Shown: piece after piece, positions 1 through 64,000 of the stretch
How positions within the stretch are numbered: position 1 is the first letter of the stretch
How the letters are laid out: every line of letters begins with the position of its first letter
Made by a program: the position numbers and the translations under genes
The notes under the pieces: generated by a model
The model's input: the letters and a program-made list of their open reading frames with translations, nothing else
Database searches by the model: none
Told to the model about the DNA's origin: nothing
From: Geranomyces variabilis
Taxonomy: Eukaryota; Chytridiomycota; Chytridiomycetes; Spizellomycetales; Powellomycetaceae
NCBI GenBank assembly: GCA_027603065.1
Contig: JADGJP010000027.1
Location: forward strand, 309,430 to 373,429
DNA length: 64,000 nucleotides
Reading direction: 5' to 3'

Positions 1-2148
1 CTCCGACGCTTCTTCTTCTGTTGTAGCAAAAGCTGCGGGAGCCAAGGAGGGCCGTGTGATTGGAGAGGACGTGGCGACAAAGCTCTTCAACACACCCCGC
101 AAGGACGGTACGGCAGCGCTTGTGAGCGGAAGCCTAAGGTTGCGAATTCAAAGAACTCACTTTCTTTCCTTTCTTCTCCAGTGACCCCCTTCCACTTTGC
201 CAGCGTTACCGACAAATCAGCGCTTACCGTTATTGTTGACTCTCGGCTACTTGAGGTCGCCGACGACAAGTCAATTGCATTCCGTGGCTGTGCCGACGAC
301 CAGAGTGTGCTGATCGCCGCGTCTCAGCTAAAGGCATTTTTGGAAAAGGCTGGCGTCTCTTTCACCACCGTCGAATTTGGCCTTGCTGGAGAAAAGCCCG
401 CCGCGGCCGCCAAGCCCAGCAAAGGCGAGGCCTCGAAGAAGGCTGAGAAAAAGCCTGTTGCGGACTCAGACACCAAGGAGGTTCTGATTGGCTTGACTGC
501 AAAGCGGGACGAAGACTTCTCGGCGTGGTATCAGCAGGTCCTGACCCGCACAGAGATGATGGACTACTACGACATTAGCGGATGCTACATTATCCGTCCT
601 TGGGCGTACAAGATCTGGAAGTCAATACAACGATTCTTTGGTGATGCCATTGAGGAGAGCGGCGTCGAAGACTGCTATTTCCCCATGTTCGTTTCCGAAA
701 AGGCGCTCAACCGTGAGAAGGACCACATCGAAGGTTTCTCGCCCGAGGTTGCATGGGTAACCAAAGCTGGCCAATCCGATCTTGCCGAGCCCATTGCCGT
801 GCGTCCCACATCCGAGACCGTCATGTACCCTTACTACGCGTCTTGGATCCGCAGCCACCGCGACCTGCCCCTGCGACTCAACCAATGGTGCAACGTTGTC
901 CGTTGGGAGTTCAAGCACCCCCAGCCTTTCCTCCGGACACGCGAGTTCTTGTGGCAGGAAGGCCATACCGCGTTTGCCACGAAGGAAGAAGCTGACGCCG
1001 AAGTGCTTGAGATTTTGGATCTGTACCGCCGTGTTTATGAGGAACTGCTTGCCGTGCCCGTGGTTCCCGGCAAAAAGTCTGAAAAGGAGAAGTTTGCCGG
1101 AGGTCTGTACACGACAACGGTCGAGGGTTTCATTCCCACAACCGGCCGTGCCATCCAGGGAGGCACATCACACTGTAAGTCTATGTCCGCGCGTACTTGC
1201 GCGCATGATTAGTCAACACTTACAAACGTTTCTCATGCGTTGTCATCAGGCCTCGGTCAAAACTTCTCCAAGATGTTTGACATTTTGATCGAAAACGAAG
1301 CTAAGGAGCGCGTCAACGTGTGGCAAAACTCGTGGGGTCTCACCACCCGCACAATCGGTGTCATGGTCATGATCCACGGTGACGACAAGGGTCTCGTACT
1401 GCCCCCTCGCGTTGCCAGCATTCAGGCCGTTGTCATCCCTGTCGGAATCACAGCAAAGACCACTCCCGAGGAGCGCAAGAACCTGGAGGAAAAGGCCAAC
1501 GCGCTTGCTAAGACTTTGAACAAGAGCGGTATCCGTGCAAAGGCTGACACCCGTGACAACTACACTCCTGGATGGAAGTACAACCACTGGGAGCTGAAGG
1601 TGTGTAGCGCAAAGAGTTTCGACCTCACAAATATTTTGAGACGATATCTAATGTGCATCTTTCTCATTCGTCAGGGTGTCCCCGTCCGTCTCGAGCTCGG
1701 CCCCAAGGACATTGCCAACAACTCTTCCCGCGCCGTCATCCGCCACGACGGCTCATCGCGCAACATCTCCCTCGACACAATCACATCCGATCTGCCCACC
1801 CTCTTCACTGACATCCAAGACGCCATGTTTGCCAAAGCCAAAAAGCAGCGCGACGCACAGACCGTGCAGCTCGAGTCGTGGGATGGCTTCGTCGACGCGC
1901 TCAACAAGAAATGCCTCGTTCTCGCTCCTTGGTGCGAGCGGGTGGAGTGCGAGGACCAGGTCAAGGACAATTCGGCGCGGTCTGAGAACCCTGACGAGGA
2001 GTTTGACGAGAAGGCTCCCAGCATGGGCGCAAAGACGCTCTGCATTCCCTTTGTCCAGCCAGAAAACGGCGTCAAGCCCGGTGTGACTAAGTGCTTTGCG
2101 TGCGAGGAAAAGGCAAAGAGCTACACGCTTTGGGGTCGGAGCTACTAG
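1..2148 (+). CDS. Prolyl-tRNA synthetase, cytosolic eukaryote/archaeal type (5' end outside window)
   Basis: Charges tRNA-Pro with proline in the cytosol. The visible exons are 2-107, 182-1174, 1250-1599 and 1675-2148. The phases close and leave about 640 residues ending at TAG 2146-2148. A short N-terminal region, rich in Ala/Lys near its end, leads into the class II core. Class II landmarks are readable: [15 protein letters not shown], then the motif 2 region [14 protein letters not shown], then the [15 protein letters not shown] segment split by the second intron, and the C-terminal end GRSY typical of this type. The last intron (1600-1674) is 75 nt without a stop, so a retained form would stay in frame; the conserved join [15 protein letters not shown] supports removing it. 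The start codon lies left of the window. Confidence 0.95.
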
Positions 2149-2266
2149 GGTAGCATGCAATCCTGTTAAAGACTCCATCTGAACCTGTACATCTCTTTCG
2201 GGGACGCTGTCTTTTTTGTCGTTTCATAATACATAGTCATTCTTCCTATTTTTTGTATTGGGCGTT

Positions 2267-4839
2267 TTAATGCAACCGATGTCTAGGATACGAGAATTCT
2301 CTGTCACGATTTTCGTCCTCTGTCAAGTCTAAGGGCACGTAGTTTGTCCCTGCCAGTCCGTAGTCAAGCCCACCGGTGCTTGACAGCTCATCAAACTCCT
2401 CATCCTCCCACACATAGCGTTCGTCCTTCCTATCAACATCCCCAATCCCGTAGTCAACATCCTGCGAGTAACACCCGACTTCAGACTCGACCCCAGTTCC
2501 TAATACGCAATGCAGTTGTTCAAGCGGCTGGGGATAATAGGTTGACAAGTTACCCATGTCATAGACGGGAACTTCTGGGTACTCGACGTCGTTGTCTCCG
2601 TCCGCGTACCACGAGCAGTGTGCGCGAGCGGCCGTGTTTTCATCGTAATGATCAAACACAGCGCCGCTTGCGTCCGGACTCCAGAAAGAAGCTCCCCCTG
2701 ACGACATCAACGTGTTTAGCGCAAGCTCGCCGTGGGGTACACATTGAACCAGGAAAACCTGCCCACCTTGGGAATCCCAGTATTCTGAAGCCGCATGCTC
2801 GTCCGCGGCTTCGACAACCTCCATGGCATTGCTTGCCAATGGCTGCCGCCGGCGCACAAACAAATCTGAGATCACGGCTCCCGTCCTGTTGCAATCTTCC
2901 TGCTGGCTCGCGCCGGTCCGCGGACGATTACCGATGGCTTGCAGCACATCCATCGAATTCACCCGTCCCGCAACGTTGCTGGAATGGATAGCAGAGACTT
3001 GTAGATCATCTTCATTTCCGTCCTGTGCTGGAAATTTGACGCTCGTCACTGCCGTCTTTGGACTGCCTATTGCGGCCGCGGCTAAAGGTATCGGCTGCTC
3101 ATGCGGACTACTTGCGCTGCTCTGAAGCCGAGTTAATCGCCTGAACAAGAGCATCAAAAGTAGTTGCACGAGCAACAGCCAGCGGGCTTACCGTGGCCAC
3201 ATCCGCGCTTCTACGCCGAGTTACAATTTCCACCCGCCGAAGACCTTCGCATGAAATTTACATATCTTACGAAAGCAAGGGAAAGGCTCAGCGATAACTT
3301 ACCTGTATATGATTCCTGCATCCGAAAGACAAGACACATCTTAAGCCAACGAGTTGCGTGCGTGGTGAATGTAGACAGCATCGCATCTTACCTCCGACGG
3401 CGCTCGATTCCACCGTCTGGATCTCTGCAACTTCTCGGCACTGGCCGCAGCATCATCCTCCAGACGGCTAAATCCATGGCCCGGAGTTCCTCGGCTTCCG
3501 CGACTCGGTCCGAGCGCAAGAGGGGTTTCAGACGAAGACGATTTACTTTCCAGCTGATTGGGGGCTCTCGTGTCCTTTGACTTTCGAAAATAGTCAGAAA
3601 TCTCGACACGCGTATCTGCGGGCGTCTTGTGCTTTGATTTTCGTGCTCCGATGTTTTTGTCGCGCTTTGGAGACAGCGAGACAAGGGATGATGATCGTTC
3701 TTCCCCGTGAGAGTCAAAAGAAGTCCCATCAGAACTACCACCGCGTCCGGTGTTGACATACCCGGCTCAATTTGGACGCACCCAGAGCTTACACCCTTAT
3801 TAAACAAGCCAAGTCGATGAGTTCTAGGCATCTGCAAATGTGAGACATTTAGGGCCGTGACCATCCTGAACGAGTGCGTCAAGTGCTTCAATGCTTACGC
3901 TTAGGCGACCCGATGTCACGTTCCGTGATTTGAACGACTGCAGCAGCATTGCATTAGGCCTCGCAAATATGAGATGGATCACGCTTTGTGTACGTGGTGA
4001 TACCCACCTCCATAACCTGAGAGGGGAGATTCCTCATCGCAGGTCGTTTACCCTTGGCCTCGCTGGAAGCTTGTTTTTGCCCGCTTATACCTTTTCCCTC
4101 CTTGCGTTTGCTTATTGACTTTAAAGCTTTCAGCTGCTGTTTTGGTTGTAGTCGAAGCGCGGGCGGTGATGTGGTTGACGAGGTGCTATCAGATTTGGCA
4201 TTTTTGACAGCTCGCCGCGGCGCGATCTTCGCAGGTAGTTCCGGCAAGGGATTAACCGCCACCACAGTCTCCTTTCCAGCATCAGGTAACGGGAGGTGAG
4301 ATGTTGTTGGTTGGTTCTCCTTGCCGCCTGGTTGCTTTCCATTATACAAAAGGTCGGCGCGTCAGTACGCATTAGTATAGTTACCAGACGCAAGCTTGTA
4401 CATCCTTACGCTAGCGGGCGCCGCAGTAGTATGCTTGCGCGAGCGAATGGGTGATATGCGTGCTGATGCCGCTGACTCGGGCGAGGTGAGTAGTTTGCGC
4501 TTTGCAGGTCTGGTGGGAAAATGGACAAGTTAGGGTCGTAAGAGTCTCCTCACACCAGACACCCAGGAAGAACCTTTTCACTGACAACTGTGGATGAATG
4601 GAGCCGTCCTTGGCCTGCATTGTCAAAACCCGCTTCGGCTTAACGGATTTGCCCTCAGTCTCTTGGATCCCGCTCGCTGTTTCTGGTGCGCTTGCGCCAG
4701 GCGGCGGTCGGCGCCGCGGCTGTAGGTTTTGCGCAAGCTCGCTCTGCTGCCTGACATACTGGTGAACATAAAAATCTCGCTCCTCGGCGCTAAACTCGAT
4801 GCGGGCGAGGTTTTCCTGCGTGAGTGGAAGATGCTGCAT
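2267..4839 (-). CDS. Unknown basic, Ser/Lys-rich nuclear-type protein, multi-exon
   Basis: I do not recognise this protein. Reading on the minus strand from ATG 4837-4839, good exons are 4574-4839, 4410-4509, 4008-4334, 3899-3937, then 3303-3315, 3192-3244 and 2267-3121 (stop 2267-2269). A further exon ends at 3392 and is open back to about 3770. Its join to a possible exon near 3793-3831 is not resolved, so the middle is uncertain. The first exon starts MQHLPLTQENLARIEF. The second encodes a nuclear-localisation-like stretch KRPAKRKLLTSPES. The central part is Lys/Ser-rich, and the last exon is acidic and Tyr-rich. The 13-nt exon 3303-3315 is flanked by a good acceptor and a GTAAGT donor. 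Its start lies 365 bp from that of topoisomerase II, transcribed away from it. A chromatin or cell-cycle role would be a guess. Confidence 0.6.
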
Positions 4840-5204
4840 AGCAAGATTTGAGCTTCTTTTCCGACAGGTGCAAGGCCGGAAAGCCCGGCGTGGGAAAATG
4901 CAAAAGACAGCGAAAGCATGTCCTCAGCTCGATGTTAAAGCAGAGCAAAGCGAATGCCTCACATTTTTAGGAGCTGTGCTGGAGGACTCGTTCATATTGC
5001 AGATGTTCGGCGCAGTCCGAATGACTGTCGGCAGGTGAGGATGACATGGCCGAACGGAGCGCGAGCAAGCAGTCGGCGCGTCTGGACGGACCCCCTCACC
5101 TTCCCACGCGTGCACATCCAGAAAATCTCTCTAGATCGTCCGCGAGGCACAGCAACGATCTTCCCGACAAATCGGCTTACTTTTGATTCTGCTTTGGAAT
5201 CGAG
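4840..5204. promoter_or_regulatory. Divergent spacer between the unknown gene and topoisomerase II
   Basis: This 365-nt stretch separates two start codons facing away from each other, so it should hold both promoters and 5' leaders. I see no clear TATA box and no open frame I would trust. Confidence 0.45.
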
Positions 5205-8200
5205 ATGTCGTGTACAGAGGACGACTCGTTTAGCGATTTCGCACCGCCTGCAAAGGTACATTCGAGCTGCCCCTGTCTCTCCTCCCTCTCTCGTGGTAGA
5301 CGCTAAACGGTCTCTTTTTTAGGCTGCGAAAAAACTTGCGACGAAAGCTGCTGCTTCCCGCGCGGCACCCAAAGCTGCTCCGAAGCCCAGGGCTCCCGCG
5401 AAACCGAAAGCCAAAGCTGCGCTGGGCGAAGTCAACGTAAACGATGAGGAGAATACGGCTGCTGCGCCAGTTGCGAGCAGGGCGAAAACCACGGCAAAGG
5501 CGGAACCCAAGAGCATTGAGGAGGTGAGGCACAGGTTGGGCTGAAAAAGTTTGGCAGCAGTTGGCGCTAATGCAGCCCACCGCTTTCAGGTATATCAAAA
5601 GAAAACTCAGTTGGAACACATCTTGATCCGACCCGACACCTACGTCGGCTCCATCGAGTCGCAGACCGTGCCGATGTGGGTGTACGAGGATGACAAAATG
5701 GTCCACCGAGATGTCACCTATGTTCCTGGACTGTACAAGATCTTTGATGAACTCATTGTGAACGGTAAGGCGTTGTACGCACTTCTGAGCCGAAACGTCC
5801 CGCTGGCTCACCAAGGGTGACTGTAGCTGCCGACAACAAGGTCCGCGACCCGACCATGGACACTATAAAGATCAACATCGACAAGGAAAACAACCGAATT
5901 TCAGTTTACAACACTGGTCGCGGAATCCCGATCGAAATGCACGCGAAAGAAGGCGTCTACGTGCCGGAGCTCATTTTTGGACATCTGCTGACTTCATCGA
6001 ACTATAACGATGGCGAGAAGAAGATTACAGGTGGCCGAAATGGATACGGCGCAAAGCTGTGCAACATTTTCAGTACTGAGTTTATCGTTGAGACCGCGGA
6101 CTCGGTTTCAGGACGCAAATTCATTCAGGTATGATGGATGGACGAGGTCCGATGGAAATGAGCGCAAGGCTCACTCGCTATGATTGCAGACCTTTTCGGA
6201 TAACATGAGTCACAAAACAGCTCCCCGCATCACGAGTAATGCGAAAGGAGAAAATTACACCAGAATCACATTCAAGCCGGATTTGCAGAGATTCGGCATG
6301 ACGAGCATCGATCACGACTTTGAAGCTCTCGTAAAGAAGAGGGCATTTGATCTGGCTGGATGCGTGCGCGGCATCAAGGTCTTCCTCAACGACGTTCGCC
6401 TGAAGCTTAAGGATTTCAAAGACTACGCCGAACTTTATGTCAGCAGCGTGCAGTCTTCAGCCCTGCTCGGCAAACCCGTCGTCCTGTACGAAAGTCCAAA
6501 TGCGCGATGGGAGATTGCTTTTTCTCTAAGCGACGGGGAATTTCAGCAAGTCAGTTTCGTAAACTCGGTCTGCACCTCCAAAGGCGGGACGCATGTGGAC
6601 CATGTGGCAAATCAGCTGGTGACCAACTTGATAGAAGCCGTGAAAAAGAAGGACAAGAAAAGTGCTCCCATAAAGCCTGCTCAGGCCAAAAGACAACTCT
6701 GGGTGTTTGTCAACTGTAGCATTGAAAACCCCGCGTTTGACTCGCAAACCAAGGAGACTATGACGCTCAAACAGAGCAGTTTTGGCTCCAAGTGTACGAT
6801 ATCAGAGGATTTTATCAAGAAAGGTAAAATGGAATTCTCGCGAACAGCTCCGCAAGAGCCTTTGCTAAAATCTCTTTGCCTCGCGTAGTCCTAAAATCTG
6901 GGGCGGTCGACAAAATTTTGAGCTATGCCCTGAACAACCAAGAAAAGCAGTTGAAAAAGACGGATGGCACCAAGACAAATCGTGTCACGCATGAAAAGCT
7001 GGACGACGCCAACAACGCGGGAAGTAAGAAGGCAAAAGATTGCACGTTGATTCTGACGGAGGGCGATTCGGCCAAGACATTAGCCATCAGCGGTCTGTCA
7101 GTCATCGGACGCGACAATTTTGGAGTGTTCCCACTGAGGGGCAAGCTTTTGAACGTCCGAGAAGCATCCCATGCTCAAATACAAGCCAACGCCGAGATTA
7201 ACGCGATCAAGAAGATCATGGGCCTGAAGCACGGCACAGTGTACGAGTCGGTCGACACTTTACGTTACGGGTCCCTTATGATCATGGCTGACCAGGATTA
7301 CGACGGCTCGCACATCAAGGGCCTGATCATCAACCTGATCGACCACTTTTGGCCGAGCTTGCTGAAAATCCCCGGTTTTTTGGTTGAATTCATCACCCCC
7401 ATTGTTCGGGTAAGTCAACAACGAATCCAACTTGTCCTTGTTTCAATGCTCAAAACTCAATTATTGTGCGCAGGTGACGAAAGGAGAGGATGGTCCGAAT
7501 CCTCAGGAACATAGTTTTTTCACAATGCCGGAGTATGAGGCGTGGAAAGCTGAAAACGATGACGGCAGATTATGGAACCACACGTACTACAAGGTGTGCA
7601 GTGCGCACGGATATGCTGCGATATTAGACTATGTTTACCTGACCGTGTAATATTTCAGGGTCTCGGTTCCAGCGATGCCAGCGACGCAAGGAAGTATTTC
7701 TCAGACCTAGAAAAGCATATGAAGCAGTTCAGCACCGTTAAGGCCGGCGACCGGGAGCTTATCGACATGGCGTTCAGCAAAAAGAAAGCTGATGAGCGCA
7801 AAGAGTGGCTGCGGCAATTTGCGCCTGGAACATACATGGACTACGGGCAGGCCGAAATTCCGCTCGACGAGTTTGTGAACCGGGAACTCATCCTGTTTTC
7901 GATGGCGGACAACTTCCGATCTATTCCATCATTCGTCGACGGGCTTAAGCCTTCGCAGAGAAAGATTATGTTCTACTGCTTCAAAAAACAACTCAAGAAG
8001 CCAGAGAAGGTTAACCAGCTTGTCGGCGGCGTAGCGAAAGAAACGGCTTATCACCACGGTGATGTTAGTTTGGTATCGACGATCGTTGGCCTCGCTCAGC
8101 GGTTCGTCGGAAGCAACAACGTTGCAGTCTTGCACCCTTGCGGTCAATTTGGCACTAGATTGCAGGGCGGAAAGGATGCCGCCAGCGGTCGTTACATTAG

Positions 8201-10802
8201 CACCAGGCTTTCGCCACTCGCGCGCGCCTTGTATTGTCAAAGCGACGATCCTTTGCTTGCGTATCAAAATGAGGATGGTACGAGCATTGAACCAGAGTGG
8301 TACATGCCCATCCTGCCGGTTCTGTTACTTAACGGAGCGGAGGGTATTGGTACGGGCTGGTCAACCTCAATTCCGAATTACAATCCCCGCGACGTCGTCG
8401 ACAATCTTTTCCGACTAATGAAGGACGAGGAACCCCTGCCAATGAAGCCTTGGTACCGTGGATTCCAAGGAAACATTGAGATGACGTCGAGGGACAAGTT
8501 CAAGGTGACTGGTCTCATTGAGAAAATCGATGAAACGACCGTCAGAATCACCGAGTTGCCCATCAAGTGCTGGACACAAAGCTACAAAGAAGACCTGGAT
8601 TCGTGGGTCACGGGCACGGAAAAAGAGCCTGCGTGGATCACGAGCTATACGGCGCATCACACGGACTCGAAAGTGAACTTCGTGATTACGCTAACCGAAG
8701 AACAAATGGAACGCGCAGAGAAAGAGGGTCTTGAAAAGCGCTTTAAGCTCGTCGGCTCCTTGTCGACCTCCAACCTCGTGTGCTTTGATCAAGAGGGCCG
8801 CATCAAGAAGTACGAGAGCATCGATGATATTCTACGCGACTTTTACGATCTCCGTAAAAAGTTTTATCAGAAACGCAAAGAATATATGCTCAACACTCTC
8901 AACCACGAGCTGGCGATATTGGAAAACAAGATCCGCTTTGTGACAGAGATCATCGAAGGAAAACTTGTTGTGCAAAACAAGAAGAAATCTGTGTTGCTGC
9001 AAGAGTTGCACACCAGGAAGTATCTGGCGGTCGTCGAAGAGAAGAAAAAGATTTCAAAAAATGCGAAAGACGCACCCGAGGATAATGCCGACGAGGATGA
9101 TGACCCCGCTGGCGCCGCGGGCGGCGGCTATGACTACCTTTTGAAGATGCCTATTTGGAACCTGACCATGGAAAAGGTCTCAGTCTCTGTTTTCGTAGTG
9201 GGTCGAAGGAGGACGAGCCTCTAACTCACAATCCCCATTTCGGTCTCCACAGATTGAGCAACTTATCAAAAAGATGGAAGAGAAAGGGGGGCAAATCGTT
9301 GATCTTTCAAAGAAATCGATCTACGATCTTTGGCGAACGGATTTGGAAGCGTTCCTCGTCGAGTGGGATGTACGTGCAATAGCGTCGCTCGGTGCAATCC
9401 ACGCAATGTACGATCTTCGAATCACTGACATTTGGGTCCTATTAACCTCGCAACTGAACAGAAATTCGAAGCAATGATGACGAAAGAAGAATCCACCGTC
9501 CCAAAAAAGGGTGGAAACGCCACGGTTCACCAGGCTAAACGCAAGCCCGCGACAAAGAAAAAGGTTGAGGTAGTAAGCAATGACGATGACGATTTTGCCG
9601 TTAAGATCGAAAAGCCAAAACGCGCTACCAAAGCGCCTGCAAAAGCGGCCAAAGCGGCACCCCCACCTGTAGCGGCGACCGTTGACGAAATTACCGATGA
9701 TTTTTCGGCCATTGATATTGCTGCAGCGTCAGCGCCTGCGGCACCCAAGAAGCGCGTTCTTGGCGGCAAAAAAGCGACGACGGCCGGAGCGTTGCGTGGG
9801 GCGGCTGCTGCGTCTGCTGGATCCAAATCCGCGTCTGCGACCTCGGCTCCGTCTAGCGACGCAAAAGTTGCGTCAAATTCCAAACGCACCGGTGCAGCGG
9901 CCACTGCGGAATGGGATTTTGACGCAAAACCTACAGGGATTGATGATTACATGGATGTGGATGTGCTGGCGGCCACGGCGAATGCTGCCTTTGGAGCCAG
10001 CAAGACAGCGGCACCGGCAGCGCCGGCGCTGGCGCCCAAACGGGCTGGGCGGGCCAGGAAGCCGGCCGCTTTTATCGAGTCTGACTCCGATGACACGGCG
10101 GTCACGGAAGGTCGGTCTAAACCCGCGTCCGATTCGGATGACGGCATGCCGGTGGCGGCGGTGGCCAAGAAGCCGCCGCCGGCCGCCGCCGCCTCCCGCG
10201 CGCGAACACAGAAAGCGCCTGTTGCTGTTGAATCGGAGACTGAGGAGGAAGACGAAGACATATTGGCCGCAGCGCCTAAGCGTACGGCTGTAAAGGCAGC
10301 CGCTGGCAAGTCGTCGGCTGCCGCCGCCTCCCGCCCGAGAGCAAAGAAGGCGCCTATTGCTGCTGAATCAGAGACTGAAGAGGAAGAAGAAGAAGTAGTG
10401 ACCGTAGCGCCCAAGCGTGCGGTTGCAAAGGCAGCAGCGCCACCGGCTGCTCGACGAGGAAAGAACATTGTCGTTTCTTCCGAGGCAAGCGACTTTAGTG
10501 AGGAGGAACAGGCGGATGCCGCGCCGCCGCCGCCGCGTGCTGCCCCGGCAAAGTCGGCAGCTGCAAAGCCAGCAGCAAACACTGCGGCAGTCAGGGCAAA
10601 ACCAAAACCTGTCGCGGCGGCTCCTGCTGCCGTCGCTGCTGCTTCTGCAGCTCCAGTTGCAGCGCGGGCAGCACGGCGTGGCAGGCAGCCGGTCAAGTAT
10701 GTTGTGAGCGACGACGAAGGGGAAGAGGACGAGGAAGCAGAGTTCAGTGAGCCTGCAGATGAGAGCGAGGACTCGTTTGTGGAAAGCGAGAGCGACTACT
10801 GA
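5205..10802 (+). CDS. TOP2: DNA topoisomerase II (type IIA, eukaryotic)
   Basis: ATP-dependent enzyme that passes one DNA duplex through a transient double-strand break; it acts in the nucleus in replication and chromosome segregation. Exons: 5205-5255, 5323-5523, 5590-5764, 5827-6128, 6190-6823, 6889-7409, 7474-7593, 7659-9176, 9253-9369 and 9462-10802. All phases close to 1659 residues. The GHKL ATPase shows GGRNGYGAKLCN. The TOPRIM domain shows LTEGDSAKTLA with its glutamate near residue 512, followed by MADQDYDGSHIKG. The breakage-reunion domain has GKDAASGRYISTRLS, which places the catalytic tyrosine at residue 847. The last exon encodes a low-complexity C-terminal tail of Ala/Lys and Ser/Asp/Glu blocks, including a roughly 40-residue unit present twice around ESETEEE. 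The start gives a short acidic N-terminus before the Ala/Lys-rich linker. Confidence 0.97.
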
Positions 10803-11228
10803 GTATAGGAAGGAAGGACAGGTTTTCTATTGTACCCTGTAGACTTAGGTTTTTATTATTGATTTACGGGATGTTTTGTACGTACATTGTACATGTCAGA
10901 TTCTTTATGACAATGGATGTGATTTTCGATAACGGGGACTGGTGCTTCAGAGACGGAAGCCTGACAGGAAGCTTAATAGACTGTAGGTTGCTGTGCTGCG
11001 CTGAGTGGTGGCTGGTGGTTTCATTTGCCTTCCCTTCCCCTTTGTGTTCTGAGTTCTGAGACAATGACGCGCTGCTTGTCACTGGGTGTCTCGCGCTTGC
11101 TGTCTTTTCCTTTCCCTCCTCATTTCGTCGTGGCCCCGCCATCCAACCCCATCTCTCTTTCTGCCCCAGTCCAGCACACAAACACCTCGTATCAACTTGT
11201 AGACCCTCGCACTTTAAATACAGCAGCC
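10803..11228. other. Intergenic, TOP2 3' end and upstream region of the next gene
   Basis: No gene is seen. The left part is the TOP2 3' region and the right part is pyrimidine-rich. A TTTAAATA lies about 16 nt before the next ATG, too close to act as its TATA box if translation starts at 11229. Confidence 0.4.
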
Positions 11229-12826
11229 ATGCCTAGCCGCACGCCCTCGCCTCTAGGCGACTACACCTCCAGCAGCAGCAGCACAAAGGAAACTCCGCCC
11301 TTCCAAGACGACGACCAGGCATCAGAAACAACCGCCCTGCTGCCAGGCCCATCTTCTGCCTCTTTGCCCTCCTCAGAGTCTTCGCCTACGCTCTCCTCGT
11401 CCTTTCGAATCGGCCACAAACGCTTCCGCCTTTCGGTGCCTTCTCCACGCACCGCGCTCCTCACGCTCCTCGTTTTGCTCTTGGTTGCAACAAGCGTCAT
11501 ACTTCCTCTAATCTATTTTGTCTACATCCCGCACCGCCTGCGCGACGCTCTCTCGGGCAATAACTCGGATTTGAAAGAGTTTCGGATCTTGTCTGTCAAT
11601 CCCGACAAGAGCATTGCTGTGCGCGTGCGTGCGGTTGCGCACAATGAGGATGTGCCACCTGTGCAGGTCACCATGCAGCCTACGCTATTTTCCTTTTTGC
11701 ACATTGGCCAACAGCAGAGAGACGTGAAGGAGCAACAGGAGCATAATAAGAAGCGCCCACACCGTGATGGCGACAGCGGTTCCGGATCCGCTCCCGCGCG
11801 GCGACGCAAGACGTCGCAATCGACAGTCGTCGGCTCGATGCAGTTTCCTGGCCTCGTGATTCCAAAAGGAAGCGTGGATGTACCGTTTGAGTTTGAGAGC
11901 ACGGTTGCGCATTTGGATGTGGCCTACATCAAGTCGTTTGTGCGTGACTTGATGGGCGGCAGCCGCGGCGGCAGTGGCGGCGGTGGCGGCGAGCAGGCGC
12001 CAGCACCGCCGCAGGTGTTTCGCATGCAAGCCAGTCCCATGATGTCGCTGCAGCGAGTCGGGTCATGGGTTGTGCCTATGGAAAACACTTTTGTCTTTGA
12101 CAAGGGTACGTAACAGTTCCATGAAAGGGCGGGACATTCGTTAATCAACCCGTCTACCTCATTTGCTGACGTATTTTCCTTTTCCTTTGCGCACGCAACT
12201 TAGAAAATGTATCGGCACCAAACGCCTCACTATTCAACACCACCGTCGTGTCCTACAACGTCACATACAGCCTACCCTTGAAGATTTTCGCCAACGTCAC
12301 ATTCAACAACCCAACACCCTTCTCGTTCGCCGCACAAAACATGTCGCTGCTCTTCTCCATCTATTACGAATCGTCACGCATCCTCGACATGGTAATCCCG
12401 CCATCGACTAACCTGCGCCTGGGTGTAAACACAAACGCAACGATATCGGGCACGTCAGTCCCGAGCGGGATGACGGCGCTAATGAAGCTCATTGGCGAAT
12501 ACGCGGAAAGCAATCCGTCAATTTTAAACCTGAAGGATTTCAGCCTCGAGGCTCAGGACGAGAACCAGGCGCCCATCCCGTGGATGAACGATGTGCTGAA
12601 GGAGGTGGATTTTGAGGTGGAGGTTCCTGGCGCGACAAAGGATGAAGAAGATAAAGATGATAGTATTATGGGAAGCAGCACGCTGTTGCGTTACGTCGGT
12701 AAAGCTGCGCGTGCGCGTGAGCGGGTTGAGCGCGCTGCAGGGTTGGTCCGGAGGGTTTTCCAGAATGTTGTGCCGCCGACGCCGCGCGGGATGGGGCGGC
12801 GGACGGTTGTGGTTGCTGGCCGTTGA
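11229..12826 (+). CDS. Single-pass membrane protein with LEA-14/DUF3712-like C-terminal domain
   Basis: Exons 11229-12105 and 12204-12826 close to 499 residues. The N-terminus is Ser/Pro-rich and cytosolic-looking, and holds an acidic ETTALLPG stretch. One strong membrane segment follows at about residues 80-105 (ALLTLLVLLLVATSVILPL). The rest is predicted lumenal or extracellular, with several N-x-S/T sites (NVSAPNAS, NVTYS, NVTFNN). The part from ENVSAP to IPPSTNLRLGVN resembles fungal DUF3712/LEA-14-like beta-rich proteins, which are often vacuolar or cell-surface. That link is a resemblance only and the function is unknown. The reading frame stays open upstream of 11229, but this Met is the natural start, after a pyrimidine-rich leader. 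The last 40 residues are basic and Arg/Val-rich. Confidence 0.75.
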
Positions 12827-13074
12827 GGGCGGCGCTTTGCGGTGAATGAGTCGTGAGCGAGTAATGGGCCCTGTGACTGTTTTGAGATTTCTATGTGATA
12901 TAGTAAATATTTTGCTTTTTGGGACTGTCCAAAATGAAGCCCGCGAGATTTTTTTCGCTGCTTATTACGACGCAGCCGCTACCTTATCCCTGTTAATGCG
13001 TCGCGCGCTTCCACGCGTTCGTAAGCGCGTTCTAAAAGTGAATCACTACGCTGGTTCGAACCATGCACGTCGAT

Positions 13075-13082
13075 TATATAAA
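13075..13082 (+). promoter_or_regulatory. TATA box (TATATAAA)
   Basis: A perfect TATATAAA is followed after about 30-60 nt by a pyrimidine-rich start region and, at 13201, by a GTATGT donor that ends an ATG-free first exon. It is the clearest core promoter in the window and drives the repeat-bearing unit to its right. The 248 nt before it (12827-13074) hold no gene. Confidence 0.6.
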
Positions 13083-13109
13083 CCTTAACTCACGCGCGTC
13101 CACCGTCCC

Positions 13110-14600
13110 CTCCCTCCTTCGTCCGCGCCGTCGCAATCTGCTCCTACCCACACCCACCACGCACAGCACCTGTGCTCTGCTGAAGAACAAAGCAGCCGAG
13201 GTATGTTCCTAACGTGTATGCACACGCGCGGGCTGCGACCCGCTTTGCAAAGATTGGGCTGCACGCGCTCGTCGCTTGCATTACTCACTCGCGCGCGTAA
13301 ACGCGTTCGCGAGATCTGCATACCTGAGCAACACAACTTACCCAAACGTGATCCTTCCCCCCTTTCATTTTCTTTTCTCAGTTTGAGCGGCATATGCAAG
13401 CAGCTGGCGTTCATTGCGGCGATGCATTTCCGTCCGGCGACATCACTTCGACCAGGTATTGATTGGGCAATCTTCTGACCGCGTTTCTTTGACCACACTA
13501 CCAGTGCAAGCTTGCCAAATTAATCTATTTCCAAACCTTGTACAGTCTAGCTGATGAACCACAATTTCCTGCTTTCTTTTTTTACGCTTTAGGCATGTCC
13601 CGTGTCAAGGCCGTCACCGATTCGCCACCCACTCCCTCACATAAAAGACAAAGGTAAGAACGCGAAAATGTGGGGCGCTTGTGACCTAAGACTGCTCAGA
13701 GTCTTGACTTCATCTACGCCGGGAGGCGGGAGTCGATTCGCGGCTCATTCTCATCCAACTTTTGACCTAATAGGCGGCACTGGTTAGGGATAGTATCCTG
13801 TTGACATCATTGCTGCCTTTGGTTATTTTACGCCGGGAGGCGGGAGTCGATTCGCGGCTCACTCTCATCCGACTCTTAGTCGGCACTGGTAAGGGAGTGA
13901 ATCCTGTTGACCCAGTGCCGCCTTTGCTCAATTACGCCGGGAGGCGGGAGTCGATTCGCGGCTCACTCTCATCCAACTTCTAGTCGCCACTGGTAAGGGA
14001 GTGGATCCTGTTGACCCAGTGTCGCCTTTGCTCGTTTACGCCGGGAGGCGGGAGTCGATTCGCGGCTCACTCTCATCCAACTTTTGACCTGATGGTCGGG
14101 TGAACACGGGGTAGGGAGCGCATCCCGTTGATCCTGTGCCGGCTTAGGTCATTACGCCGGGAGGCGGGAGTCGACTCGTGACTCACTCTTATCCAGCGTT
14201 TGACCTGATAGTCGGCTCTGGCAGGGATGGTATCCCCACGACCCAGTGCTGGCTTTGGTCTCTACGCCGGGAGGCGGGAGTCAATTCGTGGCTTGCTCTC
14301 ATCCAACTTTTGACCTAATAGTCGGCTCTGGCAGGGATGGTATCCCCACGACCCAGTGCTGGCTTTGCGACGAGGACTTTGGGGACAAGTTTGTGGCGAA
14401 CGTAAGGACATCACTTGTGCCTTGACAATTCGTTACAACGGTGAATTAATTTTGTTGACTCTGCAGCCAAGCTCATGCTCGAAGCCTCGCAGCGCGATGC
14501 AAGCGCCTTTGCGAAATCGTCCCCCTATACTTGAATATATTCCTCAGACACTTTTTGGTTTTTAAGTTGCTGAGTTTCACTACTGCCCGACTCCACCGCT
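13110..14600 (+). other. Spliced transcription unit of unresolved coding status
   Basis: Splice signals suggest a non-coding first exon up to 13200 and an intron 13201-13380 ending in TTTTCTCAG. Exons 13381-13455 and 13593-13653 follow; the second ends at GTAAGA. A long intron 13654-14356 carries the tandem array. Then come exons 14357-14401 (GTAAGG donor) and 14467 onward. From ATG 13422 a frame runs MHFRPATSLRPGMSRVKAV and onward across the 13456-13592 intron, ending in a basic HKRQ stretch. Beyond the repeat intron more than one frame is open, and I recognise no family. It could be a small lineage-specific protein or a non-coding host transcript. The strong promoter and orderly splice sites argue that it is transcribed. 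Confidence 0.4.
13716..14367 (+). repeat. Six tandem copies of a 104-116 nt element
   Basis: Units start with ACGCCGGGAGGCGGGAGTC at 13716, 13830, 13934, 14038, 14154 and 14264, giving spacings of 114, 104, 104, 116 and 110 nt. The first 50 nt of each unit are the most conserved. The second half varies but keeps CACTGG ... CCAGTG. In copy 2 this becomes a perfect 9-bp hairpin, CGGCACTGG with CCAGTGCCG, around a 22-nt loop. Each unit also has a CCAG/TG acceptor-like site near its end, and the last one is the likely acceptor of exon 14357. The array lies inside the predicted large intron. Confidence 0.9.
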
Positions 14601-15393
14601 GACTTTTTTCTAGCTCTTGGGTCTCCGCAAGACGGTCGTCGCTGTCCCTGCTGTACGGCCGCGCTCTGCGTCGTCAAGCAGGCATTTTTGAGGAGCCGAT
14701 GTGGATGTAAGAACATTGATCAAAGTCGCATGGTTGCGGACTCGGGAACCGGGCGTCGCTTTTTTTTTTCAGGTCGTAACTTTGGCCGCTTTGTGGGAAT
14801 GAGGCTTCGCGGCGGCGCCGAGCTCGGGATGTTGAACAGCGCGTCGGCGGGTCGGGATGCGGTGCTGGTCGAGCGGGCGTGCTTGTAATCAGAGGCGATA
14901 GTTCTGACCAGGCGACGCGGGTGTTGGACGCGGGGCGAGCGTTTGAAAGATTGCGACAGGGCGGGGACCAAAAGTTGCAAGTTGTTGGTTGTGCCTCGGC
15001 TGTTTTCAGTCTTTGCGAATGTGGATGTGCATCGTGGCTGTCCAAAATATCATGTTGTCATACATCAACGGGCGAGCGAGCGCACGCAAGAAAGTTATTA
15101 AGTAGAAAGCACTGTGAGTGTATGATTGATTGTCCCATTGTCTGTCAATTGTCTGTCATGTCAGCTGGTGGCACAAATTGATACGACGGGACGCCAGCAA
15201 AGGACACGGAGTCACGGGCTGCCTGCTGCGCACTGTTTCGTCGCTTCTTTGCAAGGGACACGGGGAAATTCGCATTCAAAAGAAAGAGCGCCCTTGCTCT
15301 CCGCTCTCCGCTCCATTCCGCACCACATCCTCCACTTCTCTCCCAACCAACCCCCCAACTTACTACCCAAACTCGCTTGCACGCTCGCCTGCA
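14601..15393. other. Intergenic, no convincing gene
   Basis: The plus strand has no trusted exon. On the minus strand a frame at 14980-14720 starts like a mitochondrial presequence (MQLLVPALSQSFKRSPRV) and is Arg/Pro-rich. I could not join it to further exons, so it is recorded as a possibility only. The right part is the 5' region of the RING-CH gene. Confidence 0.35.
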
Positions 15394-16083
15394 ATGCCAA
15401 CAGACGAAGCAACACCCTTGCTACTGCCGCCACCACCACCGCCTCAACAGAGAGGCCATTGCTGGTGCTGCTGGGAAACGGACGTCACGCCCGACAGTGG
15501 CCCGCTCATCCGTGTCTGCGCCGGATGCACAGATGCGGATTTGCAGTGGGTCCACCAGTCATGCATCAACAAATACCTCTCTGCGCTGCCGGCACCAGCG
15601 CCTTCTTTAACGAGGACTTCTTTCTCCGCCTCCGCTTCCTCTTCCTCCGCCGAAGTACCACACTCTCTAACCTCTTCGCCAGCACACTCACGACCACCAT
15701 CCCCATCACAACAACACCACCAGCCTCCAATCGCCTACATGTGCACCCGCTGCACCCACCCATACACCGTCTCCACACGCGCCATCCACCCGCTGCGCAC
15801 ACTCCTCTCCGACCCGCTTCTCCTCGGCGCGCTCATCATCATGACACCCTGCGTCCTCGCCGTGCTCGTTTCGTGCGTATTGCTCCTCCTCGCCGCCGAG
15901 TCCGGCTCCGTGGTTGATTTCCCGCTGTTTGGCGACCACGCGCGCTTGTCAACGTTGCATTTCTCGCTCGGTGTGCTGGTGTTTTGTCTTGCGATTTATG
16001 CGTTCACGTGGAAGATTGTGATTGAGAGCTGTAGAGGGCGGAGTTGGAAGCATGTGCATGGGATTGAGCAGGAGGAGGTGTAA
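15394..16083 (+). CDS. RING-CH (MARCH-type) membrane E3 ubiquitin ligase
   Basis: Single exon, 229 residues. After MPTDEATPLLLPPPPPP the protein has a C4HC3 RING-CH pattern: C23-x2-C26 in HCWCCW, VCAGC, WVHQSC and finally YMCTRC. A Ser/Pro/His-rich insertion of about 55 residues separates the His-Cys pair from the last Cys pair. Two hydrophobic segments follow (LLLGALIIMTPCVLAVLV and FSLGVLVFCLAIYAFTW), so the RING would face the cytosol with both ends inside. MARCH-type ligases ubiquitinate membrane proteins and sort them. The target here is unknown. The start at 15394 gives the compact Pro-rich lead-in; the frame is open further upstream but has no support there. Confidence 0.85.
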   Translation: MPTDEATPLLLPPPPPPQQRGHCWCCWETDVTPDSGPLIRVCAGCTDADLQWVHQSCINKYLSALPAPAPSLTRTSFSASASSSSAEVPHSLTSSPAHSRPPSPSQQHHQPPIAYMCTRCTHPYTVSTRAIHPLRTLLSDPLLLGALIIMTPCVLAVLVSCVLLLLAAESGSVVDFPLFGDHARLSTLHFSLGVLVFCLAIYAFTWKIVIESCRGRSWKHVHGIEQEEV

Positions 16084-16443
16084 AGGCGCGTACTACTGGC
16101 ACGTTGATGGGGTTTTTCTTTTTTCTTTGAGGATGTTTTCTTTTCTTTTTGGGTTCTATTTTTTGCTTTCTTTTTGGCGTACAGAGGGATGATTGGGAGT
16201 TATAGTTCGTTGTAAATGAGTGGTAAATAGGGATTTTTTTGTATATACCGGATCGCATTGACTTTGCCTTGGACGGAAAGCAATTGAGTAATTGGCCTTT
16301 CGACTGAATGCTCTTTTTGCGCAGCTGATAAACAATAGTTCCAAGAGGCGCAGTCTCGGCTGTCGACCTCTTATTTTCGACAGCTCCCTGTTTTCCCTCC
16401 TTTGTCTCCTCTCTCTCTCTCGCTTTCCCTCCGCTTTCCTGCA

Positions 16444-17871
16444 ATGGAGACGCCAGACAAATCCTCTACTCTTCCACCTCTCGCCCGCCACCGGTCTGCC
16501 TCATCCGTCCTCCCACCAGAACCTTCGCCGTCTCCATCACTGCTCGGCGTGCCACACCGCTCACACTCGTCCCTTGCAACGACCACCACCACAACCACCA
16601 AGGCACCACAATCAACGACTGCTAGAGCACAAGCGTTTCTTCTTCGTCGCGCCGTTAGCGTCGAGCCCGTAAAATGTACCAGCGTTATAGCGCCGTCCGC
16701 CGTCCGAGCCGATAGTCGCGCGAGCGGCAACGGTCGTCGTCGATTTGCGACGCGTGGCGGTGGTGGTGGTGGTGGTGGTGCGCCATTAAAAGCGGCTACA
16801 ATAGCGATATCGACACCAAATAATACAACTGCAGCAGCTACTCCAACCTGGCGGGGCAAGTACCGCAAGCGGCACACCACCACAGACGGCATCGTCGTCG
16901 TTGACGAGACGCTAGTCTGCGAGCGGCATCAGCTGTCGAGCGCGGCAGAGATTGCGGGGATTACGCATTTGCGGCTGGATCGCGCCGGGCTGGTGGATAT
17001 GACAAATCTTGACCGGTTTGCGAATGTCACGCATTTGTATTTGCAACATGTAAGAGGGGAGGATGCTCCCGCTCCCAGGACGTTTGACAGCAGCCCCATT
17101 GGCGGAGTGTCTCTCCAATTTCTCTCCAATTTACGTTATTGTCTGTTTAGAACAAGATTGCGCGAATCGAAGGCCTCGAATACCTCCCCTCTCTACGTTT
17201 CTTGATTCTCGCGCACAACAAAATCACCCTAATTGAAGGACTGGACGAGTGCTGGGAGTTGCGGTTGCTGGACTTGTCGCATAACGAGATTGAGCGTGTC
17301 GACGCTGGTAAGGGCCCCGCCGAAGAAAAAGAGGGACAAGCAGAAATCTCAAAACTTAAAATCTCTCCTTTTTTTCTCTTCAGAAATGCTTCCGCCGGAT
17401 GTAACATACCTCCTGCTCGCAGGAAACCCTTGCGCGCGGCTACCGGCGTATAGGCTGGAACTCATCCAGCGGATGTCGGATCTGGCCGAGATTGACGAAG
17501 AGCCGGTGACGGAACGGGAGCGGGAGCTCGCACGGACTTTACAGCCTGCGGAAAGGTCGTCAAACGGTCAAGCAATTGTCTTTGATCCCGTTTCCACTCC
17601 TGTAATGACATTTCCCTCTCTTTGCAGCATTGACGAGGATCATCCGCAAGCATGGAAGGCGATCGAGGAAGACTTGGACACGGAGGATCTGGCTTCGGGC
17701 GCGGACGACAGCGATGAAGAAAATGGCACTGTGAAAGAGCAGTACGATGCGGCACTGGCAGCGATTGTGCACCGGTCGCGGATGCGCCAGGCGGAAGGGC
17801 TGGACGAGCTATATGCTGGCCATGTAGCAAAATTGAAGCATTTGCTGCTGAATAGATATCAGCGAGAGTGA
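16444..17871 (+). CDS. Leucine-rich repeat protein, LRRC46-like (cilium-associated class)
   Basis: Exons 16444-17049, 17151-17307 and 17384-17871. A further 72-nt intron (17556-17627, tract TTTCCCTCTCTTTGCAG) is likely. Spliced out it gives 392 residues, and left in it gives 416, since it has no stop. The first 140 residues are low-complexity Ser/Thr/Pro with a Gly run. SDS22-like repeats follow: ITHLRLDRAGLVDMTNLDRF, VTHLYLQHNKIARIEGLEYL, LRFLILAHNKITLIEGLDEC, LRLLDLSHNEIERVDAEMLP and the capping VTYLLLAGNPC. The order and spacing match LRRC46 and related axonemal or dynein-associated LRR proteins. The C-terminus is acidic and helical. Its 3' end faces that of ADE2 about 100 nt away. Confidence 0.8.
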
Positions 17872-17968
17872 AAGGTTTAAGCTGTGCGTTCCGCCCTATT
17901 GCTAATTACTATCATAGGTGTTAAAAAGAGAAGAAAAAATATGTATGTGCCGTCCCCATCATGCCATT

Positions 17969-19681
17969 CTACACCTGATACTTTTCCCACCCCGTCTCCT
18001 CCAACGCCGCAATCTTGCCCTCAACGACACTCTCCTGCTCCTTCATGTACGCGTGTATCGCATCGCGGTATTCCGGCACATGTGCGCCAAGAATCCGCAC
18101 CGCCAGCAACGCCGCATTGACGGCATTATTGATCGCCACAGTCGCAACAGGAACGCCTCGCGGCATCTGCACAATCGAGAGAAGCGAGTCCATCCCGTCA
18201 AGAACTTTAAGCGCGACAGGCACGCCAATGACGGGCAGCGGGGTGATGGCCGCTACCATTCCCGGAAGGTGCGCGGCGCCACCTGCTGCGGCGATTATGA
18301 CTTGAAGGCCGCGGGTGTGTGCCGAGCTGGCGTATTCTACCAATCGGGTAGGGGTGCGGTGGGCAGAGACGATTGTTACTTCGAACGGGACGCCGAAACG
18401 GGTGAGGATTTCGGCGGCGGGTTTGAGCGTTGGGAGGTCCGAGTCTGAGCCCATGATGATGCCGACTTGGGCGGCTTGGCGCAGCTTTGACGGAACAGTG
18501 TTTTGTAACGGCGGAAGAGCGAGACCGGGTCCACCAAGAATGGTGTCCATCCCTTCGAGAAGGGTAGCGAGCGACTTGGCAACAACGGTGATATGTCCCA
18601 TCTTGCGCCCGGCGCGCGATTCCTTCTTGCCATACAGATGCACAGTGGCACCAGGGACCACCATCGACCGTGCACACGGTGCAAGCGTTTCCTCCAGACC
18701 ACCAGCCACTCCAAGAATGTTGACCATGCCCGCAACCGGCACTTTCATCTCGGCAGATCCCAGCGGCAAGCCAAGCACACATCGCAAATGTTGCTCAAAC
18801 TGCGACGTATAGCACGCTTCAGTGGCATAGTGACCAGAGTTGTGTGGCCGCGGAGCAATCTCGTTCAGCACGATATCGCCCGATGGCATCAAAAACATCT
18901 CCACGCCGAAAATTCCAATGCCCTGTAAACCGGTAATCGCTTGCTCCGCAATCCTACGTGCGCGAACCTGGAAAGCGCCGTCAATCTGCGCAGGCGCAAT
19001 GACAACGTGGCAAATGTTGTCCTTTTGAATTGTCTCAACGCATGGATACGAAGCCACGCTGCCGTCTGCTCCGCGAGCCACCATGACGGCGACTTCCTTG
19101 ACAAACGGCACCATCTTTTCCAGATAGAGCGCAGGCTTTTGTTTCGAAGCGCCACCGCCCAGAAAATCTATCGAGGCGGCCACATCCTTCTCATCCTTGA
19201 TAACGCGGTTCCCGCGTCCATCGTATGCCAGCGTCTTGATCTTGAGCATAGCAGGGAATCCAAATCCCGACGCTCGAATATCACGTTCTTCATTTCCCGG
19301 CTCCAGATCCACATACGGCGCCACGGGCACTCCGAGCTTTTCCAAGTGGCACTTTTGTACAAACTTGTCTTGAATGATCCTCACGACCTCGGCGCTCGGG
19401 CGGGCCTCAACGCCGTATTTTTTCGCCGCGGCTTCGAGCGCGGTAGCGTCGACATGCTCGATTTCGGTCGTTAGGACGGTGCATCGAGAGGCGAGGGTGT
19501 CGATTGCAGTCGGGTCGCGGAAATCGCCGGCGACATGGCCGTCGGTTGCAGCGCAGAGATCAGTGGCGGGGTTGGCAGGTTGGTCGAGCACTAGGACTTT
19601 GACGTTAAGCCTGTTGGCGGCTTCAATGAGCATGCGGCCCAGTTGGCCGCCTCCCAAAATGCCGATAACTTTGTTGTCCAT
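17969..19681 (-). CDS. ADE2: Phosphoribosylaminoimidazole carboxylase, bifunctional fungal type
   Basis: Sixth step of purine synthesis: carboxylation of AIR to CAIR. Intronless, 570 residues, the same size as the yeast enzyme. The N-terminal half is the ATP-grasp PurK part ([18 protein letters not shown], then [37 protein letters not shown]). The C-terminal 165 residues are the PurE mutase part ([42 protein letters not shown]). An in-frame Met lies upstream at 19783, but family alignment favours [11 protein letters not shown] at 19681. The upstream extension is basic and unlike the family. The gene shares a 258-nt spacer with the divergent PPR gene. Confidence 0.97.
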
Positions 19682-19939
19682 GGTTGGGCGAAAAGAGAGT
19701 GGTTGGGGGAAAAGACCGCGCAGTGAGAAGAAAGCACCTCTCGGTTTCTTCCATCTTTCTTTCACCTCCAAACCGCTCGACACCCGTGCAGCCCAGTAAC
19801 TTGCGTTCTCTCTGCCAGGTATATAGTTTGATGTGAACCGCTTCTCAGGCTGCTCTGCTCAAGCTCCGCTTTCTCTGACTTGCACTTTGCACATAGAGCG
19901 GCGCTGGGACGGTTATCTCTTCCGCGCACGGCTCCCTGA
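19682..19939. promoter_or_regulatory. Divergent promoter region between ADE2 and the PPR gene
   Basis: 258 nt between two opposite start codons. A GTATATAGT lies near 19820. No purine-regulator site can be assigned with confidence. Confidence 0.4.
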
Positions 19940-22900
19940 ATGCTAACTCGCGCTATACGACCGCGGGCTGTTGCATCCGCAGCTACGCTGGAGGCGCTCA
20001 GACTACTCGTGCGCAATTTTGTCGCCGAGACCAGCGCTTTGTCCGTTTCCAGATCTGGAAATGCTTCAAATGCAGTAACCGGCTGTCGCCAACCACAGCA
20101 TAATGGCCGGAGCAACGCCAAAGTCGAGGTTCCGCTGGACTCCGCGCCGGGATGGGGATCTTTGGCGAGCTCGCTGACAACGGAATTGAGTCTCGCGGCG
20201 CTCAAGCCAGCGTGGCAACAGTTTGAGCAAGCAAAAGCCCACGGCGTGAAGCTGGACGATGAGACTCAGACGCGGATTTTGCGGATTATTTTGGATGACA
20301 AGAATCCTGAGCGATGTGCACGGCAAACGGCCGCTGTATATGGTTACATGGATCAACACAATCTGGAAGTTGGGCCCGCCGATCTTCGGCGGGTTCTTCT
20401 AATGCTGAATCGCGCGCGGAGTGTGGATCTAAGTGAAAAAGTCCTGCGGCGGATCGCGGCGTATGATGGCTGGGACAACGCATCAGTCGTTCAGAACACT
20501 ATCGAGCTGGCAATCTGGGCCGCGGGCGAAGGCAAAAATGCTCTGGCCGAAAAGCTTCTTCAAAATATTTTTAAGGCGTCGCGCAAGCCAAAAGAGGTTC
20601 GCGAAGCCGCCGTCGCAGCGTATGCGCAATACGCAAAGTCTCGAGCGACCTCTGCAGCCGCGCACGCGTTTATGCCCTGCCTATTGAGATGCGTGCTTCC
20701 GAGCAGCGCGCAGTTACGCCGCATTCTTTGGCTTAGCGGATGCTGCAATCCACCAAACCGTCACACAACCCCGCAAGCGCTTATACATCTGAATGCGTAC
20801 GCCGAAGCGATTCGGCTGCAAGCCACGCGCATGGGCCAGCGTGCGGAGGAAAAGCTGAAGCCGCTGTATCTCATTCTCATTCAGTATTTGACTCTCCACA
20901 ATGGACTAGTCAAAGCTTCTGATCTCACGGCTCTACTGGGGAACTATCCAGGTGCCACTCTTGCGATAAACACGCTTATTGGCGCGTACATGGCGCGTGG
21001 CAGCATCGAACGGGCTCAACGCGTCTTTGATTCCATGGAGCTAAGTGGCGTCCAGCGGGATGCAGATACCTATACGTCTATGATCTCGGGATTATTGAAA
21101 GCGTCGGAAAAGGTACCGGATCAGTCTTACGTCGATAAAGCGGCGGCTCTGGCGGACGAAGCCAACGGGTGCAATTTTGAGAAAGGCATGGTTTATTACA
21201 ACGCGTTGGTTAAGCTTGAGGGAGCTCGGTTTGGCTTGCGAGGCGCGCTGTCGGCAGCCCAGAGAATTTTCGAGGCGGGCTGCAAGCCGGATGGGTATAC
21301 GATGAGCACACTGCTCGTTTTGTGTCGCAAGGCCGGCGACGTAAATACGGCCATGAAGGTCTTGGAAGACGGGCGCCGGGTGGGAAATGAACCCACGGAG
21401 GCGCATTGCAAGTTGGTGCTTCAAATGCTCGCGAGAAAGAGCGACACGGCGCGCATGGCTCAGTTACGAGAGTACATGAAAGATCGAGGATTTGCGTCGG
21501 ATGATTCCTCTGTAGACGCTGTCTTGGCTTTTTTGAGCCAAGGCGATGAGACTGCACTTGCGACGTGGGCCAAAAAGAATATGGCTCACGCTCGCGAGGG
21601 CCAAGTTGATGGTTTCATCGCACGATGCCTCACGGGTCTGTCTGCCAAAGGCCAAACACTTTTGATTGGAAAGCTCATTACGATTTTGCGGCAAGAAGGA
21701 TACCAGGTCAATACTTCAACTTTTAATGCTATGCTGAAAGGCCTAGCGGTGAAAGGAGAGTTGCATCTCTCCGAGATGGTTCTTGCCGAGATGGACAAGT
21801 TGGGCATCAAACAAGACCGCGTAACGTCCAACATTATGATTTCCATCTGCGTCAACGCCGGCGAGCTCACAGCGGCGAACCGCTATTTCCGCAAGATGAT
21901 CAACACCTCGCCCGATCTTTCGCCGGACCGCTTCACTTACGCGACGCTGATCAAAGGCAACGTCAATCGTGGTCGGATGGACGTTGCAGCGCGACTCTTG
22001 GCGTCGATGAGAGCGAGAAGAGTAGAGCCGGACCTGCCCGTTTACCACTGCATGCTTAACGGCTATGCCCGGCTCGGAGACGAACGAAACGTGTCGCTGA
22101 TGGTTAGCGAATTGACGAAACGCGGGCTTGCTGTGTCCACGCGTACATACAACTCGATCATTTCTGGGTTTAGAAAGGGTGGCTTTTCGGGACCCGCGGT
22201 TTGGTGGATGAGACAGATGACTGAAGTTGGGATTGGACGGGATGGGTTCACGCTGAATGATACGTTGCAGTTTCATGTTAACCAAGACGACATGATTGCT
22301 GCGGAGAAAGCGTTTGCCGAAATGTTGCGAAACGATTCGGTGGACCGCACGTCCTTCAACATCATGATCAATGGTTGGGCCAAAATTATGTACATGGAAC
22401 ACGCCGCGCAGCTGTTGCGTCAAATGAAGCACAGCAAAATCGTTCCAAATCATGTTTCCTATACCGTCATGATATCCGGTTATGCGAAGCGCGGTGACTG
22501 GCGGAGCGCGGTTCGCATGTTTGATGCGTGGCTGAAGCAAGCGCAGAAAGATGGACAGCTGGCAAGCGAACCGTTCGCGGCTATTATCTACGCAATGGGC
22601 GTGACGTTTGATAAAATTCCCGAAGCCATGGCGTACTGGCAAAAAATGCTGGATCTCGAGATCGAAGCGACGTCATCGCTGTACACGGTCATGATGCAGC
22701 TATACGCCAAGCAAGGTCTATTGGAGGACGTGCTCGCTATATTTGACCGCCTGATTGGGCGGCGCGATGGAAATATGGCCATTGTCGAGGCCGCGACGGC
22801 GTGCGTGACTATCGACGCCTGTGGCCATACCGGCAATCGACGCGAGCTGGAACGGGTGTGGCGCGAGCTGCGTGAAAACGAGGACCGACTCAAAATCTCG

Positions 22901-23176
22901 CTCCTCGAGTGGGAAAACGTGTTCAACTCGATGATTGAGGCGCTGTGCCGGTTCCACCAATTTAAAGAGGCCGCGCGGATGCTCACCGAAGAGATGGTCG
23001 CCGCGCGCGTGCAGCCTACCGCAAAGACATTTAGCACGTGCTTGGGCATGATGGCCGCGCGCAAATGTGATCCGAAGATTATCGAGAGAGTCGCGATGTT
23101 CGAAGAAAAATGCAAACGCAAGCAGGAGGCCACGACAGTGAGCTCGGGACACGTAACAGAAAGCAGGGCCAGCTAG
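19940..23176 (+). CDS. Large pentatricopeptide repeat (PPR) protein, probably mitochondrial
   Basis: Single exon, 1078 residues. The N-terminus (MLTRAIRPRAVASAATLEAL) is basic and free of acidic residues, as in mitochondrial targeting sequences. PPR motifs run through most of the protein. Clear ones include DADTYTSMISGLLKASEK, NTSTFNAMLKGLAVKGEL, PDRFTYATLIKGNVNRGR, DLPVYHCMLNGYARLGDE, STRTYNSIISGFRKGGF, RTSFNIMINGWAKIMYM and NHVSYTVMISGYAKRGDW. These 35-residue helical pairs bind RNA. Such proteins typically process, stabilise or help translate mitochondrial transcripts. No catalytic domain (SMR or other) is visible at the C-terminus, which ends in a Lys-rich tail. The specific target RNA cannot be told from sequence. 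Confidence 0.92.
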   Translation: MLTRAIRPRAVASAATLEALRLLVRNFVAETSALSVSRSGNASNAVTGCRQPQHNGRSNAKVEVPLDSAPGWGSLASSLTTELSLAALKPAWQQFEQAKAHGVKLDDETQTRILRIILDDKNPERCARQTAAVYGYMDQHNLEVGPADLRRVLLMLNRARSVDLSEKVLRRIAAYDGWDNASVVQNTIELAIWAAGEGKNALAEKLLQNIFKASRKPKEVREAAVAAYAQYAKSRATSAAAHAFMPCLLRCVLPSSAQLRRILWLSGCCNPPNRHTTPQALIHLNAYAEAIRLQATRMGQRAEEKLKPLYLILIQYLTLHNGLVKASDLTALLGNYPGATLAINTLIGAYMARGSIERAQRVFDSMELSGVQRDADTYTSMISGLLKASEKVPDQSYVDKAAALADEANGCNFEKGMVYYNALVKLEGARFGLRGALSAAQRIFEAGCKPDGYTMSTLLVLCRKAGDVNTAMKVLEDGRRVGNEPTEAHCKLVLQMLARKSDTARMAQLREYMKDRGFASDDSSVDAVLAFLSQGDETALATWAKKNMAHAREGQVDGFIARCLTGLSAKGQTLLIGKLITILRQEGYQVNTSTFNAMLKGLAVKGELHLSEMVLAEMDKLGIKQDRVTSNIMISICVNAGELTAANRYFRKMINTSPDLSPDRFTYATLIKGNVNRGRMDVAARLLASMRARRVEPDLPVYHCMLNGYARLGDERNVSLMVSELTKRGLAVSTRTYNSIISGFRKGGFSGPAVWWMRQMTEVGIGRDGFTLNDTLQFHVNQDDMIAAEKAFAEMLRNDSVDRTSFNIMINGWAKIMYMEHAAQLLRQMKHSKIVPNHVSYTVMISGYAKRGDWRSAVRMFDAWLKQAQKDGQLASEPFAAIIYAMGVTFDKIPEAMAYWQKMLDLEIEATSSLYTVMMQLYAKQGLLEDVLAIFDRLIGRRDGNMAIVEAATACVTIDACGHTGNRRELERVWRELRENEDRLKISLLEWENVFNSMIEALCRFHQFKEAARMLTEEMVAARVQPTAKTFSTCLGMMAARKCDPKIIERVAMFEEKCKRKQEATTVSSGHVTESRAS

Positions 23177-23319
23177 TGATATCCACCCTACATATACAAG
23201 GCCGCAACGCACTTTCTTCCGAGACTCATCACCGGCGTAGCTATATACAGATTTAGGCGTAAGCTGTATATGTAGCAGCCAGCCGCTGCCAACACCAAAA
23301 TCATAAATTAAGAATATCA

Positions 23320-25362
23320 TTACATTTCTGTGGGATCAGAACTGTGCTCTGCAGGCGGTGGCCCATCTCGCGCAGCCTTTTCCAACTGCTCAAGATCCCA
23401 GTCAATCTGCTCTTTGGTGACCGTTGCATGGTTAAGCTCGCTAGCCAGAGACTGCAAGCGCTTGTCACTTGCGCGTTGGATCCAGACGCAGTAGTCGTCG
23501 AGCCAAACTCTACCAAGAACATACATGCGGTCGTCGCTGGCGACTAATGAGCGGACCTCTAGCAGAGCTTTGAGAATTGCGCGCTTGCCGAGCTTGAACA
23601 AAACAGCAACGTCTTCAATACAACGAAGTGCCAGTGCGTATGAGCGATAAAGAGGGTAGGCGAGTGATCGGCGCACACAAGCTGTAAGAGATTCTTGCAG
23701 GCTGTGAAAGGTCTGCATGAATCGTAAAAGGTCATGGAGTCAGTGTACAGGTTCAAGGCTTTATGTCAGCATCGATAGTAAATTATTCAAACCTCAAAGC
23801 ATGACAGAGTCGGGCTGAGCTTTGCCACGGTCCATGGAGACTCGACGGTGCTGTCTCCCTCTGTTGTTCGATGGTTGTATGCGTAGGCAAACAAAATATC
23901 CACAAGTCCGAGATATGTCGCGCGCTCGTCATCCAAGAGGTCTGCAAGTCAAAAGGACCGTCAGAATCGGGACAACAACAGTTTTTAGCTGTGCGCACCA
24001 CGCACATTCTTTATTTGGCAGGGAGCGCATCTGTTGCTGCTCTTCTTCCGAGAAAGTCAGCCATGGCTCGGTTATTGGGGCGGGAGTGATAGTCATGCTG
24101 GCAAGGTCTGGGAGCACATTGGCGGGAGTCGACTCGACAACTTGAACAGGCTCGACTATAAATCGCAGTGAAGGGCTATTACTATCGAGACCATAAGCCG
24201 TTCGCACGCTGTAAAAGGTGCCTACCAGACGGTGACGGGTCCACCGCGCGAAGTTTCTGCACTCGCTTTAATGCTTTCCAGAACGATGGGCGAAAGTCCA
24301 GCAAGGGCTGTATCTCATCCGTGTTCAAAAAATCAGCCCTATGATTCGAATGATGAGTTTCGGCTAGTGTAATTGGCGCTTAAAGCATGCCATCCGAGGT
24401 TGCAACTCACATGTAGTGTTCATCGTCAAATTTGAGATTTTCTCGAAACAGCCGTTGGTCCCGCCGAGAAGCCGGCGTGGACGTCTCCAAATCAGTTACG
24501 TCCAGTATCTCGTAGGCAATCTCTTGAATATGTGAGCCATAGCCGCTATGCGCGTTATTGAAACCGTATCTCGCTGTTGTTTGCAGCTCCTGTTGACCAC
24601 ACCGTTAGTCCATACCATATAAATAGGAGCGCTCTGCACACCCAACTTTGCGAGATCAACAAACCGGTTGCGGAAGAGATTCCTGCGGGTAGTCCCAATG
24701 GTAGTTCTGGCCGTCGTCTGGACGCGAAAATCCTTTAGCGCACACGGAGGAGTCGAAACCACACGGCAGCGTTCCCACCTGCATCGTCATCGACCACGTC
24801 GTTATCCTGATCCATCATGTCGGCCCTCTCGGTCCCGCTTTCGCCGATAACCTCGATAAGCGGACCGGCTTTTGGCTTTAATGGCGGCTGCGATAGCGGG
24901 TGCGAGTCGGTGGGTAATCCTGGTTCAACGGCAGATGACCCTGGTCCTCCCTTTGGAGCCATCAGCTTTGTCAGAAAGTCCAAATCGGCAAAGTGTTGAC
25001 CCTTTGTCGCTTTTGGGAGAGCAACGGTGATCTCTCCCTTGTCAACATCATATGAAGCTTTCTCCCGCCCGTCCTCAACAATCGGCTCGGGAAACGTTAA
25101 CCTAGTAAAGTTTGAGCGATCTAGCGAGAAATGAGAGCAAGCCAGAGCGGACAATACCGAAGAAAGTAGGGTTTGACATAGAACTTGAACTCGTTGTCGT
25201 TTATATAAAATTCAACATCTTGGGTCTGGGCAGTGTGAGTTATTTTTTCAGAGATGGACCGCCAACGTATTGCAAGCCCGGACACACCTTGATGTATGGG
25301 CATTTGAGGACAACGGTGACAAAATCGTCATTCTGGGATATGCTGAAGGCCGGAGTCAACAT
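23320..25362 (-). CDS. SHQ1: SHQ1, assembly chaperone of H/ACA ribonucleoproteins
   Basis: SHQ1 holds the pseudouridine synthase (dyskerin/Cbf5) before H/ACA RNP assembly. Minus-strand exons in genome order: 23320-23712, 23793-23941, 24006-24208, 24237-24338, 24411-24589, 24665-24732, 24779-25101, 25158-25225 and 25288-25362. All phases close to 519 residues. The N-terminal CS domain reads MLTPAFSISQNDDFVTVVLK, DVEFYINDNEFKFYVKPYFL, YDVDKGEITVALPKATKGQH. The C-terminal SHQ1 domain shows ARYGFNNAHSG, LKFDDEHYMADFLNTDEI, LLDDERATYLGLVDILFAYA, NHRTTEGD, VESPWTVAKLSPTLS and RMYVLGRVWLDDYCVWIQ. The least certain splice is the donor at 24236 (GTCACC), chosen because only it keeps frame into RTAYGLDS. 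The protein ends in an acidic Pro-rich tail. Confidence 0.93.
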
Positions 25363-28124
25363 TTTTCAGTCGGTGGGCAAGCTGGAAATATGTGTCACTC
25401 ACCTTGTCCTCCAGCGACCCAACTGCAGCACAGACTCCCTCCGCGACAGCCATAAACCGAGACTAGAGAGTGGATCCTGGACTCCGGCAAAAGACTATAA
25501 AACCCGGCGCCGGCTCCGGCACATCGGTACAATTACTCCAAAACGTCTTTTGGCCGGCGGCGTATGTCCGCCGTCTGCGCAGATACCGATAGCACTGCAC
25601 CTTCAGTCTCGCTAGTGCGGGACTGGATTTAGCTCTCTGTGTAAACACTCAGCCAACGAGCTAAGGTCTTCAGACACTACAGGACCACCACCATAACGTT
25701 CTGGCGCTGCGGGACAATGTGAAGGAGCGAGTACCTGTGCAGCGGACATTATGGAATTTCGCAATTCCATGGGCCCGGATTTGCGCCACTAATTCTTCTT
25801 CCTCCATGGGCAACTATATCTTGCTCGGTAAGGTCTGTTTGGTCAACTCGAAAAAGAGCGGTGGTCGACTCATGAGGAAAGTTTGGGATCTGAGAAGGAA
25901 TGCCAAGAATGTCCGCGCAGAGCACTTCGACGTTGCTGAATAGATCGCACGGATGGAAGGGCACTATGGCTACGAGAAAATCCTTGACGGCATCATGTCA
26001 AGACAATTATGCGACAGTGACAAGACTTCTGGCTACCAAAGCACCGTTAACAGCCCGCTTCTAATCATTGCAGCTCCAGCCTCCCTCTGAATAACTCGTC
26101 TTGCCAACGCAGATGAGGCTTCGACCAAGTTTCTGTGGCAAACGGGAGGAGAGCATAAGAGATTGCGACTGGATTGGATGCTGACAGGCTAATGTCGCGG
26201 AGGGTCGAGCATATCAAGAATGCGGTAGCAGACTTGCTACCACTGCTTTCCCGTCTCATCGATCCTGAGCGACCTGCCCTATCTCATTTGGCGCGTCCGG
26301 CATCAACGGCAACAATTATAGGTTTCATAGTTTGTTTATGTAACTTGAATTTTACAATAACACAACTGCATTCACTTAGTCACTTCACGCAAACTCGCTC
26401 GTTTTAGCGACGGGCCACAAGAAATGTGACAGTGTCGAGCCGGGGGCGTTAAAATGATCCATTGCGCGTTTCCGCGCCTCAGATGGAATCGTTCCATCTA
26501 GCCGTTGGAACGGCATCCCTCGATAATTGAGGTAGTCAACCAATAAATCCAACATCGCCACCATTTGTGAGAAGATGAGGACTCTGTTGACTTGAGCAGT
26601 AACTTGCGTTTGGCGAGGAACTTGGTTCATAGTATCATGAGGATGTCGAGGACTTTAACTTTAAAGATCGAACTTGGTGCACTGGATGCGCAGATAACTT
26701 GTGATGAAGGAGATGGTTCCGGCCCGAATGTCGTCTCCGATGAGATCTTGGCATGACGGATATAACGTTTGACTTCTGGGAGAGCAATTGGGTTGACTGA
26801 ATATACGCAAAATTAGCCAGGCTAAACGAGCAAAATAGAACTTTCGGGTAGTATAGCACCTCGTTTGAACCTGCACGATCAGGCGGAATATCAGCAGAAC
26901 AAGAACACGGGCAGTGCCGCTTTACACGCCACTTCGATGAAGAGCGGTAAATTAACGTAATAAAAGCTAACGTGCAGCAATGAATCGACTCGAGAGTCTG
27001 CCCTGTCCGCAATGCGCGCGCTTTTAAGTGTGCAATGTATCGCACGATCCGCGCGGAATCGTCCAACCCAAAGGCGCCTGAGCGCAGCTGTTGACGCAGG
27101 TCGGCATCCATACAAAGCCTTACTCAGCTTTTTGCGGTAGCCGAAAACTTCCGCTATCATTGTTAAAATATGAAAATGATTAACCACGCAGAGGGAAACC
27201 ATCAAGACATCTTTCAAACCAACCTCATCTCACGCGGTCAGTAGCGTGATTTCATTGATGTCGTCGTCGAAAAGCCTTGTCGAAAACAGCCTGCGTTCGA
27301 TCAGTTTGCGCTCCCAAGAGTTGCTTGTCGATACTAGCCGGTGGTCGGCAATGGCGGGGCGTTTACACAGAACATGGGCCGTAACGGTATCGGTTCGCGA
27401 TGGACCGCTGGGAGGACAAGCGGGCAGCTTATGTTTCACAGCTTGGGTGATTGAAGAGATTGCCATTCCTGCTTCACAAACGAGGCGAGTTGAGAAGGTG
27501 TGCGTGTGCTGCTCTTGGAAAGGCCAGACGGATTGGGCCACGGGGCAGGCGCGCTCCTGTTATTTATCTGTCAAATGTCGGAGTTTGTTCCTTTCCACAC
27601 TGAGCACGCTGCGGGCCCACCGCTCACGCATACGCATCTCTCACATGTCCTTCAAAGAGAGGTCTCCCATAAGTTAAGCGTGTTTTTAAAAAGCAGACCT
27701 AAGCCGCTCGGTTGTCCTCCCTGGTTCGCTCGGCCCACGACGTCTAGACCGCCTTCAATCGAAGGCCAAACTTCCCACTACTTCCGATTTTGCAAACCGC
27801 TATCCCATATAAGCTTCTCTAATTTCTCTTCCTTATTTGGCCGGTGGGCAGCTGGTAGCAACCCTGGCTCTTTTCTGGCACCATATCCAGCAACAAAACA
27901 CGTGTGCAAAAATCTGACAGCTGTCACATTACTATGACACACTTTTTTGTTAGGCCACCATTAGGTCGGCAAAGGAGGTAAATGGTGTGGTGCCGGGGCC
28001 CGCAATGACCGTAAAGTGCCAAGCTCGTCGCGCGAAGATGGCTGTGCATGGACGCACATGCGCTTCCATATGCTTCTGAGTCTAATAAACGAAATTACCA
28101 AACCGCCCCGCGGGAGCCACACAA
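25363..28124. other. Gene-poor 2.8-kb stretch
   Basis: No complete gene is recognised on either strand. Frames of 60-160 codons exist but none shows a family motif or a consistent exon chain. Minus-strand frames at 27541-27230 and 27217-26891 could be joined by a GTGAGA donor, without a recognisable product. The one clear content is the inverted CHD1-like segment at 26433-26588. Composition is less GC-rich than in the neighbouring genes. The stretch could be a decayed or rearranged region. Confidence 0.5.
26433..26588 (-). pseudogene. Isolated 52-codon copy of the CHD1 helicase C-lobe start
   Basis: Read on the minus strand, this segment encodes 52 residues beginning [18 protein letters not shown], identical to the CHD1 segment encoded at 34426-34581. 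At nucleotide level 19 of 156 positions differ and every difference is synonymous. Similarity stops abruptly on both sides: no upstream SNF2 lobe and no downstream helicase motif follow. The copy is inverted, about 8 kb from the CHD1 gene. I call it a gene fragment. The purely synonymous divergence means it descended from a copy that was under selection, or was exchanged with one. Confidence 0.85.
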
Positions 28125-29689
28125 TCAGTCAACAGTCCGCTGATGCGCAACGCATGAAATCACTTGACAATCGTACCGCTGGTTCTGCATTGAGGCAATC
28201 TCAACCTTGCGCTGCCACATTTTGAGCTTCCCGGTGAGCTCCTCTTGCTTGGCCTTTGCATGAGGGTATATTAATAGTCGAACTGTTCGATACGGTGATG
28301 AACGTTTAGAAGTCTGACGAAGAACGCTTACATTGACTGACACATAATCCATCACCTAATTTGAGACGGCTTTAGTGCGAGAGGGGCTAGGTTTAAATCA
28401 GAACAGCCGCGGTACTTACATCAGGCACGCGGTAGTCCTCCATCTGAGTTCGAATCTTGCGATTGACTTCTTCTGCATGTGCACGCTCCACCTCAACGAC
28501 ATCAGCTTCCGCTATGAGCTTCCCGAGCATGTCTCGACGCAGCGCAATCTCGTGCCTCAGAATGTCTGACTCTTGCGTCAGACTTTGTAGCTTTCTCTGA
28601 AGCGAACTCACACGTTAGCAGCAATTTTCAATGGATCTGGTGGTCGCAACTTGTATTGCACCTTATGATAGTTCAGCACCTGCTGAGTGTTTCCGGCAGT
28701 CATCTTCAGCTTCAAGAGTTCGGTGTTGCGTTCCTCAATCTTCGCTTGGTATTGCTTGTTTTCGATTTGAAGCTGGTCAAAATCGATAACATGCAGCACC
28801 TCGCCCATCTCCTCTTTCTGCTTCAGTTGGAGATGCAGCTTATTTTTCTGCAGTTTGATGGTGGTGTTCTTCAGTCGTGTTTTTTTGATGGTTGCATCCT
28901 GGAGAGGGTACTCGGAAAGTCAAAACACAGCTTCGAAACGTGAAAGACGTTGACGGAGCCTACCTTTGCGCGAATTTTGTCCTCATAATAGCGAAGTACT
29001 CTTTCGGCAACCACCTTCCCAGTCCGTGCGTTGACGGCCCCTTGCACAATGTCTCTCTTGAACTCGTACATGGCCTTCTTAGTCTCTGATATCCGAATGT
29101 CTATCTCTTCCATCTCGGCACGGTGGTTGTCAAGGACTTTGCCCCATTCCTCTTTTTGCTTTTCTATTTCGTCTTTAAGTTCTTCTAGCTCTCGCGTTGC
29201 AATTTCAGCTTTTTGCTCCGATGTCAACAAGATCGGCGCTTGTTGCTTCTCGGCCTTTTCGCCTTTTTTCTTGCGTGCCCGCGCGCCAGTCGGAGCCGTC
29301 GGCGCTGGAGCACCTGTCGCTGGTGCAGTTGCCACAGCCCCTGCCCCTGCTGCCGGGTCACCCTGAGCTTCCACGTCGGTATACCCTTCCAGTAGTTGCT
29401 TTGCCGCGGGCGGTACTCCGGCATCTGGTCCAACACGACTGAGGAAGCTGTCGAAAAGTGTGTTTTCCGCTTCGAGGAACTGCGTTTTTTTGGTAAGCTC
29501 GTCGTGAAGACGGACAAGCTCTTCGTCTGAGTACGCATCGAAGTCAGAATCGTCTAGAAAGGCGATTGCAAGTGGTCGTCCGCCGGCGGTGATAGTAGGC
29601 GCTCCGGAGCCTATATCCAGCCCTGGAGTTGGTGGAGGAGGATTGCCGGCGACCGACAGCTCTTTCATCAATGGCGGGCGGTCCTCCAT
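28125..29689 (-). CDS. CFAP263/CCDC113-like coiled-coil ciliary protein
   Basis: Minus-strand exons 28125-28253, 28332-28355, 28420-28596, 28662-28898 and 28964-29689 close to 430 residues. The N-terminal 60 residues are Pro/Gly-rich. Then comes SDEELVRLHDELTKKTQFLEAENTLFDSFL, split here as SDEELVRLHDELTKK and QFLEAENTLFDSFL, the family's N-terminal signature. An Ala/Pro/Lys linker follows, then about 250 residues of coiled coil (EKQKEEWGKVLDNHRAEMEE; QIENKQYQAKIEERN). The C-terminal signature is VMDYVSVNAK and LKMWQRKVEIA. CCDC113/CFAP263 works with CCDC96 in the axoneme and at ciliary satellites, so this gene implies a flagellated cell stage. One exon is only 24 nt. The 78-nt intron after it has no stop, so the last splice is the least certain. 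Confidence 0.85.
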
Positions 29690-31595
29690 CCCGCAGCAGG
29701 CATCAGCGGTGGAAGGTGGCCACCTGTACTTGTGCAGTTGGGCTTTTGAGTGGGGTAGGCCGCTGCTAGTAAAGTGAGCAAGCGGTGGTTTGCCAAAAGC
29801 CAGCAGGGCAGCCAAATGATCACGGCGCTTACGTTTTTCTACTTGTGCAAAAGCCCGCACTCAAGCCCACCCCGGCCATTTCCACTCGCACGTACGTCCC
29901 TACAGTCCTGTCCCTTATCGGTCGCTCCGGTCGTTGCAGTCTGTAAGCGGTTGTACAGACCCCAGTGAGGTGCAGTCCCTCGAAAATTCCTTGGTCCGCC
30001 GGAATTGCACAGGAATTTAGCACGCAGAAACTTGACGAAACGCAGGATGAGGCAAAGTGTAACCGCGGGAATCACTGGTACGTACAACCTAACCATACCT
30101 AATTCCCACTTCTGGTAAGTGATGGGGTTTGCGTACTTGGTCGTGGTTGCAAACACCGGGAGCTAGTACGAGCAGCAGTGGTCTGGCCCTTTGAAGGCGG
30201 GCAAGGCTGCCACTCAGGCTGACGGAACCGGTGCCGCTTCCGGCCACATGCCCTCCCCTGGCCTACATAACTGCTCGCATTTTCGATCAGACGGCGTGGT
30301 TCTTCACGCTTATCATTTATGAGCAAGTGGTAACGCAGTTCCTCACACGGTAGGATAGCACGATTGCGCGCCGTGCATCTGGCTTTAAAGGAGCTGGTAT
30401 ATTCTCAGATTTATTCTAATCCAGCTTTTTTCGATTTGCGACTAGAATATTTTGCCATGATGAATTATCTTCCAGAGAAGGCGACCAAAGCTTTTGGAAA
30501 AACCGATAGTTACCGCAGTTTACGAGAATGTGGCAGGAAAATCTCACTTCGTCAATGCGACGACAAATGCAGCGCGGCTCTCCACGCGCCGCAAACTTCG
30601 TCGCGTCAGGGGCCTCTGTTGACTTCCTTTAGCACGCTTTGCAAACTTGAACGGCCGCTCGTTGCAAATTTGAACGGCTGCTCTTTGCAAATTTGCAAAC
30701 TTGAACGGATGCCTTCTTCGACGGGGTTAGTGTCTCTAGCTGGCGACTTCGTGCTCAAGGACGACACGTGGTCGCGGCTGACTGTGACGCTGGGAGTAAA
30801 GAGTTTACGACTCGAAAGGTGCACGGGCATGTTGGGAGTGCTGCTTCGACAGTTTTTGGAGGTCGCCCACCTGAGGATTTTTGCCAAGGAAAACCAAGCC
30901 GCGTACGTACTCTCGCCTGCCAGTCACTCGCAACTTCACAAAGGGTCACAGGGTGCCTCACGGCGGTTGTAAGGCTTGTCTGACTTTGCTCGTGCAAATG
31001 GGCCTAAGGAGGACTCTGTGCAGGATTCTCGGTTAAACGATGAGGCAGAAGCGCGCAATCCCGAAGCGTCTCGGACCTTTCATGACAATCTCTTTTGTTC
31101 TAGATGACGGGTCCGCTGTGATCCATTGTTAGCACACAGATCCCATCATATGGTCTTCTTAATGTTCAATAAAAATTAAATGGAGTCTCATCTTGCTTGA
31201 TGGAGGAAAAAGGGAGGCATGTACCGCCAGTAATCCGAATTTTTCAGTCACCTCCTAAGCTCAATAGTGGGCAGGGGGCTGCTAGGCGTCGACGGGATTG
31301 CGTGAGCGGTGTCCACTGCAGCGGTAATCATGTTGCTATTTCGGGTACTGGCCGGGCGGACTGTCGAGACTGGGGAAAGGCCTGAAAGCGGAGTTGGCCG
31401 GCCTTCAACTTCTGAACTTTTCAAGCTGCCAGTGAGTCGTGACCACTGGGCTTTACAGATTTCTGCTGGCAACTTTCCGCTCCTCCGCTTGGAAAGCCCA
31501 GAGCTCCAACCCACACACACCCAAAAGCTTCATAGACGCAGACCCCTTCCGGAATCTTTTCGCTGCAATCAAATCCCGGTGAAAAGGTGGCGCAG
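29690..31595. other. Intergenic 1.9 kb upstream of CHD1
   Basis: No recognisable gene. The longest plus-strand frame (30364-30972) has no family resemblance and lacks supporting splice sites. A local triplication of a 22-28 nt unit lies at 30639-30708. The right end should hold the CHD1 promoter. Confidence 0.4.
30639..30708 (+). repeat. Short tandem repeat around TTGCAAA(C/T)TTGAACGG
   Basis: The element TTGCAAACTTGAACGGC recurs three times within 70 nt, with the C/T variant in the middle copy and a partial TTTGCAAA inserted before the third. Confidence 0.7.
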
Positions 31596-34500
31596 ATGTC
31601 GTCTGGTAAAGGTACGTTGAGTCGGTCCCCCTACCCTTCCGGGTGTGCGCCCGCGCACTCCGACCTAGCTATAGCCGCAACCCTGCACTGTCGAGATTTG
31701 CAATGCTCTACCGCAGGCAGATGGATTGCCGAAGGTTATGAGTAAGTCGAGAGAGCATTCTCTTCTCCACTGGGATATTATGATTTTGTGTTTATGCAAA
31801 AGGTCATGACACAATGTCATCGTCGTCGTCGTCGCCGACATTGAGTGTGCTATGCATTGCCTTGCCGGTTTTGTTTTTCAAAGCCACATATTAGAGTCCT
31901 TCTACCGGCTCTTCGTTAACGTTGGAACTTAAGGAGGATATTTGCAATCGACACTAAATATGTGGTTTGGCTTGCCTCGGTCTTTCCAGCCGCATCGTCA
32001 TCGGACAGCGACAGTCTCTTTAGCGACGAGGATACTCGCGAGATGTCTGTCGGCGATGAAATTGACAACGATCAGAAAGAATACATTGAACCAGGAAGCG
32101 ATCATGCTAGTGAGGACGACAAGATTTTTTCCGACGAAAGCTCGGAAAGTGAGCCGGTGCGGAAAGTACCAAGCAAGGCCAAAGCGCAGGCGAAGAGAGG
32201 TTTTGCGGAAGCCGAAGCAAATCCTGATCTGTATGGCCTTCGGCGGTCTGGTCGCGCTCGAGCTGCACCCACTCGCCTGGTATGTGTGCTTTCAATTAAG
32301 CAACTGTTTAGAGTCCACCACTGTAGAGTCCACCAATAATGACCCATTTTGCTTGTTAGAACATTGGGTCTGGCAGTGCGAACGGCTCATCAGACTCAGA
32401 TGACTCTGGCAACTTTGGAACTGGCAAAAAGAAGACCGCTGGGAAAGGTCGTCTCAGGTCCAAGGCAGCCATACGACGCGTTCAAGGTGAGCTCTTTCAG
32501 AAGAGAACTGTTCATCTATTTTGGCTAACATTCAAATCCCGTCATCGTGAAGTCGAGCAATCATCGGAATCAGAGAGTGGTTCTGATTTTGGAGGATCCC
32601 GACGGAAGAGGCGACCACGTAAATCTGACTGGGAGGACGACTTTCCCCGCTACTCTACCCGTCAGCGGAATCCTGCCCTTAACTACGATGAGGAGGAGGA
32701 TGATACGGACCTGGAGGACGACAGCGTGGACGCGACCGACTTTGTAGACGGCGCAGAAACAGGTGCGACATGAGCGGAATGTTCCGTTTTGCCCTCATCG
32801 CTAGACTAATCCTGTGGTGTTTCAGCCATCACCATTGATGGATTTTTCGACGAGCGCGTGGAAGATGGTGAGAGCTTTGTTCTGATTGAATGATTTCTCG
32901 AGGAATTTGTCACTAATTGAGCGAATGAGCAGATGGGCAGACCTCTTACCTGGTCAAATGGGTTGGCAAATCTTTCCGACAGCTCGAGTGGGTTAGCCTC
33001 TCAGAATTAGAACCCCTGAAAGGGTTCAAAAAACTTCTGAAATTTCAGGAGGCTCGGCGCGACTTCGCGCAGGCATTGGCGAACCCAAATCTAGCAGATG
33101 ACGAGCGCGAGAGACTTATGATGGAGGACATAGAGCGGAAGGACATTCTGCAAGATCACAAGAAGGTCGATCGGGTCATCGCTAAACATATGGATTCGCC
33201 GTCGGAAACCAATCCCAGCGGGATTGCTTATCTTGTCAAGTGGTGCGGAATTGGTTATGAAGCTGCGACGTGGGAGAGCGCCGATGCCATGACAGAGGAC
33301 CAGGATGCTATTGATAAGTTCCTGCAGAGGAGCAATGCGAACACGGTGTCAAGTCTCGACAAGTCGAAAAGCGCCAGCAACCGTGGCGAGTACAAACCCT
33401 TTAGAGGAAGTGACTTTTTGTCCGGCGGTCAGCTTCGCGAGTTTCAGGAGCTTGGCGTTAACTGGAGCGCGGAACTCTGGCACAAAGATAAGAATGGCAT
33501 CCTCGCCGACGAGATGGGCCTTGGAAAGACCGTGCAAACGGTTGCGCTGCTCGCATACCTTTTTCACCGCCGCAAAGTATACGGTCCACATCTCGTCGCA
33601 GTACCTCTCGGAACGATAACTGCTTGGCAGCGTGAATTCGCAAAATGGGCTCCCTCGATGAACGTGATCACTTACCAGGGAAACCGCGAAGGACGCCAGA
33701 TGATACGTGATCATGAGTTTTATCGAGAGTCGTCGACCAAGACCTTTGTGGCTTTTAATGTGCTTCTGACAACCTATGAGATGATAACGCAAGACAAGCA
33801 ATTTTTGTCTCAATTTCGTTGGGAAATGCTTGCGGTTGACGAAGCTCATCGATTGAAAAACGAAGCGAGCCGATTGCATCAAACTCTCGCAAAAGAGTAC
33901 TCAACGGCGAATCGATTTCTGATTACGGGAACGCCACTTCAAAACAACGTGCAGGAACTTCTGGCACTAGTCAAGTTTCTAAGCCCCGATGCCAACGTGG
34001 ACACCAATATCTCCATCGACCTTGCGACAGTTGGTGAGGGGGGAGAAACCGGCCGCAAAGTGCGAATGCTCCAGGATACGTTGAGGCCAATCACCCTCAG
34101 GAGGATGAAGAAGGACGTAGAGACGTCGCTACCCGGAAAGACCGAGAAGATGCTTCGCATTCCGATGACGGACTCGCAACGCGCGTTGTACCAAGCAATC
34201 TACACGAAGAACCTCGCGGATGTCCAGACTGAGTCTCAAGTCGGCCAGATCAGTCTACAAAACATCGTCATGCAGCTTAAAAAGGCGTCAAACTCGACCT
34301 GGTTATTCCCCAACTGCCGCATTAGCCCCGACTCACCAAAGGACGATCTCTTTCGGGAGCTGCTTCGATCCTCGGGCAAAATGCAGATTTTAGACCAGCT
34401 GCTGACCCGCTTTCAAGAGAAAGGGAATAGAGTGCTCATTTTTTCACAAATGGTCGCAATGCTGGATTTGTTGGTGGACTACCTCAACTACCGAGGAATG

Positions 34501-37176
34501 CCGTTCCAAAGGCTTGATGGAACGATACCGTCTGAGGCGCGGAAACGCGCAATGGACCATTTTAACGCCCCCGGCTCCACGGACTTTGCCTTCCTGCTCA
34601 GCACCCGAGCGGGCGGGCTGGGACTGAACCTCGAAACAGCGGACACGGTTATACTTTTTGATCAGGATTGGAACCCGCAGACTGACTTGCAAGGTATTTA
34701 CCATCGCTGGCGGAAGCGTCTCAGTCAATTACTGATAACCTTTTTTGTAGCGATTGCACGTGCCCACCGGATTGGTCAGAAGAAATCCGTACAAGTGTTC
34801 CGCTTTATCACGGCGGACAGCGTAGAAGAAGAGATTGTGGAGCGAGCCAAAAGGAAAATGGTTTTGGAGTACGCCATTATGCACGAGATGCCCGGCGACA
34901 AGACGCATGCGCAGGCGAGCACCGCTGACTTGAAATCAGATCTTACCAAAGATCTCGCTACCATTCTTAAATTCGGCGCGAAAAAGCTTTTCAGTGAGAA
35001 GATCGAAAACGGGAGCGAAGGGGACGCTCACGAGAAGAAAGTCGATTTGGATGAAATTCTGGCTAAAGCGGAGAACACCGAATTGGCTCAGCCTGACCTC
35101 GGACTCGGTGCTAGTCAGGAGTTCATGAATCGCTGGACTACATTAGACATTGAGATGAAGCAGTCGTCATTTGAGTCGATCATTCCGGCAAATGACAAGC
35201 TGCGAGCGCAGGCCGACGCCCTTCTCAAAGACGTGCCTCCGGTTGACGTTCCTCCACCGCCTGTGAAGAAGCCAACGAGACCATCCTACGCGGAGCTGGA
35301 TGATGAGGATGATGAAGTCAAGCCGCGAAAGGGCGGGAAAGTTAAGGGACGCAAGAACGGCTCCGATCCGAAGACATTTAACAGAAAGGAGGTGACGGAT
35401 CTCTCCAACGCTTTGATGACCTGGGGCCACCTAGATCTAAAGTTCGCTGAGATTGTCACCGCCGCGGGGCTCGAAGAGAAGGAGCCTTCAGCCGTGCGAG
35501 ATCTCGCCACGTCCTTAATACAAAAGTGCCAGGAAGCGGTGGACGAAATCGATCAGGAATTGGAAAAGGCGGGCCGCCATGCGACAAAGGCAGAGAAGGA
35601 GAAAGCAGTGTTTATCGACTTCATGGATACCCGCGATATTAACGCTCGGAAGATACTTGAACGTCTCCCTCTGATGCAAGCACTCGTTGCGGATCTAGAC
35701 AATTACGTCAAACGGCACAAGAGCGATCTGTCCTACCGCATCCCAGACGTGGAGGTGGGTACCACCGCCCGATGGCACTCCGAACCGAAGTGGAATGTTG
35801 TGGATGATTCGATGATGCTGATTGGCATGCACCGACACGGCTTTGGAAACTGGCGGGCGATTCAAGACGACCCCGAGCTTGGGCTTGCAACGAAGTTCCA
35901 TCTTGGCGGTGAGCGCAGCTCCGACCAGAAAGACAAGCTTCTTCCGAAAAAGTTGCATCTGGATCGGCGCGCAATATATCTTTTGAAGGAAATCAAGAAC
36001 CGTGACGCGCAACGCTTATCGCCGACCGGGAAACGCCGACGGGAGCGAGAGAGCGGATCGGGCGTGGGGGATATCGACGTGCGCAAGTCATCGAAGGCTA
36101 GACAGCGCGAGAAAGACCGCGAATCGCGCAAACCAGGCCGCAAGCTTTCGCCGGACGAAAACACGCGGGAAAAGAACGCAAAAACAGGAACGGATCGTGC
36201 AACAGAGGAAGAAAGGTTGTTTGTTAATTACAAAAGCAACCTGAGCAAATTAAAGAAGGTGTTTCAGCCCTTCAGCGAGCACACAAGTCAACTCAAAGTG
36301 GCACACCCACACTTCGATAACAAATCAGCGCTCGGTTTGTATATTTACAAGCTTATCGAAAACCACGTCGTTCCGGTTGCGCGCGGCTTCGCGCACTTGA
36401 TTGCTGCGAAGAAAACGGAGGACGATCGAAACCGGGTGGAAGCTCAGCTCTTCCGCTACTTTGCCGAATACCATTGCGATGATATCGACGGCACTCGCTT
36501 GCACTGGCGACAGCTGAGAGATTTATACCGAAATTTTGAGGAAAAGAATGCCAATACCTCGACCACGTCTCCGACGGCGACAAGCCCCGCGAAAAGGGCT
36601 CAAGTTGACGACGATGGTGGGCCGCCGGCCAAGCTGCAGCGTCGCAGCAGTAGCCAAACGCGCCCACCGCGGTCGTCCAAGGCTGGGCCCTCGTCCATCG
36701 AGCATCCAGGCTCTGGTGCGCAAAAGGGCCCACCCTCGAAATCTGCAGTCAAGAAACGCACATTCGAAGAAGGACCCGGCTTGTCGGGGCAAGACGCACC
36801 TCGACAAGCTAAGCGCACAGGAGGGATACTCGACGACCTAGCCGGTTATAAAATCCCGAAGAAGGCAGAGCCTGTGGAGCCCGTTGTTGTAATTAAAGAG
36901 CGCAGCCCAGTTCGGCTGCCGGCGAAAAGTACTTACGAAAGTCGCCGTCGTGAGCGGTCTCGGTCGATAAGCCCCGACCGGCGGCGCAGTCGTGAGTATG
37001 AGCGTAGCCGCGGTCGCGAACACGACGGTGACTACGAACGCGAGCGGGACCGACACCGCGACTCGCGCGACAGGTCCAGGCCACGCGGCCGCGACTACGA
37101 AAGGGAGCGTGAGCGTCGCCGCGACCGCTCGCGGTCATATGACCGTCGAGACCGCGACCGCGCGTACAGGCGCTGA
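31596..37176 (+). CDS. CHD1: CHD1-type chromatin remodeller
   Basis: ATP-dependent nucleosome-spacing enzyme. Exons 31596-31611, 31721-31741, 31990-32279, 32360-32486, 32553-32762, 32826-32867, 32933-34693 and 34751-37176 close to 1630 residues; the first two are least certain. The acidic N-terminus holds the fungal CHD1 element NPDLYGLRRSGRARAAP. Two chromodomains follow (GQTSYLVKWVGKSFRQLEWV; GIAYLVKWCGIGYEAATWES). The SNF2 motor has NGILADEMGLGKTVQT (about residue 428), the DEAH box AVDEAHRLKN (about 535), RVLIFSQM (about 733) and IARAHRIGQ, restored by removing the 57-nt intron. A SANT/SLIDE-like region and the CHD1 helical C-terminal domain (LFVNYKSNLSKLKKVFQPFS) come next. The last 80 residues are an Arg-Asp/Arg-Ser/Arg-Glu tail, unusual for this family. 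Confidence 0.95.
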
Positions 37177-37533
37177 ACACGCGTATGAAAAAGCTAAGAA
37201 CTGAGATACCTTGCCTGGCCCTCCAATTTCGGCCCTCCCCTCTACCTCCCCTATAAGTCCCCACAAAGTGGGGAGGACATTGTAAATACCACCATTCCCC
37301 TGTCCCCAGTTGCTCTGCTATAACCTGCCCTCTACACACGACTCTCAAGAGAAAAAACACACGGGGTGAATCTAGATCTGTCTCCACCCTTGTTTTGTTA
37401 AACGACAGACTTGTCAACAGAGATATTGCAAAATCAAATATGTGCGCATTATCATGACCACATTTCTCTGCCCGAGATTAATATGATTCCTCCATCCCAT
37501 CGTCTACTCAGCCCATGTATTGGACGACGGCGC
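37177..37533. other. Convergent 3' spacer between CHD1 and the UBE2J gene
   Basis: 357 nt between two stop codons that face each other. Nothing is seen besides 3' untranslated sequence. Confidence 0.5.
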
Positions 37534-38914
37534 TCAGAACATGTCATCCTGGAAGCGGCCGCCGTTTCCACCAGCAATGGTGCTCAGCTGCCGCACCATC
37601 AATATGCCAATGAGAAACATGACAACAGCGAGGGCAAGATCTACATTGCGTAGTTTCTGATGGAAGTCGGGTGGTAGTGGTCGTGGCACCGGTGCCCCGC
37701 CGGCCGCTAGCGGTGCTGGTGCCGGTGCTGGCGCTCGCGGTGGCGCTGATGTTGCAGCTGGCGGTGAATATGCTGCTGATGCTGGTGCTGGCGCTGGCGG
37801 CGGTGCTGCAACTGTATGCGTCTCGGTCTCGGCTGTGAATGCATGGCGATGGTGAAGACCAGCTTGCGACGCGGGCGCTATACTTCCGCTCGCAGGCGGC
37901 TCGGCGGATCCTGTTGACGCTACCGGCGAGTCGTTTATGCCCGATCCGCTTAGTGGACTCCCCACTGACGGAGCAGCTCCCGCAGTTGATGATGCAGCCG
38001 CCGCTCCGCCCGCAACTGGTTGTTGCCCACTTCCCGACGCTTGTGCACTACTTGCCTCTGTCGCTGCCGCGTCTCTTGTCGTAAATGAAATCTCGGGATC
38101 ACCCAACAACCTCTCACTTGGCCGGTCGGTCTCGTCCGGCAGCGCAGTTGCGTTTTCTGACCCACAGGTCGGGCACACCCACGTCCTGCTGAGCAGCGCT
38201 TGAGCTCTCCGCTCTTCAGGCGTGTGGTCGAGCGCGCCGATGGCGCCGTCTCCAGGTGTCGGGAGGAACGAGATTAGCGCGACGAGCGCCGTGCGAACTC
38301 CCCATGCTGGCCGCCAGTATTCCGGGTGGTGATCGGTGATGGAAAGGCAAATTTTTTTTCCCACTTCAAAGCGGCCATTAGGCGTCAGGAAGGAGATATT
38401 TGGTGGCTGAGAAAGGGTTGGAGGGGTGATGAGAGCGGGAAACGGCAAGGCTGCCGACCGCGCAAGTAGGTTACCTTGAAAGGGTATTCGGGCGGGAATA
38501 TCAGCCTACAAGCAAGATAACAATTTTTTTAATCAGCTGCTTTCTTCAGCAGAAATCGAAATACCGACCGCGCTGGGACGCCCACCTTCCATGAAACCTG
38601 CCACCTGCCAAGGAAAGGAGAGCTATAATTTAGCACAGTGTCGAAAAGCGCAAGTCTTTACAAAAACCCATTGCGTTGCCCACCTTCAAATCCTCCCTCT
38701 GGTGGACCGCGCAATGTAAAGTGCCTGAAGCGATAGAGGCAATAGACCGTTAGAATTTGTTCCAGCCGTGAGATGGTGCATCCTCCACCGCGACAAACCA
38801 TTCCAACAAGTTTTCCTCGAGCGGCGCGGCAGTGAACTCTGGGCTTGGGTCATTTCGCAGCTCGGCAAGCTCCTTCATCAGACGCTTGACGGCAGCGCTC
38901 CTGCTCGTAGCCAT
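37534..38914 (-). CDS. Ubc6/UBE2J-type ER-anchored ubiquitin-conjugating enzyme
   Basis: E2 enzyme of ER-associated degradation, tail-anchored in the ER membrane. Minus-strand exons 37534-38406, 38475-38505, 38586-38604, 38684-38724 and 38799-38914 close to 359 residues. The UBC fold reads AAVKRLMKELAEL, LEENLLEWHFTLRGPPEGGF, GRFHGRLIFPPEYPFKPPNI and TPNGRFEVGKKICLSITDHH with the active-site Cys in KICLS, then PEYWRPAWGVRTALVALI. This is the J-type signature, without the HPN of classical E2s. Exon 38586-38604 is only 19 nt and supplies GRFHGR across the joins. After residue 160 comes a long Ala/Ser/Pro-rich linker. The C-terminal membrane segment (VDLALAVVMFLIGILMV) leaves about 20 lumenal residues. 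Confidence 0.92.
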
Positions 38915-39125
38915 CGCGTGTTGTTGGTCTCTGGCTGTTCGTGCACGGTGATGTAAGTGCGTGGAGCTAGCCAAGAAACTTCCCAAGTTGAAGCGTCACT
39001 TCGCGTTGTCGACGCCGCTCGAGTTCCCCCAGCCTCACTCACCACTTTCACCGGCCGGGCACTCATTCATTCGCCCTCTCTCATAACCACCAACCGTCCC
39101 CGCACACCGCTGCATCAGTAGAACC
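38915..39125. promoter_or_regulatory. Divergent promoter region, UBE2J gene and ARP2
   Basis: Only 211 nt lie between two opposite start codons. The sequence is pyrimidine-rich on the ARP2 side. No TATA box is seen. Confidence 0.45.
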
Positions 39126-40769
39126 ATGCCGTCAAGAGAAGTCATCGTCTGCGACAACGGCACAGGGGTAGGACTTGCTTTGCGCAACAACTGACGTCTG
39201 CATGGCGTCGCCCCATCTTGCCTGAGTGAAGACTGACTTTTGCCGCCGTCACCGTCAACCCTTGTTCCCCGTTGCCTCCTCTCTTTATTCAGTTCGTCAA
39301 GTGCGGATTTGCAGGCAGCCATTTTCCTGAAGCCAACTTTCCCGCCGTCGTGGGCCGGCCCACTTTACGCTCTGAAGAGCGCGTCGGGGATGTCCAGCTG
39401 AAAGACATTATGGTTGGCGACGAAGCCGCCGCTCTTCGGACAATGCTTCAGATGTCATACCCGATGGAGAACGGGATCGTCAGGAACTGGGACGATATGT
39501 TCCATCTTTGGGACTATACTTTCACTGAGCGCCTTGGAATTACAAACTTTGCCGACCACAAGATCTTGCTCACGGAGCCGGCTATGAACCCGCGGAAGAA
39601 CCGAGAAAAGATGTGCGAAGCCATGTTTGAGCACTATGGGTTCAACGGCGTGTACATTGCTATCCAGGCCGTGCTCACGCTCTACGCGCAAGGTGAGATG
39701 GTTTCAAAGCGCAACTGTCGATCCTTACACGCCTCTGGTGTTAACCTCTTGTGATTTTCCTATTTTTCTAGGTCTGCAGACAGGCGTCGTCGTCGATTCG
39801 GGTGACGGTGTGACCCACATCGTTCCTGTCTACGAGGGCTACGCACTACCGCACCTTACCCGCCGTCTCGACGTTGCCGGTCGCGATATTACCCGCTACC
39901 TGATCAAGCTCCTGCTACTCCGCGGATACGCATTCAACCGGACCGCCGACTTCGAGACGGTCCGCGAGTTAAAGGAAAAACTTTGCTACATTGGTTACGA
40001 TCTCGATCTGGAGCAGAAGCTCGCGAACGAGACCACGGTGTTGGTTGAGCAGTACACGGTAAATGGCGTGCTGGGCAGGGCCACGGGTGCGAGACCCTAT
40101 AGCTATATCCGATCGGACCGCTGATGCTTGAACTTTTTTGCTCGCGCCGAACAAAAGCTACCGGACGGTCGCATTATCAAGGTTGGCTCTGAGCGCTTCC
40201 AAGCACCTGAAGCACTCTTTTCTCCACACCTTGTCGATGTCGAGTCTCCTGGCGTTGCAGGTAATTTCTCTCAAGTCTGCACAAGCCGCATTATTCGGAA
40301 ATATCTTACTCACATTGTGTTTGACTTGTGCGACAGAACTTTTGTTCAACACCATCAACGCTGCTGACATGGATACACGGGCCGAGCTTTACAAGCACAT
40401 TGTGCTTTCGGGCGGCACGTCCATGTATCCTGGCCTTCCCAGTCGTTTGGAGAAGGAGATGAAACAGCTGTACCTTGAGAAAGTTTTGAAGGGAGACACA
40501 AGCCGTCTGAGCGTAAGTTCGGCATTCTGCCACACCAAAACGACGGTTCCGGTGCATTTCAATATTAATGAATTCTTTTTCTTTCGCCAATACAGAAATT
40601 TAAGCTGAACGTAGAAGATCCTCCTCGGCGTAAACACGCCGTGTTCCTTGGCGGTGCCGTGCTGGGTGACATCATGAAGCACCGTGAAGCGTTCTGGATC
40701 ACAAAAGCGGAATGGGAAGAGCAGGGCGTGCGGTCGCTTGCCAAATTAGGCGCCGGCGGCTCGTCGTGA
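39126..40769 (+). CDS. ARP2: Actin-related protein 2 (Arp2/3 complex)
   Basis: Subunit of the Arp2/3 complex, which nucleates branched actin at the cell cortex. Exons 39126-39167, 39293-39692, 39772-40058, 40158-40260, 40337-40512 and 40596-40769 close to 393 residues, the family length. Actin-fold ATP-site elements are present: [35 protein letters not shown] and [20 protein letters not shown]. Arp2-like features are the [13 protein letters not shown] segment and the ending near [13 protein letters not shown]. The first intron sits directly after NGTG, within the phosphate-binding loop. An Arp2/3 subunit fits a fungus with amoeboid or actin-patch behaviour. Confidence 0.96.
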
Positions 40770-40961
40770 AGAGAACAGCGAAGTGAAACATCAGTTTGAC
40801 TCCAAGCCACATGCGTGATTCTGTGTTTGTATATAGTCCCTGACCCAGCGGGCTTCCTTCCGAGAATCTTAACCAGACTTTTTGGCCTCGCCCGCGAGTT
40901 GAGAAGACTACATATTTCCTATAACTATTTTGTTCCGGGGATTCTAGGCAAGTAACTAATC

Positions 40962-42077
40962 CTACGAGACCAATTTCGTCAGAGCCGCGGCAAACTTCTC
41001 CTCTTCGCCTTTGGCCATAGGGTAGGTGTGCTTGCCGCTTTCAGGGAACTTGCGCTCCCTGACGTCCTTGACATAAGCAGCAAGCGCATCAGTGCTCATC
41101 TTTCCGACCTCTCCGTAAGTCTTGCAAAACTTCGGACTCAGCCGGTCATACACGCCCAAGGCATCCAACGCAACGAGCACCTGGCCCGAGCACCCCGCAC
41201 CCGCACCAATCCCAATCGTCGGAATCCCCACCCTCTTCGTAATTTCGGTCGCAACCGCTTCAGGGATCGCCTCGAGCACAACGGCAAACGCGCCCGCGTC
41301 AGCGACCGCCAATGCATCGTCAATCAGCCGCAGCGCGCGGTCAGCGGTTTTGCCTTGCACGCGAAACCCGCCGAGAGACGCCGCGCGCTGCGGGGTGAGC
41401 CCGATATGCGCGAGGACGGGAATACCGACGCTTGTGATTTTGCGGATCGTTGATGCGAGTTCGTGCCCACCTTCGAGTTTGACGGCTTCCATACGGCCGT
41501 CTTGAACCATACGGATTGAACTGCGGAGCGCGTGCTCTGCGTTGGTTTCGTACGTGCCGAAGGGGAGGTCGCCAATTAAAAATGGGGTTTTCGCCCCGCG
41601 GGCAACTGCTCGGCAGTGGTGCAGCATTTCCTATAAAGAACAGAAGAGTGATGAATGAACGGGCTTGCGCTTCTCTTTCATTGTAACAGCCAAAAAGCTT
41701 ACATCAAGAGTAACCTGGTTGGTACTCTCATAGCCCAACGCAACCATCGCCAAACTATCGCCCACAAGCACCACATCCATTTCAGCTCGCTCGCAAAACA
41801 TTGCAGACGGATAGTCATGCGCCGTCATCATGGTTATTGGAATCCCTTGCTTGTACAGCTTTTGCAAGCTGAGAAGCGTTTGTTTTTTACGAGCGGCGGC
41901 ATTTGGGGTTGCGTTTGACAGGGTCGGAGTGGAATGTGAAGATGCGAGTGGGGGAGTGGATGACCATGCGCGGCGGAGAAGGAGTGCGCAGGAGCGAGAC
42001 GGAAGATAGGTATGGCGGGCCAGGAATGCGGCTTGCGGTGAACAGGCCGTGGCCAGTGCTGCATGTCGAGCTGGCAT
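40962..42077 (-). CDS. panB: 3-methyl-2-oxobutanoate hydroxymethyltransferase, mitochondrial
   Basis: First committed step of pantothenate synthesis: it transfers a hydroxymethyl group from 5,10-methylene-THF to ketoisovalerate. Minus-strand exons 40962-41630 and 41703-42077 close to 347 residues. The first 55 residues are Arg/Ser/Ala-rich with no acidic residues ([20 protein letters not shown]), a mitochondrial presequence. The TIM-barrel core is plain: [69 protein letters not shown] and [18 protein letters not shown]. The Mg-binding Asp lies in VGDSLA and the catalytic Glu in the segment VLEAIP. An upstream frame on the other strand overlaps the first 15 nt of this CDS. Confidence 0.95.
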
Positions 42078-42445
42078 CGTGTTGCTGTGTTAAGATGGAA
42101 TGAGGACGAGGTTTTTCAAGTTGTGACTCGGAGTTTTGACCCATGGCGACAGACTCAACGACTACCTGAAAGCAAACCCCGCCTCTCGCAGGCGTTTCCC
42201 GGGCCTCCGCCGCCATACACATTCTGTTCACCTAGCCGGGAGCTGCTACTCGTTGGCGTCCACGCCACCGAGAAGTTTCACGCGTTGCCTGAACCAGCGG
42301 TCGCCGAGCCTGGACTAGCATTCGGTGAGCTGCCGACAGGCCCAACACCTCCTAACCCGTTTCTGCTCAAGACGGTGTAGCAGACCTTTTGCATCTGCAA
42401 GCTTTTCGCCGCCACTCTGTCCAACACAACGGCGTAGTTGCAAAA

Positions 42446-44083
42446 ATGCGTCGGTACGAAGACAAGCTCAACTTGAGGGTCGCATTGATGAACGCACAAG
42501 GGATGTCACCATGTAAGAAAAACGAAGACTGTGGCTGCTATGTGTGCAACTGGAGAAAGATGGACGAGGTGCCCATGGTGGAGCTAGACCGGCGCTTTGA
42601 GCCATTTTCGGGAGACAAGGCAAAACGAGCTTTCAAGCGCGTAGCACCCGGCTATCCCGTTGCCGAACCGCACCGTGACCTTGATCCATGCTGCATGTGC
42701 ATGCAGTGCATTCCTCCGCCAGAGTGGTGCGCCGACACCACCTCCAAAAAATACCGTAACGCACGACAGCGGTACATCGAGCATCCATATCCGATGACCG
42801 AACTGGAAGAAATCTGGCACATGCGACCTGTGGCACACTACGAGTTCGATCAGATGGTATACTGCATTGAAAACAACCGGCCTACCGAGGACGAATTTGA
42901 ATACGATCCGGCACTTCTCATTGCGGACGAATCTGCAGGACGCGTCGAAGGCAGGCCGAGACGTTATGTCACGGTTCCGGTTGAAATGATTGTCGACTTT
43001 GATATGATTGATGCCGTGAAACAGGTGTTCCCCATGCGCATGCATCTCAACGCCACCGAAGGGTGTTTTACCGTCCGCCACCGACGTCCGGCTAATGATA
43101 AAAGCGGCGGCGAGTTCGTCTCGCATCTTGCAGGGATCTCGCAACATGCGCCCGGTGCTGTTGTAACTTGCGTTGATAGAGAGTTGATCAAGAACTTCCG
43201 GCCGCATCAGGATTTGCCCAGTGTCGAGGCGTTGACGTCTACTGGTATAGTAAGCGACGCTCCGCAGTTCTTGTGGAACAGTATAGCTGACGGGACGACC
43301 CAGCAAAGCGATGGCGAGAACGCGGACGAAATGGAACACCAAGGGGTCGTTGAGAGCCCGGATGACTTGAAAGATGACGACAACCATACGACCTACGGAA
43401 CCAATAGTGGCAGTGCGGACGACGTGGCAAACGACGGAAACGTCGAGATCCCGGAGGACATTGAAAACGGTGCAGATTATAATCAAGATCAAGCGCACGA
43501 GGACGGCCAAGTTATCGAAGATGACGAAGAAGAAGACGATGACGACGACGACGAAGACGACGAAGATGCAGAAGCAATAGAACGCATGCTGCGTCAAATG
43601 GAGCGCGACAACGCCAATCCTTTGACACGACAGTATGAATCGCTTGCCTGGCCTAAACTTAATTGGGATTCAGATTCAGATTCAGAATCTGGGTCGTCGG
43701 ACTATGATTCTGACGAGAATCCGCTGTTGGCTCAATGGATGCGTGATTTCAGAAACCACCCAGAGGCCTTCGCATACTACAACTTTCTCACGCACGAGTC
43801 GGACGACGAGGACACGCATCAGCCAATAGCGTACCAGAACCTGCAACTCGAGCTGCTGTTTTATATCGCCTCGCGGAGCCCGAGCGATTATCAGGTGTTT
43901 TTCAACGTGCCGCTCTCCGTGCGGGTTGATTTCCGCGCCGCGTTACTCTTTACCGCCCTTGGCCCTCGATTCCCATTACCGCCCGAGATTATTCGCATGA
44001 TTGCTGCTGCAGATCCGGCGGTGATTCATTTTGCCCACTTGGAGGGGCAGTCGTTCATCAACTTTCCGCGTATTTCTAAATAG
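42446..44083 (+). CDS. Unknown acidic protein with two N-terminal cysteine clusters
   Basis: I do not recognise this 545-residue protein. Near the N-terminus it has CKKNEDCGCYVCNWRK and, about 70 residues later, DPCCMCMQCIPPPEWC. Their pattern suggests metal binding. The middle carries a long Asp/Glu block (DDEEEDDDDDDEDDEDAE) and Asp/Ser repeats. The C-terminal 100 residues are globular-looking (LQLELLFYIASRSPSDYQVF; FPLPPEIIRMIAAADPAVIH). The start given is the first Met of the long frame. A longer form is possible: an upstream frame from ATG 42063, holding GPPPPYTFCSPSRELLLV, ends at a good GTGAGC donor at 42325 that could splice in phase to 42407 or 42440 and add an N-terminus. That upstream start overlaps the panB start on the other strand. 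Confidence 0.65.
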   Translation: MRRYEDKLNLRVALMNAQGMSPCKKNEDCGCYVCNWRKMDEVPMVELDRRFEPFSGDKAKRAFKRVAPGYPVAEPHRDLDPCCMCMQCIPPPEWCADTTSKKYRNARQRYIEHPYPMTELEEIWHMRPVAHYEFDQMVYCIENNRPTEDEFEYDPALLIADESAGRVEGRPRRYVTVPVEMIVDFDMIDAVKQVFPMRMHLNATEGCFTVRHRRPANDKSGGEFVSHLAGISQHAPGAVVTCVDRELIKNFRPHQDLPSVEALTSTGIVSDAPQFLWNSIADGTTQQSDGENADEMEHQGVVESPDDLKDDDNHTTYGTNSGSADDVANDGNVEIPEDIENGADYNQDQAHEDGQVIEDDEEEDDDDDDEDDEDAEAIERMLRQMERDNANPLTRQYESLAWPKLNWDSDSDSESGSSDYDSDENPLLAQWMRDFRNHPEAFAYYNFLTHESDDEDTHQPIAYQNLQLELLFYIASRSPSDYQVFFNVPLSVRVDFRAALLFTALGPRFPLPPEIIRMIAAADPAVIHFAHLEGQSFINFPRISK

Positions 44084-44442
44084 CGTGGTCTCGCCCACTT
44101 CCGTAGTCACCAAGGAGATGATCATTTACGATTGTAATCCATTCTTTGCGCTGCTTGTATTATATGTCATCGCTCCGCAGACCTGCAAGCCATACATAAG
44201 TAAGACTGGCCGACCACACTTCACGGGGACTCAAAGAACGTCCTTCTTCTAAATACTCGCTTCAAAGCAAGTGACTGAGCTCCAAAAACGCTAACTGACG
44301 CAGGGCCTTTTGCTGCCAAAGCTGTTTTCGAACTTGGTTGTGGAGGAACGAAAAGCGCAGCATAATGCGCGCGTCTCACGCGCGTTTCTCAGTCCTCCCC
44401 GTCGCAAGCATTCCCACACGAAAAATCTCAGCGCCTCCTTCA
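44084..44442. other. Intergenic, upstream of the PIH1 gene
   Basis: 359 nt with no gene seen. It serves as the 3' region of the acidic protein gene and the promoter of the PIH1 gene. Confidence 0.4.
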
Positions 44443-45816
44443 ATGCCCGCACCAGACGAGGCCGCCGACCAGGCCGCACACGTCTGGAAGCAGCTCGACG
44501 CCATGTACGCCAAAAGTCCCAAAGTAAAAAACAACAGCACCAGTTTTTGCTTTTCCACTTTCGCGCACTGAGCCCCACCCCTCTCCCTCTCCCTTCCACC
44601 ACACAGGACTACAAAACCTTTATCTCAACCCTGCACCGTGAAGCCGAGGATCTCGGGATCGATAACCCGCTCGAACGGGTCGTGCGTGGGCGGTTTTGTA
44701 TCAAATCTGCACACCAGCCGCCGACGCGCCGAGGACAACAGCGCCGGTGGTATGTCAACCTATGCGAAAGCGCGCGCGTCAAACCAGCGAAAGACGCGCA
44801 GGGCGCTGTGTCTGTTGTCATGTCGAAAGCGAGGACGGGGGTGGAAGAGGATGGTAATTGAAAACATTTGTTGGATGGGAGAGCCATCTTGGGAGTAGCA
44901 GACTGATTGAGTATCGATTTTTTTTTTTTTTTGTTTCAAAGATAGTTCGCCATACGACGTCTATGACGCGGTAGTAAATCCCGCCATCATTCGCGAAGCG
45001 CACAGCGATACAAAGTTCCGCACCGATTTGATCGAGCTTGCGCTTGGGTGTGTGGAAGAGTCTTTTGGCGTTAAGCTTGACCGTACAGGTAGAAAACGCA
45101 TAAAACGGCGAGAACCAGAACCTTGAAGATCCTTTCTTGGTTTTTTGACGCCAGGCATTTTAGGGATTAAAGTCACAAACGACGTGTACAAAGGTCTCTA
45201 CGGCTGGGACGATGCGCGCGGCCGGCCGTTAAAACAGGGCGTGGAGCCCGCACATCCGCCAGATCCTTTCGGGACCGCGCCCAAAACGACAACGACAATG
45301 ACACCGCAATCGCTTCTCGCGCGCGTGCGCGGTAGTGGTAGCGATAACGACGACGATGACGAAGAGGGAGATAGAATCTCCCGTGATGTGTCGCGAGAGC
45401 CGCTGTTGCGAGTGCCACGGAAGAATGTAGTCGCGCCGGCCGCGGGCGCGATCCAGGATTTGGCAAAGCTTACGCCGTATGATGGAGATGATGATAGCGA
45501 TGCCGACACTATCGCTGTCGAGCCGAGACACGTTGAAGGCCGCCGCGACGACGGGTCATGGGTGCTCGAGGTGCAGCTTCCCGCACGAACAACCGCATCA
45601 CGTATCGAAGCTACAGTCCTTTACCAGCCTCCACCATCATCAAAATCATCAGAATCATCGCCCACAATCAGCATCAAAACACAATCATGTCGCCTAACGT
45701 GTTCAATACCCAATGACGCAGACGCGACGCTCGCGAGGGCTCGGTTTCTGGCGCGTTGCGGTGTGTTGCAGATCTCGGTGCCGCCGCGGGACTCGACAAG
45801 CCAAGGGCGTGGATAA
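44443..45816 (+). CDS. PIH1-domain protein (R2TP / dynein-arm assembly class)
   Basis: PIH1 proteins are HSP90 co-chaperone adaptors. The PIH1D2, PIH1D3 and Kintoun branches act in axonemal dynein pre-assembly, and PIH1D1 in R2TP. Exons 44443-44523, 44607-44853, 44942-45088 and 45155-45816 close to 378 residues. The PIH1 domain spans about residues 25-190: DYKTFISTLHREAEDLG, RFCIKSAHQ, RRWYVNLCESARVKPAKD, VSVVMSKARTGVEEDDSSP, YDVYDAVVNPAIIREAHSD, FRTDLIELALGCVEES and LGIKVTNDVYKGLYGWDDAR. An acidic low-complexity linker follows. The last 90 residues look like a CS/p23-like sheet (SWVLEVQLPARTTASRIEAT; LTCSIPND). The subfamily is not certain; PIH1 plus a CS-like tail fits PIH1D1 or PIH1D2. Confidence 0.85.
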
Positions 45817-46053
45817 GGAGCGGACTTGCCAGACGATAAATAAGTGGAGCGCTTGACAACAGCTGTCAGAAACGCTAACCACAGCCCCCACGCGCGAGAT
45901 CTTTGGTGTTTTTCGCAATATGTATTCATCAAAAAGGCGCGTCCTCATATCCGCCTGGTATGGAGAGAAAAAAACTCCCGCTCTCGCACACGATATATAA
46001 AATGGTAAAACCTCCATATACAATTTGTCTGCCAAGCCTGGGTGTCACATCAC

Positions 46054-47737
46054 CTATTCATCGCCGCCACTATCCTCACCACCATCTTCCCGCTCTTCGT
46101 CCCCAGCCGTCGCACCCTCATCCGCGGTGGAAGAAACCTGTCCTGCAGGCTGCTGATCGTCTGGCGGGGTGCGCGGCCTCGCAGGCGGGTGATGATGATG
46201 CTGGTGGTGTTGCTGTTGTTGTTGCTGCTGGTGATGATGCTGCTGCCCGTCTTGTTGTGTCGTCATCGGTGAAGAAGAAGAGGACGACGAAGCGGCTGTT
46301 GTCGGCGGCTGCGTTCCAGTCGGTGGATGTTGCTGCTGTGATTGTTGTTGAACACCAGCGAGGCCGCCGTACTGCGCGTGCGCAGCGTGTTGCGCGGCCT
46401 GCACGTCGGGCGGTATCGGGTAGGGATAGATGTAGCTCGCGACTCCTGCGGGCATGGGCACGCCGGAAGGGTATCCTGGTGGATAGCCTGGCGGCATTGC
46501 GGCTGCGGCGGCGAGCGCGTACCGCATTGTAGCTGCGTCGCGGAGAGATGCCGCTTGCTGCGAATAAAAGAAAAAGAAACATTAACATTTGTAAAAAAGA
46601 CGAAGAAACATCAGCAACGTGTAGGAGTAGGCTGGATCGTTAAAAGAAAGACAAACCTTTTCAGCCTGGTAAATAGCTGCAGCAGAAGCAGCTGCCGCTG
46701 CCGCAGCCGCCGCATCAGCAGCCTCCGCACTCTGCTGCTGCTGTTGCTCATGCTGCTCCTGTTGCTCGTCCGGATCTTGCTGCTCATCCGCATACCCTTG
46801 CACAACCTGCTGCGTCGACGGTGAATTCGGCACATACGGCTGTTGTTGCTGACCCTGCCCCTGCTGTTGCTGCTGCCCTTGTTGTGCGTACCCGTTAGAA
46901 GTATAGACAACAGAGTTTGGGGGAGCATTTGGGTCGGGCGCGTTGAGACACGCCTGGATGAGGTTTTTGCCTTCGGGTTTGGTGATGAGCGGCTGCAGTT
47001 TGGGTGTTGCAAATGTGTACACGTGGCCGGTTTCCGACGCGACGAGGAGGAGGACTTGCGTACCCGTTAGCGTAGACAGCTCATATGCCTAAGAGTGAAA
47101 GAAAATGAAGAGAAGGTTTCAGCACTGGAAAGCGAGCATATCTTGCCTATGCTTTTGTCCTACCTTCTTCATAATCCCCGCTTTACGCTTGCTAAACGTA
47201 ATATGCCTCCTGGACTTGTCGTCAATATACTCAATCTTGATCTTGCGGCGACCCTGCCTGCCGCCTTTACCGCCCTTTTCCTCATCGTCGTCATCGTCGC
47301 CCAAATCGTCCATTTGCTCGTCCGCTTCAGACAGCTGGGCTACCGAGGCGACGCGTTTCCGTGAAGACGTTGGCGGCGGCGCCGGGGTAGCAGCAGTCGA
47401 GCCCCCCACGGACGAAGGCGCAGAGGTCGCAGGGTGGTGTTCCGCATGCACTAGAGACAAGGAGAGCATAAGTGAGGAAAAGGCTCACAAGCTCGGAAAA
47501 ACGGCATAAAAAAACGAATATACACGGTATGAGCTTACAGGCAAGTTGCTGCAACTGCAGCGGCGAGTGCTGCTGTTGTTCCAGCTGCTGCTGCTGTTGC
47601 TGGTGGTGAAGGTGGCTATGGTGGTGGTGGTGACTGTGGTGGTGCTGGCCATGGTGATTGTGATGCATTACGGCGGCGGCTGCGGCGGCTGCGGCGGCGG
47701 CTGTAGCCGAGTCCTGTGCGGCGGCTGCGGTCGACAT
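46054..47737 (-). CDS. SRF/MCM1-type MADS-box transcription factor
   Basis: Sequence-specific activator of the SRF/MCM1 class, binding CArG-like sites as a dimer. Minus-strand exons 46054-46557, 46657-47088, 47164-47450 and 47539-47737 close to 473 residues. The MADS box reads GRRKIKIEYIDDKSRRHITF, SKRKAGIMKKAYELSTLTGT and QVLLLVASETGHVYTFATPK, with the SRF-type Tyr-Ile-Asp and the basic helix intact. An intron splits it after IMKK. The N-terminus is made of poly-Ala, His-rich and poly-Gln runs. An acidic run (DDLGDDDDDEEKGG) comes directly before the MADS box, as in MCM1/SRF relatives. The C-terminal half has long Gln, His and Ala tracts. In fungi, Mcm1 partners control mating, cell-cycle and metabolic genes. 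Confidence 0.93.
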
Positions 47738-48256
47738 GAAAGCGGGCAGTTATCCGCAGCGGTGGGGGAGGATAGGTATACGGGCGGTTGAGAGGGTTAC
47801 TCAAGCAGCACAGTGTGCAAGCAGAAAGAATCCAGGGCGTAAACGAGTGGCGCAAAGACAGTGGCGGCTCGCAGTAAGTAACGTCTAATCAGTACAACCC
47901 GGCTATATATGAGATCCAAAGGTGCTTATAGAGCTGCTGGTGATGCTGTCGGTCGCTGATTTCCTCTGCCCCGAGACTGCGGTCTTGAGTGCGAGGAATT
48001 GTGATCCCTTTCGCAAATGCCGTGCTCTGCCGCTGGCTGTCCGACTTATCATCCTTGCAACACCCCAAACACTCGCGGGGAACCTCCATTAACACAAATA
48101 AAGACAAATGAAATCGTCTTCTCCCGCATATCACGTGATTTTGGTCCCTCGCGCAGAAAGAAAATGGCCGCCCCCGCTCCCAGCTCGTTCCTTCCTCCCC
48201 CACACTCCTACGGATCCCTCGCTTCCACCGATCTACGGAAACACACTCGATCAGCA
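47738..48256. promoter_or_regulatory. Divergent promoter region, MADS factor and ribosomal eL22
   Basis: 519 nt between opposite start codons. It contains a TCACGTGA palindrome near 48131, an E-box-type site often seen upstream of fungal growth genes. A pyrimidine-rich stretch near 48190 suits a ribosomal-protein transcription start. An in-frame ATG for eL22 lies at 48164. Confidence 0.5.
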
Positions 48257-49192
48257 ATGGCCATCACCGTAAGTCGCTCCTCCGTCCGCTTCGTCACAAA
48301 ATACACCCTGTCTCTGCGTTGGTCGTTGGTGTCCGTTGGCTCCTAAGCCCCCAACAGACGCCGCAAAAAGAGCTGCTCTGCTCTGCGTAATTTTCCTTTC
48401 CCCTTCTCTTCTCCCATCTGGACACTGCTACCCTCTTACCGTCCGCCTGAGCACGCTCTTGATTGTGTGGGAGGGCGCAGTCGGCAAGTGGAGGAGAGAC
48501 CTAGGCGGGGATAAAGATGGAGTTCGAGGAGAAACGAGGGAGCGGGCGGCAAACTCAGTTTCTGCTGCTGTCTGCCCGTCTCTCCATCTCCTTCCTCTCG
48601 CCGCCTGGGGAGCGGGAAAGGCAATTACGCCAAAAAAAAGCGACAGAGTAGCCATGCGGTTTCCACCGCTTTGGTTTGCTCGACTGCTTTTGGTGACCCC
48701 TCGAAATCTGACGTTATTTCTCCTTGGATTCTATAGAAGAAGGACAACAAGGCTGCGAAGAAGGCGCCGGTCAAGTTCACCATTGACTGCTCCAGCCCCG
48801 CCAACGATGGCATTTTCGACATTGACTCGTTCGTAAGTTGACAAAAAAAAGCGCAACCTCGGGCTCTCTTCATCTCAATTCCCCTAACATTTTTGTCTCT
48901 CTTTCGCGTCCATCAGGAAAAGTTCCTGCACGACCGCGTCAAGGTCGGCGGCCGCACCGGCAACCTCGCTGACGCCGTCGCGATCGCCAAGGGCGCCTCG
49001 GGCTCGCTCACCATCACGGTGCAGCCCAACACCCAGTTCCCCAAGCGCTACATCAAGTACCTCACCAAGAAGTTCTTGAAGAAGCACCAGCTGCGTGACT
49101 GGATCCGTGTCATCAGCTCGTCCAAGAACGCCTACGAGCTGCGTTACTTCAACATTGCCGACGCTGACAATGACGCCGAGGACGACGAGTAA
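48257..49192 (+). CDS. RPL22: 60S ribosomal protein eL22
   Basis: Structural protein of the large ribosomal subunit. Exons 48257-48268, 48737-48832 and 48917-49192 close to 127 residues, the family length. The sequence is a plain match: [40 protein letters not shown] and [20 protein letters not shown], with the acidic tail [10 protein letters not shown]. Only four codons (MAIT) precede a 468-nt first intron, a common layout for fungal ribosomal-protein genes. I saw no C/D snoRNA boxes in that intron. An upstream ATG at 48164 is in frame without a stop and has a stronger start context, so a 31-residue N-terminal extension is possible if transcription starts far enough left. Confidence 0.96.
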
Positions 49193-49628
49193 ACGAGAAT
49201 CAAACGATGTAGTCGTTTTTTCGGTTTCTCTTGACCCACATCTTTTGTTTTTGCTTTCTTTGGCGATTATAATACCTGCTTAAGAAATGTGACTGTTTTG
49301 CCCATCCTGGTGAACGAAAACGTTTTGTGAACCGAACCGCGCAGATTGTATGTACATGCTGTGATTTCATTTGCGGAAGCAGTAAACATGTGGAGAAGGG
49401 GATTGGAGAAGGGTAGGTGGGGAGAAAGATAATCGAGTACGCAATATACGCCAGAAAAGAAGAAACGATACACCCCAGCAACAGACCTGTTCTGTCGATG
49501 GGTGGGGTGGGGGAAATGGGAAAAACTTTACAAGAAAGGAGAAACGGGGAGGAATGGGAGGAAGGGGATTGGGAGAAGGGGTATATGCGCCCGTAGGAAC
49601 CTTGCCCCTTTGTCTCATTTTTGTGCTT
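49193..49628. other. Convergent 3' spacer between eL22 and the membrane-protein gene
   Basis: 436 nt between two facing stop codons. It is purine-rich on the plus strand at its right end (GGGGAGGAATGGGAGGAAGG). No gene is seen. Confidence 0.45.
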
Positions 49629-50611
49629 TTAAACTTGGTTGTCGGTAGCCCCAAGCAAAGGCTGGTGCTCGCCGTTGGTGATGCTCTTCTTGAACACCTG
49701 CGGCTTGAACGCGTACAGCGCCGAGATTGCGGCGCCGACTGCGGCGGTAATCATGATAAACTTGTTTTCCTGCTGGACGGCAACACCAATCATGGACCAG
49801 ACGATCGCGAACGCGCCTGCGATATCGCCGTGCTGGTAGTTCTTGACCTATGGGCGCGAGCGGAGAGAAGGTTAGGAAACAGAGTAAAGAAGGAGGGCAA
49901 AAAAGAAGAATATCTTTCCCGTAGTTCCTTACCTCAGTGTAAGCCATGGCAGTGAACGTAAGCTTGGTCAAAATCGCAAACACGGCAATCTGGTGCCACA
50001 CACTCGGGTGGTGCGGGTCCGACACCGTCGTGAAAATCGCAAAAATGTTCAACCAGTTGACAAACACCAAAAACCCGTGCAGCAGCGAGATGGGCGAGTG
50101 GACAAACAGCTGCTCGATGGCCGAGTGCGCAGGTTTGGCGTTGAGGTTGTGGTAGATGACGGTGATTGAGGCCGAGGCGAACAGGAGGATGATTTCGGAG
50201 AGGACGAGGTGGCCGGAGGTCCAGAGGTTGTGCCAGACGGAGGTGAGGACGGCGGCGAGGATAAAGTAGGAGCCGTAGCCGTCGACAACGACTGCGTCGC
50301 TTTCAGACTTTTCGGCGAACCACTGTGGGAGAAGAAAACAAGAAAAAAGGGTGTGTGAGACAAAGGCACCCAAACGAAAAAGCTATTTCTTCTAAATCAC
50401 TCACCTGCCAGACAATGAATCCGGCAAACATAAAGTACACGAGACCCCAGATGGCAAACGTGAAGGGTGCGGGGGTCAAGTAGGTCGGGTGCAGGGCGTA
50501 GACACCGCCGAGGTCACCGGCGTCGGGGCCAGCGACATTGTAGATTGAGGAGGAGAAGAAGAGCAAGAAGGCGAGGGTGTTGCCGACGCGCAGGAGCGTT
50601 GGGTGGGTCAT
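49629..50611 (-). CDS. Multi-pass membrane protein, TspO/MBR-like
   Basis: Minus-strand exons 49629-49847, 49933-50322 and 50405-50611 close to 271 residues. At least six hydrophobic segments are visible: LLRVGNTLAFLLFFSSSIYN, FTFAIWGLVYFMFAGFIVW, YFILAAVLTSVWHNLWTSG, LVLSEIILLFASASITVIY, LLHGFLVFVNWLNIFAIFT and IAVFAILTKLTFTAMAY. One or two weaker ones follow near the C-terminus. The stretch YLTPAPFTFAIWGLVYFMF resembles the Pro-aromatic signature of TspO-like and related tryptophan-rich membrane proteins. The family call is tentative, and transport or sensing cannot be told apart. The C-terminus is short and polar. Confidence 0.65.
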
Positions 50612-51441
50612 TCTGGGCGGAGAGAGTTGGAGGAAGAGATGAGGAGGGATGCGGGGGGGATGGGTGGAAGGCGCCTGACCTTTTTATGCAGACGTCCAGA
50701 CCCTGACGTCAGAAGAGGCACGCGCCACACCGCACTCTCGCTCCTATTGCATGAGTCAGCATGACCCCATGACTCGACACGCAGCAAAGTTTAGGCCGTC
50801 AGCATACGCAGCCTTCCAAGGCCCGGCTTTCCGAAGCAGCTTGTCAATTTGTCTTGTTGGTGACAGCGACAGAAAACAAAGCCCCGTCCTGCTCGCAAGT
50901 ATGATGGCGCTCCAGGCAAGGACAGATGTACCGCGCTAGCTGTCGCAGGCGCTGATATATCCACACAACGAATTACTTGCCACATCAGTTTTTTGATGTT
51001 GCTAGGCCACAACATATTTTTTGGGCATAGCGAACAGGGGGCTCTCGTTTTCAAAATCTGACCGCGAACGGACGCGCGCATGGGCGTGTCCGATTATTCC
51101 GGACACACTTGGGTTGGGCTTTTCCTCCTTTCCCTCGCTCGGGTAGTAATGAACCCCGCTGCATGTGTTTGCAACCTTTCCCACGCTACTCACCAACCGA
51201 ACAAATATATACCCCAGCTTGTGTTATTGAACGCATTTGAACTTCCATTCCCGCTCTTCGGCCGCTGCGTGCTCGTCGCGTCTCTCGTCGCCACCCACTT
51301 CGTCCGCGCTTCTCCGACGAAAAACAGAGTTGCAACCCTTTAGAAAAGAGTAGACTTGCCTGTCAAACCTCAAGCCGGCCTTTACTAGAAACCGGTAGTC
51401 CCTGCTGCCGTCTCCCTTTCTCCCTTTCCCGCGCTCTCAAT
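50612..51441. promoter_or_regulatory. Divergent spacer, membrane-protein gene and PIF1
   Basis: 830 nt between opposite start codons. No exon is trusted. An AAATATATAC near 51203 could be the TATA element of PIF1, and a TTTTTATGCAG lies about 70 nt upstream of the minus-strand gene. The last 80 nt before PIF1 are pyrimidine-rich. Confidence 0.35.
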
Positions 51442-54129
51442 ATGCCCAACCCACACGACCGGGACTTGAAGCAGAGCGTGCTCAACTTTGGCACCAAAGT
51501 CCAAGCTACTACCCCTTCTCTTACGTCGGCGTCGTCAGGACCTACGCGGTCTGCCGTTGCGAGCGGTGCTTTACGCTTTACGCCTTATGAAGCCGCCGCC
51601 GCGAAAACTCCCTCAGCAACCGCAAAAAAGTTTCGCACGCCGACAATGTTGCGACCGTCCGCGCTGGCACGACAGGCACAGGCGAACGGCATGGGGTTAA
51701 AGAAAAGCGACAGTGGGTCCAAAATGGTTATTGACCTTACGAGTGGTGCGGCTGCTGCGGCCTCTCGTGCAACAGCAGGTGGAGGATGGTCATCCACTCC
51801 CGGCGCGGCGGCGGCACCGCCGCGGTCGAACGGCTGGTCAAACCCGTCTCCGTCAACGACAACGATTCCGACGCTGTCCCGCGCGCCAACGACCACAATG
51901 TCCTCGACAACCGCCGCGGCAGTCCGGCGCGCGGCCGCTCACAGTAATAATGGCAACTTCAATGGCAACACGACAATGGGCGCTCTGGCGCGTTCGGCGG
52001 GTTTGGAAGAAGGATTCGGCAGCAACGAGCGATACCGGCCGAAGCATCGGGAGGTCTTTATGGATGATCTGCTGTCTGAAAATCAACCACAAAGCGGCGG
52101 TCGGCATGCCAAGGCTTTGAACATGGATGGCACCAGAGGCGCTTTCAAGCCAGTCAAGGAGAAGATTTTTTTACTCTCTGGAGAGCAAGAAATGGTCTCG
52201 CAGCTGGTTGTCGAGAAGCGCGAGAGCTTGTTTTTTACTGGAAGTGCAGGTGCGTTTGCACTTGCAAGAGAGGCGTTGTTCTTGCTAGGTTTTTGACATC
52301 CTGACTCTACCTTGACGTTCTAGGCACTGGCAAAAGTGTGTTGTTGCGGGAGTTGATCACCAGGCTGCAATGCAAATACTCGCGGGACGAGATTGGCGTT
52401 ACCGGTATGAGCGGCGACAATGGTGGGGAATTCAGTCCTCTCGTATCGTGTCTAATCATATTCCAATATTCTGATTAATAGCGTCCACTGGAATCGCCGC
52501 GTGCAACATCGGAGGCACAACACTGCACAGCTTTGCGGGATGCGGGCTGGGAAAAGGTGAGAAAAGCGCAACTGTGATTGGCATTGATCGTACTATCGCG
52601 ACGGTCTCTGACCGTGAATCCTCTATCAAAGAACCGGCTGAGGCTCTGGCCCGCCGATGCGTCGGCAACAAGAAAACTTGTACGCGATGGCGCAAGTGCA
52701 AGGTCTTGATCATTGACGAAAGTGGGTGTCTTTTGTTGGTGAGATATACCTGCTTTGCTTTTACGTTCCTTTGCTGATGACTGGGTTGTGGTCCGTTTTC
52801 CTTAGTCTCGATGGTTGAGGGCGAGTTTTTCGACAAGCTTGATAAAATCGGTCAAATCGTGCGAAATGTTCAGCTTCCATTTGGTGGCATCCAGCTCGTC
52901 ATCTGCGGAGATTTTATGCAGCTGCCGCCAGGTATGTGCTGAGCGGCACGCGACGGCGCTTGACGCTCCATCGGTCCAGAACAAATGAGCTAATGGCAAG
53001 AATCTTTTTCGGCAGTGACGAGAGCATCCAAATTTGCATTCGAGGCGCAAAGTTGGGCAAAGGCCGTCAAACGAACAATTCAGGTTTGCCCCCACGCGTG
53101 CGCTAAGCCCCAACTTTCGAGCTTGTGGGAATTAACATCCGTATCTTCGCTCGAATTTCAGTTGACGCACGTGTTTCGTCAGAAAGATCAGACTTTCATC
53201 AACTTGCTTAATGAAATGCGCGTTGGCTTCATATCTCCGCAGTCCGAAAACTTGCTACGAAGTTTATCACGTCCGGTCGATTGCAAAGACGGTCTGGAGC
53301 CCACGCAACTGTAAGGAACTCTGCACAATGAACGACCGTTTCTGTTAAGTAAACTCACGTTGTGCATTACGCAGATACGCCATCCGCACGCAAGTTGATG
53401 AAGCCAACCACACTCGCCTGCGCAGCCTACACGGCGAAACGCGAACCTTCAATGCAACTGACATCTGCAAAAGCGAGAACGACCGCAATAAGTTAAAAGA
53501 CTTTATGGCGCCGCTGGTTTTGACGTTGAAAGTAGGTGCGCAGGTCATGCTGCTCAAAAACCTAGACGAAAAGCTTGTCAACGGCAGTTTGGGCAAAGTG
53601 GCGGGCTTTGAGCCAGAGTCTGGCTTGCCGATTGTGGAGTTTATAGTTGCTGGTCGGCCCAAGTTGATGGAGATGGCGACTGAGACGTGGTCGGTTGAGG
53701 CGCCGGGAATTGGGACGGTGGCGAGTAGGACGCAGGTAAGCAAACCGTCGAATGGCCGCTTGATGTTCACCCGGGAGACACTCACAGTTCTGAGTCGCTG
53801 AACAGGTGCCTCTTGTATTGGCATACTCGATGTCGATACATAAATCGCAGGGACAAACACTCGAGAAGGTCAAGGTTGACCTGGGCAAAGTGTTTGAGAA
53901 CGGTCAGGCGTACGTCGCACTCTCTCGCGCGACGTCACTGGAAGGTCTACAGGTGAGGACCTGTCAGGGAAAACCCCCGCTACGTGTTTGTTCCACCCGG
54001 TCCGGGGCTAACGCAACAACTTGGCAGGTCTTGAACTATTCAAAAGACAAAGTAAAGGTCGACCCGCGCGTCATCCGGTTTAACCAGAACCTTTCGCACA
54101 TGAAACCGAGCTCAACTGGGACTTCATAA
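51442..54129 (+). CDS. PIF1: PIF1/RRM3-family 5'-3' DNA helicase
   Basis: Superfamily 1B helicase that unwinds G-quadruplexes and hybrids and helps forks pass barriers, in nucleus and mitochondria. Exons: 51442-52249, 52324-52404, 52482-52556, 52632-52721, 52806-52931, 53016-53083, 53162-53310, 53375-53735, 53806-53952 and 54028-54129. All phases close to 668 residues. The first 230 residues are Ser/Ala/Thr-rich and start [17 protein letters not shown], a stretch resembling the PCNA-binding element near the RRM3 N-terminus. Motor motifs: Walker [38 protein letters not shown], Walker [48 protein letters not shown] and the C-terminal [13 protein letters not shown] with [15 protein letters not shown]. 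Confidence 0.95.
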
Positions 54130-54543
54130 TAGACGCTAATACATGCATATGTGTACGGTATCATCACGCACAGTCATCATCAGTCATCAACTGTAGGAAA
54201 CTTACTATTGTCGCAAGGCCAACCGCGCTCCCTTCTTTTTGCATCCGGGCTTTCCGCAGCAGCGACACAATCCACCCTCTGCTCTTTGCTTTTTCGTCTC
54301 AGCTACCGGGTTACTTTAGTCCTCTCCAATTCTCTTTAGCTGTCATCGCTTCTTCATAATCGGAATGGCAATGAACTTTGGCCCGCAGTGGTATGTCGTA
54401 ACCTTCGCGATCTAGGATGGGGAAGGATGGACGGTCTTGGACCAGTCTGCTAGTAGATAGCTCTGCTGGGACTACGTGGACGACGTCTTGGGTGCAAAGC
54501 CTCGGAGCATCAGGGTTTGACCAAACCGCTCGCTTCAAATAGG
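54130..54543. other. Intergenic, PIF1 to GYF gene
   Basis: 414 nt, pyrimidine-rich at its centre, with no gene seen. Confidence 0.4.
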
Positions 54544-57500
54544 ATGCGCAAAATCCCTTCAAACGAAAACAACGGGCGCTCTTCTCCGACCCTATCGCCT
54601 ACCACGCCTACAGGATCCTCTCAAAACATCATGTGGGGAGCCGGCACTGGGTTAAAACCCGCCACTGCGACACCAGCTTCCGCCGCTAGCGGTCAACTTG
54701 CGCAATCGTCGCGGGATTCGGCCAATTGGCCGTCGTCATCCGCCCAAGATTCCTCGCAGTACAAGTTTTCGCGAGAGTTCATCTTGAGCTTGTTTGACCC
54801 GTCGCTTCCGACGCCGCCGGACTTCAAGCCTGAGGCTGCCATGACGTCGGATAGGGTGCTGGAGCCCATGGCGAACGTTCCGCTCAATGACAATGAGAAA
54901 AAGGTGCGTTTCCTCAACTGTATATACACAGCTGTTAGGTAGTCTTAATATAGACTTCAGAAACATAGTGGACTGCTTTCACACGTAATGACCGAAGTCG
55001 AGCGTTCGGAATCGGTCACTCGACTGGTTATCTGCAATTTCCAGTTTTAGCGATTATGAGACCGTTAACAATAACTTGCGCATTATACTGGTTGTTTCTG
55101 ATAAGCCGTCTTTTTACCGCATGTTAGCTCTTCACCTCTCAATTCGTCAACAGCGATATCAGTGCTCGCCGCACGCCTCACGGTCGGGGAGAAACGAAAG
55201 AAGGTGCCATACGACCTGCTCCGCGCGGCCCCGGGACTGCTCAGCGAGGTGTGTAGTTGACGCTACGCTCGCGCTTGCGCAGATGTGAAGCGCATTTGCT
55301 TAACTTTTCCTGCCATATTCACCACACACACAGGCTATTCTAATCGCAATGACCGGGTGGGCTCGCAAAGCGATGGCTACAGACCGACGCGTCGGGCCGA
55401 CGCTGTTGGTGACGAAGAGCCATGGGACCTACCCACTGGCGTTGGCAGCTTCAGCAAAGATGGCATGTTTGGCCGAGGAGACGGCGAAGGCAATATCGGA
55501 AGGAATGGACCTGACGCCGGGCGCGATGAAACGTTGCTTTTTGCAAACCGTGGCCGAGATTCACCTCTTCGGACTGGTTCTCCGGCTTCCTTCGAGAGGC
55601 GAGATATTTCTCCTGACAAGACGGCAAAGCCGCTTCATAGCGGCGCCGTCAATGGAACGGCAATGTCTGGCAATTCAGCTCAGCAAAGTCGGATCAATGC
55701 GGATACGAGTCAGAATAATCAGAGTCGCAACTCTTTTGTTGACATGTTTAGCACATTTGATAGCTCATCTCCTATGAGCACACCAATGGGAGGGTCCGGA
55801 AGCATCGGCCTCGGGGGCAGGCTCGGAATGTCAGATCCGCTCATTGCACCTACTATGACGCGCAGCTTGTCAAATAATAGCTTGACCCAGAGGTCCAATC
55901 AAGCACCTCCCGGCATCGTTCCAGCCTCGACACCCTTCGTGCCTCAGATGTGGCAGTACAAGGATCCTAGCGGGATCGTGCAAGGTGTGAAAGCTCTGCA
56001 GTTTTCACCTGCTTCGTCCCGATTTGCTAAATTATTGCTGTTACCCAGGCCCTTTCACCTCGGCGCAAATGCATGAATGGTTCCGCGCAGGATATTTCAG
56101 CGACGAACTGCCCATCAAGCGGGCTGATGAGTATAACTATGAGCCTCTGGTGCGGCTGTTGCAAAAGCATGGTCGCGACCGTCCGTTCCTTGCCAATATG
56201 GACGAAGCGGAGCGTCTGTTTCAACAACTGGAGAGTCAACGTCGCGTCCCGGTCGCGACGTCAGGTGGGAATACTGCGTACAATGCATTTAGCACATTCG
56301 GCGCTGGAGCCGCTGCTCAGTCGATGTACGCGCCAGGTGGTGCTACCGCTAGTCCCTTTAACGCGGGCGGGCTTGAACCGCTGAGCACGGGAGCGTACAG
56401 TCGCACGTCCTCGTGGGGCGGAGAGACTCCTGGCGCAATTCGGACCGGATGGTCCACACTCAACCCTGACGTCGAGCGGCGCGGCTCCCCTTTTGGCATG
56501 GCAGCGCCGGGATCGCCGGCAGGAGGCATGCAGTCAGCATATTTTGACCAGCGCACGACGCAAGTCCAAGACGGATTTTTCGGTGCAGGATCATCGAGCC
56601 AGCGCCCGGCGGCGGCAGCATTCGCGCCTTTCTCGGCAGCTCAAAGCTCATCCGCACCTCAAAGTCCTGCCGCAAACTTGTTTTCCGGACCGATTCTGGA
56701 CTTGTCTGCTGCGCAGGCCGTCCAGCATGGCAAGCAAGCTGAGTGGGGCAACATCTCTGGACTGGCCGGCTCGCATTATCACCATGATGCACCAGCTTTA
56801 GACGCGATCTCCAAACTGATTGATGAAAGCCCCTTTGAGCTTCAAGTGGGGCATGGCGATGATAGCAACGTGAACCTCGCGGATCAAGTTGATGAAAAGT
56901 TCTCGCATCTGAGCGTCAAGCCGGCCAGTGATACGTCACCGGTTGCGCCCGTCACACCTAAAGCCCCGTCGCCTGTCAAACAAGACTCTGACAAGCCGAG
57001 CAGCAAGGCGCGCAAGACCAAGAAGGAGGAGCGACAGGAGCGATTCGAGCGGGAGAATGAGTTGCGTAAACAGCAGCAGAAAAAGGCCGCCGTGGCAGCG
57101 GCGCCTACTACTCCCGCTGCCGTCTCGCCCCCAGAAACCTCTGCGTCAGCCCCCGCCGTTGACCTTCGGCAAATCATGTCTGAAGAGCACACTCGAAGCA
57201 AGCGCGAACACGAGCAGGCCGCGCTGGAAAATAAGCGACGCATTCAAGCGGAGATTGAGCAGGCCGAAAAGGCAGCCGCCGGCAGGGTGGCGGCGACCTC
57301 GGCATGGGGAGCCAGCGGTGAGGTCAATGGAGCTACCGAGCAGAAGGCTTCCAAACTGACCCTGAAGCAAATCCAAGAGATGGAGCGCGCACGCGCTGCG
57401 ATTGAAGAAAACGTGCGTGCTCAGCGCGCGCACAAAGCTATCCTCCAACAAGCGCAAATGATCCAGGAGCAAGAAGCTCTTGCTGGCAGGCAGTCATTGA

Positions 57501-58621
57501 TCAAGGACCAGGCCGGTGGTGGAGCTGTTTGGGGCGGTGTCGCTACCGCTGTGGCACCTAAACCACAACCCTCTGCCGCTCGTCAAAAGAAAACTCTTGC
57601 CGACATTATGGAGGAAGAAGCGCGCCGCAAGCGCAAGGAAGCTGAACTTGCAGAGTCTGGGCTTGGTGTACAACCCACAGGTACTGGGAAACGGTACGCT
57701 GATACAATCGCGACTACGGGAACCAGCGGCAGCACCATCGCATGGGGACTCGCTCCTACCGGCGCAAAAGCTCCTGTCGTCAACCGCCCTGCCGCGGTCG
57801 TCGCAAGCGGAAACGTTGTTAAGGCCACAGGCCCAGCAACATTAGCCGCAGGCACCGCTGGTCGCCCAGACGAAAATGTCGTTGGGCCTTGGAACGTGGT
57901 GGGAAAGCAGGGACAGGTTGTTCGGTAAGCAATGGAAGCAACATTTATACTGCCGCACCGGTGCCTTTAGGCTCACCGTATTGCGACCTCTCTAGACCTC
58001 CCGCACCGGCTGGTGCGCGTCCTGCTGCTGTACCCGCGACTCGCCCTACTGCGCCTGCCGCGCCGCGAATCGTATCGGTTCACGTTAACCCGTCAACCCC
58101 CGTTGTTGCGACAAATGAGCCAAAAACCAAGGGCCCGACTTCAGCATTCATGCAATGGTGCCGCACTGTATTGCAGCCGCTGTCCAAGAACAATGGCGTC
58201 AATGGTAAATTACATGGAACTGTGCGCTTTTCGTGCGAGTTCATGCTTCAGATTTGCTGACTTCAACTGTCACTGTCTTTCAGTCGAGGATTTCATTGGC
58301 ATTTTACTTTCCATCAACCCCAACGAGTCTGCCATCATGCAAAGTATTTGCGATGACATTCTTGGCGGACTCACAGCCATCGACCCGCGCAAATTCGCTG
58401 AAGAGTTTGGACGGAGACGCAAAGCGGACGCTCAAGGCACAGTTGTAAGCGGCGCAGGAGACGTAGGATGGACCCCGGTCGGAGCCTCGGCCACCTCAAG
58501 CGGCGGTGCGGGTAGCGCTGCTGCTGGAAACCGTGGAGGGAATAGTTTGCAGTCGTTTGACAGTGGAAACAAGTTTGTGGTTGTTGGAAAGCAGACCAAG
58601 AAGAAGAAGGGCAAGCGGTAG
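54544..58621 (+). CDS. GYF-domain adaptor protein (Smy2/GIGYF class)
   Basis: Smy2/GIGYF proteins bind Pro-rich ligands through the GYF domain and act in mRNA repression and vesicle traffic. Exons 54544-54903, 55128-55248, 55334-55984, 56049-57924, 57996-58204 and 58284-58621 close to 1184 residues. The GYF domain is at about residues 365-425: MWQYKDPSGIVQGPFTSAQM, HEWFRAGYFSDELPIKRAD. The intron after IVQ splits it. The N-terminal part is disordered, Ser/Gly/Asn-rich. A charged coiled-coil region spans about residues 700-880 (KKEERQERFERENELRKQQQ; LKQIQEMERARAAIEENV). The C-terminus has the conserved element VEDFIGILLSINPNESAI and ends in KQTKKKKGKR. The exon 1 to exon 2 join is less certain because that stretch has no conserved motif. 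Confidence 0.9.
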
Positions 58622-58917
58622 TAGTTTCCAAAAAGCTTTCGTATACTTTCTATTAACTATTAATTTTCATACGTCGGCCTACTTTGACATCCCATCCAAA
58701 TGCCGTTTACATATATGCAAATCCGACAGCGAGGAGAGGCTATCTAGAACGGGTGCAAAACCTAAACGGCCAGCTTCGGCACTCACATCAGCGAAGCTAT
58801 GTTAAAAGATTTACAAACGTCCACAATATATATACACACTTTTGCCGTGGCCAGTCCTCTGCCCCACCCAGTGCTCATTTACAAGAGAACTTCCTTCCCT
58901 CCTTCTCTCAAAAAATT

Positions 58918-60541
58918 TTAGAACCTAAACGATCCTTCACCCACAATGCTAATTCTTGGATTTGCCGTTTCCCCACGCCCCGCTTTCGCGCGCATCCACA
59001 CCAGCAGCGGTCCCCACTCGGCCTGCACGCGCCCGCCCTTTGGATGCGGTACGTCGAGGTATCCATGTTCCTTGTAGAACCGCTCCGTATGCCATAGGCT
59101 CCATACCTCGACGGTGAGAATCCGCGGCAAACGGTGCAGTTCCTGGATCAAGCGGCGGGAAAAGCCCATGCCTTCGTACGCGGTGTTGATGTAAAGTTTG
59201 TCAATGCAGATGTGGCGGGGGTCGTCGAGGGCGTGGAAATACTATTTTTGCAATGGAATAGTCAAAACATGAGCAAAAAAACAATTGCATTCCGGGATCC
59301 CACCTGCCCTATGTTTCGCCATACCTCAATAAACCCCACCAAATCCGCCGTACACATCGTCCCACTCGCGATCGAGCGGCCCGAGTCGGCACGCCAGTAG
59401 GACAGGATATGGTGGTCGCTTTCCTCGTCCTGTCCTACGCGTGGGTATACCAAATCTGTATCTTCTCCTCCTGGCATTGTTCCGTCCAAACCACCATCCC
59501 CGCCACCACTACCGCCACGATTCGCAGCGTTCGCGACCGCGAGCAGCAGGTCGCGACATATCGCAAGGAACCGCTCGTCGCCGGCCCGGAGATGCCGGAC
59601 AGCGACTTTTGGCGGTGTGATGCCGCGTAATGTCGGGTCGGTGAGGGAGGAGATGGAGGATATGGATCGCTTTTCTGATAGCGATTCGCCTGTGGGAAAT
59701 CAGAACAATATGAATTACAACGAAATTGCTAAAACCAATGACTTTACGAGCAGAGCGTCCCCACCCCCCACCTACGTCGTATCGGCGCCATCTCCGTCTT
59801 CTTTCTTAACAAATAATTCGAATTCGTCTCTGCAGGCGTCGCCGTGCTCAACACGTCCCCACCGCGCGCGACCAGCTGCCGATGATGAAGACTTCGCGCC
59901 AAATTGTCGTCAATGTCCCCCATTGTCGTTCTCGGTGAGCCTATCATTGACATCCCGTCCTCATCGGCTGGCGTGTCTTCTTGCGGAGGTTGGTGGAGCT
60001 GCGGCGGTGGTGGTGATCGGTGGAGGAGTGTCGTGGGCATGATGGGAAGGTCTTCTTCGTGGTCGGATAGGATTTCGGCTATGCGTTGGTCGCCTTGATG
60101 GAAAAATTAAGTGTCAAGCGCATATATAAAGGAAATCGAGGGCATTCTCCCTATCCGTGTCCTTACCTAGCGCATCTACGTCGACGGGAGGTGAGGCAGC
60201 AGAGCGCAACCCACCTTTTGTTGCAACCCACACCCAAATATCTAACCATGACAGACAGAAAAAACCCCCTTTTAGCAATGACATTGCCAGCGTACGCCAC
60301 GCTCCCTGTCCCATCCCGTTCTATCCAAATTCCGTATTCTCCACACACCATACGACATCTTTGCCCAAATGTAACAAGTCGTCAAGGTAGTGACGATGGG
60401 AATGGCGGCGACAGAGGCAAGCGGGAGAAAGAGCAACGACATTGGCAGCGCAATGACTGCCGAGACGCAGCCGACGCCAAGGACCCATACGCCAGCGACA
60501 TGGCCGAGATAGGACTTGAAGGTGGAATGGGTGTGGTCCAT
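58918..60541 (-). CDS. GNAT-family N-acetyltransferase with N-terminal membrane segments
   Basis: Minus-strand exons 58918-59241, 59325-59689, 59776-60093, 60167-60241 and 60301-60541 close to 440 residues. The N-terminus (MDHTHSTFKSYLG) leads into two adjacent hydrophobic stretches, VAGVWVLGVGCVSAVIALPM and LLFLPLASVAAIPIVTTL, likely a membrane hairpin. A Pro/Asp/Glu-rich linker of about 140 residues follows. The acetyltransferase part starts at about VAVRHLRAGDERFLAICRDL. The acetyl-CoA-binding motif is ICIDKLYINTAYEGMGFSRR, and the end is ERFYKEHGYLDVP. A membrane-anchored layout recalls NAT8/NAT14-like enzymes, but the substrate is unknown. The first splice (GTGGCG donor at 60300) was chosen by phase and is the weakest. 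Confidence 0.72.
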
Positions 60542-60779
60542 GAAGGGTTTTTTTGGTGGTGACGAAGCGAAAATGGCCCGACGCGTCTGTGACGCACATG
60601 ACAAGTGACCAACCATCAATATAAAGCAAGGCACATCAACCGCAACGGAAGTAAGGGACAGTGACGATGAAGAGCTTACAGGTGTATTGAAATTACAATG
60701 AGATAGTTATAAAACGGGCGTTTTGCCGGTCATTTCGACACTCCGCGCGTCCGCGCACAATAGAAAGTCCGTCCCCCTC

Positions 60780-61001
60780 AGGGTCATGCAGCGCACTCGC
60801 CCTACAGCAGCGCCTAACCATTCTCTCTTTTCCCACGCAGACATCTGTTTTTCTTGTGTCGCCCTCCCTCCTCTGCCTGCCTTTGCCCACTACGCTGCAC
60901 GCCGCAGCATTCTGACTGTGCTGCTCTAAGGTAATTACTGAGGGTCATGCAGCGCACTCGCCCCACAGCAGCGCCCAACCATTCCCTCTTTTCCCACACA
61001 G
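60780..61001 (+). repeat. Pair of 61-nt direct repeats upstream of the Fanzor gene
   Basis: Copies at 60780-60840 and 60941-61001 start AGGGTCATGCAGCGCACTCG and end in TTTTCCCAC(G/A)CAG. They differ at 4 of 61 positions. The second copy ends 7 nt before the Fanzor ATG. Both end like splice acceptors, so they may be alternative 3' splice sites for a leader exon. They may equally be a duplicated left end of a mobile element. The stretch 60542-60779 holds no gene. Confidence 0.85.
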
Positions 61002-61008
61002 TGCAGCC

Positions 61009-64000
61009 ATGTCTCGTCGCCGCCCTCGCTCATTCAACCTCCAATCTCTTCCACGAACGCCACCTCTTGGTTCACCGCCCAGCAAGCGTCAACGTTGGAA
61101 TGAGGAGGCCGCCCGCCATGCTGCAATCTTCATAGGAGACGCCGATGCAATGCAGCTGGACAAGGTTCAAGAGGTGGATGCTGGTGCACAGCTGGACGAG
61201 GCTGAAGAAGTGGACGCCAGTGCAATGCAGCTGGACGAGGTTGAAGAGGTGGACACCGACGCACAGCTGGATGGGGTTGAAGAGGTAGAGGCCGACGCAC
61301 AGCTGGATGGGGTTGAAGAGGTGGACGCGGACGCACAGCTGGATGGGGTTGAGGTGGATGCTCACAATGCCTTGAGATGGCATGCACCCCGGAGATGGGC
61401 CAATTCACATGGCCATCCACCGCCGCCACTGCTGCTACCTGCTGAAAGAGCCAAGCGCTTGCCACCTAGCAACTACGTGTGCGTCAGGGCCCGATTTGGT
61501 TCTATCATTCGCAACAACAAGGACGCTGCAGTGGCAAGGCTTAACGTCTTTTTGCGGCATGTGCATCTTATCACTCAACGGGCGTCATGGATCATCAAGC
61601 TGTGGTATGCCAACATGCCACATCCGCAGGTATGTGCCTGATTCGATTCAAAGCATTATTATCCATCACATATTGACTGTAATTACTGTAATTTCCGTCT
61701 TCTTTTTTAAAGGCCGCACATATCTTGACAGACAAGGATGTCAAACATCTGCTGAATGCACTCAATTTCAGTGAAGTCACTCGCGGCGGCATCTTTCAAG
61801 CCACGCTGATTGAGTACGACACCAACGTTGAGAACCTGACGGCGGTATCACAAGCAACATTGCCACGTGGCAACCTTCAAAATACGATTGCCTACACCGC
61901 TACCAGCTTGGTTACAAACATTGAAGTCAACGTGTCCGTCAACTTCATGAAGAAGTTGCGCCAATACGTCGAGCACAGGTTTCGCATCAAGACGATCTTG
62001 CGGGAGTTCAATCACATTACCAACAAACACATACGCAAGTTCCTGTATAAACGTCTACGCCGTCGTTTCAACCGGCTGTGGAGGCTGATCACGAATCAGG
62101 ATGTTCTTGTTGATGGCAAACTACCGGCCTTTGAACCGGCTTCCGATAGTGTTTTCTTTGATATTTGGGGTGAGATTTGGTGCATCTTGCCGGATGATCC
62201 AAAACGCTTTGAGTTCAATCTCGCATACGCGGTAGCATGCAAATCCGCAAAATACGTCGGCACATATTGCGCACTCTCTCGCTTGTGGCAAGCAGCGCGA
62301 TTTCCGGCCCTCTTCTCAGCTATTCCTGTGCGCACCAGCCATGTTCAATTGTATGTCCCCATTGACACGAAAACGCTCCTCGATGTTATAACTTGCCCAC
62401 CTGGCCGTAAAGCGCTACCGCACTCAACTCACGAGCAAAAGCTGAGATATTGGAACATGTTTTGCGACGTCAACCACAAGTCTTTTCAAGATCGCGGAAA
62501 TTATAAGTTTTCAGGTATTGCGTTTGTGATGCTGTTTGCGTGCATACATTACTATCATACTAATTGCTAGACCTCCGGAGATTAGGAACAATACTTACGG
62601 ATGGTGTCGGTGTCTCGGTTCGTCATGTTGATATGACCAAGGTCACCGTAACTACAAAGGGCCGTCCCATGATGCCAAAACCACGCAAAGTATCGAAGGC
62701 GGCCCAGCGTGCAGCGGTTGACAGGCTCTACATTGACACGCCAGAAAATGCTGCCGTTATTCGTGACTGTATCTTGCATCCAGACCCCAATGCGCCAGTG
62801 GTCCTCTGCGATCCGAATATCCGCGACATGCTGTATTTGAAGGAGTACGGCACCGACAATATCATGCGGTACACACTCTCACAGCAAAAGAAGGAAACAA
62901 AGGCTCGCGAGCGTGTTAAGGAGTGCAACAAGGACCGGCTTCGCAACTTGCCAGCGCCGGGTGGTGGAAGTTTAGAGGCAACAATGCCAGGGCACAAGTC
63001 AATGCTGGTAAGTTATAGTGGGGGTAGTTTTGTGATGCGCAATGCTGAGATGCTGTGGATGCTGAGATGCGCGATGCTGTGATGCTGTGGATGCTGAGAT
63101 GCGCAATGCAGATACTGAGGTGCACAGCGGATGCTGAGATGCGCGATGCCACTGGATTGCATGGTGGATGCTGAGATGCGCGATGCTGCAACGCGCAATG
63201 CCGCTGCATTGTATGGTGGATGCTGAGATGCGCGATGCCACTGGATTGCATGGTGGATGCTGAGATGCGCGATGCTGCAACGCGCAATGCCGCTGCATTG
63301 TATGGTGGATGCTGAGATGCGCGATGCTGTGATGCGCGATGCCGCTGGATTGCATGGTGGATGCTGTGATGCGCCATGCTGTGATGCGCGATACCGCTGG
63401 ATTGCATGGTGGATGCTGTGATGCGCCATGCTGTGATGCGCGATACCGCTGGATTGCATGGTGGATACTGTGATGCGCAATGCGCGATGCCGCTGGATTG
63501 CATGGTGGATGCTGTGATGCTGTGATGTGCGATGCGCGATGTAGATGTTGTAGTGAAGTGCACAGCGGATTGCACAGCGGATTGCATGGTGGATGCTGAG
63601 ATGCGCAATGCGCAATGCAGATGTTGGAGTGCACGGCGGATGCTGCAACGCGGTGCTGTTTTCGACACCAGTCACTGGTAACTAACTTTTGTTTTATCTT
63701 TTTTTTTGTTTTCTGCTAGGCCGTCAACTTCAATCAATGGCTGGCATTTCAAATGCAGCATCGCCTGGCATTTGAAAACTGCTATGCTGCAACCACCCGA
63801 TGGCGCTGCCGCAAATTTGAAGCTTTTCGTCTGGTGCGCAAAAGTGAAGACCAGTTTGTGAACCGGCTCTGCAAGCAGTTTGGCCAAGATCCCCTTATCA
63901 TCATGGGAGATTGGTCTGCGGCCCCTCGCAGCATGCGTTTCCAGCCTCCCATCAAGACGGCACGTTTTCGTACAATGCTTCGCCGCCATCATATATTGAT
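61009..64000 (+). CDS. Fanzor-type RNA-guided nuclease (TnpB-like), 3' end outside window
   Basis: Fanzors are eukaryotic relatives of TnpB that cut DNA under the guidance of an omega-RNA-like transcript and ride on transposons. Exons 61009-61629, 61713-62514, 62571-63007 and 63720 to the edge keep phase and give 713 residues so far. The basic start MSRRRPRSFNLQSLPR is followed by acidic repeats (about residues 45-120). A long basic-aromatic helical part follows, as in the recognition lobe (RIKTILREFNHITNKHIRKF; LYKRLRRRFNRLWRL). RuvC-I-like: VVLCDPNIRDMLYLKEYG with Asp555, then MRYTLSQQKKETKARER, where the family reads DPG-R-L and a Tyr-Ser-rich stretch. The next block is QDPLIIMGDWSAAP then RFRTMLRRHHILI, matching the strand and arginine helix before RuvC-II. 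The expected RuvC-II Glu, zinc cysteines and RuvC-III Asp would lie right of the window. Confidence 0.85.
61165..61355 (+). repeat. Coding minisatellite, 36-42 nt units, in Fanzor exon 1
   Basis: Five to six in-frame units encode variants of DAQLDGVEEVDA, the earlier ones with SAMQLDEVEEVD. The three right-hand units are nearly identical at DNA level (GACGCACAGCTGGATGGGGT), so they arose recently. Confidence 0.85.
63008..63719 (+). repeat. Minisatellite filling the third Fanzor intron
   Basis: The intron starts GTAAGTTATAG and ends TTTTCTGCTAG. Between about 63045 and 63655 it is almost wholly made of shuffled short modules: GATGCTGAGATGCGCGATGC, CTGGATTGCATGGTGGATGC and CTGCAACGCGCAATGCCGC. 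Higher-order copies are visible: a unit of about 90 nt twice (from about 63148 and 63238), and a unit of about 52 nt at 63342 and 63394 with a partial third. The array has long stopless frames on the minus strand, a by-product of its composition. Its 712-nt length compares with 56-83 nt for the other two introns of this gene. Confidence 0.9.

Follow-up and report, generated by a model that had tools for sequence, protein, structure and literature searches.

A probable SpuFz1-related Fanzor1 gene in a multicopy mobile element of the chytrid Geranomyces variabilis

Geranomyces variabilis is a chytrid of the Spizellomycetales. Fanzors are enzymes that cut DNA under RNA guidance and are related to the nucleases of CRISPR systems. 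The right-hand end of the window, by which we mean the whole 64,000-nucleotide stretch analysed (C20:309430-373429), holds a gene on the forward strand at 61009-64000, of which four exons and 713 amino acids can be read before it is truncated. Contig C20 has 373429 bases, so the end of the window is also the end of the contig. The features, in window positions, are as follows.

60704..61008, + strand: 5' leader common to other copies; homology upstream of the gene starts at -305 from the ATG
60777-60840 and 60938-61001, + strand: pair of 64-bp repeats within the 5' leader, 92% alike
61009..61629, + strand: Fanzor1 exon 1, with a basic N-terminus, acidic repeats and the onset of the SpuFz1-aligned region
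61153..61352, + strand: coding minisatellite in exon 1, 36-bp unit, 5.5 copies, encoding the acidic repeats
61713..62514, + strand: Fanzor1 exon 2, from gene model and homology; median dN/dS 0.34 (21 copies)
62571..63007, + strand: Fanzor1 exon 3, carrying the RuvC-I block CDPNIRDML
63008..63719, + strand: intron 3, 712 bp, mostly minisatellite
63720..64000, + strand: beginning only of Fanzor1 exon 4, MGDWS...KTARFRTMLRRHHIL, stopping just short of the RuvC-II Glu

The preliminary description had read the locus as a Fanzor gene of a zoosporic fungus, and comparison with known Fanzor proteins supports that reading. A phmmer search of the PDB aligned residues 136-712 of the window protein with SpuFz1 (8gkh) at E 1.5e-40 and found the Parasitella Fanzor1 (9cf0) at E 1.9e-11, matches well beyond chance that identify the gene as a Fanzor1. 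The blocks LCDPNIRDM, YTLSQQKKE and MGDWS are all present in the order described, and the frame is intact as claimed: the 713 codons are open, without stop or frameshift, across three introns of 83, 56 and 712 bp that all have GT...AG borders. It was also correctly noted that the sequence stops just before the RuvC-II Glu. Because the contig ends there, neither the RuvC-II Glu nor the zinc finger nor the RuvC-III Asp can be read in the window copy. The acidic stretch of exon 1 varies in length among the window copy, its paralogue on contig C78 and the homologous proteins P0001 and P0002, and repeats similar to those of intron 3 occur at the same position in other copies.

The missing C-terminal part can be followed in the C78 paralogue (locus L039), which has five exons (2373-2864, 2930-3731, 3791-4224, 5097-5471 and 5547-5807), runs to a stop codon and encodes 787 amino acids; its exon 4 is 90% identical to the window copy over the 93 residues read there. 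Residues 91-780 align with SpuFz1 (224 bits, E 2.4e-65), and PpFz1 (9cf0) is matched at E 2.9e-26. A scan of both spliced proteins, from the window and from C78, against Pfam-A gave no match. Among the homologues of the C78 protein, 11 of 15 carry a precomputed assignment to PF26935.1, and the TNB profile PF07282 matched seven places in the genome, all outside the copies of the window family.

In the alignment of SpuFz1 with the C78 protein, DPN stands opposite DPN, DEYKTS opposite DEFRTS, CPRC opposite CPFVIC, CTNPNC opposite CTGREC, and NRD opposite NRD. The Mg2+ ligands of SpuFz1 are described as D383, N385, E541 and D606 (PMC10432273), and a D, an N, an E and a D of the C78 protein align with them (with a fusion offset of 394, counted by hand); the Asp aligned with D606 is that of NRD, the RuvC-III residue. 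The RuvC-II Glu lies six residues ahead of the first finger Cys (EFRTSSRC) in C78 and P0001, an arrangement termed Ealt and presented in PMC10711439 as a Fanzor fingerprint. The preliminary description had named the RuvC-II Glu, a CxxC pair and the RuvC-III Asp as the residues to look for. Both acidic residues and four Cys are present in the paralogue, but the spacing of the Cys has changed, an insertion making the first pair C-x4-C (CPFVIC...CTGREC). The second finger Cys is replaced by Arg in P0002 and, as read by eye, in L084, the copy on C59. Since contigs break inside this repeat family, the interior C78 copy may be a product of chimeric assembly.

The DPN of RuvC-I had been flagged as an unusual context for the catalytic Asp. 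It is no warning sign and no defect, because active SpuFz1 shares DPN and its Asn binds Mg2+, as described in PMC10432273. DPG at this position is called near exclusive in Fanzors in PMC10711439, and the window family reads DPN; since SpuFz1 itself has DPN, DPG is better regarded as common than as defining. The homologue P0014 is also DPN, and P0015 from Powellomyces is DPG. PpFz1, the second-best solved relative, has the same order of motifs but reads DPG in the alignment, and its match is weaker than that of SpuFz1.

By its sequence, the window gene is not a lone gene but a member of a multicopy family that shares its 3' terminus and shows further features of mobile elements. Exon 2 is present at no fewer than 24 loci, the window included, a lower bound since only the best-scoring candidates were evaluated; the other 23 are 73-86% identical to it over the parts that match. 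Introns are retained wherever the alignment of a copy spans them. Among the 8000 candidates sharing most words with the query, which were the ones scored, C78 residues 110-787 have at least 15 homologues, of which 13 are annotated in Geranomyces variabilis (75-89% identical) and one in Powellomyces hirtus. A median dN/dS of 0.31 at a median dS of 0.24 (136 pairs among 17 copies) shows purifying selection on the copies; besides the value listed above for exon 2, the median is 0.29 for exon 3 (17 copies) and 0.16 for exon 4 (11 copies). Of the 25 copies aligned, 18 have the RuvC-I site covered, and all 18 keep CDPN, as does the window copy.

It could be argued that the window copy is a dead relic, a homologue of Fanzor1 that is no active nuclease gene. 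Many sister copies carry stops or frameshifts, with zero to four stops per copy in the projected codons, counts that are upper bounds, since the C78 copy scored one despite a gene model free of stops. Neither the catalytic Glu nor the second Asp is reached before the contig ends, and most of the duplications are not very recent, given that dS between copies is nowhere below 0.141 and has the median stated above. The window copy itself, however, is open over all of its codons, keeps CDPN and has a median dN/dS of 0.28 against 16 other copies. Moreover, the C78 copy is intact and full-length, and near-full-length proteins of the family are annotated in other G. variabilis assemblies. We therefore regard a relic as unlikely. 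Our preferred reading, that the window gene is a Fanzor1 related to SpuFz1 and lies in a multicopy mobile element of Geranomyces variabilis, is very probable.

A strongly conserved part of the element is its 3' terminus, a stretch of 74-78 nt that begins 27 nt past the stop codon in the intact copy. All seven interior copies end at one point, ...GCCGCCCCCTGGGCTTG, with small variants, and a further 21 contig ends begin inside the 3' terminus and lead inwards. The terminus is directly followed by TA in 27 of 28 copies. Since so many contigs start inside it, the contigs are broken within a dispersed repeat. This bears on an alternative in which the copies are a host gene family, for example a subtelomeric one, unrelated to mobility. 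The idea arose from the 18 of 24 copies that break off at a contig end, or within 0.8 kb of one, pointing outwards, in a genome that has TTAGGG telomeres. A subtelomeric family was rejected once the 3' terminus appeared at the inward-leading contig ends, and the eight contig ends bearing an exact TTAGGG 24-mer have no match to exon 2; direct repeats of 11-12 bp around four members, considered below, also speak against it. Such a host family is now highly improbable.

The mean pairwise difference of the 3' terminus among the seven interior copies is 0.029, about 7-10 times less than the divergence of synonymous sites (median dS by exon 0.19 to 0.28), in a comparison where the sets of copies differ and dS is corrected and 0.029 is not. 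The interior copies are the fairer sample, because the roughly 76-base starts of the contigs resemble k-mer overlaps and their identity is partly ascertained. The terminus is probably structured. The predicted fold has three hairpins, the last closed by CAGGC and GCTTG, and 92.4% of the cells in the alignment of 19 distinct sequences are paired; sliding the partner strand reduces this to 31-50%, a contrast helped by the structure being the fold of one aligned sequence, which favours it over slid versions. Left out of this alignment were L088 and L090 (chance hits of the pattern), L087 (truncated) and duplicates of termini already included. Shuffled alignments retain 91.1% of cells paired on average, so the make-up of the columns accounts for most of the pairing. 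Three pairs are changed on both sides, against 1.0 in the shuffles, and three were reached in 14 of 500 shuffles. Two of the three look like true compensations in stem-loop 1 (relatives C26 and C12), and the third comes from row oC34, whose first 16 bases are seemingly non-homologous. The energies of folding are weak, with z from -0.5 to -1.8 for four sequences, a set in which the L059 row ends a few bases off.

In SpuFz1 the guide RNA has a 75-nt scaffold adjoining the end of the element, with the guide taken from the flank. By analogy, the position of that RNA would be the position of the conserved 3' terminus here, and we infer that the terminus is a candidate omega-RNA scaffold.

The 5' side of the element differs from the 3' side in being variable. 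Leaders vary between copies and share modules as a mosaic, some bear repeated units about 130-320 bp apart, and some copies (C16a, C21) are 5'-truncated. The 3' terminus in inverted form (its first 20 bases, with up to four mismatches) was not found in the 5' flanks examined or in the whole window. The family in this respect is unlike SPu-1, the element of SpuFz1 in Spizellomyces punctatus. According to the descriptions in PMC10432273 and PMC3627910, SPu-1 measures about 2.1 kb and has one ORF; its inverted repeats are 30-33 bp long, and its putative duplications are TA. The two are alike in the DPN at RuvC-I and the aligned E and D, in a conserved 3' terminus after the stop codon and in being multicopy with ORF-poor relatives. 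The Geranomyces family has five exons, one intron filled with repeats, acidic repeats near the N-terminus and, in four members, 11-12-bp duplications, and the SPu-1 combination of terminal inverted repeats of about 30 bp with a TA duplication was not found in it.

Direct repeats were seen around four members. L059, an ORF-poor relative, is flanked by one of 12 bp, and repeats of 11 bp join three pairs in which an element is split between contigs (C36a/C61, C13b/C28 and C46/C52). In these pairs the repeat starts exactly at the 3' end of the element and lies within about 10 bp of the start of leader homology. As a control, 11-mers taken from the 28 flanks at the exact end matched four times, compared with 0.65 times on average, and never more than 3 times, at 78 other offsets. 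The fourth of these matches is the window's own, and leader homology does not support it: a putative duplication of the window copy at 59807-59817, matching contig C64 over 11 bp, was set aside because leader homology starts only at 60704 and other offsets gave an average of 0.65 such matches. The 11 bp that end where the shared leader begins (60694-60704) gave 13 matches with up to two mismatches, none at a known 3' terminus. In the flank examined, none of the seven interior copies has a direct repeat that reaches 10 bp, C45 having a 9-bp match, and among eight older 3' termini only L059 has a duplication. The case for an 11-bp target duplication, as judged from these flanks, is good but not closed.

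What moves the element can be considered under several explanations. A non-LTR retrotransposon might supply target-primed reverse transcription of the unspliced transcript. A fixed 3' end with variable and sometimes truncated 5' ends would be expected of such a process and the 11-12-bp duplications would fit it, and the genome encodes reverse transcriptases with long open frames (16 RVT_1 matches, which may belong to any kind of retroelement). It is nevertheless an unlikely explanation, as introns are retained, the four duplications are of nearly constant length, and the general analysis, as distinct from a dedicated search, noticed no retrotransposon with the same 3' terminus.

Somewhat better placed, although still doubtful, is a one-ended DNA transposase acting in trans, Helitron-like or Crypton-like, as has been considered for CRe-1,2,3 and MCi-2. 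In the account of Bao and Jurka (2013, PMC3627910), MCi-2 elements of Mucor circinelloides share their 3' end and differ in their 5' regions, lack recognizable terminal inverted repeats and have target site duplications of 11-12 bp, and the 5'-truncated CRe elements of Chlamydomonas have duplications of about 7-19 bp, a pattern termed one-ended transposition. The anatomy of the Geranomyces family resembles that description of MCi-2 and of the 5'-truncated CRe elements in its shared 3' end and differing leaders, and no terminal inverted repeat was found; duplications of the MCi-2 length are seen in four members and in none of the seven interior copies. The MCi-2 duplications are described as beginning with ATAATT, whereas here three begin with TA and one with TT. 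MCi-2A is reported to contain a partial Crypton transposase. Against a Helitron-like enzyme, the genome gave no Helitron_like_N match, but the control genomes were equally silent and absence is not implied. Helitrons are recognised by a Rep/helicase, a CTRR 3' end and no target site duplication, and the 3' end of the element here is GGGCTTG, not CTRR. In the open literature searched, Fanzor and one-ended transposition occurred together in PMC3627910 only.

Machinery in trans acting on the 3' end of the element would in general terms be the probable means of movement, given the variable 5' ends, the failure to find an inverted repeat and the duplications of 11-12 bp around four members. For the role of the Fanzor1 itself we favour the following scheme, whose inferred steps are less sure than the assignment of the gene to a mobile Fanzor1 family. 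The 3' terminus would be transcribed as the omega-RNA scaffold, with the flanking DNA after the TA serving as guide. The ribonucleoprotein would then cut an empty site, where DNA matching the guide adjoins a short motif that ends in TA, and repair from the copy that bears the element would keep or restore it.

The duplications allow one further suggestion. All four begin right where the 3' terminus ends and cover the first 9-10 nt of the would-be guide. The target motif of SpuFz1 is CATA, and at the left start of the duplication stands CATA in L059 and GATT, TGTA and GATA in the other three, so that the motif is not constant. The element transcript, comprising omega-RNA and guide, might be reverse transcribed from the target strand opened beside the motif, in which case motif recognition by the Fanzor would contribute to insertion as well as to homing after loss. 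We consider this very unlikely.

The Geranomyces family is a new relative of a known fungal Fanzor and not a new system; it joins a SpuFz1-like protein to an MCi-2-like anatomy. It provides a second Fanzor1 family from chytrids that has the DPN of active SpuFz1, and a further likely case of a one-ended Fanzor element with duplications of 11-12 bp, which bears on the role of Fanzor for its element. With its intact full-length copy, a candidate guide RNA of compact size and natural guide sequences in 28 flanks, the family makes the target motif and guide directly testable. No paper pairing Geranomyces with Fanzor was found among the best-ranked matches, and supplements, which lay outside the search, may well name the species.

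The same genome has three more Fanzor-like loci, L002 (C11), L003 (C18) and L006 (C13), which read DPG and are distant from the window family. L006 (positions 1-1803; G000:C13:124209-126011) encodes an in-frame ING-type PHD finger at about residues 194-250, before RuvC-I, with E 3.1e-10 to the PHD finger of ING4; no paper with both "Fanzor" and "PHD finger" was found in the open literature searched. Its counterpart in strain HDU90 (P0016) is without the PHD segment, which was perhaps modelled as an intron, and the C-terminal end of L006 appears frameshifted by eye. On one class of copies, represented by L044 (C34b), the opposite strand of the leader resembles a piece of a Copia reverse transcriptase, also by eye. 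The left end of contig C20 carries a TTAGGG telomere (C20:3-99) and reverse-transcriptase matches at C20:108-338, 8086-8559 and 18680-19153, which are possibly telomere-associated retroelements.
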